The position numbers and the translations under genes were made by a program. Below the pieces are notes generated by a model. The model was not told the DNA's origin. It searched no databases and worked only from the letters and a program-made list of their open reading frames with translations. A stretch of DNA of 64,000 nt from Loxodes magnus (taxonomy: Eukaryota; Ciliophora; Karyorelictea; Loxodida; Loxodidae): NCBI GenBank assembly GCA_946699065.1, contig CAMPDV010000092.1, forward strand, positions 682,001 through 746,000, read 5' to 3'. Of the stretch, positions 1 through 64,000 are shown piece by piece. Within the stretch, counting starts at the first letter, position 1, and every line of letters starts with the position of its first letter.

Positions 1-1810
1 CTCTTATTGTTTCTAGTGCTGCTTGTAGATTTATAATAAGAATAAATATATTCAGTGCAGTATTGATGGGTTTATTAATCAATAGAGTCCTGAGAATTTA
101 GATATGAAATAAATTTTCATTTTGCCATAAAAAAATGAAAATAGCGTTAAAGATTGCATTTATCATAATAAGAAGGAAGAAATTTACTGCTAAAGCTGCA
201 AAATACAAATATGCTCTCAGTGTTCTGATATTTACCACTAAAATCATTAAGTATTTCATATTAAAAACAGCTATTAACAGCTTTTTACTGAGATAAGTTA
301 GTAAATAGAGCAAGCACAGAAATTAAGTGGAGATTTCTAAAGAAATTTTAAGGGATTAGAAGTCTAAAAGCAGCTTTTTCAGTAAAAAGCATTTGCTTAC
401 TTGCAATAAATTGATTAAGCGTTTATCAACTATTAAGTACATTTAACATCAGTATAACAATAATTGAAAACAAATTTTGAAGTACGAGCGAAACCTTTTC
501 AAGACAGTTTGGATTAAAAATTAATTGAATTGAATCAGAAAATCTAATAAATTTTGTCTCTAAAACTTCCAGATTAAGAAAATAATCCTTAGAAAGATAG
601 TTTAGAAAAGCTTTTTACTTTGAAATAAGAAATTGTCAATATGATTAAGCATATAGATCGACCTGCTTAGAACTTTGACTTTAATTAAATTTAAACATAA
701 GAGCAAATTATATAGGAAATTTAGAAAGGTATCTAACAATTATATTAATCACTCGGTATTGAATAATTACCCTAGATCTAGAAAAGCAATTAAATGCTAA
801 ATTAAGCAACTATAGTTGAGCTTTAGTGTTAAAACCGTAAATCAGAAGCTTTTAAGTTCGAAGCTGATAAAAAGGATTTATCTTAGCATCAATTGAATTA
901 AAAAATGGAATTAAAGATAAGTCAGAATCGTCCTGAATATTCTGCAAAAATTCTAGAGCTATTAAATAAATAATAGATTTATTGGCCTGGAATGAAAATA
1001 CCTATAGTAATTCGAGTTTAAAACATCGGTTCAAAAAAATGAAATGCAATGGAAGTTTAAATTAAAATCAAAAAGATAGAAAACATATCTTGCCCCTTAG
1101 CATCTACTGCTTCTGATAGTGAAGTAAATGGGTTATGCAATGATATTATAGTACCTTCTCCACCTGTAGAACTAAGTTAAAGAGAAGATAATATTCTAGC
1201 ATTTGACTTTTTTGCAGAGTTTAATGGAAAGCAGATAAGTGAGATAGAATCTTTAAAAGTTATGGCTTCATAGCCATTAATTGTTATGCAATAGATATAG
1301 AAGGTTATCGTTCCAGTTGGCCAATTCTTTTAAATAGATCTGCAATTTTAAAATAAATCTAACTTAATATGACCTCCATGTATGCTAAAATGTGTAAACG
1401 ATCCTAAGTAGCTTTACGAAGTTAAAAACATTCAACCTTTTTAACAATTCGTAGTAAAAGTAGAAATGAAGGCTCCTATGAATTTAGGGGAAGTGAAAAC
1501 TATGTGGAGATTTGCACATTAAAATATTTATTTTGGACCTATGTTCGAAGTAATTTACTAAGTTTTCGATGAGAATATTATGCAAATAAAAAATATTAGT
1601 GCAAAATATAAAATCCATTGTCAGGTTGCAAAAGAGATCGTCGATTTTATATAAAAAGATTCTATCTTTCCATAGCATGAAATAGAATTCGTGAAGCTTA
1701 GGATTGAAAGTTAGAATCTTTAGAATTTCAAACAAAAGGCTCATTTGTTTGCATCTAAACTTTATTAAAAACTTAACTTAAATTAAATTTTAGTTACTAA
1801 TAAATATTGA
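1..1810 (+). CDS. TRIM-like protein with NBR1-type FW domains (5' end outside the window)
   Basis: Open from base 2 to TGA at 1808-1810, with TAA/TAG read as Gln. The first residues (FQCC, then CSID) look like the end of a RING finger. A B-box follows near bases 150-270 (CIYH, CQSC, CSQC and paired histidines), then a long Gln-rich coiled coil to about base 900. Two Ig-like repeats end the protein: YWPGMKIP...KKW and VPVGQFF...IWPP, closing with the FW signature MWRFAHQNIYFGP. Two TGA codons sit at FW tryptophans (KKW, IWPP), so they encode Trp. RING/B-box proteins of this kind are ubiquitin ligases, and FW domains occur in the autophagy receptor NBR1, so a ligase that recognises cargo is inferred. 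Paralogues at 24384-26102 and 33304-34974 end at the equivalent point, which supports 1808 as the true stop. The domain reading is firm; the function is inferred. Confidence 0.85.
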
Positions 1811-3780
1811 ACTGAGATAAAGAAAGTCAGAGGAATATACAATTTTTATTATTTATTTAAAAAAGCATAAAAACATGCTGAAAGACTATAAACGTAGACT
1901 AGAGCTTATTTTATAAGAGGTATCATATTCACTACAATCTTGTTTCCAATTTCAAATTAACTTGGCTAGATATAATATAAAATTCTCAAAAAATATCCAA
2001 GATAATTTGCACTAGAACTAGCATTAAATTTTATTACATTAACTTGTATTAATATACACTGATAAATTTCTCAAAGGCAATATTTTGCAAATTTCTAAGT
2101 TGGAGATAGGATTCTATATATCTTTTTACTGTTTATAACTATCTTATTTCAAAAAATCGCTGAAGCTGTTCTTATGATAATAAGATATTATTTTAAATTT
2201 GGTTTTAAACTTGATGGCTTGTATGCATATTCAATTTATTCTTACTAATAAATAAAAGGAGAGTAATGAAAATTTAAAATCTGCTTATTAAAATATTTCA
2301 CCTTCAACATTATACGAAAATTTAAAAGTAAGTATTAGACTTTTATTATGCTGTTTATTACTTTTATCAAAGAATTCAAATTAAAAAATTTATAATATAA
2401 ATCGAATATGCAATTTAAGCTTTGTAACGCTTAAAATATATGATGGTTAAACTTTTTTTAAAACTATCAAGCTTAGTATTTATTAGCTATATAATCTTCC
2501 AATTTTCTATAAATCTAAGATTTAAAATTATTTCTGTTAACTGAAGTATAAAAATTAAGTTGACTTTAACTTCTTTAAACTATTAGCATAAGATTTCTAA
2601 GTTAGAAAGTTTACCTAGCTGAAGAATTATAAATAAAAGGATCTTCTTAGTTATCTAAAGCCTTTAATTAGTTTAAAGTGAGAATTTATATTGATTTTTT
2701 AGTAAATTTAATATAGAAAACGAATATAGCTCTACTTAGTAAATTTTCATTAACAATCCTTTGAGTTTCTGAATTAGGAAGTATATTTTCCTCTAGAAAT
2801 AATACTGGCATGTATTCTCTTTTGAGCAAATTAATAGGTATTATCTATTGTATTGCTATTAGCTGTGAAACTAATGTCATTACTCTTATTTTCTCTTACA
2901 GATACTAAGCTTTTGTTTCTGTCAATTCAATAGATAGTAAATCTGCCTAGATAATATAAACTTATTCTTATAGTAAAAAATTACAGATCTACTAAGAGAA
3001 AAACTAAGAGTTTCTAAAGTTAATTGCTATGATCTCAGACTTTTATTTAATTTGTTTAACTTAATCTGAGCTATTTTTAAATAATGACCTGTCAAGCATT
3101 ATAGCGAAGAATATTAAACATGCCTTTATAAATAAAGTGTTATTCCAAGTTATATTGTATATTTATCTCTATTCTATAATGTTCTAGAGTATTTTAATAG
3201 AAGATATCCCTCTAGTTTCAATATCTCTACTTTAGATTTTTACTTGTTTACTCATCTTTACTATCTATTTTTATCTTTTTTATAACACTAAGAAATTTAT
3301 TTCGAGCAACCCAATCATTATTTATAGGCATTTAAATCAATTTACCTCGAAAAAGGCGAAATTTACGATAGACATACTAAAATAATTATGTCCGAAGTAA
3401 TGAAAATATCTTTACAGAGTAAATTCTTAGTTTACATATATGAGAGTTATAAGGAATGATTTCTGAATATAGTAGCCTAATTCTAGAAAAAGGCAGATTT
3501 TAATAATTTGAAATGAAGATTTTAAAAGCTAGATAAAGTTATTTACAGCTATAATTATATTTGATCATTCTTATTATAAGTGGACTTCCAAAAATATATC
3601 AAAACAGTCAAATATTCCTTATTGCCTACATTTATTATGGCTTTACCGCCTTTTATCTTATAGCTTAAAGTAGAAAATCATATAAAATTAGGTTAAACCA
3701 ATTTTTTAAAGAAAGTTGTTATTTTAGCCAATAAAATCCAAAATTTATAGCAATTATGAATAAATGTTGAGTTAAAGGTT
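1811..3780 (+). CDS. possible multi-pass membrane protein, structure unresolved
   Basis: The frame of the preceding gene stays open past its TGA. It encodes several hydrophobic stretches separated by polar loops, for example near 1930-1990, 2100-2200, 2800-2900 and 3130-3290. Around 3290 a different frame becomes more protein-like, with purine- and G-rich first codon positions, but I found no convincing 16-17 nt intron to join the two. No ATG occurs in the leading frame before about 2174. It could be a real membrane-protein gene with unseen introns, a decayed gene, or a read-through extension of the FW gene. I recognise no family, and chance openness is a real alternative under this genetic code. 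Confidence 0.3.
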
Positions 3781-4149
3781 ATTTGGATCACAATTATTAA
3801 ATTTAATTTATAATAGATAACTTGAATATAAATAGCATGCTTTTCTATATTATCTATCTAAAATAATAGAAATAGCTATTAATATAGAATATGAGTAAAA
3901 TTAGTAATTAACATCAAGGATAATAAAAATTAAGTAAGTCTAACTTAAAAATAATTTGATTAAGGTAAATATTTTAGGAAGGCTTTTTATAAAGAGATAT
4001 ATCAAGCTTCAATTTATATTATGAAGGTAGGAATATAAAGTAAGCACATAATTTGATAATTTTTTGTCTATTTGATCTCTTTCGATAATATGATAATTAA
4101 TATTGAATTTATGGAGATACTTTAAATAACTTGAATACTAGTATTTAAT

Positions 4150-6559
4150 TATAAAAGTTGTGTTCATCAAATGATATCAAGGTATGGATTTTTTCTTCCC
4201 TAAGATAAAATTCTAAATTATCTCTTGCTTTTTCTAGTCCCATTCATCTCTTTTACCTTCTTATTGCTTTGCTTATGAACTTGAATTTTGTTTTTTTTTC
4301 TGGATAAAATTTTGGATAATTTCTTGCTTCTAAACCTTCCAATTTTCTTGATTCGTATCCTATTTTTAATCAGAATCTATACTTGACCTTAAGTTCTTCA
4401 CTTATTAAGGACTTAGGATAATTTAGCAAGGAGAGGCTGAATAATCTTTCGATTAATTCAAAGAAGAGAGGCATTCTTAATTAAGATACGTAGTTAGGCT
4501 TTAATGAGACTAAAAGCTTTGATTTAGATTCTATTTCGAAGTGTTTATTTTTAGTTTATTCTTTTTTAAGCGAATCTAAATGATAAAAATTTTACCTTTG
4601 GAGTCGTAGCATAAATCTTCTCATTTCCATTACATTAGCTTTAAATCTCTTTCTGGGTTTTCACTCTTTCTTAGCTTTATTCTAGTTCTTCTTGTTTTAA
4701 TATGTTTAGTTTATATTCTTATTTATCATGCTGAACTTTTTCTTAAAATAACTTTGAATCTTCTTTTTATATATTAGAGCTTGGGGTTTTAACTTTGGGA
4801 AGAAATTGAATTTTTTTATCTTTAATCTGATTAATATCTTTCCTTTTTTGTCCAAATTTAAGTTTTGAAGGAGTATAAGCATTCTTTTGTATAAATTTGA
4901 ACTTTTTCTCTGATCTTTGCCTCTCATTTTTTGTTGTTTAAGGAAATTAATTGTCTTAGGAATTTTTAAGATAAGGAGATATACTTTGCACTTTACTGCT
5001 TGATTTAGGGGATTATTAAGATAAAACCTGCATTTATTTTTGGGGAAATACATTCTGATTGTTCTAGAAATCGTACGAAAAACTAGGTCTTTGCTTATAT
5101 CTCGTCCGTATTCTATTTTCTGGTAAAGAGTCTTTCAAATATTTTTAAGGAATTTTGGATTAGTTAGTCTGATTTTTTTCTAACTAAAGGTTTAATGAAG
5201 GTGAATCTTACGTGTCCTCGCAAGTTTTGAGGTTTTACTACCTTTAGTTTTTTTCCTTACTTTTTCTAGCCTTTAATTTTTTTTCGGAATTAAAGTCTTC
5301 GTTCTAAAGCGAGCTATTTTATTATAAGATAATTTCCTACATCAATATATCTTAATCTAAGTTTATATGGGAATGCCTTCTATTTATTTTAGTCTTCCTT
5401 TTCTTTTATCTATTCTTATCTTAGTTATCTATTTACCTTTCATTTATCAATTGTTCTAACTACTGATTAAATGTAAAATTAACAGCTGTAGAGCTATGGT
5501 TTTAAAACTTCTTCTAAATTTGAAATGACTCATATGTTTCTTCTTTCGAACCTTAATTTATTGAGTATTTCCTCTCACTTCTTATTTCTAATTTCGATTT
5601 AATAAATTTAAACCTATTCTTTTTAGTTTCGAGAGATTGATTTTCCTACTAATCATCTCCTTTCGTATTTATTTAAATTTGATTTAAACTACCTGAGAAT
5701 GTCAGACTTAAGCTTCAGTTTTTTAGATTAATCATATAATATTTACTTTTCCTTCCTAGTATGAAGTTAACCTCAATACATTTAATATTCTTCTTTCCCT
5801 GGAATAGTTTTTAGCTAAAAAATTACTTGAAATTAATTAGAATCTAATCAACAGTTTCATCTGCTGCTTATTCATATATAAGAGAGTTGTTGGAGTTTCG
5901 GCACGTGGTTATACAGTACTGTAGCTTATCAATATCTTAATTTATTATTTCGTGAATATCTTTCTTGCTTTTACCTTATTTGCAAGCTTTTGCCACGTCG
6001 GTTATTAAAGTAAATTTGTCTTGTCTTTCGGCATTTTTGTGCATTTAATTTTTCTATCAGATTTGGGTTTTTTCTATCTGCACATTTTCAGAAAGATTAA
6101 CAGTAACAGTTTCATACTTAGTTTTTAGGACTGAAATTTACTCTTCTTTAGGTTTAATAAACTACTATAGAACAAAATAGGATTTTCATATTTTGCAGAA
6201 GTCCAAAGCATCTAGACATTCTTATGCAGTCATTAAGGGAATGCAAATATCTGAGTTTTTATAAGCCACTTTCAAAATAAACGCAGGATAAGGTTTATTT
6301 TTAGCTTCCACTTTATTAAAAAGCTCTATAATCTGCTTCTTCTCAACAGGTTTAGTCTTTATAACTCCTTTTTTATCTGAGAAAATTATCTAATCTTCGT
6401 TCAATTAGTTCTAAAACAAAGTTTTTGGTATTTTAAACGAAAAAAATTGGTTCTGCGCATATGTGTAAATAATAGAATAGAACTCCATTTCTTTAAAATT
6501 TTCAAGACCAGAATATAGAGAAGAATTTTCAAATTGCTTGCTTTTATTAATTCCCATTT
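4150..6559 (-). CDS. large Lys/Gln/Asn-rich protein of unknown function
   Basis: The ATG at 6559-6557 opens MGINKSK, a glycine-2 start that could be myristoylated. The first 200 residues or so are balanced and look globular, with acidic and aromatic residues and few Gln runs. The rest is highly charged and Gln/Ser-rich, so probably disordered. The frame reads to about 4670. There the better frame shifts by one, and GTGAAAACCCAGAAAG (16 nt) is a possible intron that would join them. The C-terminal part keeps a basic, aromatic pattern to about 4170; its exact stop is uncertain. A separate open stretch just upstream (ATG at 6821) lies in the same frame and could be 5' coding sequence. No family is recognised. 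Confidence 0.6.
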
Positions 6560-6821
6560 TTAATTTATAGAGTGGGAAATGTTATTACTACTAAATTTAA
6601 AAGTTATACTTTCTAATCACTTCACTTAAATAAAAGTTGCTATTAACGGGAATAATTTTATGTATCTTTCTTAGTTTAAATATGAATAATTGTCTTCATT
6701 CCTTATTTTCTTGTAATGTGCAGAACAGCTTTCTTGTTGATATTAAGTATAAAGATTATTTTCCATCTAAACTGGCTTTTGCTTTTAATAATGTAAAAGC
6801 AAGTATCTTAGCCACTTTCAT

Positions 6822-9800
6822 GTCACTATTGTGATTATAATACTGAGGAACAAAATGATTTCACTTAAAATTATCTATATATCACTACTTTTTGCTATAC
6901 AACCTTGAAGATTATTTAATTAACAAGTAGTATCATTTATTTTAAATTAAGGTCTAATATCCAATATTTTCTTTATTTTAAGCTCTCGAAACAATTTTCA
7001 TTTCGCTTAAGTTGTCAATTTTCCTAACTATTCCTTTAATCCTTATCTATAATTTTAGACTCAACTTAATAATTGGACTAACAAATTATTTTGTTTTCTT
7101 CTTTTCTAGTTAAAAGATTCATCTTAATCGTTTATACGGTAAAAGGAAAATTGATATATATCCTTAGTGATTTTCATATTTCTTATCACTTGAGAGTAAT
7201 TTGGAAGCCTTTATTTAATTTAATTGTATGATAGATTCAAATTTTCTACTAAGTATAAGATAGAAGATATTCAAGTTATGTGAGAATAAATAAATTCAGG
7301 TAAGTAATAGTTGTATTAACTCCGTTCTTTGTAACAGTCAACATTTGACTGTTTTAAATTATGCTAAACAAGTGTCTTATTATTTAGCTATTTACTTATA
7401 TGAGAACTTTAACTTGTTAACTAATAGATCTTAATGATCTTGCTTTCGAAACTTTATTAATAAATATATCTAATATAAATATCTTAGAATAGTTGATTAG
7501 AGTTACTTATTATTTTAGACTTCATGCGACCTTTAACTATTTTATTAAAGCTAGGTATTTTCATACAGTATATGATATGAAATTCGTTTACCTGCTAGCT
7601 TAATTTGATATTGCTCTTTTCAAAAGACCTATTAAAAGTTAATTTCTAAAAAATTTATTTATAATATCTTAATTAAAAATAGATAGATTCTTCAATATCT
7701 AATTAATAGCAAGCTGCTTAGTATTTATTAAATTGTTCTTATTGATACCTTTAAAATTTAGTCAAAGAGGAATACAGAGAGTTAAGTGAATGCATACTTT
7801 AAGTATTAATTCATTTTATATTTTATAGTCTTTAATTGCCTTATTTTAGTGTAATGCAAAATTAATTAATTTAATAGCGTAAGGGAATACATTTAATTAT
7901 TATTATCTACTATAATAGAATTTTTCTTTATTTAACAAGATTATTCTCAGCAAGTGAAAGTATCATATATTCTAACGAATTTGGTCAGTGTATTGCTTTT
8001 TATTAAGCAAACTGGCTCATACATCCTTAATATACTTTTATAGTAAAGTATACTTAATTCTGTATTCTTTATAAGTTATATCTTTCTCTTGCATGATATA
8101 TTTTATTTTCACAATTTTATTAAACTCCTTAAAGACAATTACACATATATATGACTATTATCTCCTTAAAAATGAATAACTAAAACACTAAGAGAGTTAA
8201 GAAAGAAATTAATAGCATTTTCCCTGTTATATGCTCATTTAATCAATGTTTACCAAACTCTTTTACTTGTGAAGTATTAAATTTTAATTATAGGAGACTT
8301 ATAATATATACTTATATTTTCAAATTGCCTTTAAGAAAAATCTTAGTTTATTTAAATCTAGGTTATGATTCATTTATCCACCTATCAATTTCTAATTATT
8401 CAGACTGTAAAAAAATCAAATGATCTGATTTAAAAATATTTAATTTTTTTTAATTATTCAAGCTATTTTTAAATCTAAAGTACCTTAATGATTATTTAAT
8501 TTTTTTAATTAAGCATAATAAAAATTATCTTAATGGTTATATAATAGAATCTTGCTTCACACTATTCTTTGTATTTTTTAATTTTTGCTGATTTGATTAT
8601 TATTTAAGTAATATATTTCTATTTAATATAAGAGTTTTAAAAAGAAATAAATTAAGCATTTTCTCTATTATACAATAAAAAATACTAATTAAGTACCCAT
8701 TATGTATAATCTTTATAACTAAGTACCTTTATACTGTTGTAGTCACTTCTATTTAAATTTTATCTTAAATATATTGCCTAAAGAGAAGTATATACAGCTA
8801 CTAAGTATATATCATTAAATTATACCAGCTTTATTCCATTTTATTATTTCTTCTATTTTTTCTCTTTCCACTAACATCTAAAAAGAAAACTAATTCACTC
8901 ACCTATAAGCAATATTCAGTCACCTACTCTCCTGCAGTCAGTATATTATTTCGGTATATAATATCTTAATCTCGTTATAAATATATTTAGCTTTTATTTT
9001 TTGAATAAAAGCAGAATAAAATAATTTAAGTAAGTTAAATTTAATTTAAAGGATATAATACTTGTAGAAAGGATTTAAAGATTCATAGTATATTTGAATA
9101 AGGAAATTGGTATATTAAACTTTACTATTTAATAAGGTATATTTTCATTTTTCATTATGCTATTTATAATGCAATGACTGCCATTGTTTAGTTGACTCTC
9201 CAAATCCTTTAATGTACTTTCTTAAATTTAAGTAGATAGAAATATAGATAGCTTATATAAATTAATAGACTAAGTAAGTTTATGGTTATTCTAGTTATCT
9301 AATTATATTTATTAGCTATTACTTTTAGGTATAGTATAAAACTCTTAAATTACTCCTTAAAATGCTGTAGATCTTTACCAAGAAACAAATGCAAGCTAAG
9401 TATCCATTATATCTAAATAATTGAAGTAACTTCATTAGAAGCTATTTTTCTTTATAGTTCTAGTTAATTCATTTTCTTTATTTTGACTTAATAAATTTAT
9501 CCAAATTATTGGGGAAATCTAGATAATTATATAAATATTTCTCTTATTTTATCTAATTAAAAAGGCAGAGTTTTAAAACAAGACCCTTAACTACCACAAA
9601 TCCAAATTAAGCAAGCAAAGAAAGATTATATAAAGCGATAAGCAGAGTAACTATTAATTTCACTCTATTGACTTTCATAGATTAGTATCAAAGATCTATC
9701 TTCTAGTAATGATATCAATAATTGCAGATACTAATTTATAATACTTCTAGCTATGGTTACCATAACAATAGCTTATATTAAGTTTATAAGATAAAGCTGC

Positions 9801-11062
9801 TTTATTTTAAATAATTTCTAGTTCTTCTTAGATATTTATTGTTGACTATCTTAATTAATAAAAGCTACTTTTTATAAACCTCTATTTAATAAGGTTAGCA
9901 ATAATTAAAAGAGTAAATAATACTAAAAGTTCATGAGATACCAGGGTAAAATACCTAAATAATAAAGATAAAAGATGAATTAATAAATAGCTTAGATAGG
10001 GAATCTTATTATTAAAAAAAGAGAAAGCTGAATAAAATTATGCTTATAGTTATGTACTTAGTACTTGTTAAAATAGATGGCTTAGGTATCTTCGCAGACA
10101 TTTTAAACTTAAAGCTGCAAGGATAAATAAAAATAAATAAAATATATCCATAAATAAATTTTAGTAGTATGGGATGTAGTTTGCACAATGCTTTTATGAG
10201 GATAAGAAAATACTTTCACAACCAAGAAAATTATAACTATTATGTATATTTCAAATAATTAAGCTAAGCTTGCTAAGAGTATATATTAAATAAAGGAAAT
10301 ACCTGAATCATAACTAAATATATAAATGAATGAGTGCTTATCCATTAAGAAATCCCTAAGATTAAATAATAAATTTGAATATTTTATCTAAGAAATAATA
10401 ATCGTTTATTTCTTGCATCAATGTAATTTCATTATATAGCAAATATCATATTATTTAATTATATCTCTATTAAACCTTTTGTATAGAAATAATCTTGCAT
10501 AAGCAGGTCTTAGTAAAGCTAGCTACATGATATTTAGAAGTTAATGAAGAAGGAAGTTCTTATTAAAGAAGCAGACAAATAAATTAAAATTGAGATATTA
10601 ATTTATATGAAGTAGGCTGCTTAAGTCTAATGAAGACAGAATAAATGTAAAGATTGTATATAGAATTAAAGAGAATTTAATTATCCAGTATAAGTAAATC
10701 ATTACTACTAGATATATATAAAGCAATCTAAATTACTCTGCTAATTAATACTAATATACCTTCAAATTAAAATTTTACAGAATTTACCAAGTTCAACTTA
10801 GTAATATCGACAAAGCAATCAATAAGCTGGAAGCAATAAAAATGTAAAATATACACTCTATATAATCTAGCAGAGTTAGTTTTTTCTGGTATAGAATAGC
10901 TTAAAATCTTATTTACTCTCTAAGAAATGCTAATTTTTTAATTGAATAATTAAAGAAGAATTTAAGAAAGGGTCACTTAATTAATCTGATTTAAACATAA
11001 TTTAAGTATAATATATATATATAGATTAATTAAAGTTTAAAGTTTGCTTTTCTCTTTGTATC
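6822..11062. other. AT-rich stretch without a supported gene
   Basis: About 4.2 kb made up largely of Phe, Ile, Leu, Asn, Lys, Tyr and Gln codons in every frame, and poor in G. One plus-strand frame is open throughout if TGA is read as Trp. However, TGA occurs in it at about the rate expected by chance, and Asp, Glu, Gly, Ala and Pro are scarce. I see no motif, RNA gene or clear repeat. Confidence 0.5.
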
Positions 11063-14000
11063 TCAAGGCATAAATTGTTATTGGTTCTACTATTATTAAA
11101 ATATATTTATCTTTGGTAGAAGTTTATAATTTGTTCTAACTTAGATCATTGCTTATAATAACTACTTTGTTGTTACTAAAGATAGAACATTCATATTTAA
11201 AGGCGTTTAACATTAAAAGCAAGCTAAATCTTAATCAGTATACTTTTGCATCTATAAATTACCATCCACTTATTAATGAAGGCAATCCTAGCAGCACTAA
11301 GATTAGCAGCAGTTAAGTTTAATGAAAAGACTTTAGTGTTTATTTTATTAGCATTAGTTACATAAAGCTAAACCGTCTTGAGGATTCATTTAAGCAATGA
11401 CATAATTTTTTTTCATTTAATCTAAATAGGCAAATTCTTAACATAAATAACAATCTATATAAAAATCTTACAACCTTCTATTATTCAGTTAAGGAAGCAT
11501 TCATTACATTTCTAAGAATTACAGCTGCAATTCGTTTATTTCATCTCCTCTATTTTCCTATTACTTTAACAAGAAGGGCATATGATTCTTTAAGCTTTGT
11601 CTTTTGCTTAATCAAACCTCCACTCAAATTTAGATTCTTTAGGTGGGTCGCAAAGTGAACCTTTTTTTACACAAGCCTAGCATTTATTATCATATTATAT
11701 GCCAGCAGTACTTGCACTATAATAATCACAATCAGATCTATGATAATAATTTCCATGTATCATTGAAGGCTACCTGAAACAAGAGCAGCAGAATTATCAT
11801 TCTACTTAACAGTTGAAACATGTAACATGTTCGCATTTTTCGTCTTTTGTCATCCAATTGCTACATCCTGGACATTTTCTAATATCCATTCCATTATTAT
11901 GAGCTTCTTGAAGTGCTTCTAGTAAGTTACACATTCCGATATGTGGAATTTTGAAGCAAGTGCAACAAAATTGAAACTAACATTATGGACAAGTTGCTGT
12001 TTTAATATCTTCAGCTATCATCTTATATCCACATTTATTCGGATTTGGACATTAAATCATGCCTTTTATACAATTCATTCTTCATAAATTTACTTTATCT
12101 ATACTCTCTTTACTTAGATGTGCTTCAATTATTTAAAAATTTATAATTTTTGGATCTCATGATACTTTTTCAATAGGTACACTACAAGTCGGACATATCA
12201 GATCTTCTGTTTTATATTTACCTTAATTTACTAATGCTTCAAGCCAATTTGTCAAACAATCATGACATGTTATATGTTCACAATCTAATGTGGAAGCTTT
12301 TGCGTCCCTATCTAGATCCAAACCACAAACAGTGCAATTGAAATTTCTTTTTGCTTATGCTTTTTTATCCTCTTCTTAAATTTAGGCAATCAGCTTTAGA
12401 GTTTCTTATTCATTTTAAATTTAACCTTACAGTTGATTTTAGGGTAATTATTGAGGGGAATTATAGGAAAATTAATTTGAATAATTGAACTAAGCAGGAT
12501 TTTACTAGAGATATCCTTAATTATTTCCAAGATTTAAGTTTTAAAGGTTCCCAGCTTGATATTAACCAATAGTATCATTTAATTATAAGCCAGTTATTTG
12601 ATTTACATACTAACTGTCGAATTTTACTTAACAGAATAAACAATTGAAGCTGAAAGATAAGGTGAAGTGATTAATTAAGCATTCTTTACAAATTTGTTTT
12701 TGGCAGCAATTTAGTTTTATAATAGGCTTATCAATTTATGATTTGCTGCACTAGCTGCATCTTGAAATATTTTGGAATATTCTATTAATATCATTTTAGT
12801 TGAAAAGACAACGACATCCTACACATAAGCACGTGTAATTATTATATTTAATTCTGTTTTATAGAAGCGTTTGTGTACAAGAAGGATGGAATTTATGTCC
12901 ACAATTTATTAATATCATTTACTCTTACATAGACTAATTCATTGACTTACAACTAGAAAAATCACAGGACTTATATAGCTTATTATAGATAACTTTGGTT
13001 TATTCATCTAGTTTTACATAGCATATTCTACAGGAATCTAAATTATAAACTTACATTACTAAGGATCAATTACCTATTTCATACACTTATAGCAAATTTA
13101 ATGGCATTTCATGCCTGATTTTTCAGATATTTCTAAGGGTTACTAGCAGCTATAACAAACGAAAGTCTAAGTTTAGGGGATATTATACAAGCTGGATGCT
13201 GCCATATCTTTATTTTTTTGTCTAATTTCGTTGATTTTATATTGATCTATTGATTATAAAACTTTCTGTGATGTTATAGTTCATTAGCACATAGGACATT
13301 ATGCTTATTTTCCAAAAATTTAGTTATTTGTCTAATCCAAAATATATTAAGTCAAGCAAGCGTTGTGATAAATATGCTTACAGTCTAGAACTACTTTTTT
13401 CTAGCTTTTCTTACTGCAAGCTTAGCAAGGATATTCATCTAAGTTACTTCCAACATCTATCACCTTAATTTCAAAAGGAAACTGATAATTTTAGCTATTT
13501 CCAAATTGCAGTTCTGCTAGTTATTAGACCTTGGTCTAATCTCTACTTTTGTAAGCTTAATTTTCTTAATTTTCTAAGCTTTGCCTTAAAGTTTTGTTCT
13601 CATTAAATAAATTAAAAAAATCTTCTTTGAAGTTCTTTTCACTTTAAGAGATGTCCTTTTAAGAGACTTATATGCTAAAATATGATGACTGAAGTTTAAT
13701 AATTTCTTAAGTAAAAGAACTCGTAGATTCATATAGCTTCCTGATTCTTAAGGCAAACAGTTCCACTAACTTATTAAGGTTTTTTATTAATAATTTAGTT
13801 TTATCTTATCTTTTGGTGTATATAGGAAATCCAACAAATTATGGCCATTGATCTTATGGTTGAAAGCTAAAACTCTTTATTTAAGGAGGTAACTGAGGTA
13901 TTAGTTATAGATATCCCTTTGAGGTTAATCCATCTAATCTAGTATGTTCTCTGGTATAGAGCACGCAGTAATATTGCTAATTTTAGCCTTAGTCAGCATA

Positions 14001-14654
14001 ATCAAGTATACATATTAGAGGAACTGGATTTTCACTTTCTTAAGACTGATAAAGAGCTACTTCATTATTCTAGTCGCTTTCTACCACTACTTTTATTTAC
14101 AAAGACTTATCAAGTGCTGAAGCAATATCCTAGAGAACGTTTTTATCTATCTAATTCTTTGAAAGCTCATTAATGATTTTCTAATCATTCCATGATTTAG
14201 TAGAATCGAAATAGAAGGCTATGACATACTTAAGAGCCATAGAAATCTAATTATTTAACATTTTGCTTCAAAACTTTTCAGCCTCGCAAATTTAGCCTCT
14301 CAAGGTCGCTAATTACTGAATACTTTAATTGAATTCCTAATAAACTGCAAAAGAATTCTAACTCATTTTCTAGAATCCAAGCTATTGGTTTTAAACTTTG
14401 GTCACGAAGTCATTTAGTTATTAATAAGGAGTGGATTACCTAATAAGGTGCTAGAGAAATGCAAGTCCAACTGCGTTTAAAAAAGAGTCTTGCATTTGAC
14501 AAGGGAAATACATATCATACACTCAGGCCTTATCATCCAAATAGTTAATAAATTACTTCTCTTCCAGCTTTTCAAAGCTAATTCTATTAGACTTTCATTG
14601 CTAATTTGAATTAAAATTGTTAAAGTTAATTGGTTAAGGTCCAAGAAAGGCCAT
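11063..14654 (-). CDS. otubain-like / RBR ubiquitin ligase fusion, copy A
   Basis: Three exons (14654-13055, 13037-11472, 11454-11063) give about 1185 residues, from ATG to a TGA after QQQFMP. Residues about 40-240 follow the otubain (peptidase C65) fold in order: DSFLNAVGLAFLQHL, the helical insert, ALKYVIAFY, IASALDKSLQIKVVVES and ICILDY...VLYTREHT. The catalytic Cys position is Ser and the His position is not His, so it should be an inactive deubiquitinase fold. Several Cys/His modules follow, including GHKFHPSC. Then come RING1 (CTVCGLDLD...CPTC, about residue 767), an IBR (CPNPNKCGYKM...CCTC) and RING2 (CPGCSNWMTKDEKCEH, about 920) with the RBR catalytic Cys in DEKC. RBR enzymes pass ubiquitin from an E2 through that Cys to a substrate. 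Additional CxxC modules form the C-terminus. TGA encodes Trp at SWDPK, LWRMN and VEWQF. Copies B and C are paralogues. Confidence 0.92.
11455..11471 (-). other. 17-nt intron, copy A second intron
   Basis: GTAAGATTTTTATATAG on the minus strand. Removing it joins ...FLNWIIEG to the CYLC zinc module in frame. Paralogues B and C have a 16-nt intron at the corresponding place. Confidence 0.85.
13038..13054 (-). other. 17-nt intron, copy A first intron
   Basis: GTAAGTTTATAATTTAG on the minus strand, inserted just before the CRICYVKLDEQ module. Its removal restores the frame that aligns with copies B and C, which carry introns at the same site. Confidence 0.9.
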
Positions 14655-14812
14655 TTTTATAAACTAATAAAGGATTTCATAATTAATAGCTTAAACACAT
14701 TAATTCTGAAATAATTTTCTAATTTACTTTATAAATTCAGGGCTATCTTCTAAAATAAACTGCTTGCAACTACTTATTTATTCAAATTCACATCACTTAC
14801 TAAAATAATATA

Positions 14813-15195
14813 ATGCTTTTTGTTAAACTTAAGGCAAGTTATTACTAAATACCAGTCTATCATTAGGTTTTAAAGTAAAATGGGATTGATAAGAAACTTT
14901 GATAGTTGTCAGTAATCTGGTTTAGAATATATAGATTCAGATTTTTAGTTCTAGCTTTAAAAATGAAATTATTGACTTAGATGGCTAAATAAATGTATTA
15001 AGTTAATTAAGATCTAAATTTTAAGTAGAGTAGATTATATAAATCTAAAGGCTTCATACTATTAAAGATCTTTAGGTTTTAGAAGCTAAAGGAGAAGAGT
15101 ATAATTTTAGATCTATAATCAAGTGTATAAGCAAGATTATATAATAGGGTGATACTTTTCTTTTTATTTATTGCTTTAAGTCAATTTTTAAGTGA
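14813..15195 (+). CDS. possible small hypothetical gene
   Basis: A frame ending at TGA 15193-15195 encodes a balanced, charged stretch (IIDLDGQINVLSQ, then LEAKGEEYNFRS) unlike the surrounding AT-rich DNA. It has no ATG of its own. An ATG at 14813 could join it through a 17-nt GTTAAACTTAAGGCAAG intron at 14822-14838, giving about 121 residues. The gene would be divergent from RBR copy A. There is no recognisable domain and the exon structure is a guess from intron size. Confidence 0.3.
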
Positions 15196-18100
15196 AATAA
15201 AGGGAAAATATCTCTAAGCTAAATGATTTATAAGTATTAAATCTTAATTTAATACTCTTTGCATCGAGAAAGAAAAGAAAAAGCTTATAAAATATAAAAT
15301 TAAGGCTAGAGAGTTAAAATTGCTAGTTTTAAGACTAAGATATTAGATCAACAATTATCAAAGCCTAGGATACAGTTTCCAAAACTTTATGATAATATTA
15401 AAACTAAATGTTTTAAAGCAATAATATAAATCCCTTTTAATACTAATGCATAAACTTAAGCATAACATCTTTCTTTAATTAAGAGAAAAATCTTAATTTG
15501 TTAACAAATATAATAATTTTTTAGTAACTCTTTAAAATTAAGATCTTAATATAAAATTTAAAAAGGATTTGATAATTTAAATCAGCAGCATAATTTAAAT
15601 TATTAAAAGGTTTCCTTAAATTATCTTATAATATAATCATTAGTTAAAATTTAGCAGCCAAATAAATACAAATTTAAAATCATTAATAAATCAAACCTTT
15701 AGTATGAGAGATATTAATAAACCATTAGTAAAATAAGGGTAAATTTATAAATCATTAAATATATTGTAGCTAGCTATATTTATAGTAGCTTCATAGGTTA
15801 TAAATAAATTGTCTTATCAAATTTTAATTTCTAAAATGAGTATATCTATCTAAAAGTTAGAAATCCTTGTATGCAAATAGATTGCTAAAGCTTTAAATTA
15901 ATTTAATGATTTATTAAATTAAATCTCTTTAATATTAATTTAGTAATCAGAAATCAAGTCTAATTATTCATTTAGGCCTTAATTTACTAAAAACCATCTA
16001 AAGTTGTACACTTAAAAAATCAAAGTTGTATAATATAAAAAATATTAGCTTAAGTTTATTTTATCAACTGCTTATATATAAGTAGTTAAGTTACTATCTC
16101 AAAATAATTCTCAAACTGGAGATAATTCATACTTCATGATAGATAATTGATAGGGAAATATTTTAAGCTAGAAGATGTAGATAGATAATTTGTGGGAATG
16201 TTTAATTTTGATAGTATATGTAAATAGCTTTTCTTAATTACTAAAGATAAAGCAAAGAAGTATAAATTAGTAAAGCAGATTTAAGAACACTTTTTTTAAT
16301 TAAATTAAAGTTTAAAATTTATAAAGCTTTTTGGTTATTATTCAGCTTATCATTATGTCCTTTCAAATAAATATCTATATTAATAGTTAGAATTAAAGCT
16401 TCTTAATTTGAATATCATTAGTAGATATTTACTTTATGATAAAATAAAAAGCTAAAACCAATAATTATTTATAGATCCTATGTTCTTTTACTTTACGGAG
16501 TTTCTTATATTTTTCAAGTCTATTAAATTAGGAAGGCTCCAAATTAATAAATCAGATGAATTTTAGAGACTTAATTAAATCTTTTTTTACACTAAATGAA
16601 ATATTAGTAGCAATAGTTTTATGATGCTATGCTACTGTAAATATATCTTTAGATCAAATAGCCTACTTTGAAGGCTTTATCTATTTTACTTGCAGTGAAT
16701 AATTTTTTCTAAATTGGTATATTTAAAAACTTGCTTGGCGAAAGTAAATTCTTAGCTTATAATTGTTTATTTTAAGGTTGATTGTTTTTTAACTAATTAA
16801 TTAAAATAAATGATTTCTCTATTTGCAGTTATCCAAATAAAGAATGAAAAGTGTATTAAATAGTTATTAGTAACTACTTATATAAAGAGAAGGTAACTTA
16901 ACTACAATAGTAGAATTAATTGGTCTTTATAGTTTCAACTAATTCCATATAAAATAAAGAAATAAATCTCTTATATTCAACTAAGTATTCAGCTTAATTT
17001 ATATTAAAATAACTTTAACTAGCAAGCTTATTTTAATTAAGTAACTTAAAATACTAAATACTAAGTCTAAAGCTTATTAGAGTAAAAGCAAATTAAAACA
17101 TTCTTGGTTAATAAAAGAATCATAAACAGAATAATGAGCCTTGCTATATTTAGTTTTTATAAGAATTTCGAAGTTATTAATTTGCTGTGGAAACTCAATT
17201 AAAATATTTGCTTTATCTGGGAGATAATTCTAGTTGCTTTTCCAATTATCATTTAGTATCCCTTTTATTTTTATTTTACTAGTGTTTTATATTCTTAATA
17301 GTAAAGAACCATGCTAAATTAAAGGTAGACTTGACAACTTAATGAATTCATCCAAAGAAATGAAGAACAGTAGTGCAAGAAAGGTTTTATTTCATAATGG
17401 TAAGTTTTGGTATATAGCCAGAGCATTGCTGTTTAAACTAAAATTGATTAAGATAATAATAAGATATTAGCTATTTATCCTAGCTACTTTATATTAGTTT
17501 ACTTATTTCCTTTTTAATCTTCTTAGATAAATAGAAAAAATGCCTTTCTTCTTAATTTTCTCTTTTAATTGAAAGATCTAAAAGGAAAATTCTATTGTAA
17601 TATTTAGCAAGAGGAATTTGGGGATTTATTTTCTTTAATTTCTGAAATAAATTTGATTAGATTAAATATACAGAATCTGAAGCATAAAAGGTAGTTATTA
17701 TGATGATATATAAAAATACTATGAAAAAGTATCTTCATCGTAAGTTAAAAGCTAAAGATCTTTATGCTTAAACAATTAATTTTATCATAATTAAAGCAAA
17801 TAGATATTTCCCATAAGCAGCAACTTCAATAATTATGTTATAAACTTAGATAGATAGTGAAAGATGTAGATGTGATTAATGAAATATTTTATAAAAGGTT
17901 CATCAAAGCAATGATTACAGAAAATAAAAAATCTACCTTTAAGATTAAGCAATTTTAAAGACTCTGCGAGAGACTAATGTTAAATATATTTGATAGTTCT
18001 AAGCAAATAGCAATAGAATAGAGAAATAGAGTAAAAGGAACTAATATATAAAAATAAAAAATCCTTATATTAATTGTATCTGAATCAAACTAATAGATAA

Positions 18101-19200
18101 TAGTCTCCTGGAAATAGTTTCAAAGCTGGAGGGAACAGTATTAAGAGATAAAATAGGAAAATAATAAAAATAATTTTACCTTTATTAAATCTCTACTTTG
18201 TAGCTTGCATAATAAAGTTAAAAGCATTAAAGATTTATAAATACCTATATAATCTAAAAATTTAAGTCATAACCTTTAATTTATTAAATATTACATCTTA
18301 ATTCTAGAATTATATCTAAAAATTTATATAGTCAGTGGATACTGATTGAGTAATACTTTCACTCAATAAATATGAACAAAGTGCATTGGCTTAAGTAAAA
18401 AAAGTGATAAAGAGATAAACTCCTGTAATAAGTAACTAATCTAAAGATATTAGTTTAAGCAATTAATATTTGCTTATTTCATTTAACTAAGAAATTAAAT
18501 TTAAAGTTTCATTACGAAGGAATCGTCATAATACAGAACATAATCTTAACTCTATAACTGAGAAAGGAAAAGTATGTTTAATAATTTATAAAGCACTTAT
18601 AAATATATAAGAATATCCTTATATGCTATTAAAATAAATCTACTAAAATTTATTTATTTTAGAAGCCAGATTTCTTTAGTAGCTTTTCATTTGAAGGTAT
18701 CTAATTAAATTACCATAGTTAAGATTATAAATAAAAGACTGTATCTATGTAACTAAAGTATATAACAGAATAGAATTTAAAACTGATTAAATAATTAAGA
18801 GGCATAGTAAGGATCTAGTAAGTAGCTTTATTTAGAAGTAATAGATTATTATTTAACAATATTCTAGAAGCACTAGCAATAAATTATAAATACTCTATTA
18901 GAGAGACTATTCATATTTCCAAGCTAAAATTTTGTTTCTTCTCTATTTAAAATAAGTTGCTTATACAACTTTAAAACATTATCTGCTTTTTTTATAATTA
19001 ACTCTAGGAATATTTATTCATTATTGCTTTCATTACTGACCAAGCATTACTTAGAAAATGTTAATTAGAATCATTATATTTTAAATAAAAAATAAAATAA
19101 GCCAGCAAACCAAATAAGTAATCAGCTAGATTCCTTACTAAAACTACTAATAATAAAGCTTATTACAGTACTTGCTGTATGCTATAAATAATGTGTTTAT
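15196..19200. other. AT-rich stretch without a supported gene
   Basis: About 4 kb of AT-rich DNA. A 190-codon open frame at 17134-17703 begins with hydrophobic segments but has few Asp, Gly and Ala codons, and I could not separate it from chance. No RNA gene or coding motif was seen. Confidence 0.45.
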
Positions 19201-19215
19201 ATTCTTTAGATTCAG

Positions 19216-19354
19216 ATATTTATGATATATTTATGATATATTTATGATATATTTATGATATATTTATGATATATTTATGATATATTTATGATATATTTAT
19301 GATATATTTATGATATATTTATGATATATTTATGATATTTATGATATATTTATC
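19216..19354. repeat. 11-bp tandem repeat (minisatellite)
   Basis: About a dozen head-to-tail copies of the 11-bp unit TTTATGATATA, nearly perfect except for one shortened unit near 19337-19345. It lies in a gene-poor stretch upstream of the decaying RBR copy C. It could be slippage-prone satellite DNA; no coding role is apparent. Confidence 0.95.
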
Positions 19355-19829
19355 TAACAAATTTTATAAGAAATCTTTCCAGTAAACATTCTTTCCAATT
19401 CTGTTAAAACCTATATTATGTTGCCCGAAACTAATAAACTTGATAGTAAAAGGCCTATAAATAAAAAAGCATAGATAACCTTAATTGAATTCTAAAGCCT
19501 TATGATTAATAATGTAAGCTTAAAGAAATTATCAAGAAATGTAGTGAAGATTAACTTAAATATTTACTATAAAATAGATTCTTAAAATCACTGAAAGTAA
19601 AATTAGGTTCAAAGTTTCATCTGTATTAAAGAAAATAATAATAGATTTATTAATAAAGCTAATAATTGGTATCTTTATAAAGTATCTTAAACTTAATTAT
19701 TTTTTAATTTTTGTTGCTTATTATGCATTTCTTATTTTACTGCTTAAAATCGTCAATAAGCACTTGCTTCCAAATTTATAAAATGGTAAACTAAAATTAG
19801 AATCTTTCTAGTATTTAATTATATTAAGA

Positions 19830-22620
19830 TCAAGGAGTTTAGTTTCAAAAAGTTTAACAAACTAGAGGAGTAAGCTTCGATAAGTATTTAGAAAACTAAC
19901 TTGCTTTCAACTAAATGATAAAGCTTAAATATATTATATGTATTTTCCTCTAAATGTGAAAAACTCTTTTTTTGATTCTGTTGGGGTTGCCTTTTACAGC
20001 ATTTTATCAGACCTTCTACTGAACTTACAATGGCTAAACATTTTTAAACTTCGTAGAATAGAAAATCATGGTTTTTAAATGATGCTTTAGAATTCACCTC
20101 AATCCTACTAAATCTTCTGGTAAAGCATTAAGGATTTACTATAATTGAGAAATGAACCATTGAAAAGTGAAAACTTAATTGAAAAAATGCTTAATAACAA
20201 CATTATTGCTCTAGCTCTCAAATACGTGGTAGCTTACTATTTAGAAATCAATAAAAAAATGAAGTGGCCAAGAATAGAACTAAACTTTATAAAAGAACAT
20301 TAATATGTCTCAGTCTGGAAAGTTATTAAATGACTAGTCTAAACTCTTTAATTTGGTATAATCATAATAAAATATCAATTCCTTTAATACTTCATTTTAT
20401 TATGAAATTACAGATATCATAGGAGAAGGAACATAATATGATGCTTAGAAATGCTTATCTTGCAATAAGAAGTTAGCATCAAAGATATAACTTGAATGCA
20501 AGCATCTATTTCATAAATCTTGTCTTACATAATCTATTATGCAATAAACTGATAACTAAATTATAGGAAAACCTGCTTTTTGTCCCAAATGTAAGGAAGC
20601 AAAATAATTTTATAAACTGAATTAAGAAATAATATTAAACACAGTAGGTAAAAAGAAGTTCTAAGAGGCTAAAATCAGATAAGAAGAAATGGCTAAAAAA
20701 ATATTAGATGAAATACCTATAGAACAAGAGTTTTAGTGTGCTACTTGCTTATAAACGAAACAATTATCCGATAAATCAAGTATGAGATGCCATAGTTGCT
20801 GTATTAAATGCATGAGTAAGGTAATAAATCCATAAACCTGTAAGTTTTTATTTTAGTTTAATGTAGTTAATGCTGGAAACCTTTAGATGAAGAAACTTTC
20901 TAGATTTATAAGAAACTATATATTTGCTGCTAATTTTCCAATTGTAAATTAATGAATAAATAAGTATATGAGCAAACAGTAACACTAACAAGATGTGGAC
21001 ATAAGTTTCATCCTTCATGCATATCAGTTTTATTAGAAAATAGAATAAGACTTAATAACTATTAATGCTTACGCATTGGTTGCAATCATCAGATATAATA
21101 GTAAGATGTTTAACTAATTTAACAACTCTAGATGAGATGTAATTAATGCAGCAGAACATAATTCGAGGGTGCTTAAATAACTAAACTAATATGTTGCTAA
21201 AATTAAATATGTAAGGAATGCTTATTACATAATTTTGCATAATAAAACTAAATTAAATGTAAGTTCTGCTAATTTAATCTTAATTCTAACTATGTACACT
21301 AAATAACAGGAATTAATTTCTAACAGATTTAATAAATAATCCCAAATTAATAGTAATTATAACTAGGAAATTAAGGAATATAAAGTTAACCTTTTTAAAA
21401 CTAATCAAACATTAATGCTTCAACTTCAATTTAATAACTTATAAAAACCTAATAAGTAAAAGAAAGATCAAAATTTTAATGTCCTGTTTGTGGAGAATTA
21501 TTAGATTTAGAAGATAAATGCTGTACCTTAAATTGTAATGATAAAGTATGTCATTAATGCTTAACAGAGTGGTTAAAAAATTTAATTGATTCAAGCAAAT
21601 ATAGATTTGAAGATTTAATTTGCCCTAAGTGCTCTGAACCACTTGAAAAAGATCCTTACAATCCAAATGTCCCTGATTTCAATATTATTCAATCACATTT
21701 AAATAAAGATCAAGTCGAAAAAATAGAGAAATGAAGAATGGGAAATTTAAAAGGAATGATTCAATGCCCTAATCCAAATGGATGCTAATGTAGAATGATG
21801 GCTGAAGATTAAAAAAATGCTAAATGCTTATTGTGTAAATTTGAATTTTGCTGTACTTGCTTCAAAAAACCTCATTAAGGAATGTGCAATTTAGAAGAAG
21901 CTCTATTAGAAGCTCACAACAATGGTATGGATATAAGAAAATGTCCAGGATGCTAAAACTGGATGGCTAAAGATTAGAATTGCATGCATATTACTTTTTT
22001 TAATTGCCATAAAGAATGGTAATTTTGCTGTTCAGTTCTTAGAGAACCAACTATGATGCATTCTAATTTTTATCATAGAATTGATTGCAATTTCTATAGT
22101 GCAAATAATGCAGGGTTAAAGTTTGAATAAAAATGTCAAGCTTGCTAGCAAAAAGGTTCATTATGTGATCCTCCTTAAGGTTCAAAATTTGATTGAAGAT
22201 TCGATCAGTGTGAAATGAATATTTTAACAAAGTTTGTACTTCTTGCTAAAGTAATAGAAACGAAAACTAATATCATAAAACCAACTACAAGCGCAATATG
22301 AAATATGTGAAGATTGTTTTTTAAATACAATTATAGAAAATAGTTAGTTATTATACAGAATTTATTATTTGTGATAGTTATGCATTCAAAGATATTACGC
22401 TAAGAAATAAATAGTATGCTTTAAAGAATCCAAACGAATCTTAGCAAACATGTGCTAAATGCAATACACCTAAAAACTAAGTTTTATGTCTTTATTTAAA
22501 TTGTTGTGATGATTGATATTATTAAAACTGCTTCCACGAGGTAGTAGAAAGCAATTTTTAATAGCAAAAATTTTCGGAATAAGAAAATATCTGATGAACA
22601 TTTACAAACTTAAAATAAAG
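19830..22620 (+). pseudogene. decaying otubain-like / RBR ligase, copy C
   Basis: Homologous to copies A and B along its whole length but broken. The otubain-like N-terminus (NDKA...MYFPL...NSFFDSVGVAF, ALKYVVAYYLE) is spread over at least three frames between 19840 and 20300, including a shortened T-run near 20000. From an ATG at 20305 one frame is intact through the zinc modules, RING1 (CPVCGELLD), IBR and RING2 to about 22210, then shifts frame twice before the C-terminal CxxC modules. In RING2 the catalytic Cys (KDQNCMH) survives, but the next zinc ligand is Phe (HITFF instead of HVTCF). The 17-nt intron at 20840-20856 and a 16-nt candidate at 22343-22358 match those of the intact copies. 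A shortened protein of about 660 residues from 20305 could still be made, but the lost ligand and frameshifts point to decay. Confidence 0.85.
20840..20856 (+). other. 17-nt intron, copy C
   Basis: GTAAGTTTTTATTTTAG. Removing it joins INPQT to FQCSQCWKPLDEE in frame, at the site shared with copies A and B. Confidence 0.9.
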
Positions 22621-24383
22621 AGATAATTTCTTAAATTATAAATATTAATTATTTTTAAAAGATGGATATTGAAGCTAAATATTTTTTCAAATCCTAATTT
22701 AAGCATTTTTCATTTAATATTTTTTATAAAATACACTAATTTACGAATAGATAATGAGTAATCTAATAAATTAGATGTGAAAAAGCTCTTTATTATAAAG
22801 AGCTGCGCACCAACGAGGCGCTGCACGCTCTATAATCAAATTTTTTTAATTTTATATAGTTCTATGCCAATGTTTAATCTTGTTAGCTAGTAAATTGGAA
22901 CATTCTTCTTACTAATGACTAAAAATATTACAATAATAGACCTTCTTCAAATCTACTCTTACATTTTTTAAATTTGCGTCTTCATTTCAACATAACATCA
23001 TAAGCATTAAATCGCTTTACTAATTTCAAACTGAAATCTAAGCAAGCTATTATTTTATTTTTTTCTTATTGCAAAGCACAAATTTAAGCTTTTTCTAAGA
23101 AATACTTAAACTTTTAAAATCCACACTTGAAATAGGTTTGCCTATCTTCTATTCTATCTAATGTTTAAAGTCCCTATAAGTTTAAATTATTTCAATTATT
23201 ACCTTTAATAATTAATTTTATTTAGCATCCTTGAATTTTCATTGAGTTTACAATTATATAGTTAGAAAAATTTCCTATGAAAGCATGAAAAATCAAAGTT
23301 GATTATCCTTAATTTAATTGAATTATCTTCCAGTTAAGAAATTATCTAGTTAATTGTGTATCCTTAAATACAATAAGCATTACCTTATATAATAATATAA
23401 TATTTAGAAGCCAAACTTAAAAATTTATTTTACATAGAGAAAAATCTTTCTTTTAATTATTACAATAGCTTGCTTTATTTTAAGATAGTACAATGTCATC
23501 AATTTTATAACTTCCACTATAAGTAAACACATACTTAGTATATTGTAAAGTATATGACTAGGATATTTACAAGCATTAATCTTGTCATTAGAGATATTTA
23601 TTTTAATTTTATAAGTCTGCATTATAATCAACATTACATTTCCTAAAGTTTATCTCTTAATTTAGATGCATTAATAAGGAAATTTTTTATAAAATTTAGG
23701 GATCTGTAATAAAACATGAGAATATAGGAACAATCACTTTAAATTATAATCTAAGTAACTTACCCTTTGAAGAGAATTAAGGTAGTTTATATGTTCAAAG
23801 TATGAAGAGTTTAAATTTCTAGCTTTAGTTAATCTAATCCATGTTCTACTTATTTATAGAAGCCAATATACTCTAGGCAATTATCTTTCAAGCTGAATGC
23901 CCCATTTAAATTAGAAACTAAGGTGAATAATCCAATTTACATCATATTTTTAAGAATTTAATCAAGTTATAAATCTAAAAGTATAGAAAGGTAAAGTTTG
24001 ATTATATTTAGTCTAATCCAAATAAAGTAAGAAGCTAAACTTTAAAATGATAGCCAAGCATTTTAATGATGATAATTAAAAGTAAACTCCTTATTTAATA
24101 TAAAAGTAGCCAACATTTAAAATGCTAAAGTTATTAAAACTCATAAGCTAAAGCTAAAATTCTCAATGAGTAAATTAGTAACCTTCCTGCTTATTTTCAA
24201 TTAAGCAGTTAAAGAAATCTCAATACTTATCTTTAAGCGCTTATATCTACATAAATTTGTCCTAGAAGCACAAGAGGAAATTTAAATGATTAAAGAGCGC
24301 AAAGAAATAACGATAATAAAAGGAATTTGAGTGTAATATAAAAGATACTTATAGCTTAAATTACATTATAACTTATAACTAAT
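22621..24383. other. AT-rich intergenic stretch containing a GC-rich structured island
   Basis: Mostly AT-rich with no supported gene. The exception is a short GC-rich block at 22787-22832, annotated separately. Minus-strand open frames near 23425-23634 are hydrophobic, low in Gly/Asp/Glu and not distinguishable from chance. Confidence 0.45.
22787..22832 (+). ncRNA. possible structured RNA or hairpin element
   Basis: A compact GC-rich island in very AT-rich DNA. It starts with a perfect 8-bp stem (AGCTCTTT / AAAGAGCT around a 5-base loop). Next comes GCGC...GCGC around ACCAACGAG, and outer GAGC / GCTC arms that could form an alternative stem. It is not a tRNA by eye, and I recognise no RNA family. 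It could also be an element terminus or a regulatory hairpin. Confidence 0.35.
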
Positions 24384-26102
24384 ATGGAATACAATACTTA
24401 ATTAGTAAGTGTTAACTTGATTCTAGCTTATCTTAACTAATAAGCCATAACTCTACCTAAACCTCCTAGCACTTATGAAAATTTAATTCTTATGGTCTAA
24501 GATTCTACAGGAATTAAAGGTGTTTAGTGGTTTTTTAGGATGATAATTGGAAATGGAATGAATTAATAAAATTTGGCTATCTTTGATAATAATTCTCTAA
24601 TTGAAGCTTATTAAATAGCTTAGCAATAAAAGATAATGACACTTAATATTATTACTAACTATGAGTCATCTTCAATAGCAGTGTAGAGCTAAATCTCATT
24701 TTTATTGATTCTTGGAAACAATATTTAGGCCATTTAAGTAAAAGCTACTCAGAGTTTCTAAGAGCTAGTTTCAATAATAAAAGCTTAAATTCCTTTAATG
24801 AAAAATGTAGAGAATATTAGCCTGCAAATTACAAAGCACGACTAGATTCTCGAAACGATAAATAACAATCAGAAGTACTAAGAAATAAAAAAGAATGCTT
24901 AGTTATATTAGCAAAATAATAAAGTCATCGAATGCTAAATCAAAGCGTAAGAAGAACCAATTACTGCTAGTAATTAGATTCTAGCTTAATAATAATCATA
25001 ATACAAAGGTTAAGAGTCTTAAAAGGCAGGTTTCTTAGTCTAGTTAGAAAATAGCATAAATATCTAAAGAGACTTAATCATATAAGAGGTAAAAAAATTG
25101 GATATGAGACTATAAAATATTGATTCTGAAATCTAATAGTAATATTAGACTTAATAAAAGGCTATTATAGAACAAATTAGTGAATCGATGTTTCAAAAGC
25201 TATGCGAAAAGCTTTAATTAAGCCCAGCAAGCCAAACTGTTATTCAGCCTCTTAATAGAAATGTATCCTAAGAAGCTTAATTGAGAATAAATTTATCAGA
25301 CTAAAATTAAGATATTTATCCTGGAACTTAAATTAGCTTTAATATCGAAATTTAGAATGTTAGCTAGTAAGAATGAAGAAGCAACGAAGTTATTGTCAGA
25401 GTAAAGTAGATAAACGATTTATAGACTATAATAAACTTTCCAGTTAGTCCTGGCTAAACTAATAAAGTAACCTGTAACGGAATTGTTTACCAAACTGTGA
25501 ACGTTGATTAAAGTTAGGTTGAATTTATAAATTTCAGTTTGGACTTCTATGTAGAGAAAAATAAAAGAACAATAAGTGATTTAGTAAACAAGTAAATATA
25601 AGTTAAATAGCCTTAGATTTAAATGATGAATCAAAAGGAAATTAAAGCTATTATTGGTCAAAATGTTAAATTGCAATTAGAGTTTTAAAACATCTCATAA
25701 TATTCATTTCCTAATTGCATATTTTAGGATATTGAAATTTAAAATCTTAGTGCTTAAGTAAATAATGTGAAAGCATTAAAATCGTTTTGACTAGAAATAA
25801 CTGATTAAGCTCCTATCTAGCCAGGTATAGTAAGCAGGAAATTTAGATTTAATAACGAAAACTCTTTTTTTGGACCAATATTTGAGATTAGATATGAAGT
25901 TCTATATGATTTAAACTACGATATATAGAGACTTTGTTAACAGTATAAAATTGACGAGCATTAGGCAGGATAAGTCATAGGTGCCTTTCAATTCGACACA
26001 AAGCTTAAAAATAAAGAAGCTCAGCTAGTAAAGATTAGGAGTGAAAGTATAGATTTCAAGGATTTCCAGAAAAAAGTAATGAAGTTATCGTCAGAGATTT
26101 GA
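24384..26102 (+). CDS. NBR1-like protein: PB1-like domain, coiled coil, FW repeats
   Basis: Single exon of 572 residues from ATG 24384 to TGA 26100-26102. Residues about 1-90 resemble a PB1 domain: a basic/hydrophobic start, PSTYENL, then the acidic-loop-like NLAIFDNNSLIEAYQIA and a final strand. A Gln-rich coiled coil spans about 130-320. Two Ig-like repeats follow: YPGTQISFNIEIQNV...EW, and a second closing with FRFNNENSFFGPIFEIRYE, the FW signature. NBR1 receptors combine PB1, a ZZ finger, a coiled coil, FW and UBA; here no ZZ or UBA is seen. PB1 would drive polymerisation and FW cargo or partner binding, by family knowledge. TGA encodes Trp at QQEW and SFWLE. Paralogues are at 1-1810 and 33304-34974. 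The FW call is firmer than the PB1 call. Confidence 0.85.
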
Positions 26103-26985
26103 AATATATTTAAACTTAGTAAAATAATTATTCTAAGAATCTAAACTAATCCTACTTTTATCTTTCATATAATTATGCTATTAAAATCAAAAATATATTA
26201 GCTAAGTAAATTAAAGATAGAATGCTTATATGAGAGCTTTTTAACTTTATACCTTTATTTCGTTTGTTTTTATTTAGATTAAAGGTGCTAAAATTGAATA
26301 GGAAGATATCAGCTTTAGTATGAGTAATGATGTATGGTAGGTATAAAATTAGGTGAATATGATTCTTTAATGTAAGCAGGAATAATCTTTTGATTTAAAA
26401 TTGTCCTTTCTTAGAAGAATTAATAGTCATAAGATAAAAAGAAACATTTTATTGCATTGTATGTTTAATAAGCAGAGTAAGAGAAAATTAGTGAATGATA
26501 GAATTTAATTAGAAAGAAGGAAAAAATTAAAGAAATAAGACATAAAGACTTTATTATAATAGTATCATGCTAGTACTATTAATAATTAAAACTCTATATA
26601 TTAATTATATTATTTTTAGTACAAGTAACTATAGAAAAAATAAAGAAAGCTTAAAATAATTGATTTATAATTATCTCTTAAATGAAATTTCTATTGCTCC
26701 AAATAAAGATTTTATACCTAGGATATTCAAAAATATATAAAAGCAGCTATTTATTAGGATTGTGGATTCTAAAGAATTAAAATTAATATGTTTAAGCTTT
26801 TATTTAAGACAAAAATAGGAATAATATGCATCTAATATTATATTAGATAATAGGAAGGTAATGCTAAAGCCTCTATTTCTAATAATTATAAATACCAGTG
26901 AATGCTATTTCTATGTGATGAAAGTGTTTAATGTGTATGAATAGAGTAGGCGGAATAAGATAAGAAAAAATTAATTAATTTAGTC
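26103..26985. other. AT-rich intergenic stretch
   Basis: Lies between two convergent genes. I see no open frame with balanced composition and no repeat or RNA gene. Confidence 0.5.
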
Positions 26986-28398
26986 TCATAGATTAAGTGA
27001 TTTTTTTAAATTTTCCTAAATTTTTTCAATCTCTTTACTAAGCTCACTTATGTCTTCCTTTAGAATTTCCTAATCTTCAACTTCAAACAAAATATTGTTT
27101 GTTTCATCCTTTAACAAATCAGATACACCTGATTCTGTAGTTTATTAGCTTGGTAAATCTAGTCTATTAAGATGCTATTACTATATATTTGATTAAGCAT
27201 GATCCAACTAAATTGAACTAATAAATTACAGTTATGAATCCGTCTGCTCAAAATTTAAGATATTACTCTGATAAAAGCTTTGCTATTGGTCATAGTTTTC
27301 TTCAGTTTAATTCTGCTAGTAATTTCTATTCTCCTCAAGCTAATTCTCAATTTTTATATCATGATTCACTTTCTAATTCTGTTTTTTATGTTCCTTTATT
27401 TAGTTTTTCTTCTTAATATTATTTCCTTCAAACTATCAAAACCTTTGATATTTTTCTAGTTCAGATATCTATTCAATAAGCTTAGCTATCTAGCTTCTCA
27501 TTTTATCTATTTCTTGCTATTACTCTTAAGCTTAATTCTTATAAATGTCCTATATCTAATTTAACTTTTATTTCAACTTACAGTTTTCTTCTTTAATCCC
27601 TTCATATTACTTATAAGACTATAAGGGATTAAAATCAGCTAAGAAGGAGTTTTCTATCTTATTAGAAAGATGCTAGTTTTAGGAAAAAATTAGTTAGAGA
27701 GAGTTAAAGGAATAGTGAATCTACTTAACAAATTAAATAAATTCTGTTACTCCTTGAAACTTCTTCTGCTTATTTACTAGTAACCCTATATCACGTAAGC
27801 TTTAAAGTCCTTTTTGAACTGTTTTCTTCCCTATTTAAGTCTACTCATTTAAGTTCTTATGTATTTTTTATATTTTTTATTAGAATTTTTGATAATCAAG
27901 AGACTCCACTATCTTCTTATACTTTGCTAGTTTTTCTTAAAGCTTCGCATTTTTAACCTTAAGCCTCTAGTTTTCATTCTAGTAGGCTAATTTATATTTT
28001 TTTACCTTATTGATTTACAAATTAACCATTGCCTGTAGTTTCTTTATAGTCGTATTTTTTACCTCTAGCTCCTCCTTTTAGTTTGTTATCTTTTTACTTA
28101 ATTAAACGAACTTTGAATCTTTTACCGCGATATTACTATCATTCACTCCAATCAAGCCTTTTCTACTCTTCGACTTAACCAGCTTAGATTTACTCCTTCT
28201 TTTTTGCATTGTTTTTGGACTAAAAATGCTTTGCTAGGATCTATTTAAAAAGTTCTTATCAGTTGGAACTTTAAGCAGTTTAGTACTGAAGAAATTGGCA
28301 GATTCATTTTCTGAGGAGCTTATTGAAGAATTTTAGGAGATGGTGTTAATCTTTTTCTTTATATTACTCTAGTCAACAAATTTCAATGAACCTCTCAT
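26986..28398 (-). CDS. coiled-coil protein of unknown function
   Basis: Single exon of 470 residues from the ATG at 28398 to a TGA at 26988-26986. The first 90 residues are Ser/Asn/Lys-rich and basic (QKRRSKSKLVKSKSRKG), probably disordered or a nucleic-acid or microtubule-binding tail. About 100-330 is a strong heptad-type coiled coil (KEELEVKNTTIKKLQ, then EIDKMRSQIAKLIEQISELE). The C-terminus is acidic (LLKDETNNILFEVEDQE, then SELSKEIEKIQ). One in-frame TGA in RFWQFEG must be read as Trp to keep the acidic C-terminus. Structural roles in cytoskeleton or basal bodies are typical of such proteins, but nothing here identifies one. Confidence 0.8.
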
Positions 28399-28639
28399 TT
28401 AAAATTTTAACTTTAATAAGCTTAATTTTATTTCTCCCCCATACCTTTTAAATCCATCTCTAATTCCCTTTACCTCTCTCTTTTTATTTATAATCCTATT
28501 TACTACCCTCAAGCAAAAAGCTTATTTAGTACCTTCAGCTACTTTTGATAGACTCATTAGAAGCTAATTTTGGAATTAACTTTAACTTAACGTATTTATA
28601 GGCTTTAAATTTAAATTTTCTCAATCCTCTTCCTTAAAT

Positions 28640-29320
28640 ATGATCCGTTATGTATACTATTTAGGATTAACTACTAAATAGTATGAAGCAGAGTTTAATA
28701 ATACTAGCAAGGAACATATAAAGTATCTAATAAGCATAAAAAATACTTTTTCTGCTAAATCATAAGATTATTCCAATGAAGGGTCTTTAATAAACAATCA
28801 GCACAGATAGAACTTTCAAACTTATATCTTTGGATATTTATGTCTAATATAATAAGAATTAGACTGAATAAAACCATCTAAAATGAATCTAAGGTTTAGT
28901 GTAATTGATTTCATCTTAGTGTAAGGGAAAATCTAAGTCAAAATCTTCTAGGTATGCTTTTAGAATGTATAGCTCTTCAATATAATAAAAAATAATGCGA
29001 GAAATTTAGATAAGCAAAAGAAGTTTGCAAAGCTAAGGACAAAAGGTATATATATGAGTAATAAAATAATACTTTCTAATACTTTACGCTCTCAATTATT
29101 ATTTGGTTACTTAATTACTTTTAATATACGTATGTACATACTGACTATAATTAGGGAGCTGTTTCTCAAAAAGCTGTTTAATACCAATAGATAATTTATT
29201 AGAATTTGTTAGTAAAGGAAACCAAAGCATCATTTTTCTTATAAGCGAAGCAAGTATAAATAAACCTTTTTTAATTAAAGAGATAAGTAATAGACTTATT
29301 TCATAAGACTATCAACATGA
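28640..29320 (+). CDS. possible hypothetical protein
   Basis: A frame from ATG 28640 to TGA 29318-29320 gives 226 residues with one internal TGA (LDWIK). The first half is balanced in Glu, Asp, Ser and Gly (KQYEAEFNNTSKEHIKYL, QDYSNEGSLINNQ). The second half is basic with a hydrophobic segment. It is divergent from the coiled-coil gene, with about 240 bp between the starts. No domain is recognised; support is compositional only. Confidence 0.4.
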
Positions 29321-29799
29321 GAAATTTAGCTACAAAGTATTTTTAGTAAGAAAATCAAAAAAACTATCTCAATTATCTAAATGCTATTCCTTAATCTTCT
29401 AATTCAAGTACTTTTCCCTTTTGCTAAATCCTTATTAACTAATTTTATTCCCCTTCTAAAATATTTTCACACTATAAATAGTTAATAAGTTATTGAATAA
29501 GCTAGCATCTTATATAATTACAGCTTTACTAAAATAATAGTTATCAATTTAAGTTATGTTCAATAACTAGCCAGAAAGTTAACTTTAACTATCTTAACTT
29601 ATACAATAGATAACTTTAAAAGCTCTATATAATAAGCTATGCATTAAGCTTGTGTATAAGATTTTGCCCCCTTTGTCTTTAAGGTTTAGCACTATATATC
29701 ATTCTCCCCTTTGGAATAATTTCTCATCTTTCTTTGATCTAAAAACTTTTCATTTTTCATTATTAATCTTAAATCATCTTGAATATATTAGACTCTAGT

Positions 29800-30591
29800 A
29801 AGTGCTAGAGGTAGATTAATATTGAAATCCTCTAATAAATAGGTAGTAATGGCTTTGAATATAGTTAAATCAGATAGTATAAGCTAAGATTTTGATTATT
29901 ATAAAAGAAACAAATTTTGAAGGTACTAGAGATATTGAAAGCTGATAGCCTTATTTAATAAAAAGGTCTAGACTTCTTAATTAAAGTTATAAAGAATAAG
30001 CAAGAGATTAATAATAGTTATAGCTAGGGTATCTTAGAAGCTTTAATATATTATAAGATATTAATTAATCAATAGATAGATGTTTATATATAAATCTATA
30101 GGGATTATTTCAAACTTGACCTAATACAAGAAGGATAATTAAAGCAAAGCTAGAATGAAATGCTATACGATTATTTGTTTCAGTCTATTCGCTATCATCT
30201 AAAAATTTAAACCTATTAATAATATTTTTTTGATTTATATAAGATTCTTAAACATTAAGGTTCAAGTTTGATGATTCTCTGTAGCCTTTAATACATTTCT
30301 TAAAAGTTGAAGAAAGGAAAGGTAAATAAAAGCAAAAACAACTCTATAAAATATCTATATTAGGGTACTAGATCATAAACTAATATAGCACATTATTATA
30401 ACTAAAAGAGAACTTAAGTATTAAAAATATTACAATAAAGAGTTTAGTAAAAATAACAAAAAATTACATACTCCTTAATTAAAAATTATTCAGCATTAAC
30501 CTAAATTGCCATCTATTAGGCTTTTTTAAACTATCTACTAAAAATTTAAATTAAAATAAGGTTTTATGTAAGTTAATTTACACAAGTTTGA
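29800..30591 (+). CDS. possible hypothetical protein, 5' end unresolved
   Basis: One frame has no TGA from about 29905 to 30588 and encodes charged helical sequence such as ILKVLEILKADSLIQQKG and QEINNSYSQGILEAL, then a basic tail. The start is unclear: no good ATG lies in frame, and a 17-nt GTAAGTGCTAGAGGTAG near 29796 could be an intron joining an upstream exon in another frame. The end overlaps the start of the next candidate gene, so one of the two boundaries is wrong. Confidence 0.35.
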
Positions 30592-31750
30592 TGATTTCCT
30601 TCCTTTAGAGGTAAACGTGAAATATATTATTAATAGACAAGTGGATAATAATGAGCAAGCGATTATGTCAGTTAGATTTAGATATTGCATTAAATAGTTT
30701 TGGAATGAAAAGAAGACTTTCTAAATGTTTAATGATTCATATTTTAAAAGCACAATGTACATTTTATGCTAAAATGATCAGCCTTGGTAAGTTTGTGATT
30801 TCTAATCATATTCAGATTTCATTCTTCTGAACTTGTCGAATACTTTAGATCTTTCGCTCTTTTTCTTAGCTTATTATCACTCATCTGATCCTACATTAGA
30901 AGCTCCTAAACCCCCAAATTTGTAGTCAGAGTTTTTTTGTAGATTCTAAAAATCTCGAACACTGTAAGGAGTATATTAAACTTGACGAGGCTGCTTAGAA
31001 AAGAATAAGTTATTCTAGTTGTTTTACTATTCATTGACATTAGTATTTATATTGCTATTGCTAGCTCTCTAATTTGGCAAGTTCTGAAATTATTGTATCT
31101 TTCTTGATTTTAAGTTTACATAACCTTACTTAGCAAATGCTAGTTCCATTGGCTCTTGCTAACTTAATGCTGAAAAATTGCTCTATGTACTTGCAGCTGA
31201 AACTGGGTTTGAAGTAACTTAGGAAATTTTTTTGATCATATCAACATACTTATCCTTCTTCGTACTCTATTAAGCGTTCACTTAATTCCAGTCTAAGATT
31301 ATTTTTTATGTATTAGCATATTGATTTTAAAAGGTGGTATTAAGAATATTCTATTAAGCTCAGTTTTATGACTAATAATTACTTTAAGAGAATTCTTAGC
31401 TTCTATTTAAAGTATTTCCCATAGCATTTTAATTGAAAATTGATCTTGAGCTAGGCTATACTGGCACATTATAAGCATTTCAGTTGAATTATTATTGAGG
31501 ATTTATTAAATTCTTAGCTGATATTTTTATAGGACTGGGGCTTTAATGATTGGTAACATGCTTTGAAATAGGCAAAGTACATGGTAATTCTTCCATGCCT
31601 GTTCTACTAACAGCTTAAATTCTATTCTTAAATCTTTCTCTAAACATATTATCTGACATTTTACTTAGATTGCACTCTTTGTTTAACTGTATGAAATTGT
31701 ATTTATAATTTATTACTAAGAAATACTTTGAAATATCACTACACAAATGA
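30566..31750 (+). CDS. candidate multi-pass membrane protein
   Basis: A frame from ATG 30566 (MQVNLHKFDDFLPLEV) to TGA 31748-31750 gives 394 residues. The first 160 are soluble-looking and rich in Asp, Asn, Pro and Glu. Then four to six hydrophobic helices follow (FYYSLTLVFILLLLAL, IFLIISTYLSFFVLY, FLADIFIGLGLQWLVT). In-frame TGA codons fall at plausible tryptophans (QTWRG, KFWNY, YYWGF, LQWLV). G is enriched at first codon positions compared with the other frames. I do not recognise the family; transport or membrane-enzyme roles are both open. Confidence 0.5.
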
Positions 31751-33303
31751 AATCTACCATTGCTTATTAAATCTGCTTATAGTAGCCTGTCATATGTAAA
31801 TACTTATATTTATGCTTGTCGCTTTTAAATTATTAAACCTTAACTTTCTTATTTTATCATTCCAATTAATTCTTATGCTGCTATATTCATAATGAATTTA
31901 GAGAGCTATAGGAGTAGTCATTAAGTAGCTTTAATGTCTTAGCTTTAAATACTTTATATGAAATATTATTTTAGATAATAGCAAATCTTAATTAAAGTCT
32001 CGATTAATAGCTATTTTAGTTAAAATAACTAAATTTAAGGATATGCAAAACTACTTATTTCTTCAGTTTAGATTTTAAGTGAAAAGATACTTCGAATATT
32101 AAATAATTAAGCTGCAAATATTATTAGGGGAGTGTCTTATTACGAAGGAAAGGTAAGCAAACGATTGAGATAATCTAAACTTATAAGAATGAAAAGAGAT
32201 AAGCTTAATAGAGGTTTAGTTCTAATTTATCTTCATTCTTTTTATATAAATAATAGACTATAAAGGCTATACCTTTAATCTCTCTAATAACTAACCTTAC
32301 TACAACTTAAGCTTAAAAAATATATGAACTTTTAGTTAATTTAAGAGCAATTTAAGAATGACGATATTGAGTTTTTAGTTGTATTGTATGGTATCAAGTA
32401 AATAATCATTAATTACTATGATAAAAATTAAGGAATTCAAAAATTAAAGACAGTGATAGGATTTACTAGATTATCTACCTTTCTATATAAAATTGACTAC
32501 TTTATATTCAAGCAATTATATAATCGTAGCAGCCTTATAAACTAATTCCTTATGAAGACATAGGATAACTACTCATAGCATTATCAATAAAAATGATATA
32601 TAAGCATTCATATAAATGAGAGTGAAAGGAAGATCACATTGAGATATATATAATCTGTTTAAAATTGCTAGAATTCTAAATTTAAATAAAGGATATAAAG
32701 TATAATATAACTATCAGTATAAGTACTTATTAAAATAATCCAACTAAGATATATAAACTTCTAGCAACTTCATGATTAGTGGCTTTAACTCAAGCAATAT
32801 ATTTTAAAGTTACTTTATAGCCTAAGATAGTTAAAAGGATAAGTCGACTCAGGTGTATTTTTTCTATACCAATATAGTAAATGCTAACACTTAGCTTGCT
32901 TAAACTATAAGATCACATTTTTTTAGCTTATTTAAAGACTACTAGAAGACTAATTGTTTAGTCATTAATATTCGTCAAAAATAAGAAAAAAGGATAAAAG
33001 ATAGCAAAATGATACAATAGAATGAAATTTTGCAACTTAGCAAAAAAGGCATAAGTTTATTTAAAATAAGCATTCAGCTTATACATTTTATTTCCTTATT
33101 TGTATATTAAAGTTAAATTAATTATTCACTTACCAAGCAACTATATAATACTTGCAAAGTTAATAAAATGCTATATTGTAATAGAAGAAAATAAAGAGCT
33201 TATTTAAAAAATGAGATTGAGATATGTGAATGTAAAATGTTAAAGGATATAATGTTAATATTCATAATAGAATTTAGTTCAAATCATTTATTAAAGGTAT
33301 ATC
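31751..33303. other. AT-rich stretch without a supported gene
   Basis: The preceding frame stays open into this region, but Gly, Asp and Ala become scarce. GTAAGCAAACGATTGAG at 32153 has intron length, but no convincing exon follows. No RNA gene or repeat was seen. Confidence 0.4.
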
Positions 33304-34974
33304 TCAAATTTAAGACTATAACTGACCAACTTTTTTAATAAATTCGCCTGAACTGCTGCAATCCTTTCTCATTTTAACAAGTTCTTTTTATTAGTTTTTT
33401 AGTTAAGGATTTTATTGGATCAAATTATGTACGTCTGTTGCAATGATGTTATTTACTGAGTATTATTAGATTATGTTATTTATTTCAACCTAAGCATCGT
33501 TTAATACTACATAATATAAAATAATATTTGGACCGAAATATGTATTTTTATAAGAAAATCTCCATTGACTTTTTATTTCACCAGAAACTAAAGAAGCTTT
33601 AAGGCGAATATTTAAGGTAAATTACTATAATGATCCTACTTCTTCAATTTCGATGAAAATATTCTAATCTTATAAATTCCTAAAGAAGCATCTAGGTCAT
33701 TTGAAATTAGATTAGTTCTAAACTTAGCATGATATCTAGAAATCTTATCCTGGTTTTACAATTGGTTTACTTTACTATTGTAAAAAGATTTAAGGTTGAA
33801 TAATAAGGATTTTCTATTTGTAGAACTCACTTATTAATAACTAATTCTTTTCTGCATATATGTCTAAAGTAAGATTAATTTTTTCTTAGTTATATTAGCC
33901 AGGTTCTAAAGAAGATATTGTTATACCTTCAAATTAAACTATTGTTGATTAATTTGGCATAAGAGATTGAGTTATTTGTCCTTATCTATGATCTATTTGC
34001 TTAACTCTTAGAAATACTTCATTTGGATTTCAACTTTACTACCCAATATTTTATACCTCTATCTGTAAGGAAATATTTTATCCTGGAAAGTACTCGCTAT
34101 AGTTTGTCTAAACAATAGTAATTTTTGCTTTATATTAGTCAGGTTAATTAAGAGGATTTACCAAGTTTTAAGGAAATTTTGCTAAAATTTCTTGTAGATA
34201 TTTAAAGCTTTAAGACTAAGAGTCTTCAATCTTAGTCATTCTTTCATTTAGCGCCTTGATATCTCCTAGTTACTGCTACTATTACCCTATTTTTTAAACT
34301 ATTTCATTCAACTTTTTAACGTCCATTTCAATTTAATCTGAATAAAGCTTTAGGGATTTTTCCATTTTTTCCTGCAGATCATTTTGATTCGAAATTTAAG
34401 CTGATTGATATAGCAACTTGCAAGGAACGTTTTAGTTCTAGTCTTGATATAAATGAAGACTGCTAATCATGCTTTAATACTTACTATCATTATCTATTAT
34501 TTCTATCTAAGATATCTGCTTTTATACTTGCAATGATAATGAATTTGCATCTGTAATAGCTGGTAGTTAGTTCTTTAAATACTATTTCAGGTCTTAGAAA
34601 TTTCTTAAAACTGGTATTCTTATCTAAATTATATTCTACTCTTGAACGAGAAAATATATTTGGTCTACTAAATTTGGATTTAGAGAGGGTTCATACTGAG
34701 TGAACAACTCAATCTAAGAAATTCCTTACTCGTAGGCATTCTCATAAACAAAATGCAGTTAGTCATCATTAATAACGTATATCTTATTCTACTGCTACCC
34801 AAATTTCGATATATAATGAAAAGTTCATATCACTCCTTTCTAATTAAAACAATTTTCAGCCATCTTCTTCAGTTCTTCTATTGTCTTAGGTATACTCTTC
34901 AGAGTCACAGCTTAATTTTCATTCATGACTGGAGTCAGGTTTATAGTTCCTTTAAATGAAAAGGACTGAAGCAT
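33304..34974 (-). CDS. NBR1-like protein: PB1-like domain, coiled coil, FW repeats (second copy)
   Basis: Single exon of 556 residues, from ATG 34974 to TGA 33306-33304. The N-terminus fits a PB1-like fold: a basic strand, then YVINDDQLHFVYENA with the acidic-loop pattern. A second, related stretch follows near 110-150. A coiled coil spans about 200-275 (EKMEKSLKLYSDQIEMDVKK). Two Ig-like repeats end the protein: YFPGQNISLQIEVQNIGQQ...SW, and one closing with SQWRFSYKNTYFGPNIILYY, the FW signature. TGA is Trp at QQSWNP, VIWTF and FKWPR. It shares order and length with 24384-26102, so the two are paralogues. No ZZ or UBA domain is visible. Selective-autophagy receptor function is inferred from the FW and PB1 families. 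Confidence 0.85.
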
Positions 34975-35034
34975 TTTATTATAATTAATAACTTTTATTT
35001 ATCAGTTAAATAAAACCTTTCTTATAATATAATT

Positions 35035-35731
35035 ATGGATCAATGTATCTAAGGCTGAGTGTAAAATTTCTATGATCATAATTTATAGCCAATTAAATAT
35101 TTATATCCTGCTATGATGCTTAAACTTTTATAGCTTTTATCAAAATTCTTAATAAGCACTACTTAGGAAATTTAAGTTAAGCTTTAAATTTTATTCTTGT
35201 GATACTTTATCAAATGCATTGCTCTATTAAGATAAGAGTTGTGTATTTAAGAGTGATACAATTAACTTAGCTTATTCAAGTTTCTCTTGACATGTTGAAC
35301 TAATAGCTTAAATAGACTCTAGTTATTCTTACTATTATAAGCCTGTTTAAATCCTGTCTTTTATACAGTTGATTTAATGTAATTAAACCTTCTTTAGTGA
35401 CTAAGTAAAATATAATCAAATAGAAAAGCAAGAAAATATCTTAGTATGTGCTTATCTAAATGAGCGATAAATTTAAATATATTAGATGGCTCAGATTATA
35501 GGAGATAGCCTCTGCTATGCTATTACCTTAATTAATTTAACTTAAATATTCGTTTAAGACAGACAATAGTAAATACCTTAGTAGATATAATATTTCCATA
35601 GCCAAAACTTCTGAAATTTATGAAAATATGGTCAAGCAAAAGAGAAATATAGTCTAGTTTAAAGTATTAAAAAGCTGCTTATCTACTACTAGATTAATAT
35701 CTCTTTTATATCTTATAAGCAAGAAAAATGA
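35035..35731 (+). CDS. possible hypothetical protein, exon structure unresolved
   Basis: From about 35190 to TGA 35729-35731 one frame encodes a balanced sequence (CDTLSNALLYQDKSCVFKSD, QIEKQENILVCAYLNERQ, MAQIIGDSLCYAI). In-frame TGA codons fall at SFSWHVE, NFWN and NLWKYG. A plausible start (ATG 35035, MDQCIQGWVQNFYDHN) lies one frame away, so a 16-nt-type intron would be needed; I could not place it. It is divergent from the FW gene at 34974. No family is recognised. Confidence 0.35.
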
Positions 35732-36600
35732 TAATAAGTTTATAGATTGTATTAGTTAGGTATTTAAATAGTTAGATCTAGTTTAATAAATAAATGAATG
35801 CCTAAGTTTTTTCCTTTTAGCAGATTTAGTTATAATAAAAGCTTTTACATTTATTTATAGTTTTACATAACTCATATCTCATTTAACTTTACAGTATAAA
35901 TAAATCTAAGCTTCTTTTAATTAAATTTGATATCCCTTTTAATTATCTTTTATCTGCTTATAAAGATCAAGATATCTTTTGCTTATTAGTAGCTATTATC
36001 AATAGTCCTTAAAATTCTATAAGCTAGTAACTTATTAAAACCTTTACTAAAATAGCGAGGAAGTTATGTAGCAGGAAGGATTTAAATAGCTTTTTACTCA
36101 GTAAATTTAGTTGATTAACAAACTCTTAAAGGTAGAATAAAGTGTTTCTAGCTAACTCTATATAAACTATAGCATCTAGCTCTATTAGCCTAGAATCTAA
36201 TATACTATTTAAAATTTTATTCTATTTCATACACTCAAGACTACCTTAAAAGGACATTATGCTTCAGGCGTCTCTTATATTATTTAGTTTATACTTAAAT
36301 TAGTTATTTATTACGTTGCTGTATATAGAACGATATTCTAGTCACTGTGTAATCTAACTTTAAACCTCTTTCTGTAATGATAATTGAACAAAATGATAGC
36401 GTTTGGAAATATAATCTGATATATAGTGAAATAAAGAGCTTTTGGTGTGATTAGACAATGTATTTCCTTTATGAATAACAACCATACTATCTCAAAAGTT
36501 AAACAATATAGAGCTTCTAATTAATATTATGATAAAATGGAAAATTACTGCAAAAAATCTCTTCTCAAAAGAAATCATCTTAGTCAAGCTACGATTAATA
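35732..36600. other. AT-rich stretch, nothing identified
   Basis: Low-G, AT-rich sequence in all frames. No motif, RNA gene or clear repeat was seen before the zinc-knuckle remnant begins. Confidence 0.5.
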
Positions 36601-36639
36601 AAAAATATTTTAAGAACTCCAAGTCATGCCATTAGAAAA

Positions 36640-37215
36640 TTTTAAACTTTTAAGAACTGTACAAGAACTTGAAAGAAAAATTGAACACTTGATGATTAAC
36701 TCATAAGAAAAAATTTGAAAATAAATAGTTAGAAATTGTCAGGATAGAATAATTAGAAACAAAATTTAATCAATTCGCAGAGTTAACTGAAAGCATATTA
36801 CTGCAAAAAATGGAGAATGAATGATACGATGGATGTAGAACAACAGCCTACAACAAATTATATTCCCTATTGGAAAATAATTAGATGTTGATACTGCAAG
36901 CGACCAGGGCACAAAGTTAGAAGTTGCTTCCAATTCTAATAAAAATAAAAGAAAATAGTAGAAAACTAATGGGAAAATATTTTCAAGATCTATTGCAATC
37001 AAGACGGTAAACTATACAGGAAACAAAAACTCCAACTAAAAAAAGAAGCTCCAAACATATAGCATGCAATTAACGAATTTAATAAGAAATAAATGGGAAT
37101 CGATCTATCAGAAACTCTCAGAAAAAATAGATTAAAAATCCTTACAACGTATGATAAACAAGATCCAAGCAAATATGAAGTCTCTTTTATTTAACTTTAA
37201 ACTTTTGATCTGTGA
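36640..37215 (+). pseudogene. broken coiled-coil / CCHC zinc-knuckle ORF
   Basis: A coiled-coil segment (NFKLLRTVQELERKIEHL) and a CCHC knuckle (CWYCKRPGHKVRSC) are both present but in different frames, with at least two shifts between them. The knuckle frame runs from an internal ATG at 36817 to TGA 37213-37215 (132 residues). The order coiled coil, then NDTMDVE, then knuckle matches the intact copy just downstream (QDSMDIE), so the two are related. The first X of the CxxC knuckle is encoded by TGA and must be Trp or another amino acid, not a stop. Confidence 0.7.
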
Positions 37216-37784
37216 TTAAACAAATAAAGGTGAAATCATGTAAATTAATTAATTCATTCATTCATAAGTTCTTTTCTATTTTTATTATTCTTAAAAAATG
37301 CCCTAAACTTATGATGCAATAACTATAGAAATCCTTACCTTTTCTAAAGATTTTACCGCCTTTTTATAGTCTATCTACCAATCTGTATGACCTTCAGTTC
37401 TTATAGTTTATACTATGAGCAAAAGATAAAGAGAACCAATAATTGTCAATTTCCCTTCGAATTAATGTATTTAGCTTATTCTGGTTTATTTAATAATATT
37501 AGATACCTAGTTATCTTTTTGATTCTTTAACTCAAAATTTTCATAGTAAAATCGTTCTTTTAAATTAAGTTAGTTTAGTGCTTAGAAATAACCCTTTAGT
37601 AATTTTAAATTTCATATAAAATGGTAGAAGGTTCAATAAAGGCTTTTATACCACCTCCTAAAAAGGGGAGAGAAAGTAAGAACCCTCATCTCTAACTAAC
37701 ACGTCTTCTTCCTAGAAATAATCTTCTTCTCAAAACCTTCAAGAATAATAAACTCAACTAGGAACTTCCAGGCCAACCTAAAAG

Positions 37785-38435
37785 ATGGGACAAAAGCGCC
37801 AAAAGGCTACCCCGATGACACCAACTGAAGAGGAAGGACCTAGAAAGGTGCTGGAGACGCAAGAAGCAGCAGCCGTGCGAGAGTTTGCGATGCCACAGTT
37901 CCAGGAAGAACAGGCATAAATTTTAGTCGCATTCTCTGACCTGAAGGAGGAAGTAAAGAAGCTACGATTTGAGAATAGAGCTCTAAAAAATCAAGTTACT
38001 GAGCTCAAGGAATGGAAAGAAAGCTTCTGGGAAGTCTACAATCGAGAGCAAAACACTTTCTTCAGGGAAATGGGATTGCTACAGCAGAGAACAACTGTGC
38101 TTGAAGAGAACAGCAAGTAGCAACAGTAGTAGGAATTCAAAGTTAAGACAATTCAAGATTCAATGGACATAGAAGGAGCTATTAATTTACCGAGGAGTCC
38201 AGACAAGAAATGAATTAGGAATAAACCAAGATGTTTTGTATGCAAACAAACTGGACATAAATATAGACAATGTTAGAAATTGAAATTAATTAAATAATAG
38301 TACTGGAATAGAAAATAATAAGAAAAATAATAGTACTAATATTAGGATAAGATTAGACGAGAATTCTGTAACTAATTTTATCCGTCAGGAGGTCAAATCT
38401 ACAAACCGAAGTGGTATAAAATCTAAGGCGACTGA
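37785..38435 (+). CDS. coiled-coil / CCHC zinc-knuckle protein (gag- or ORF1-like)
   Basis: From ATG 37785 to TGA 38433-38435, 216 residues. An acidic start (TPTEEEGPRKVLETQEAAA) leads to a coiled coil (LKEEVKKLRFENRALKNQV) and a Gln run. Next comes one CCHC knuckle (CFVCKQTGHKYRQC) and a basic, aromatic tail. Such knuckles bind single-stranded nucleic acid in retroelement gag/ORF1 proteins. No reverse transcriptase, integrase or transposase is seen nearby, so it may be a non-autonomous element or a host gene of element origin. The DNA is clearly richer in G+C than its surroundings. Homology with the minus-strand copy starts upstream of 37785 (FYTTSQK near 37644). Coding-like sequence also continues past the TGA (KKSPEGSWFQPGYQTGPVN), so the stop could be Trp. 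Confidence 0.75.
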
Positions 38436-38577
38436 AAAAAGAGTCCTGAAGGGAGCTGGTTCCAGCCTGGCTATCAAACTGGTCCTGTGAACACGAGGTT
38501 GAAAGTCCTCCAAGTTCACTAAACTCCAATTTAAACTTTTAATTTAGTAATTTAATATGTAATTTTAAATTTCTTAA

Positions 38578-38823
38578 ATGGTTTTAACTAAAAGATTCAC
38601 TAAGCATATAGCATAAGTCACTTATAGTAGATTTAACTTATAACTAGAAGCAATCTAAGTTATAACTGAACACTAAGGCAGAATTAAATAAGCTATGAAA
38701 GATGATTTCTTTATTAATAGCGTTATAGATGAAACTATACTAAAACATCAGAAATATATTAGTTTAGGTCTTATAAATACTAATAAGCACAAGCATAAAA
38801 AGAGCTTATATTTAAGCTATTGA
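38578..38823 (+). CDS. possible small basic protein
   Basis: ATG 38578 to TGA 38821-38823 gives 81 residues, basic and charged (MVLTKRFTKHIAQVTYSRF, AMKDDFFINSVIDET). It has no domain I recognise, and length and composition alone are weak support. It may belong to the 3' flank of the zinc-knuckle element. Confidence 0.25.
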
Positions 38824-39799
38824 AATGTCTTTTATTCTAAAGCTTTTAAATTGTTATATATATCTGTCTAAACTTACTTTCTAATAATATTAAAATGAGA
38901 TAGTCGAAGACTCTTATTATTATTTCCATCTAGGCTTTGAAATTAAATATAAGCTATTTCTAAAGATTTTTTAAGTAACTGGAACATTTTAAATTTCCAT
39001 TACGCTCTATTCTATTTATTAAATCCTTCATTAAATTTGCTACAAGAACGAATTTATAGCTTGCATGATAAAAGCACTATCTGAGTATTAGCCTTATAAA
39101 GAGCACAAAAATGTCCTGGTATTATAAGAACCAATATAAATCTAACAATCTAGCTAATAATTTAGGATAAAACGTAAAAAAGGCAATGAGAACCAATACA
39201 AAATACAAAAATAAAGATATTTTTATCCTTGAGCTTAACGTAAAAATAATAAAAAAAAGGAAAATTTGTAAAGGATAAAGAAATATAATTAGCTATTATA
39301 CAAAAATAAAATGATTTAATATAAGAATAAATCATGAAAAAACCTAGCTCTATAGGAAAACGAAGATAGGCAATATTTATTAAATATCTTTCCTTTAAAA
39401 AAAATTATATCAAATCCACTATTTAAAACTCCAAGTATCCTTTAAAATGCATGGAGAAAATTAACCATGTAAATTCTAATTATTTATGTAAAATAAATTT
39501 TTAGTTCGGCTTAAAAGAATAAAAGCACAAATAATAAATTAATATAAGTTAAGAGATAGGAGATATGTTGATTTAGTCAAATCAATATAAGACTAGCTAT
39601 TTTCTAACTTAGTAGTTCTATTTATAAATTTAATTTAGTTTAAAAGTTTTAAAATGTATGATAACTTATGAATAAATAATAGCAGAATTATCTTTTAAAG
39701 TTTTATTTTCAAATAAATGGCTGCAAGAAAACAAATTCCCAAACTTTTAAAGAAATTTATGATTCATATAAAATGTAAGAGATAGAGAGAACTTATTTT
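38824..39799. other. AT-rich stretch, no supported gene
   Basis: Contains a 67-codon open frame at 39111-39314 with many Lys/Asn codons that I could not separate from chance. No repeat or RNA gene was seen. Confidence 0.4.
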
Positions 39800-40687
39800 A
39801 TGAAGAAGGTAAGAAATTATTTAGTTAACTATAGTAAGAAACTCTTGCAAATGAGACTTGCCAATATGTGGTACAATTATGAAAAAGAAATTCCTAAAAA
39901 TAATCTAAAGAAGATATTTCATTAATCATACCTTCAGATAGTAATTTTTATTAAAGTAGTTGTTTCATAAGAGTGTACTAAAGAAAGTAAGCATCAATGA
40001 CAACTAGTAGATAATTTAAGCAACTTTACTTCGCATATCTCTTTGAATCTTTTTCAGAAGCTTTTATATCAATTTTCAGATCTTAGACCAATTTTATTTA
40101 GATAAACCTAGGAATATACACTCTAATCCCATATTAAAGAATAGAAGAATACATGAATGTTATCACTATTCAACTAAATTCTCTTTATAGGGATTATCAA
40201 ATACATATAATAAATAAAAATCTCAATATCACAGAATGATATCAAAATCAAAATAAGCATTAAAAATTATCTTTCATCCACACAAAAGCCAATACAAGTG
40301 CTAAAATCAATTCTTCTTAGAATTATTATTCTTCTAATGCTAATTTATTTCCATGCTTAATTCTTAGCTTATAAATAATCTAAAATTATGATCTGTAAAA
40401 TTAGAAAAATTATAATATATTAGCTTGAAATGAAAGGATATGCTGAATAAATTTAAGTGAACAAGTTAAAGTTAAGTATCTTATACTCTAAGATCAAACT
40501 GAATATGTAAGAACTTAATTGAGTCATAAGTATATTTTAGTATTAGCTACATGGACTTAAGATTATATCAATGAACATGAGAACCTTAGTTTCTAAAAAT
40601 TATTATATTAATCTAAAAAAATAATTTAATGATGGTATGATTTAGAAGTTGTGGCTAAAATTAATTTTTGATATTCTTCAGAAATGA
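39800..40687 (+). CDS. possible hypothetical protein with one hydrophobic helix
   Basis: ATG 39800 to TGA 40685-40687 gives 295 residues with three internal TGA at KHQWQL, NTWML and LNWVI. The start (MRLANMWYNYEKEIPKNN) and middle (QECTKESKHQ, LVDNLSNFTSHIS) are balanced. One segment (ILLRIIILLMLIYFHA) could span a membrane. Its TGA overlaps the next candidate ATG as ATGA. No family is recognised; support is compositional. Confidence 0.4.
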
Positions 40688-42454
40688 AAGCAAACATAGT
40701 GAAATTATTAAATTTACTTTACTAGATAAAAACAGTCTTTGAAGATACTTATTTAACAAAGTTGATAGATATTTACCTCTTTAATAGAAGCATTAACTCC
40801 AACTCCTTCATCATGGTAAGTCTTTCTCATCCTTAAATTACAAAAGTCAGTACTTTATAGAATTTATTTCTTATTTCAACATATTAAGAATTTAAGCTAA
40901 CGGTAGAAGATCATATGGTATAGTTGCGTCTATTTTAATAGCAATAGGAGTTAATTGCGGTTTATTATAATTAAATAAATAAAGCGAAATTTATAAATAA
41001 AGATGCAAATATTTTAATTAATTTAAGCTAAAAAAACTAAATACACACTTATTCTTAAATTAGAAAACAGAGTAGGCATAATGGTTTTAAATATCACCTG
41101 CATATTAAAGCGATGATGATGACAACCTAATTACTATAAAAGAATAAGTCTCAACATCTATATTTTTGAAAATAAATTACAGATAAAATGGAGGAAAAAT
41201 GCTTTTGAGCGAAATTTATCTAATACTCTATCTTTAAATTAGCTGGACTAGTAAGGTGGAAGACTTATTCTTATAATTTTATAAATTTCTTTGAATTCTA
41301 AAGAAATAAAAGGCTAGTAATGTTTTCCTTTATAAGTTAAAAGATAAATAATTTAAATGTAATTGGGATGAATATTCTCTTCTATTAGGATAGCAAAGCT
41401 TATGGGAGAGTTTATAAAAGAGAAGGTAATGGTTGATTTAAAGTGTTCATATAATTTATTTTCTTAAAGTCATGATGGCAGGTATAACGTATTTTAGTGT
41501 TTATTACGTTTAAAAATTAAACTTCAGAGACTTTAAAATCGCGAGATTAAAAATATATATAAAATATAGGAAGTTTGAAGTAATTTAGAAAATACATCTG
41601 CCAAGGCATGAGAAACAACATCCAAATATTAATAAGGATAGCAATCCAATATAATATTTGGGCTTGATCTATCGATTAAAGATTCTTTGAAACAAACTTC
41701 TGACTCAAAAGGGATATATATAAATCAGGAAAGTAAGCATAAATTGTGCAAAATCAATGTAGCGATTGTAAAGGATTGATATAAGATTAAATAAAAGTTC
41801 AAGAAATCTTAGAGAACTTTACAAATAGAAAAATGATAAGAGTGCAAAAATAAACTTAAGAATGTTTTAACCGTAAAAGAAGCTTTATAAACTTGACTTA
41901 AGCGTACTTTTCCTTAAATTGAACATTCTAAGTTGATTATCAATTAGAAATGCAAGATCAATTATTTCATTATTTAGAATTTTAAATTCTTGCAAATGAA
42001 TTTGGAATAAAAATTCAAATTTCTTTTAGAAAATAAATCTTTTCATTAATTCAGAGATCTAAAGATTAAAATTTAGTAAACAAATACTACTTTGCATAGC
42101 TTCATGAAGTAAAAGACAAAATTACTTAGATTTGCTTTTTTAACAGAATGATATAAAGAAAAGAAGTCAAAATTTTGGATTATACAGTAAGATTAAGGGA
42201 AAGAAGATGTTGTTTTGTATACTGAATGCTTAGGAAAAGTTTTGATAAGAAAATAGAAAGATCTAAAAGAGTGGATTAAAGCTGAAACTAATTTTAAGAG
42301 TTTACACTTAATTATATAACTTAGAAATTAAGAGTAATGAATAGAAAATAAAACCAAGTCAGAGGGAGGCAAAGCAATTGCAAGTGTGCTCGTTCATTAA
42401 GGTGAAAATAATTATCCTTGCTATAAGTGTAAAGAGGCAAAGTGCTGTTCATGA
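40684..42454 (+). CDS. candidate hypothetical protein, two exons, Cys-rich tail
   Basis: Exon 1 (40684-41409) and exon 2 (41426-42454) are joined if GTTTATAAAAGAGAAG at 41410-41425 (16 nt) is an intron, giving about 584 residues. Exon 2 is the better supported: G-rich first codon positions and segments such as MVDLKCSYNLF, SLKQTSDSKGIYINQESKH, KEDVVLYTECLGKVLI and GGKAIASVLVHQGENN. It ends in a cysteine cluster (CYKCKEAKCCS) before TGA 42452-42454. An earlier in-frame TGA at 42338 is followed by good coding sequence and is taken as Trp. I find no known domain. AYGRVYK in exon 1 superficially recalls a kinase glycine loop, but nothing else fits. Confidence 0.5.
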
Positions 42455-42639
42455 TTGGTTAAGCTTTAGATAGTTAGATTGTAGGTTTTATGAATAATAA
42501 AAAAAGCGTTTTATTTAAAAGGCTAAAAATAATCAAACTTTTATATCTTTTTAATCAATTTTCTACAATTTCTATTCCTTCTCTTTCCTTTGTTGTTATA
42601 TGAATTATCATGAATATTATTCCTATGTAAACTCACATA

Positions 42640-43995
42640 TTTTCTTAGATAAAAATTAAATAAATTTAAAAATTAAATAATGCTTAAGATATAGTTGCAG
42701 CAATATAAGTTCAATACTTTAAGCAACATTTGAATCATCAATTTTTCTTTGCCATTTAGAAGAAAAATATTTACCAAGAAAGTCTGGGTTAGATGTATTG
42801 ATAAGACTTTAATAAATAAAAAATTCTTCATTTTATAAAGCTTAAAGAATTTAAAATGCTTCAATTAGGCTTTTCAATAAAAAAATTAGACTTATTTCCA
42901 AATACTTTCTAAATAATTTAATACTATATCAGCTCGAATCTCCTTTTTACTTTCATTAAATAAGAAACACTTAGAATAATTCTCAATAATATAATCTGCC
43001 TAAAACATTAATTTCTATATTTATAAGCTTAGTAAAAGGATAGGATTTATATAAAGGCGAATTCAATATACTTAAAGCTTTATTAATGATCGAAGGAGTA
43101 ATAACTACTATCCTTATTATTTAAACCACACTTTCTTAATTTAAATAGATTTAACTGCATTAAATTAAGTTCTGATTTTTATACTCGATGTATGGCTCTC
43201 ATTTTAGAAACTCTTAATGATAAATTATTTTCAGTATAATTAATTTTAGGATATTCAGGAGATCTAATCTTCATCGATAATATTTTTTTGCTAAATATTA
43301 TTTTATCTATACTTGTATCTCTTAAAATACAATTAGATCATTTTGAACAATCTACTATGATTAAGAAATTTCTTTGATTAATGTTTTCTCTATCTGATTT
43401 ATTCATATTAGATTAATTCCAATATTCCACCGACATTTATCTAAATAATAAACTAATTAACAGCTGTTTATTTTATCTTTTCTCTTTAAACGAAAAATCT
43501 TACATATTTGAACAGAGTTCTTAGTGGAAGATCCTATCCCTCATATAGCAACTCATGTATTTTTGCTTAATCAAAGCTCTGCTAATTGGATCTTAATTAT
43601 TTTGATATTCAGGTATCTTCTTTAACTCTTTAAAAATTTTTGTTTGCATCAAAATAAAAGACAAGAATATACATGAGTCTCTTTATTATCTTTATGATAG
43701 AATAACTTAACTTGAATATTTATTTTTTATATCTACATTTTTTATAATTATTTATATAGAACATTTCCTTTATTCAAAAGTAAATTAAGCAAATTTAGTT
43801 AGAACTTGCATAAGCCTTGGCTATTACAATATATGCTAATAGTACAATATAATGTTGTAAGCTACCTGAAATTTTCATATTATATAAATTTCTCGCAACT
43901 ATCTTGCTGAGATAAGGCAAATAAGAAAACATTAATTGAAATCTTTCAAATAAATTCTGCCAAAAGGTTGTAAGACTCGATCCCTCCTTATTCAT
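42640..43995 (-). CDS. candidate hypothetical membrane-associated protein
   Basis: From ATG 43995 (MNKEGSSLTTFWQNLFERF) one minus-strand frame reads through to about 42640 with TGA at Trp-like positions. A hydrophobic segment (YIVLLAYIVIAKAYA) follows the start. The best-balanced parts are near 43450-43620 (QAKIHELLYEGQDLPLRT) and 42870-43000 (ADYIIENYSKCFLFNESKKE). Between them composition weakens, so unseen introns or decay are possible. The 3' end is not fixed. It is convergent with the gene ending at 42454. No family is recognised. Confidence 0.35.
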
Positions 43996-43999
43996 TGCA

Positions 44000-45160
44000 G
44001 TTTAATATACTATCTTTCTCTCTAATTTGCAAAATTACTTTGATCACTCTTTAAAAATCTTTAAAAATCTTTAAATAGCTTTTGATGTTAAGAATATTTA
44101 TGAATAAACCATTTTCTCCTTCGAATAAAGGAAGTCGAAAATCGTAAGTATATTATGTAAAAATTCAAATTAAGAAACTTTATTATAATCTGAAAAATCG
44201 TTGAGAGAATATATATATATATATATATATTCTTATTTAATTTAAGGATATAAGTTATCTAATTTTAAAATTAGTATAGTAGAAGTTTATAATTGATATT
44301 CCATCAATAGTATCTTTAGTCTATCTTTAACTACATACATCGCTATTTTGAGTTCAGCTTTCTAAAAAAACTATTCCTTTGCATTATATTAGCATTTTAC
44401 TATCTGTCTTTCGATAAGGCTTTTCTATTTAATTAAGTTAGCCTTACAAAGCATAAAATTTTCATTTTATTACTATAATTGTAGGAAGAATTTATAAATA
44501 TAATCAATATAATTGATTTAATAGTTTTATTTCTCAGCCTCACTTGTTCAATTTTAAGCTATTCCTTTTTTATTCTAATTAAGTATATTTAATTTTAGAA
44601 CTATTCAGATATATAGCTTGATATTTATTTCTAGATATAGAAATTTAATTATCAGCTCATTTCGACAAATATTTAACAAAGTGATCAGTTTAAATCTTTG
44701 ACAATTTTTGTAGTATAAGATTCATTTCATTGACTAAATACATAGTCCTGACAGAATATGCTGAAAAAACATTATTAGTAACCTCACGAGCTGAATTCTA
44801 ATAATTGAGTTCATTTTTAAAAAATAGCTTAAAGATAATTAAAACTCATCTAGGCCAAAAAAAGACTAAAATGAATCTTATTTATAGCTTGACGAAGCTT
44901 ATGCCGTTTATTGATGATAGAATACTTAAACAAAGCAATACGGATAAATTAATTTTATAGACAACTCATATCCACTTTATTAATACTTTTTATCATAATC
45001 TCTACTAAATTCATTCTACTTCTATTTAAAGCAGCTCAATAGCTAGACTTTTATATTAATATTATTAAATAAATTGTTTAGCGGATCCAGACAGTCACCG
45101 CTTAAAAGAAGTTTTTAAGTTTAAGCCTATTTTTTAACGAGCTCTAGAACTCGCGAGTCT
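44000..45160. other. AT-rich stretch with an (AT)n run
   Basis: Contains an alternating AT run at about 44209-44230. Plus-strand frames near 44740-45150 look moderately protein-like, but at their end they lie antisense to the tail of the zinc-knuckle ORF. I could not support a gene. Confidence 0.4.
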
Positions 45161-45169
45161 TGTATTTCT

Positions 45170-45996
45170 TGTCTTCCATCTTTTGTCATTTCATTCGTTT
45201 GTCGTTTTTCCCAATATTTCCAATTCAAGGTCCGTTTTCAATCTATAAACTTTTCCATTCTCTCTACATCAGATTTGGTTTTTCCTTTTTTTATCTACTG
45301 TATAACTTGCTTTTTCCATGAATTTTCCTTTACTTTTCCGAATTATCCACAGTTCTTCCACAGATGATATTTATTATTGCAGTAGTAGCATAGTTTCCTT
45401 ATCTTAAGTCCTTTTTATTGATTCGGGTTGGAATTCTTTTCTATTTTCATCTTATCGGAACTGAAATTCTATTCTGATAGAATCTGCTAGCTTTGGAGAT
45501 TCTTTTGACTTTGCAAAATGTTTTCAAACTGCTAGTCTGGGCTTGGATCTACTGAACTTGGGAATTAGTCTGACTGAACTGTTCTTGTTAGTACTTCCAT
45601 AGAGCATTGATTTATCTTTCCTAGTTAGACATTCTGAGGTCTAATGTGTCTTGCAGTCCGTGCTGGATCTATTGTGATAGTTTTTCATTCTCTTTACGAA
45701 GCGTCCTAACCTCTTCCTGGAGTTCAACACCACTTTGATGAGCTGTTCCATGACATTTATCCAGAAGGATTAAACTCAGATACCTCCTAGTGGAGAGCAG
45801 ACTTCATCTGCTTTCTCGGTTTCTCTTCTGAGGTAGGGGTTTCCACGTGTTAGGCTTTCTTAAAATTTTGCTATTCTTCCTGGTTGGACTAGGTTCCAGG
45901 ATATTAAGGTTAAGCGAGAGAAAGCTAATTGGCTTTCAGTTTTCTCTCCTATTTCTAGGAGGTGGTGTAAAAACCAGATCTAAAGCCTTCCACCAT
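45170..45996 (-). pseudogene. coiled-coil / CCHC zinc-knuckle ORF, frameshifted copy
   Basis: The ATG at 45996 opens MVEGFRSGFYTTSQK, matching the leader of the plus-strand copy at 37621. A coiled coil (VELQEEVRTLRKENEKLSQQ) and a CCHC knuckle (CYYCNNKYHLWKNC, about 45350-45393) follow, but leader, coil and knuckle lie in different frames. Reading past the knuckle gives a basic tail with TGA at DWKRT. Order and leader show common descent with 36640-37215 and 37785-38435. The DNA is GC-richer than its flanks. It is probably a degenerate element copy. Confidence 0.7.
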
Positions 45997-46010
45997 TTTT
46001 TTATTATTAG

Positions 46011-48379
46011 CTAGATTTTTATTTATTCTCTTTATTTTCTATTTTAAAGTTATTTTATTTTAATTCCCAAATAAAAAAAGGTAGGATATACAAACATTTA
46101 GATTTAAAAAATAAAATATATAGCACAGTCATTGCAATTAATATCTCCTTTATGAAGCTAAATATTAATACTAGAGAAATTCCTTTAAAATCAAAATTTA
46201 TTACTTCGAAGACAGCTATAATAGCATGGGAATAAATTATCTAAATACTCCCTTTATATTGCTTGCTTTTACTAAATTATACTTATGCTTGATTTTGATC
46301 TTTTATTAAGAAAGAAGACTCAAGTATCTGGGGCTAGATTAAAAGTACTCATACGTAATATGTCTTAAATATCTTATACGTTATATATCAACTAGATAGC
46401 GCATTTTAGATAAATTTCCATTAAAATTTGATATAGTGTTACCAAAGATCCAAAGCAAGGCTCGTATGAATAATTCCGTTAGCTTTACCAACTATATTAA
46501 GTTTCCTCTCTTTTCAAGCTTTAAAAAAATTTCATATAGACTAGAAGAATTTTTCCTAAATGTTTGGTAAAAAAGTAAATTAACTTTATATAATTTATAT
46601 ACAGATAATCAAATACTCCTTCAAATTTTATTCACCTTACTATACTTGCAAGAATTATATTTCAATAATATATGCATAATAAAACCTTAGCATTTGCCTA
46701 ATTATATCAAACTTTTTATTTTAGAAAAGAGATAAAAATCAAAAGGCTTATATTTTATTCCATAAATCATGCATTTTTGTCTATTATTTAATTAAAAATA
46801 AGCTTTTCTTTTCTAACAATTACAACTATTCTTCTACTTAAGAAGAAAGGGATCAAGAATGAGTTTTGTATATTTTGTCAGCACTTTTAGCTATAAATCT
46901 TAATTATTTAGCTTATTTAGTTTCTTTTTACTTGCTTCTAGTTGAAGAATAATATTCTCTATTGATTTTATTTAAAATTATTATGTAAGTAAGAAATCAT
47001 TAGGCTATCATTCTCATGTGATAATCTTAATAATCTTTTGTGTATCTTGGTTGCCTTATATTATTTAATCATATGAACCAAAATTTTTAACTTATATATA
47101 AGAATTAGATTAATGGAAATAGAGCAAATAAGCTCTTTAGATTAAATAAGGCTCTGTCTCAAAAAATTAACGAGAGAAAGTATAGGAACTTCAATAGTAG
47201 TAAAAAGGAAGGATTATTTTGCCAATTTAATTGAGAAGAATTTCTTTTAAAAGGCAAGCAAAAGTTGAAATAAAAGCAGATTAGCTAATTTAACATTATT
47301 CATCTTCTATTAATCCTTAGCTTTAATTATCTTGCTTAATTTTAGTACTTTCTTTTCTTAATAATTTAAGTTTAGTTCTTAAAGTTGTTTTTATAAACTG
47401 TATTGGTTCTGAGATAAATTTTAGCTCTTTTCTTTGTTAATTATATTTATATATGTCTTAAATCCTATGATGAGCTTTAAATATCAGCTTTTTGCCTTTT
47501 ATTCTCTATTTCTTTAACATTATTTGCTAAAAAGGAAACTTTTATCGGGATATTTTGTTAGAAAATAGGCTTTATTTTCCTTTTTTAGTGAAATTTGATC
47601 CTTAAAAATATGGATAATGTTGGTACCCTAAACTAATACTTTTATCTATAATCAACTTTATTTTTTAATAAGCAAATTTAAACTTTAGAGACAGAATCTA
47701 AGCTAAAGCCAGACTTTCAGTATATTGATTGATAGGAAAGGTTAAGATATTTATTCCTACAAGGTAAAAGCCTAAAAGATAGAATAGTACTATATTACTA
47801 AGAAATAAGATTAAAGTTCTTAAAAAGGTATAAAATCCCATTATTCTAAAACTAGATAGCTGAATGTATATTCCTTATTTCTATTAATTTTAATCTTTCT
47901 TATTACCTTCTGCATATAACCCTTTAGTCTTAGAATTTAATTTCATTTAATCATTTTAACTACTTAATTAATTTAAGTCATGTTCAAAATTCATATAAAT
48001 GCTCACTTTTGCTTTTTTAAAAATTAAAGAATATAAAGAGATTTTTAATAGCTACAATAGCTGTTTTATCTCTTATAACTTAATTATATAGATATGTCTT
48101 GAAATATATCTATGTTAAGACATAGCCAATCACTTATATATTATATAACACCAAATCTATTTTCTATTTCAATACTTATAATCATACTAGTCAGAATATA
48201 AGCTAATTTTAATCTAAGAAATTAATTAAATTTAGTACAATAAAATTATCAAAATTCATCAATAGCACTATAATATGAACTATAGAAGTAATCACTTTAC
48301 TTTCTTGTTTCAATATAATGAGTTTACTATGTGTAAATGATTTTAATTATTTACTTTAGCTAAAATTTATTTCATTAAA
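46011..48379. other. AT-rich stretch upstream of the surface-protein gene
   Basis: No supported gene. An open frame at 46859-47470 begins with hydrophobic segments and ends Gln-rich, but is not distinguishable from chance. No RNA gene was seen. Confidence 0.45.
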
Positions 48380-48420
48380 ACGTGGTAAAATTTGTTAAAT
48401 GTGTATAACGTTTGCCACGT
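48380..48420. promoter_or_regulatory. imperfect inverted repeat upstream of the surface-protein gene
   Basis: ACGTGGTAAA and TTTGCCACGT form a 10-bp inverted repeat with one mismatch and a 21-bp spacer, ending about 50 bp before the start codon. The position fits a promoter or 5' UTR element; the role is unproven. Confidence 0.3.
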
Positions 48421-48471
48421 AAAGATTTAATATTATCTTTAAAGAAAAGAATGACTAACTTAACTATAAAA

Positions 48472-51400
48472 ATGAGATTCTTTATAGATTTAGCAAAGAT
48501 TCTTTTCTAATTCTTATGCTTTTTCTCAATAATTTAGATATCATGTTCTTGGTCTTATGTTACTATACCAAATACTGGAGTTTATTACTAAGACAAAAGC
48601 TTTAGTTAATCATATACGTGAAGTAATTATGGAGTTAATCCTGCTGTGGATAATCCAGGAAAGTTAAGTTATACTGTATGAATTTATCCAACTGATTGCT
48701 CTAACTAAAATATAGCTTATATTTTTTCATTTAAAGATTGCTGTACAAGATGGTAAGCATGATATATCAAAATTTCTGCTAATACAATTACTTAATTTGG
48801 ACTAACAGGTGATGCTGGAACAGACACTTTAGGCATTAACATTCCTTGTGGATAATGAACATTTTTTGCAAGTACTTTAACAACGTTATGGCTATTAAAA
48901 AATGCTGCATTTAAAGAATTAAGACTTTGTGCTGGAGATTTAAGTAGCCTATCATGTGGAGTCTATTTAAGTACATAAAAAATGACAGTATCTAGTGGAG
49001 ATAATTTATATTTAGGATATTATAGTTCGAGTGCTTCTAATTTTTAAGGATATGTTTTATAGCAAAGGTATTACAAAAGTGATGCAAATATGGATTAGTC
49101 AGATTATTAAAATATTATTAATTCTGATGCCCCTTGTCAAACTCACTTTTTAACGTGTTATGCATGTACAACATCAGCAGTATGTGACTCATTATGTGAA
49201 TCAATTTAATACTATAAAACATCCGATTCCAAATGTTATTAGTGTTCAAGTGCTATTTCTTAATGTAATCAATGTGCAGAAAATGCCATACAAGTAGTAA
49301 CCTGTAGTGCATGCAATAATCCATATAAATTAACATTGGGAACTTGCTAAAGTAACTGCGACGTTACTTAATAAGACTCAGACAGTAATAGAATTTGTTT
49401 AAATTGTAACTTAGTTTTAAGTAATTGCTAATAATGTAATGAAGCTGGGAGTTAATGTACTCTATGCGATTCAAACTTTTATATTGGTGGAGATAATTAA
49501 TGTCATCCTTGTACAGACTTCGATACTTAATGTGTTGCTTGCTCTATTTCAGGATGCACTTCATGTAATAACCCTTTAAAATCAACAATTGGTATTTGCT
49601 AAAACAATTGTGATAATACTCAGTAGGATAGTAACTCAGATAGAATTTGTTAGAATTGTAACTTAGTTCTATCTAACTGTTAGGAGTGTAATGAGGCAGG
49701 TACATAGTGTACTCTATGTGACAATGGATATTATATAGGTGGAGATAATCTTTGCTACTCTTGTACCATTATAGATGCTTAGTGTTCTTCTTGTGCAAAT
49801 GGAATAACTTGTGATGGATGTAACAATCCATTTAAACTTACATTGAATACTTGCTAAAGTAATTGCGATTCTACTTAATAAGACTCAGACAGTAATAAAA
49901 TTTGTTTAAATTGTAATTTAGTTTTAAGTAATTGCTAATAATGTAATGAAGCTGGTAGTTAATGTACTCTATGCGATTCAAACTTTTATATTGGTGGAGA
50001 TAATTAATGTCATCCTTGTACAGACTTCGATGCTTAATGTGTTGCTTGCTCTATTTCAGGATGCACTTCATGTAATAACCCTTTAAAATCAACAATTGGT
50101 ATTTGCTAAAACAATTGTGATACTACTCAGTAGGATAGTAACTCAGATAGAATTTGTTAGAATTGTAACTTAGTTCTATCTAACTGTTAGGAGTGTAATG
50201 AGATAGGTACATAGTGTACTCTATGTGACAATGGATATTATATAGGTGGAGATAATCTTTGCTACTCTTGTACTATTATAGATGCTTAGTGTTCTTCTTG
50301 TGCAAATGGAATAACTTGTGATGGATGTAACAATCCATATAAACTTACATTGAATACTTGCTAAAGTAATTGCGATATAACTTAATAAGACTCAGACAGT
50401 AATAGAATTTGCTTAAATTGTAACTTAGTTTTAAGTAACTGTTTAACATGTAATGGAGCTGGAAACTAGTGCTCATTATGCGATAATGGATTCTATATCC
50501 ATGCTGATTAAAAATGCCACTAATGCTCTGAAAGTATACCTTTTTGCTAATTTTGTTCTCAAGATGGGTCCACTTGCTTAAGTTGCCTTTTCCCTTAGGT
50601 TTTAGATAATAATTAATGCCTGAACTAATGTTCTTCATCCAAATAAGATAGTAACTCTGATAGAATATGCTAAATTTGCAGCTTAGCTTTACCTAACTGT
50701 TTATAGTGCAACCATTAAGGAAATGCATGCACATAATGTGATTCTGGCTACTACATAGATTAAGCTTAACATTGTTCATTTTGCTATAATTAAATTTAAG
50801 GATGTTAGTCTTGCGACTAACCAGGTTAAGTTTGCTATTCATGCTTAAATCCTAAAAAGCTAGTTTATAATTCCTGTGTTGATGATTGCCCAGCTACTCA
50901 TTATGATGATGGAAGCAGAATTTGCAATTTTTGTTAAAATTCAATTAATAACTGTATTGAGTGTAATGAGTTAGGTACTATTTGTACTCTCTGCTAATCA
51001 GGTTATTACATTAATAATTTGAACCTATGTTCTCCTTGCAGTACTTCTATACCTAATTGTAACACCTGTGATCAATAAGGAATTTACTGTAACTCTTGCA
51101 ATTTTCCTTATAAACTAAGCTTTAATTAATGTGTAGCATAATGTCCTACCATCTAGTTTGACGATGGAAGTAGAGTTTGCTAGTCTTGCTAGGTAATTCT
51201 TAATAATTGTATTTAATGCAGCTAAACAGGAGACGCTTGCACTTCATGCGTAAATGGATATTTCGTAAACTAAAATGATTTAAAATGCCATGAATGTAAA
51301 GAAAGCATTTCCTTCTGTAGCTAATGTTCTTAAGATGGTGCTACTTGTCAATTTTGTGATTTTCCTAAAAAATTGACTAATAATAAGTGCTAAGATAGAT

Positions 51401-54125
51401 GTGATACTAACTAACAGGATAAAGATTAGGATTTCATATGCTAACCATGTAACATCGAATTAGCACATTGTGAGACATGTAATCAAGAAGGAAATAAATG
51501 TTCAAAGTGTGAAGATATGTGGTTTGTTAATAGCTAATAAACATGCTCTCAATGTTCTCAATCAATAGAGTTTTGCCAATTTTGTTCGTAGAATGGAGAA
51601 ATCTGCTTTATGTGTGAATATCCTAAAGTCTTAACTAACAATACTTGCTAAGAGATTTGCATTCCCACATAACAAGATAATGATGGCAATGGTATTTGCA
51701 CTGAATGTGAAGATAAATTAGAGCATTGCATATAGTGTAATCACTAGGGTACTGAATGCATATAATGTGATGAAGGTTATTTTATAAACGATTAGCATTA
51801 ATGTGAATAATGCTCTAACAAACTTTAGTTTTGTGATAGATGCTCTTAAAGTGGAAAAGAATGCTATAAATGTAAAGATAATAAGAAGCTAACAGAGTAT
51901 AAATGTGCAGATAATTGTACTATTTATTAGTAAGACTATAACAATGATTTAGTATGTGAAGCTTGTAATTTAGTAATAGATTACTGCTTCTTTTGTAATG
52001 ATAAGGGTTAATGTCTCTTATGTGATGATAATCATTACTTAAGTACTAACGGCTTTTGCTTAGATTAGTGTCTAGATATTGAGTAAGATAGTGACTTTGA
52101 CTAGATATGCAAACTTTGTAATATTGTACTTCCAAACTGTTTGAGATGTGACAAATAGGGAAAATAGTGCCTGTAATGTGAGAAAGGATTCTTTAACTCC
52201 TAGACTGGTTGTGAGAAGTGTGAAGTCTCAGATTGCATAAAATGTGACTCAGATCCAAGTATATGCGATTAATGTGCTAATAACTTTTTACTTTATGAGA
52301 ATTCCTGTGTTGGATCCTGTGACTTAATAATAGAAAATTGCTTGACCTGCGATTAAACTTTTAACTGTATAGAATGTGCAAAAGGTACGTATCTAGGTGA
52401 AGATAAGCTATGTCATAACTGTTCTGAAGTAGAAGAAAATTGTGATCTCTGTGATAAAAATACTTGCTTCAGTTGTAAAAATTAGTACAAATTATACAAT
52501 CAAGAGTGTGTTAGTTTTTGTCCTAATACAACAGTAGAAAACGATACTTAATGCATAGAATGCAATTAATTAATTGCTAACTGTAAATATTGTAATGAAA
52601 GTGGACTTCAGTGTATTTAATGCTAAGACAGCTTTATCTTAAGTAATAATAAATGCTAATTAAATAGTTTATCTATTAAATACACTTAAACATGGGAGCA
52701 AGCTTTTATAGAATCTCCAAGTGTATAAGAATTAAACTTAACATAAGCTTAAGAAAAAGTGCTCATTTTAACGGAGGGAACTTAAGCCACTTTGAAAACT
52801 TCATCTTATATATTCGTAGCAGGCTCATGCTTACAAGGAGGTATTTTCGATATGAGTTTTTTTTGAATGACTTAATATATTGATGAGCTAATCTCAATAA
52901 CAGGCTTAATGAACGTTAGACTACCACAAATATTACAAGGGTACTATTTAGTTTAGTTCGATCCTATAGAAGCAATGCTTAAATATATGGGCATAAATCT
53001 AAATTCCTAAAATCCAAGCCAACAAAAGATCATTTACAACATTGCTTTATAAGGAATCTAATCTACATCTTTTTTAGCAAACTCATTACAATTTTTCTGA
53101 AACTTAGTAATTTTATTCACTACTTTCTGCTTATTAAACATAATTAAAGCTTTTAAAAAATAAGTTGTAGAATATCTTAAAAAGGTCTATTCAAAGATAA
53201 AATGGTCTGGAATCATTAGAAACATACTTAACTATTACCTCACTATCTTAATAGCTGTTTTTTTATAGATTAGCAGCGTTGACATTGACGATTCCTACGT
53301 TTTTGCCAATCTGGTTTTATCTTATTTTGCACTTGTAAGTTTTTACTTTAGATGATTTTAACTGGAGTTTTGATTTTTATATGTGTGAAGATATTTATCT
53401 ACCACAAGTTCTAGCATAAAATATAAGACGAACAGAATTTAGAGAAAGATATAGAGCTGTTTGAAAACCAGTTCGGAGTTCTGGTTGACGAGCTAAAGAA
53501 TAAAGACATACTATGAGTCTGTTTATTTTATCCTATTTTTATAGTTAGAAGGATAATCATAGCAGGTATAATTGTGTTTTTATAAGAGTATCCTAAAATA
53601 CAAATAATAGGGTGTGGTCTACTTAGCATTTTTTAAGTTTTCTATTTGTTGCTATTCAATCCATTAAAAATGAATTAGATGTTTGGTCTATACGTAGCAG
53701 GAGAAGTGTGAGTTCTAATGATGTTCTGGTAAAACTTGCTGTATATTAATGGTGATGAAGAGCATTTTGAAAACTGAGCCCTTTTTGTAGTGATAGGTTC
53801 TTATGTTTTAATAATAACAATTTAAGCAGTAGCATGGGGAAATGCTATTAAATAAGGTATTTAAAAGTGTAAAGCTTGAAGACAAACTTAAACATAGTAG
53901 CAGAATGAAAAAGAATAAGGTTCTAATTTGAATGATTAGAAAGAAGTAAGCATCAACTTACCAAATAACAACGAATAATTGCAGAATAACGCCTAATTTA
54001 CTTTCTTTTAAAATGAAGAATCAGCAGATGCAAGCAGAGTCTTCAATTATGTAAGTCAAAGCGAAACACTAAGAGAGTTAAGTTTTTCTAGAAGAGACTA
54101 AGTCGAGCCTCTGAAAGATATTTGA
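48472..54125 (+). CDS. giant cysteine-rich surface protein with LamG-like head and multi-pass C-terminus
   Basis: Two exons (48472-53334 and 53352-54125) give 1878 residues. The start MRFFIDLAKILFQFLCFFS is a signal peptide; an in-frame ATG at 48451 is an alternative. Residues about 30-220 resemble a LamG/jelly-roll domain (YTVWIYPTDC, DNLYLGYYSSS). About 230-1400 is a long array of furin-like cysteine repeats of the form CxxC...C..C (NCQQCNEAGSQCTLCD). Within it a 507-bp unit is repeated in tandem. The last 400 residues contain several hydrophobic helices and a Gln/Asn-rich cytoplasmic tail. TGA is Trp at GEVWVLMMFW, ENWALF and CKAWRQ, and the gene ends at TGA 54123-54125. This architecture is common among ciliate surface proteins and receptors; ligand and role are unknown. 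Confidence 0.92.
49321..50334 (+). repeat. two tandem 507-bp repeats inside the surface-protein gene
   Basis: The unit at 49321-49827 is repeated almost unchanged at 49828-50334 and keeps frame (169 residues each). Each unit holds pairs of cysteine modules with CTLCDSNFYIGGDNQCHPC and CTLCDNGYYIGGDNLCYSC. A third, partly matching unit starts at 50335 and then diverges. The near-identity points to recent tandem duplication or gene conversion. Confidence 0.95.
53335..53351 (+). other. 17-nt intron in the surface-protein gene
   Basis: GTAAGTTTTTACTTTAG. Removal joins VLSYFAL to MILTGVLIFICV within the membrane region and keeps the frame open to the end of the gene. Confidence 0.92.
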
Positions 54126-54578
54126 TGTATAAAAACTATTTATAACATTTTACGAAATTAAGTTTAATAGCCTTACTCTTAACAATCTACAAAATGAAAC
54201 TATGAAGCATTAATTTAACGTAAAATGCTAACAGGACTCTCTGTAATTTAAAGCTAAAAGCACATACAGAATAAAGTCAGTGAAAGTAATATAATTGATA
54301 AATAAAAATTACATCAATTTCAACAAAATTACCATTACAGCAGTCATCTACTAGCTCTTGCCTAGACCTCTTAAATCTTTATTAATTAATAGGGGCAAAT
54401 CTATATGTCTTATTTCTATTTAAAGGGATATAAATTAAATTCTTTATTCATCAAATATTTTCTCATTTAGTAGCACTAAGAACTATAAAGAATATTTTAT
54501 AATAATTCTATATTTTTATATTCGAAAAAAAAATATTAAATTTGATTTTTAGATAGTTGACCTCTTATTATATAAGCG

Positions 54579-55289
54579 ATGCTTTTATTTTATTATTTAT
54601 AAAATTATGATAAGTCTTAGCCTAGAGAAGGAAAGTTTATCTGTTAGCAGGGATTTTTATTTTAGATTTCTTATTTAATTTTAAATTTTTTAATTTGGGC
54701 TACGTTAAATTTTGCCTTATTATAAGCAATTTATGCTTCCTTTATTTTAGCTTTCAAGCTCAATGCAAATTTAGACGAGATAGAAGAAAATATTAACTAA
54801 CTTTTGCATTAGATTTGTGTATCTTGCATCTCTTATAGAAAAGTCTTTGCTATATAATTAAAAGGTATTCTAAAATTTCAAAAAGGGGACTCTGAAGGAT
54901 AAATTACTTAAGTAAATTGAGAAGGCAAGACTTCGTACAGTTCATTAAATTTCTTAATACCAACATAAGTGAGAACTCACTGTTAACTCTTACATGCACT
55001 AGCACTTTAATCTAGTAAGTTAAATGATAAGACCTAATTTTTGATTATATCAAATAACTTAAAACTTTAATAGGCTTAATTGATATCTTACTACTATAAG
55101 GTACTATATCTCATCATCTAATCTATTAAATATGCTTATGCATAACTTCTTAATTAAGCTATTGCTTATTATACGTTAATACTTTAAAAAGGGCTTCTGG
55201 AATCAGCTAGCCTATGGTTTCTTAAATAGTTGCTTTTTTTCTTTAAAGTTAGTAAGTTTCTCCTAATATTTGAAAGGTTAAGTAACTGA
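54579..55289 (+). CDS. candidate hypothetical protein with N-terminal hydrophobic helices
   Basis: ATG 54579 to TGA 55287-55289 gives 236 residues with a single internal TGA (VNWEGK). Polar start, then hydrophobic sequence (ISYLILNFLIWATLNFALL). After that comes a balanced region: LNANLDEIEENINQLL, CVSCISYRKVFAIQLKG, FQKGDSEGQITQ, LHALALQSSKLNDK. That region looks genuinely coding compared with the flanks. It lies on the same strand as both neighbours. No family is recognised. Confidence 0.45.
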
Positions 55290-55583
55290 GTTTTTTATAG
55301 CTATCCTATATTCTCATAATTTAGATACTTTCTTATTAGTTTATTCATCTAATCCTTTCTTTTAAATACTACTTGCCAAAAGAAGGAAAGCAAGATAAAA
55401 AATGATTTTGTAAAAACAACAAAAAACCTTATGGTAAATCTTAAATTTAAAGCAAGGGACTTAAGAGACTAGAAGCAGATAAGAATAGAAGAGTAAATTA
55501 ATGTGCAAACGATTTTTGAATTTTCGGTGCATTTAACGTGCAAAGGTTTATTTAGAAATGCTATTTAGACTTTAAATTTAATA

Positions 55584-56617
55584 ATGGGGTGCTGCGATTC
55601 TAAGCCTTAGTAAGAATAATAAGAAATTATAGTTGAAGAAAAACCAAAAGTAGACAACAAATAACTACAGAAATAAAGGCTTGCTGAACTCTATAAGTCC
55701 AAAGCTAATTAAAAAACCACCTAGCAAACTACTTAAAACTAAGTCTAGAAATAAGATTCAAATCAGATTGCTTCAATTAGTGCTTCTACCAAAGATTCTC
55801 TTCATGGCCTTTCGCGTGTTGCGGAGAATAGTTCAGAGGCACAACAAAGTAAAGTTTAGGAGAAGACAAAGTAAGCAGATGCTAAGTAATAAGCTTAAAT
55901 TAGATAAGATTAGTTTAATGTTTAGACTTAATAATCACAAAGCATTGACAAAGAGAAGTAAAAGGCGGCAAAAAGACTTGAAAATCTAATTTAATAACCT
56001 ATTAAATAGCCAGAGAATAAGCAAAGCTTAGTTAAAAATATAACTGTCTTCTCACATGAAAACGGACAAGTTGTAAAAAAAGAAGAGCAAGCTTTTAACG
56101 TAGCTTAACTGAAGTATATAGTTGAACGAATAGTGACAAGAAAGTAATTTGAATCCGAAGAATAGATATTCTAGGATTCTACCCAGAAATTAAAATCTAG
56201 CAATTTTAGATTAGATTAGCAAAAGTTGAAGCACTAATGAGTGCTAGCACTTTTAACTCTTATTTAATTTATATATTAATTCAATCTATTTCACCAGATA
56301 TTTAGCCTCTCTTAGTTAGTATGTTAAAAATATTAAAATAAGAAGATAAATCTGAATTCATCATTAATAGAGTGGCTGATTTCACTAGAAACTTGAGCTC
56401 AATAGGGAAAGTTTAACGTCTCAATAAAGCAAAGAAATAATTAAAAAATGCTTTGCTTCCTTCAATGGCTTAAGCCATTAAAAGGTTTAAATTTATTAAG
56501 ATTAAACATATCTAAATATAAAGCACTGCTTTAGAAAATAGCTTTCATTTTCCTTTATTTTTGAGATTAGATAAAGTAGCTTCAAGCATTTTTATATTAG
56601 TTCAAAGCGGATTATGA
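55584..56617 (+). CDS. probable lipid-anchored MGCC protein with helical C-terminal domain
   Basis: Two exons (55584-56143, 56161-56617) give 338 residues. The start MGCCDSKPQQEQQE has Gly-2 and two Cys, the classic signal for N-myristoylation plus palmitoylation, so membrane attachment is expected. Residues about 20-150 are Gln/Lys/Ser-rich and probably disordered. After the intron a compact, helical region begins (GFYPEIKIQQFQIRLAKVEA, ISPDIQPLLVSMLKIL, FIINRVADFTRNLSSI), ending at TGA 56615-56617. Without the intron the first frame would stop at TGA 56238. The intron restores a clearly better sequence, which is the main support for it. The C-terminal domain is not recognised. Confidence 0.8.
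56144..56160 (+). other. 17-nt intron in the MGCC protein gene
   Basis: GTAATTTGAATCCGAAG. It is not T-rich like the others, but its removal joins VERIVTRK to IDILGFYPEIK and opens the C-terminal domain. Confidence 0.75.
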
Positions 56618-56755
56618 AGCTTTTCCTATTTTATACTTAAAGAGAAATTTAATAATAATAAGTATTATAAAAGAAAGAAGCTAAACAGATTCCATAGAGT
56701 TCTTTTCTATCTTAACTGATAATTATAGTAGACATTTTGGAGGATGCTCAGCAAG

Positions 56756-57610
56756 ATGAAGGTTAGCAATTAAGTCTTTTATATAAAATCATTTATAATC
56801 TGCTCTTGCATTATTAAGTTCTATCTCCTTAACTTTATTCTATGATAAACCAACCTAAAATATTATATAGCATTCGTATAATTTAAGCTTAAATGCAATA
56901 CTTAAATAACACTCTAAATCTTATTCTAATTTATATGCTCTTTAGGTAAAAAACATAGAATAAGCTTATTATATTTAAAGTACTACTATATATAAGATTA
57001 GAGAGATCCAAGTTCCTAAGGGCAAATCTAAGCAAACTCTTATTTGATAAAAGAAGCAAATAAATAGAAATAAGAATAATTAAACCTTTCTGTCAAAGAT
57101 ACCAATTATCTTATAATCCAACTTTACATCATAGAACTGGTTAAAAATTCAAGCATTCTATTTCCTAAGGTCTATACTCAATAATAGCTCTTAATATATT
57201 TTTCGTTTATAATTTGAACACTAAAATTATATAATAAAAAGGTAGGAAAAGTAAAGATATAGTAGCATGTGGCTTTTCAATAAATATCCTTTAGTAATTT
57301 AGGAGGCTATAAATAAAATGAATACCTTAAGGATCTAAGTAGCATAATAAATATAAGCTTGCTTTTAATTAAAGCATACATTTAAATATATTTAAAGCTA
57401 TTCATTAATTAATAAAATTCCTTTATTACATTAGCTATCTATTTTGTAGATTCAACTCTTAAAGTATAATAAGTCTTTTTTGGATTTACTAGAGTAAAGG
57501 TAAAAATTTATTCCTAAGATCTACTTTTTATTAAATTCGTCTTTAGAATTCGTAAAAGTTACAGTGATGATGCAGAAAGATTAACTAAAGTATATCTCGA
57601 TAGAATTTGA
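56756..57610 (+). CDS. weakly supported open frame before the transporter
   Basis: ATG 56756 to TGA 57608-57610 gives 284 codons with two internal TGA. The middle (DQRDPSSQGQIQANSYLIKE) and end (SYSDDAERLTKVYLDRI) are charged, while the rest is hydrophobic and AT-driven. It shares the frame of the transporter start and could be spurious. No family is recognised. Confidence 0.25.
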
Positions 57611-57739
57611 AGGAAGATGAAGATGAGGATATCTATTAATGCTTTATATTTGGTTACCTTAAAAATCAAAACTGGATATTATCTTCAATCTTCAAACCAT
57701 AATTGGCTTTATTAATTTTCTTTAATAAAAGTCTAAATA

Positions 57740-59130
57740 ATGAAAGAACTAAATTTAGATGCTTAAAAAGAAAAGAAAATATTTTGGAAAGGAATAAGGA
57801 CTATCATTGGAGCTTGCATTATAATGAGCATAATAGGTCATGTATATTTGTTTGGAACTAATGAGATTTATATTACATCTTACTTAAAGCACTTTTATCC
57901 AGATATTACCTTTAATGATACCTATATCACTTTTCCTTCGACAATTATAATTAACACATTTGTAGTTTATTTAGGTATAATTTTAGTTAAAAAAGTAGGC
58001 TACAGAGCGTGTGCTACATTTTCTCTTTTTCTTATGCTACTAGCTTAAATATTGATTCTGATAGTAAATAACTGACTTTTTTACATTCTAACATACTCCA
58101 CTTTGATAGGAATTTCCAATGGCATTATTTGAATTTCACTTATAGAATGTTGCTGGGCTTATTTTCCCTGGATTAAAGGAAGAATTTCAGGAATATGTAC
58201 ATTGAATGTCCCTCTATGAGCTTTCATTTATGCTTTATTTTGTACATACATAGTAAACCCTGAAAATACCAAGCCAACTATAGAAGAAAATTACGGAGAA
58301 GCCGTCTATAAATATTTCAACTTTGAAATATCCCAGAACGTACCTAAAATGTTTATGTACTTGTTCTTCATTTATTTAACTACTGGAGCTATAGGAATTT
58401 GACTATTAAGATATCCTACTTAAGACGAACTATTATGTATAAATGAAAAAAATGAGCGGATTTAAAAGGAGAAAGAGAATTCTTTAAATCAGCCTCTTAT
58501 TGATAAAGAAAAAGATACTAACACTTCAGTATCCAAAGGAGTTTTCAGTTCTAAGTTCTTTTTGATTTTTCTTATGTGTGTAATGTCAACTAATTTTGGA
58601 ATTTTTGTTTGTTCGATTTAAAAAACCTTTGCCATCAACTATATAGTTGACGATAATTTCTTATCTCTAGTGGGAGCAGCTTCTTAGCTCTCTAATGGCT
58701 TATTTAGAGTCCCTTTAGCACAATGAATGGATAAGAGCGGATTCGTGACTGTTTACCGTACCATATTAATTTTGCAAATAGTTTGCTCAGGGTCAATTTA
58801 CTTCTGCGTTCATTATAAAGGAGTTTACCTCATCTTAATTTGTATAACTCTTGCCAGTCTTGGTGGGTAATATGCAATCTTTCCTCCTTGTATGATTGAA
58901 TTATTTGGAAAATAAACCGGATCAAGAGTTTACAGCGTGTTTGTATACAGTTACCTTACATCATCATTTTTAGGAATATTTTTTGTTAAGTTAATCTTAC
59001 CAGTAAGTGATTTATACAGCTAACTGGCTATCTAGCTCTATTCATTATATTCTTTGGGCTAAATATCATCGCCTTTTTACTTCTGTTTGTATTCGAGAAG
59101 GAAACTAAGAAGCAGTTATCAATAGAATGA
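57740..59130 (+). CDS. major facilitator superfamily transporter
   Basis: Two exons (57740-59002, 59020-59130) give 463 residues with about twelve membrane helices and a hydrophilic central loop (EKNERIQKEKENSLNQ), the 6+6 layout of the major facilitator superfamily. Helix 1 reads GACIIMSIIGHVYLFG. The second half starts at FLIFLMCVMSTNFGIFVC, and a typical loop NGLFRVPLAQWMDKSG follows. This pattern is closest to the oxalate/formate and monocarboxylate antiporter-like group, so an anion or small organic acid substrate is likely but unproven. TGA is Trp at NNWLFY, IIWISL, VPLWAF and AQWMD. The gene ends at TGA after KKQLSIE. The last two helices are recovered only by removing the 17-nt intron at 59003-59019. 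Confidence 0.92.
59003..59019 (+). other. 17-nt intron in the transporter gene
   Basis: GTAAGTGATTTATACAG. Removal joins FFVKLILP to LTGYLALFIIFFG, completing the last membrane helix and reaching the TGA. Confidence 0.92.
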
Positions 59131-59219
59131 ATCCTAAATACTCTAATTTAATTAATTAATTAACTTTAATCTCACTTCAAATCCTTACCTAACTTGCTAA
59201 ACTGAAGTGTATTAAAATC

Positions 59220-59912
59220 ATGCTGGGAGTATTATAGAATAATCAGGCTTAGCATTTAATTATGGATAGAAGTTTATTAACCAATAACTAGCAAGAAATT
59301 AGAGTTCAAAACATCAATTTTTAGGGGTATATAGTAGCTGAATTCTAGTATTATTATTATGCTAATACCTTAATTTTGCTTTTTTCTCTACTACTTATTA
59401 GATATTCTAAAGTTAAAAGAGAGATTAAAGCTAAAATGAGTTTATTTATAACTTAAGTTAGAAAAATAGAATTAAGATTGAATTATATAATTAACCTTTT
59501 TCATACGATCATTGGTATTTCTATCTAGAATTAAATGAAATATATTTCAGGCTTAATTTATCCTGACGATTTATCTACTCATTCTCTAAAGTCAAATTTC
59601 AGTTTTATTCCCAAACGTAAAATGAGAAAAGCTATTAATTTATACTTCTTAGCATTACCTAGCTTCCCATTACAATTTAAACTTATTTTTCCCTTTAAAT
59701 TGAATAGCTCATATATAGCTTTATGTTCATAATTTAACTTATTTCTATTACCTTACCTAACATTTAAAGTATCGTAGATTGATATCTAAACAAATTCTAA
59801 GAAAACTGCTTTGACAAGAAAAAATAGATATATTTAAAAATTTATTTTGAATTTTAAGTTTATTTTATAATTTACTTTAAGTTCTCTCAGAAACTCTCAA
59901 TTATAAAAATGA
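59220..59912 (+). CDS. possible small membrane protein
   Basis: ATG 59220 opens 230 codons with no TGA until 59910-59912, which overlaps the ATG of RBR copy B as ATGA. It has one clear hydrophobic helix (ANTLILLFSLLLIRY) followed by a basic segment, then GLIYPDDLSTHSLKS and another basic region. The C-terminal third is AT-driven and may be 3' flank. No family is recognised. Confidence 0.3.
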
Positions 59913-62900
59913 GCAATTGGTTTTAATAAAATTAACCTCCTTTGAGTAACTAATACACTCAACCCCAATAAACGACTAGAAGGCTTAACTTTGATACTCT
60001 AATTTAGAACTAAATTTACAATAATCTTTATGACAAAGCTTGGATTTATGACATGTACTTACCTTTTAAAATGAACAATTCCTTTTTCACTGCTTTTGGA
60101 GTCGCGTTTTTATAGCACCTTCTTAGACCTTCAACTGCATTTAATGAACTTGGGAAATTTATAAGTCTCTTTAGCAATTAATAGAAAGGCCTGAGTCAAA
60201 TGTAAAACTGCTTTTAGTAGCTCTATATTGAATTCTTTCAATTTATTTAGACTTTAGCATAAATGAGGAAAAGAACTATTGATAGTGATAATCTAATCTT
60301 TAGTTTATTAGATAAATACCCAGAATTGATTTCCATTACCTTTAAATACTTAGCAGCTTATCAATTAGATTAAGTTTATCATTGAGATCCAAACTAAATT
60401 GTGAAAGTGATGTAGTAATAGCAAACTGACTTATAGACTATTAATCATATTATATAGGCTCTTAGTGAGGTCCTCTAGGTCTAAGTAGTTCGTGAAACTG
60501 ACTAAAGCTAGGGTGTTGCAATAAATCAGTATTAAGAAGGAACTGAAGCTTTTCCACTTATTTGCCTTTTAGATTACTAAAGTCAAAACTTCTGAAGTGT
60601 TTTATATACTAGAGAACATACTAGACTAGATGGCTTAACTCCTTAAGGCTAATTTTCCCCTGAATATATGTACCCACCAAACATAAAAAGTGCGCTTTTC
60701 TAACCTTAAGAAAAATGGGCTTTTCTAATAGGTTTCCCAATTTACATGAAAAAATAGGAAAATTTTGCTGAACTAAGCAGAAATTAGAGTAAAATAATTG
60801 AGTTATTATCATATAGGCTAAAAAAATGTTACAGCTCTATGAATATTTCAGTACAGGAACTAGTAAAGGAAATGAAACAGTTTGCTAATATCTATATTGA
60901 GTTTAGGAATCAAGACTAATCATTCATCAATAATGAAAACACTTTTACCAAAGAGCTTATTTAGCTAGCGATTGAGAATAAATAGCTATAGACTAATGTA
61001 GGAATGACTCAGTCATACTAAATTAATTCTACTGATTAGTTGCCTAATCTTAACTAGCTATGCTAGATTTAGTAAGGAAACGAACATCATACATTGTTCC
61101 CTATGGAGATCTAACTTATTGGAGTTGGAAGTTCACTAGATCCTTACGTTTGTTCAACATGTAATAAAAAGCAGCAAATTAAAATAGAGCTAAACTGTAA
61201 GCATAGGTATCATAAGGCTTGCTTAACTTAGTCCATCCTTGAGTAAAATAAATAGTAGAGTGGAAGTTAAAATAGTTGCCCTAAATGCTTATAGGAAAAA
61301 AACTAAACTACACTGTTAACAGACTAGTAGTTGCAGACAATATTTGGCTAAAATTATAGTAAGATGTAGCAACCATAGATGAGAATCTCAGTTTATAAGT
61401 ATTCTAATCAAGAATTTTAGTGTTTTTAGTGTAAAAAAACTAAATAAAACTATGATAAATCTCACATGTCTTGTCATGATATTTGTCTAGACTGTTTAGG
61501 ACAAGTAGCTAACATCTAAAGATGTAAGTCATTAATATAGCTTAATGTAGCATATGTGGAGCTTCCTTGAATGAATAGACAGTTAAAGCATATGAAAAGT
61601 TATTTATATGTTGCCATTTTTCAAATTGTAAGCATACTAAAAATGATAGACCAGAAGAAATGATTGCTCTCTCAATCTGTGGCCATAAGTTTCATCCTTC
61701 ATGCGTATAAATTCCAATACAAAACAGAATTAATTCTAATAACCGCAAGTGCTTACGAATCAACTGCTAATAGCAAATTTATGAAGGAGACATTTAAAAG
61801 ATCAATTAGCTATCAACAAAGTGCTGTAGTTGTAATAAAATAGGATCGGAACTATAGATCATTTAGCTAAATTGCTGCTAAAAAAAGATATGCAGAGACT
61901 GTTTAGCAGGTAATCTAAGTTAAAACTAAGGCATTTGCTTTATCTGCTAGCAAAATTATGATCAGTAGTAAGTAACTTAGATTTCTTAAATTTAAAATTA
62001 AGTTAGCAAAGAGTCTACCTAATAAGTTGGATAGCTGAATACTGAAAATCAATAAAATCAACCATAATCCTAAAATATAGACAAGAAAAGCTAAGATCTT
62101 ATCAATCAAACGACGATAAACTAAAGACCTAAATTTATCTGTACAGTTTGTGGAGAAAAGCTTGATGTTGAAGAATACTGTTGCACTCTGAACTGTAGTC
62201 ATTAAATATGTCATGAGGATTTAACTAGATGGCTTACTAGCTTACTAGATTAAAACAAATTTAAAACTGAAGATATAATTTGTCCAACATGTAGTGAGCC
62301 TTTAGAAAAAATACCTTGAGATACAAAACAGACAGACTTCAACATAATTAAAGCTCATTTAAGTATGGAGCAGCTAGAAATAATGGAAAAATGGAGAATA
62401 GAAAGCATAAAAGGAATCATAACATGTCCAAATCCAAATAAATGTAATTATAAAATGGTAGCAGAAGATATCTAAAATATTAAATGCCCTATATGTACTT
62501 ATGTATTCTGCAGTATTTGCTTTAAATAAAAGCATGATTATGACTGTAATCTGGAGTAAGGATTAGAAATCGCTAAAAGCGCTGGTATGGATATTAGAAA
62601 ATGTCCAAATTGCGAAAGTTGGATGACTAAAGATGAGAATTGCGAGCACGTTAATTGCATAAAATGTGGAGTGGAATGGTCGTTTTGCTGCTCTGTTCTA
62701 AGATAACCCACGAAGATTCATTCTAATTTTTACCATAGAACAGATTGTAATCACTACAGTGCATAAAATAACGATTTAAAATTTGATGAAAGGTGTTAAG
62801 CTTGTGTAAAAATAGGAACTCTTTGCACCCCTCCTTAAGGATCAAAGTTCAATTGAAGGTATGATAAAACTGGACAAAATATTAAATTTAAAATATGTCC

Positions 62901-63358
62901 TGGATGCTAATCTAATAGAAAGGAAGAAGAACTCACATTGTCATACTGCAAATGTAACATCTTGAAGTGTTAAGAATGCTATTTAAACTTAATTTAAAAT
63001 GGAAGTAAGTTATAATACAGCATGCTTGCAATGTAATAGTCCAGCTTTTAAAAACTAAATGACTCATAATATTATTTATGCTAAAAATAATCCAAATGAA
63101 AGATAGGAAACATGTGCCAAATGTGATTAATCAAAGCATCACAAACTGTTTATTTACCTTATATGTTGCAAGAAACTATTTTGCTAGGATTGCATTTGCC
63201 AGCTAGTAAATGAAAAGTTTGAAAAGCAAGAATTTTCATAGTAATCACTTTAGTGTTTTAAGTGCTAATAACCACTTGATTTGAGAATAATAAAATAAGT
63301 AGTGACTAAGGAACTATATGATAAAATGACTGAATGGAGAAAGTATAATTAGCGATGA
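59909..63358 (+). CDS. otubain-like / RBR ubiquitin ligase fusion, copy B
   Basis: Three exons (59909-61523, 61541-63004, 63021-63358) give 1138 residues. Residues about 45-250 follow the otubain fold: NSFFTAFGVAFLQHLLRPS, TFKYLAAYQLD, IIQALSEVLQVQVVRETD and PLICLLDY...WSVLYTREHT. The catalytic Cys is Ser and the His is missing, so no deubiquitinase activity is expected. A RING-like module (CSTCNKK...CKHRYHKACL) and further zinc modules (CGHKFHPSC, CCSCNKIG) follow. Then RING1 (CTVCGEKLD, about 738), IBR (CPNPNKCNYKM, CSICF) and RING2 (CPNCESWMTKDENCEHV, about 893) with the catalytic Cys in DENC. C-terminal CxxC modules end at TGA 63356-63358. TGA is Trp at IPWDT. Same architecture and intron sites as copy A; this is the best-preserved copy with A. 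Ubiquitin-ligase activity is predicted from the RBR family. Confidence 0.93.
61524..61540 (+). other. 17-nt intron, copy B first intron
   Basis: GTAAGTCATTAATATAG. Removal joins VANIQR to SQCSICGASLNEQ, at the site shared with copies A and C. Confidence 0.92.
63005..63020 (+). other. 16-nt intron, copy B second intron
   Basis: GTAAGTTATAATACAG, one base shorter than the rest. Removal joins LIQNG to TCLQCNSPAF; copy C has GTTAGTTATTATACAG at the equivalent site. Confidence 0.88.
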
Positions 63359-63738
63359 GTGAATGATTAAAGAATTAAAAACCTATTTTAGTCTAAATTT
63401 GATCTAATAAATAACTAAAAGCAAAGCCTAATCTTCATATTCTATATACAATATAAGAAAGCTATATTTGCAAATAATCATCATTTTAAATAAAATTTTA
63501 GATTGAAAGAAAAAACTGGGTGACTAAAAGGCTATTTATAGCTAATTTTCTATAAAGAGAACTGAAGCTGATGAAATTTTATTTTTTAGTAAATAAATTT
63601 AAAATTCTAAGTTTATAAAATGCTTCAATGCTTAAAGAAGCAAGTTGTAGCTAATAAATCTAAATTTAAGTTCTAGATTATAAGTCTAGAATTAATATCA
63701 TAATAAAGAATATATTTGAGTATAATAATAATAAAGGT
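63359..63738. other. AT-rich intergenic stretch
   Basis: Between RBR copy B and the next candidate start. No open frame with balanced composition, repeat or RNA gene was seen. Confidence 0.45.
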
Positions 63739-64000
63739 ATGACATCATGCATACATATAAAGAAGGAATCATTTAATCTTTTAGTAATAAATAACTAATT
63801 ATTGTGAGAGACTATTAGAAAGATACAGAAGCTTTATAATAACTTAAAATTAAAGAATTAGTGATACCTTTAAACTGATAGAAATATCTAACTACCATCT
63901 AATACTTTCATTTATATCTTTAATCCTGAAACTGGCTAAAGATATTCAAATTGTAAAATTAGGTATTAAGTAATTATATTAGTTGCTAGCTAAAAGGATG
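63739..64000 (+). CDS. start of a hypothetical gene, cut by the window edge
   Basis: ATG 63739 opens MTSCIHIKKESFNLLVINNQ and continues to the edge through LQTDRNIQLPSNTFIYIFN and PETGQRYSNCKIRYQVIILV. The second half is well balanced and looks coding. Two in-frame TGA codons must be Trp. Nothing identifies a family in the 87 residues available. Confidence 0.35.

Follow-up and report, generated by a model that had tools for sequence, protein, structure and literature searches.

A Loxodes magnus RBR ubiquitin ligase with a predicted catalytically dead otubain domain at its N-terminus

Deubiquitinases and ubiquitin ligases are known mostly as separate proteins. A20/TNFAIP3 combines an OTU domain with ligase activity in a single chain, as do the otubain-RBR genes described here, but it has no otubain, and its ligase activity comes from A20-type zinc fingers with no RBR. 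To our knowledge, Drosophila Otu and CG3251 are without an RBR. They resemble the present case in a natural Cys to Ser change of the OTU domain, in the loss of activity and in gene duplication, but are described as OTUD4 homologues, CG3251 retaining the Asp and the His (PMC4654579). In Agaricomycete fungi (mushrooms), a VTD-class deubiquitinase is reported to be fused to an RBR, mostly with one such protein per genome; this fusion likewise joins a deubiquitinase-class domain and an RBR ligase in a single protein, but differs in the deubiquitinase class (VTD there, otubain by profile here) and in its fungal host (PMC9741609). In LUBAC, OTULIN is an OTU protein acting beside the RBR ligase HOIP, but the two are described as separate proteins in a complex, with OTULIN active (PMC3690481), and OTULIN is not classed as an otubain (PMC10803509). 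The initial annotation of the locus was aware of no described protein joining an otubain fold to an RBR ligase. Our literature search, which covered titles and the starts of abstracts, with bioRxiv outside it and few subscription papers, found no otubain-RBR protein named, but the VTD-RBR proteins show that a fusion with another deubiquitinase class is already in print.

The gene, named P1, lies in the 64,000-nt stretch of DNA that was analysed (the window), together with the paralogues P2 and P3. Its boundaries were confirmed, with the start ATG at 14654 and the closing TGA at 11065-11063 on the minus strand. The frame requires genetic code 27 (TAA/TAG = Gln, TGA = Trp) and two 17-nt introns, and L. 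magnus introns are reported to be most often 17 bp long. No ATG was found in frame in the 248 codons checked upstream of the start. TGA occurs in P1 or P2 at ten aligned positions: at five both have Trp, with TGA and TGG swapped, at one both have TGA, and at the remaining four TGA stands opposite another residue. Reading TGA as Trp in the predicted protein is supported. Two further copies in the window had been overlooked in the initial annotation: P2, which is intact, and P3, with a broken otubain half. The features are as follows.

11063..14654, minus strand: P1, whole gene, 1185 aa; exons 14654-13055, 13037-11472 and 11454-11063 including the stop; colinear with P2
13935..14567, minus strand: P1 pseudo-otubain domain, residues 30-240, from the eleven-otubain profile and alignment
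14484..14486, minus strand: P1 Ser57 (TCT), aligned where otubains have the catalytic Cys
13455..13934, minus strand: P1 linker, residues 241-400
12568..13454, minus strand: P1 RING and RING-like zinc fingers ahead of the RBR, residues 401-690, intron 1 within; Pfam zf-RING_2, 32 bits (cut-off 27.3)
13038..13054, minus strand: P1 intron 1, 17 nt GTAAG...TAG, deduced from signals and frame; matched in position by a 17-nt candidate in P2
11728..12345, minus strand: P1 RBR (RING1-BRcat-Rcat), residues 765-970
11833..11835, minus strand: P1 Cys935 (TGC), catalytic Cys of Rcat, placed by the family profile aligned on parkin's GGC; codon confirmed
11455..11471, minus strand: P1 intron 2, 17 nt GTAAG...TAG, inferred; 16-nt candidate at the same place in P2
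59909..63358, plus strand: P2, 1138 aa, an intact paralogue sharing the architecture of P1
59975-60763, plus strand: P2 pseudo-otubain match, Ser58 at 60080-60082
62125-62760, plus strand: P2 RBR, catalytic Cys906 at 62641-62643
19783..22600, plus strand: P3, third copy, with approximate boundaries; frame changes and a missing stretch break the otubain half; the RBR half can be read at 21465-22100

The N-terminal domain of P1 shares with the otubains (Peptidase_C65: OTUB1, OTUB2, PDB 6k9n) the order of elements, the catalytic helix 'C/SF..A.G...L..L' and the last strand 'VLY/ILY', but differs from them in the changed triad, a shorter catalytic loop, a gap in the Asp88 column, and the attached RING fingers and RBR. 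By profile homology, which holds between pseudo-otubains and otubains in both directions, the domain is of otubain descent, and the otubain N-terminus claimed initially proved real but remote. A profile built from eleven non-pseudo otubains, with no pseudo copy included, scored 32.1 bits on P1 and 36.4 bits on P2 with filters off, compared with shuffle maxima of 9.7 (P1, 3000 shuffles) and 13.3 (P2) and 8.2 bits for the best unrelated sequence among 882 window decoys; it matched 20/20 pseudo copies in the genome. The reverse profile, made from pseudo-otubains, matched 11/11 non-pseudo otubains with filters off (C29, 67.9 bits, and C47, 64.8 bits, being the best, and OTUB1 10.1 bits). Under default filters this profile had no match in L001-L008 nor in C29, C47 and C103, but with filters off it matched C29, C47, C103 and all five of L001-L008 that were tried. 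With a profile of only three otubains, P2 reached 16.7 bits (0/3000 shuffles as high) and P1 6.8 bits (7/3000 as high), P1 ranking fifth among the 882 window decoys.

In Pfam, the Peptidase_C65 match looked for came out for P2, as its top match (E = 0.0062, 16.5 bits, below the gathering cut-off of 24.3), but not for P1, which had no otubain match at E <= 10. Nor was an otubain found with P1 alone against PDB by phmmer, with a P1/P2 profile against PDB at E <= 10, or with a hand-typed P1/P2/P3 consensus against Pfam. Comparison of P1/P2 with OTUB1/2 by hhalign gave a score of 21.2 (nominal P 0.029) over the catalytic helix only, and 7/1000 column shuffles scored >= 21.1. As a lone query, P2 found places that Pfam scores as otubains: C708 (E = 3.1e-6), itself of the Ser type, C103 (5e-5) and C29 (2.4e-4). 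Two AlphaFold2 models had mean pLDDT of 32.1 and 39.7, that is no confidence, and showed helices followed by three strands. Scans of viral contigs and a phage search for relatives found none. By eye, the 'YT.E.TRLDGL' extension just ahead of the P1 linker resembles 'YS.DQS.VDGF' of the genome's own otubains.

Aligned with OTUB1, the catalytic triad of P1 is lost at all three places (Cys91 to Ser57, His265 to Tyr228, Asp267 to Cys230), and by this alignment the otubain domain of P1 is predicted to be dead. The observation that the Cys is Ser and the His absent is right for P1; in the family, Ser stands in 19/19 readable copies, but the His is kept in 3/19, and Asp267 in 0/19 (counted by eye). 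In the whole genome (705.7 Mb), 20 pseudo-otubain copies were read, and an RBR follows on the same strand at 1071-1449 bases in all of them. The pseudo copies form a single clade in the tree with a support of 100/100, 16 being included and four left out (two broken, two near-copies). P1 and P2 are colinear including the linker, with intron candidates at matching places. In the otubain part, P1 against P2 gave pS 0.741 and pN 0.378, showing protein-level constraint on the predicted dead domain across an old duplication.

The RBR half resembles parkin and HOIP/RNF31 in its RING1-BRcat-Rcat order with the catalytic Cys, but differs from them in one Rcat zinc ligand missing in 21/22 copies, in the N-terminal otubain and in the extra RINGs ahead of the RBR. 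The RING1-IBR-RING2 assignment with a catalytic Cys was upheld by Pfam matches to IBR (34.4 bits, cut-off 24.3) and zf-RING_2 (27.6 bits, cut-off 27.3) and by Cys935; IBR_1 gave 25.3 bits, under its own cut-off of 27, and matches in PDB to parkin and RNF31 were weak. P1 has the full set of 24 zinc ligands, in columns chosen on P1 itself following the general RBR pattern. The catalytic Cys is retained in 22/22 copies having the column, and where one zinc-ligand Cys of Rcat is expected, 20/22 copies have Val, 1/22 has Ala and only P1 has Cys. RING1 has all eight ligands in 9/18 copies having the columns (8/17 without P1). The RBR of the family is thus not fully canonical.

We conclude that P1 very probably encodes an RBR ubiquitin ligase whose N-terminal otubain is catalytically dead and retained as a non-catalytic docking part; a predicted binding module of this kind is our best reading of the sequences. 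In the ligase step, RING1 would recruit E2~Ub, and Cys935 would then accept the ubiquitin. What the docking part selects or positions may be ubiquitin, the protein's own RBR or a ubiquitinated partner. Ubiquitin is our first guess for the partner, held with somewhat less than even confidence, and a putative role as ubiquitin sensor, as suggested in the initial annotation, is possible. Significant ubiquitin-chain binding was not detected for CG3251, the Drosophila protein with a natural Cys to Ser change (PMC4654579). The presence of the pseudo-otubain and the RBR in one gene was substantiated by the pairing in every copy and by constraint on both halves between P1 and P2. Because every frame stays open under code 27, an open frame is little proof of one chain, and two adjacent genes could be imagined; the same-strand spacing in 20/20 copies, the colinearity of P1 and P2 through the linker, and the linker of C29 and C47, which stays in a single frame (pS 0.835, pN 0.447), make this very improbable. 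That the otubain part is a functionless decaying relic, with selection on the RBR only, would agree with the broken half of P3 and with family RBRs that have no upstream otubain match (C77:181420, C395:210025) or a broken otubain (C120). We nevertheless find it unlikely: pS well exceeds pN in this part, the domain is near-full in 18/20 copies, and the pseudo-otubains have retained both the 'YT.E.TRLDGL' extension and the loop ahead of the Ser.

Two readings would give the pseudo-otubain of P1 a more specific activity. OTUB1 is reported to block E2 without catalysis (PMC10803509), and the domain could in the same way be a built-in blocker holding E2~Ub and restraining the ligase. OTUB1 engages the E2 through an N-terminal helix of ~45 residues, missing from OTUB2, and its D88A change disrupts E2 binding, as described in the same source (PMC10803509). 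In P1 and P2 the Ser follows only 56 and 57 residues, where OTUB1 has 90, and both show a gap in the Asp88 column; owing to this short arm and the lack of Asp88, the OTUB1-type block put forward at first was not sustained, and we hold it to be quite improbable. The Cys to Ser change of P1 also occurs in PDB entries 4ddg and 4i6l, but a crystallisation mutant says nothing on function. The invariant Ser of the pseudo copies, and the Ser likewise found at this place outside their clade (C708, C264, C335, C171), could instead point to a serine-type deubiquitinase, an idea that we consider extremely improbable with the His mostly and Asp267 always lost, and natural Cys to Ser OTUs of Drosophila are reported inactive (PMC4654579).

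Beside this docking architecture, the same genome encodes fusions in which the otubain motifs are intact: C29, C47, C317 and C214 keep GDGNC and GHYD together with an RBR having its catalytic Cys. A fifth further otubain-RBR gene has lost Cys and His independently, the nucleophile again becoming Ser. The architecture could have begun as, or share a parent with, a ligase bearing its own deubiquitinase, the eraser being then switched off in the large clade and kept for docking; a single protein may thus at one time have been both writer and eraser of one ubiquitin tag. A fuller version, in which the working otubain of C29, C47, C317 and C214 edits the product of its RBR and the eraser was lost at least twice among the RBR fusions, each time to Ser, so that an editor became a reader steering the ligase, is a doubtful proposal. 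A single common fusion was not rejected by the tree (AU p = 0.479), but as the profile of the P1/P2 middle zinc fingers had no match in C29, C47 and C317, it is not demonstrated.

Ligases of one kind that carry, within one genome, either an intact-motif or a dead otubain form natural pairs for studying the role of a deubiquitinase fold beside an RBR, allowing its contribution to be compared with and without catalysis. The repeated replacement of Cys by Ser in otubains parallels that described for OTUD4-class proteins of insects (PMC4654579). If the editor-to-reader proposal were true, deubiquitinase folds would be interchangeable recognition heads of ligases in a lineage-specific ubiquitin toolbox. 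Large ubiquitin families of code-27 ciliates can, as P1 illustrates with its missing Pfam otubain match, escape standard profiles when default cut-offs are applied. The genome has at least 150 otubain places, and RING-like fingers were seen by eye behind 4/4 of the non-RBR otubains read.

The window was read with the karyorelict code (table 27; TAA and TAG as Gln, TGA as Trp or stop), and a search of its own six frames with the otubain-RBR gene P1 yielded two paralogues, P2 and P3. These features and one further locus of the same genome (G000) are as follows.

14654 to 11063, minus strand: P1 gene, 1185 residues, two 17-nt introns
13054-13038 and 11471-11455, minus strand: P1 introns, 17 nt each
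about 19.8-22.6 kb, plus strand: P3, otubain half broken, RBR half readable
59909-63358, plus strand: P2, intact, 1138 aa
G000:C171:555700-560400: otubain-RBR locus of contig C171 (L072)

P2 is colinear with P1, and at the position of each P1 intron it shows a candidate intron, of 17 and 16 nt respectively; the modal intron length of L. magnus is 17 bp, and UGA is reported as both Trp and stop in this species (PMC11441545). TGA occurs in P1 or P2 at ten aligned positions. At five of these both copies read Trp, one through TGA and the other through TGG; a sixth has TGA in the two copies alike, and at the remaining four TGA stands opposite another residue. No in-frame ATG was found across 248 codons upstream of the P1 start. 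The otubain half of P3 (19783-20366) shows several frame changes with no fitting intron signal there and lacks a part, while its RBR half nevertheless reads through.

The RING1-IBR-RING2 ligase part with its catalytic cysteine, described in the initial annotation, was confirmed. The P1 RBR alone matched Pfam IBR with 34.4 bits (cut-off 24.3) and zf-RING_2 with 27.6 bits (cut-off 27.3), and in the PDB a three-copy RBR profile matched parkin (E=0.00073) as well as RNF31 (E=0.0012), the catalytic Cys aligning on the GGC of parkin. All 24 zinc ligands are present in P1, on which the ligand columns were themselves chosen. The catalytic Cys is kept in 22/22 copies, L052 being cut there. The family is less canonical than P1 itself: one Rcat ligand is changed in 21 of the 22 copies with a readable Rcat (Val in 20, Ala in one; Cys only in P1), RING1 keeps its full ligand set in 9 of the 18 copies that span its columns, and BRcat in 20 of 22.

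Searching the genome with P2 gave 44 matches (77/77 candidates scored). Our set comprised the 19 with a query coverage of three quarters or more, together with P3 and three partial copies; the 21 others are shorter. Longer downstream DNA was read for the 19 except P1 and P2 (17 copies), as well as for the three partial places. All 20 copies with an otubain-like domain (these 17, P1, P2 and P3) are followed on their own strand by an RBR at a distance of 1071 to 1449 bases, and RBR pieces were also found at the three partial places; near-copies (L039/L040, L048/L050, L056-L058) leave about 18 distinct of 20. The otubain-like domain is not universal among RBRs of this family: those at C77:181420 and C395:210025 showed no otubain match within 2.7-2.8 kb upstream, and that of C120 follows a broken one.

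The otubain identity of the N-terminus depended on the profile used. P1 alone gave no otubain match in Pfam at E<=10 or in the PDB (phmmer), and a hand-typed consensus gave none in Pfam; the top Pfam match of P2 was Peptidase_C65 (E=0.0062, 16.5 bits, below the cut-off of 24.3). With a profile of OTUB1, OTUB2 and PDB 6k9n, P2 scored 16.7 bits, a value reached by 0/3000 shuffles, and P1 6.8 bits, reached by 7/3000; set among 882 window decoys, P2 occupied ranks one and two, and P1 came no higher than fifth. A profile of eleven otubains, in which these three were joined by eight of this genome with the triad motifs GDGNC and GHYD, the pseudo copies being left out, matched 20/20 pseudo-otubains with filters off. 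P1 reached 32.1 and P2 36.4 bits, compared to shuffle maxima of 9.7 and 13.3 bits (3000 each) and to 8.2 bits for the next unrelated window decoy. Conversely, a pseudo-otubain profile with filters off matched 11/11 otubains, with C29 (67.9 bits) and C47 (64.8) as top scorers and OTUB1 lowest (10.1); under default filters it had no match in the canonical otubain loci L001-L008, nor in C29, C47 and C103. The proposed otubain descent of the P1 N-terminus thus appears settled at the profile level by the genome's own otubains. The structure predictions suggested for the same purpose (AlphaFold2, two predictions from two sequences each) reached a mean pLDDT of only 32.1 and 39.7, and the OTU fold is a putative one.

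In the alignment of OTUB1 with P1, Cys91, His265 and Asp267 correspond to Ser57, Tyr228 and Cys230. The announced change of the catalytic Cys to Ser holds in 19/19 pseudo-otubains with that column (L041 is without it); the absence of His holds for P1 but not for three of the 19 copies (L042, L044, L046), and the catalytic Asp is kept in 0/19 (His and Asp counted by eye). Between P1 and P2, the proportions of silent (pS) and protein-changing (pN) differences were 0.741 and 0.378 in the otubain part and 0.672 and 0.278 in the RBR. Because silent sites are near saturation and protein-changing sites are not, the otubain domain, predicted to be dead, is old and under constraint.

Otubains form a very large family in this genome: the Pfam profile was over the cut-off at all 150 places scored out of 474 candidates, many of them clustered on contigs such as C37, C91, C493 and C89, and matched 0/14 control genomes. 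We observed also a second class with DGNS for DGNC on C708 (L033), C264 (L032) and C335 (L034), C708 having 'KPVRFDLIY' in place of GHYD and several RING-like repeats after it.

A search with the P1 RBR reported 156 matches (150/432 candidates scored). Among the otubain and RBR matches listed, at least four contigs were common by eye, C29, C47, C317 and C214, with the otubain 1.7-2.6 kb upstream of the RBR on the same strand; all four have GDGNC and GHYD and keep the Rcat Cys. Otubain and RBR share one frame in C29 and C47, and in C317 save for a middle RBR piece; C214 has a frame change within the RBR. Putative short introns would explain these changes in C317 and C214. The alignment of C29 with C47 extends over their length, C47 having more zinc-finger repeats (otubain part, pS 0.678 and pN 0.209; linker, pS 0.835 and pN 0.447). 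The C171 otubain has DGNS, lacks the corresponding His and is in the frame of an RBR match, the middle of which is by eye not readable as BRcat in that frame. No RBR match was found within 1.5 kb of L001-L008, and the RBR of C606 has no otubain match in 4 kb upstream. By eye, the four otubains without an RBR match that were read downstream are followed by one RING-like domain each on C493 and C91, by two on C103 and by several on C708 (DGNS type).

Among 31 otubain domains placed in a tree, 16 of the 20 pseudo copies (two broken ones and two near-copies left out) form one clade (100/100), and the four intact fusions with C171 another (89/96). C171 sits on a long branch beside C29 (96/78) and represents another change to Ser within the RBR fusions, independent of that in the main pseudo clade, with Cys and His gone. 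A tree constrained to unite all fused otubains was not rejected (AU p=0.479), and a profile of the P1/P2 middle zinc fingers had no match in C29, C47 and C317. The fusion may have arisen once, in line with the tree and with C29 and C47 ranking first of the eleven under the pseudo-otubain profile, or twice, in line with the zinc-finger result.

In RBRs, the RING recruits E2~Ub, from which ubiquitin moves to the Rcat Cys and then onward (PMC3940038); P1 would be expected to do the same. The dead otubain domain is probably retained as a non-catalytic binding part steering the ligase. OTUB1 engages the E2 by an N-terminal helix, a contact broken by D88A (PMC10803509); in the alignment, the P1 stretch before Ser is too short for this helix and Asp88 is missing, so the OTUB1-type E2 sensor or block initially envisaged is unlikely for P1. 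Natural Cys-to-Ser OTUs of Drosophila, a change shared with the P1 family, are reported inactive, and no significant binding to ubiquitin chains was seen with one of them, CG3251 (PMC4654579); ubiquitin binding is therefore not to be presumed, and we rate ubiquitin as the partner somewhat below an even chance.

No otubain-RBR protein was named in the titles or abstract openings of the literature searched, in agreement with the novelty first claimed. A20 joins an OTU domain and ligase activity. In mushrooms, a DUB is fused to an RBR as in P1, the DUB being of a class other than otubain (PMC9741609). Since both precede it, the otubain-RBR is a variant on a known DUB-ligase joining; the apparent novelty lies in the otubain-RBR family itself, in its size and in the co-occurrence of intact-motif and dead versions.

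By eye, a short similar translated stretch follows P3 (about 22800-22860) and the canonical otubain on C493 (L059), and is perhaps an interspersed repeat. The plus strand at 48859-52866 holds a 1335-residue open frame (table 6) with weak Pfam matches only, LSM just below the cut-off and Giardia VSP (E=0.0016) below it. Outside the window, C92:357572-361246 carries twelve RING1-part matches in tandem on one strand, with a spacing of roughly 309 bases.
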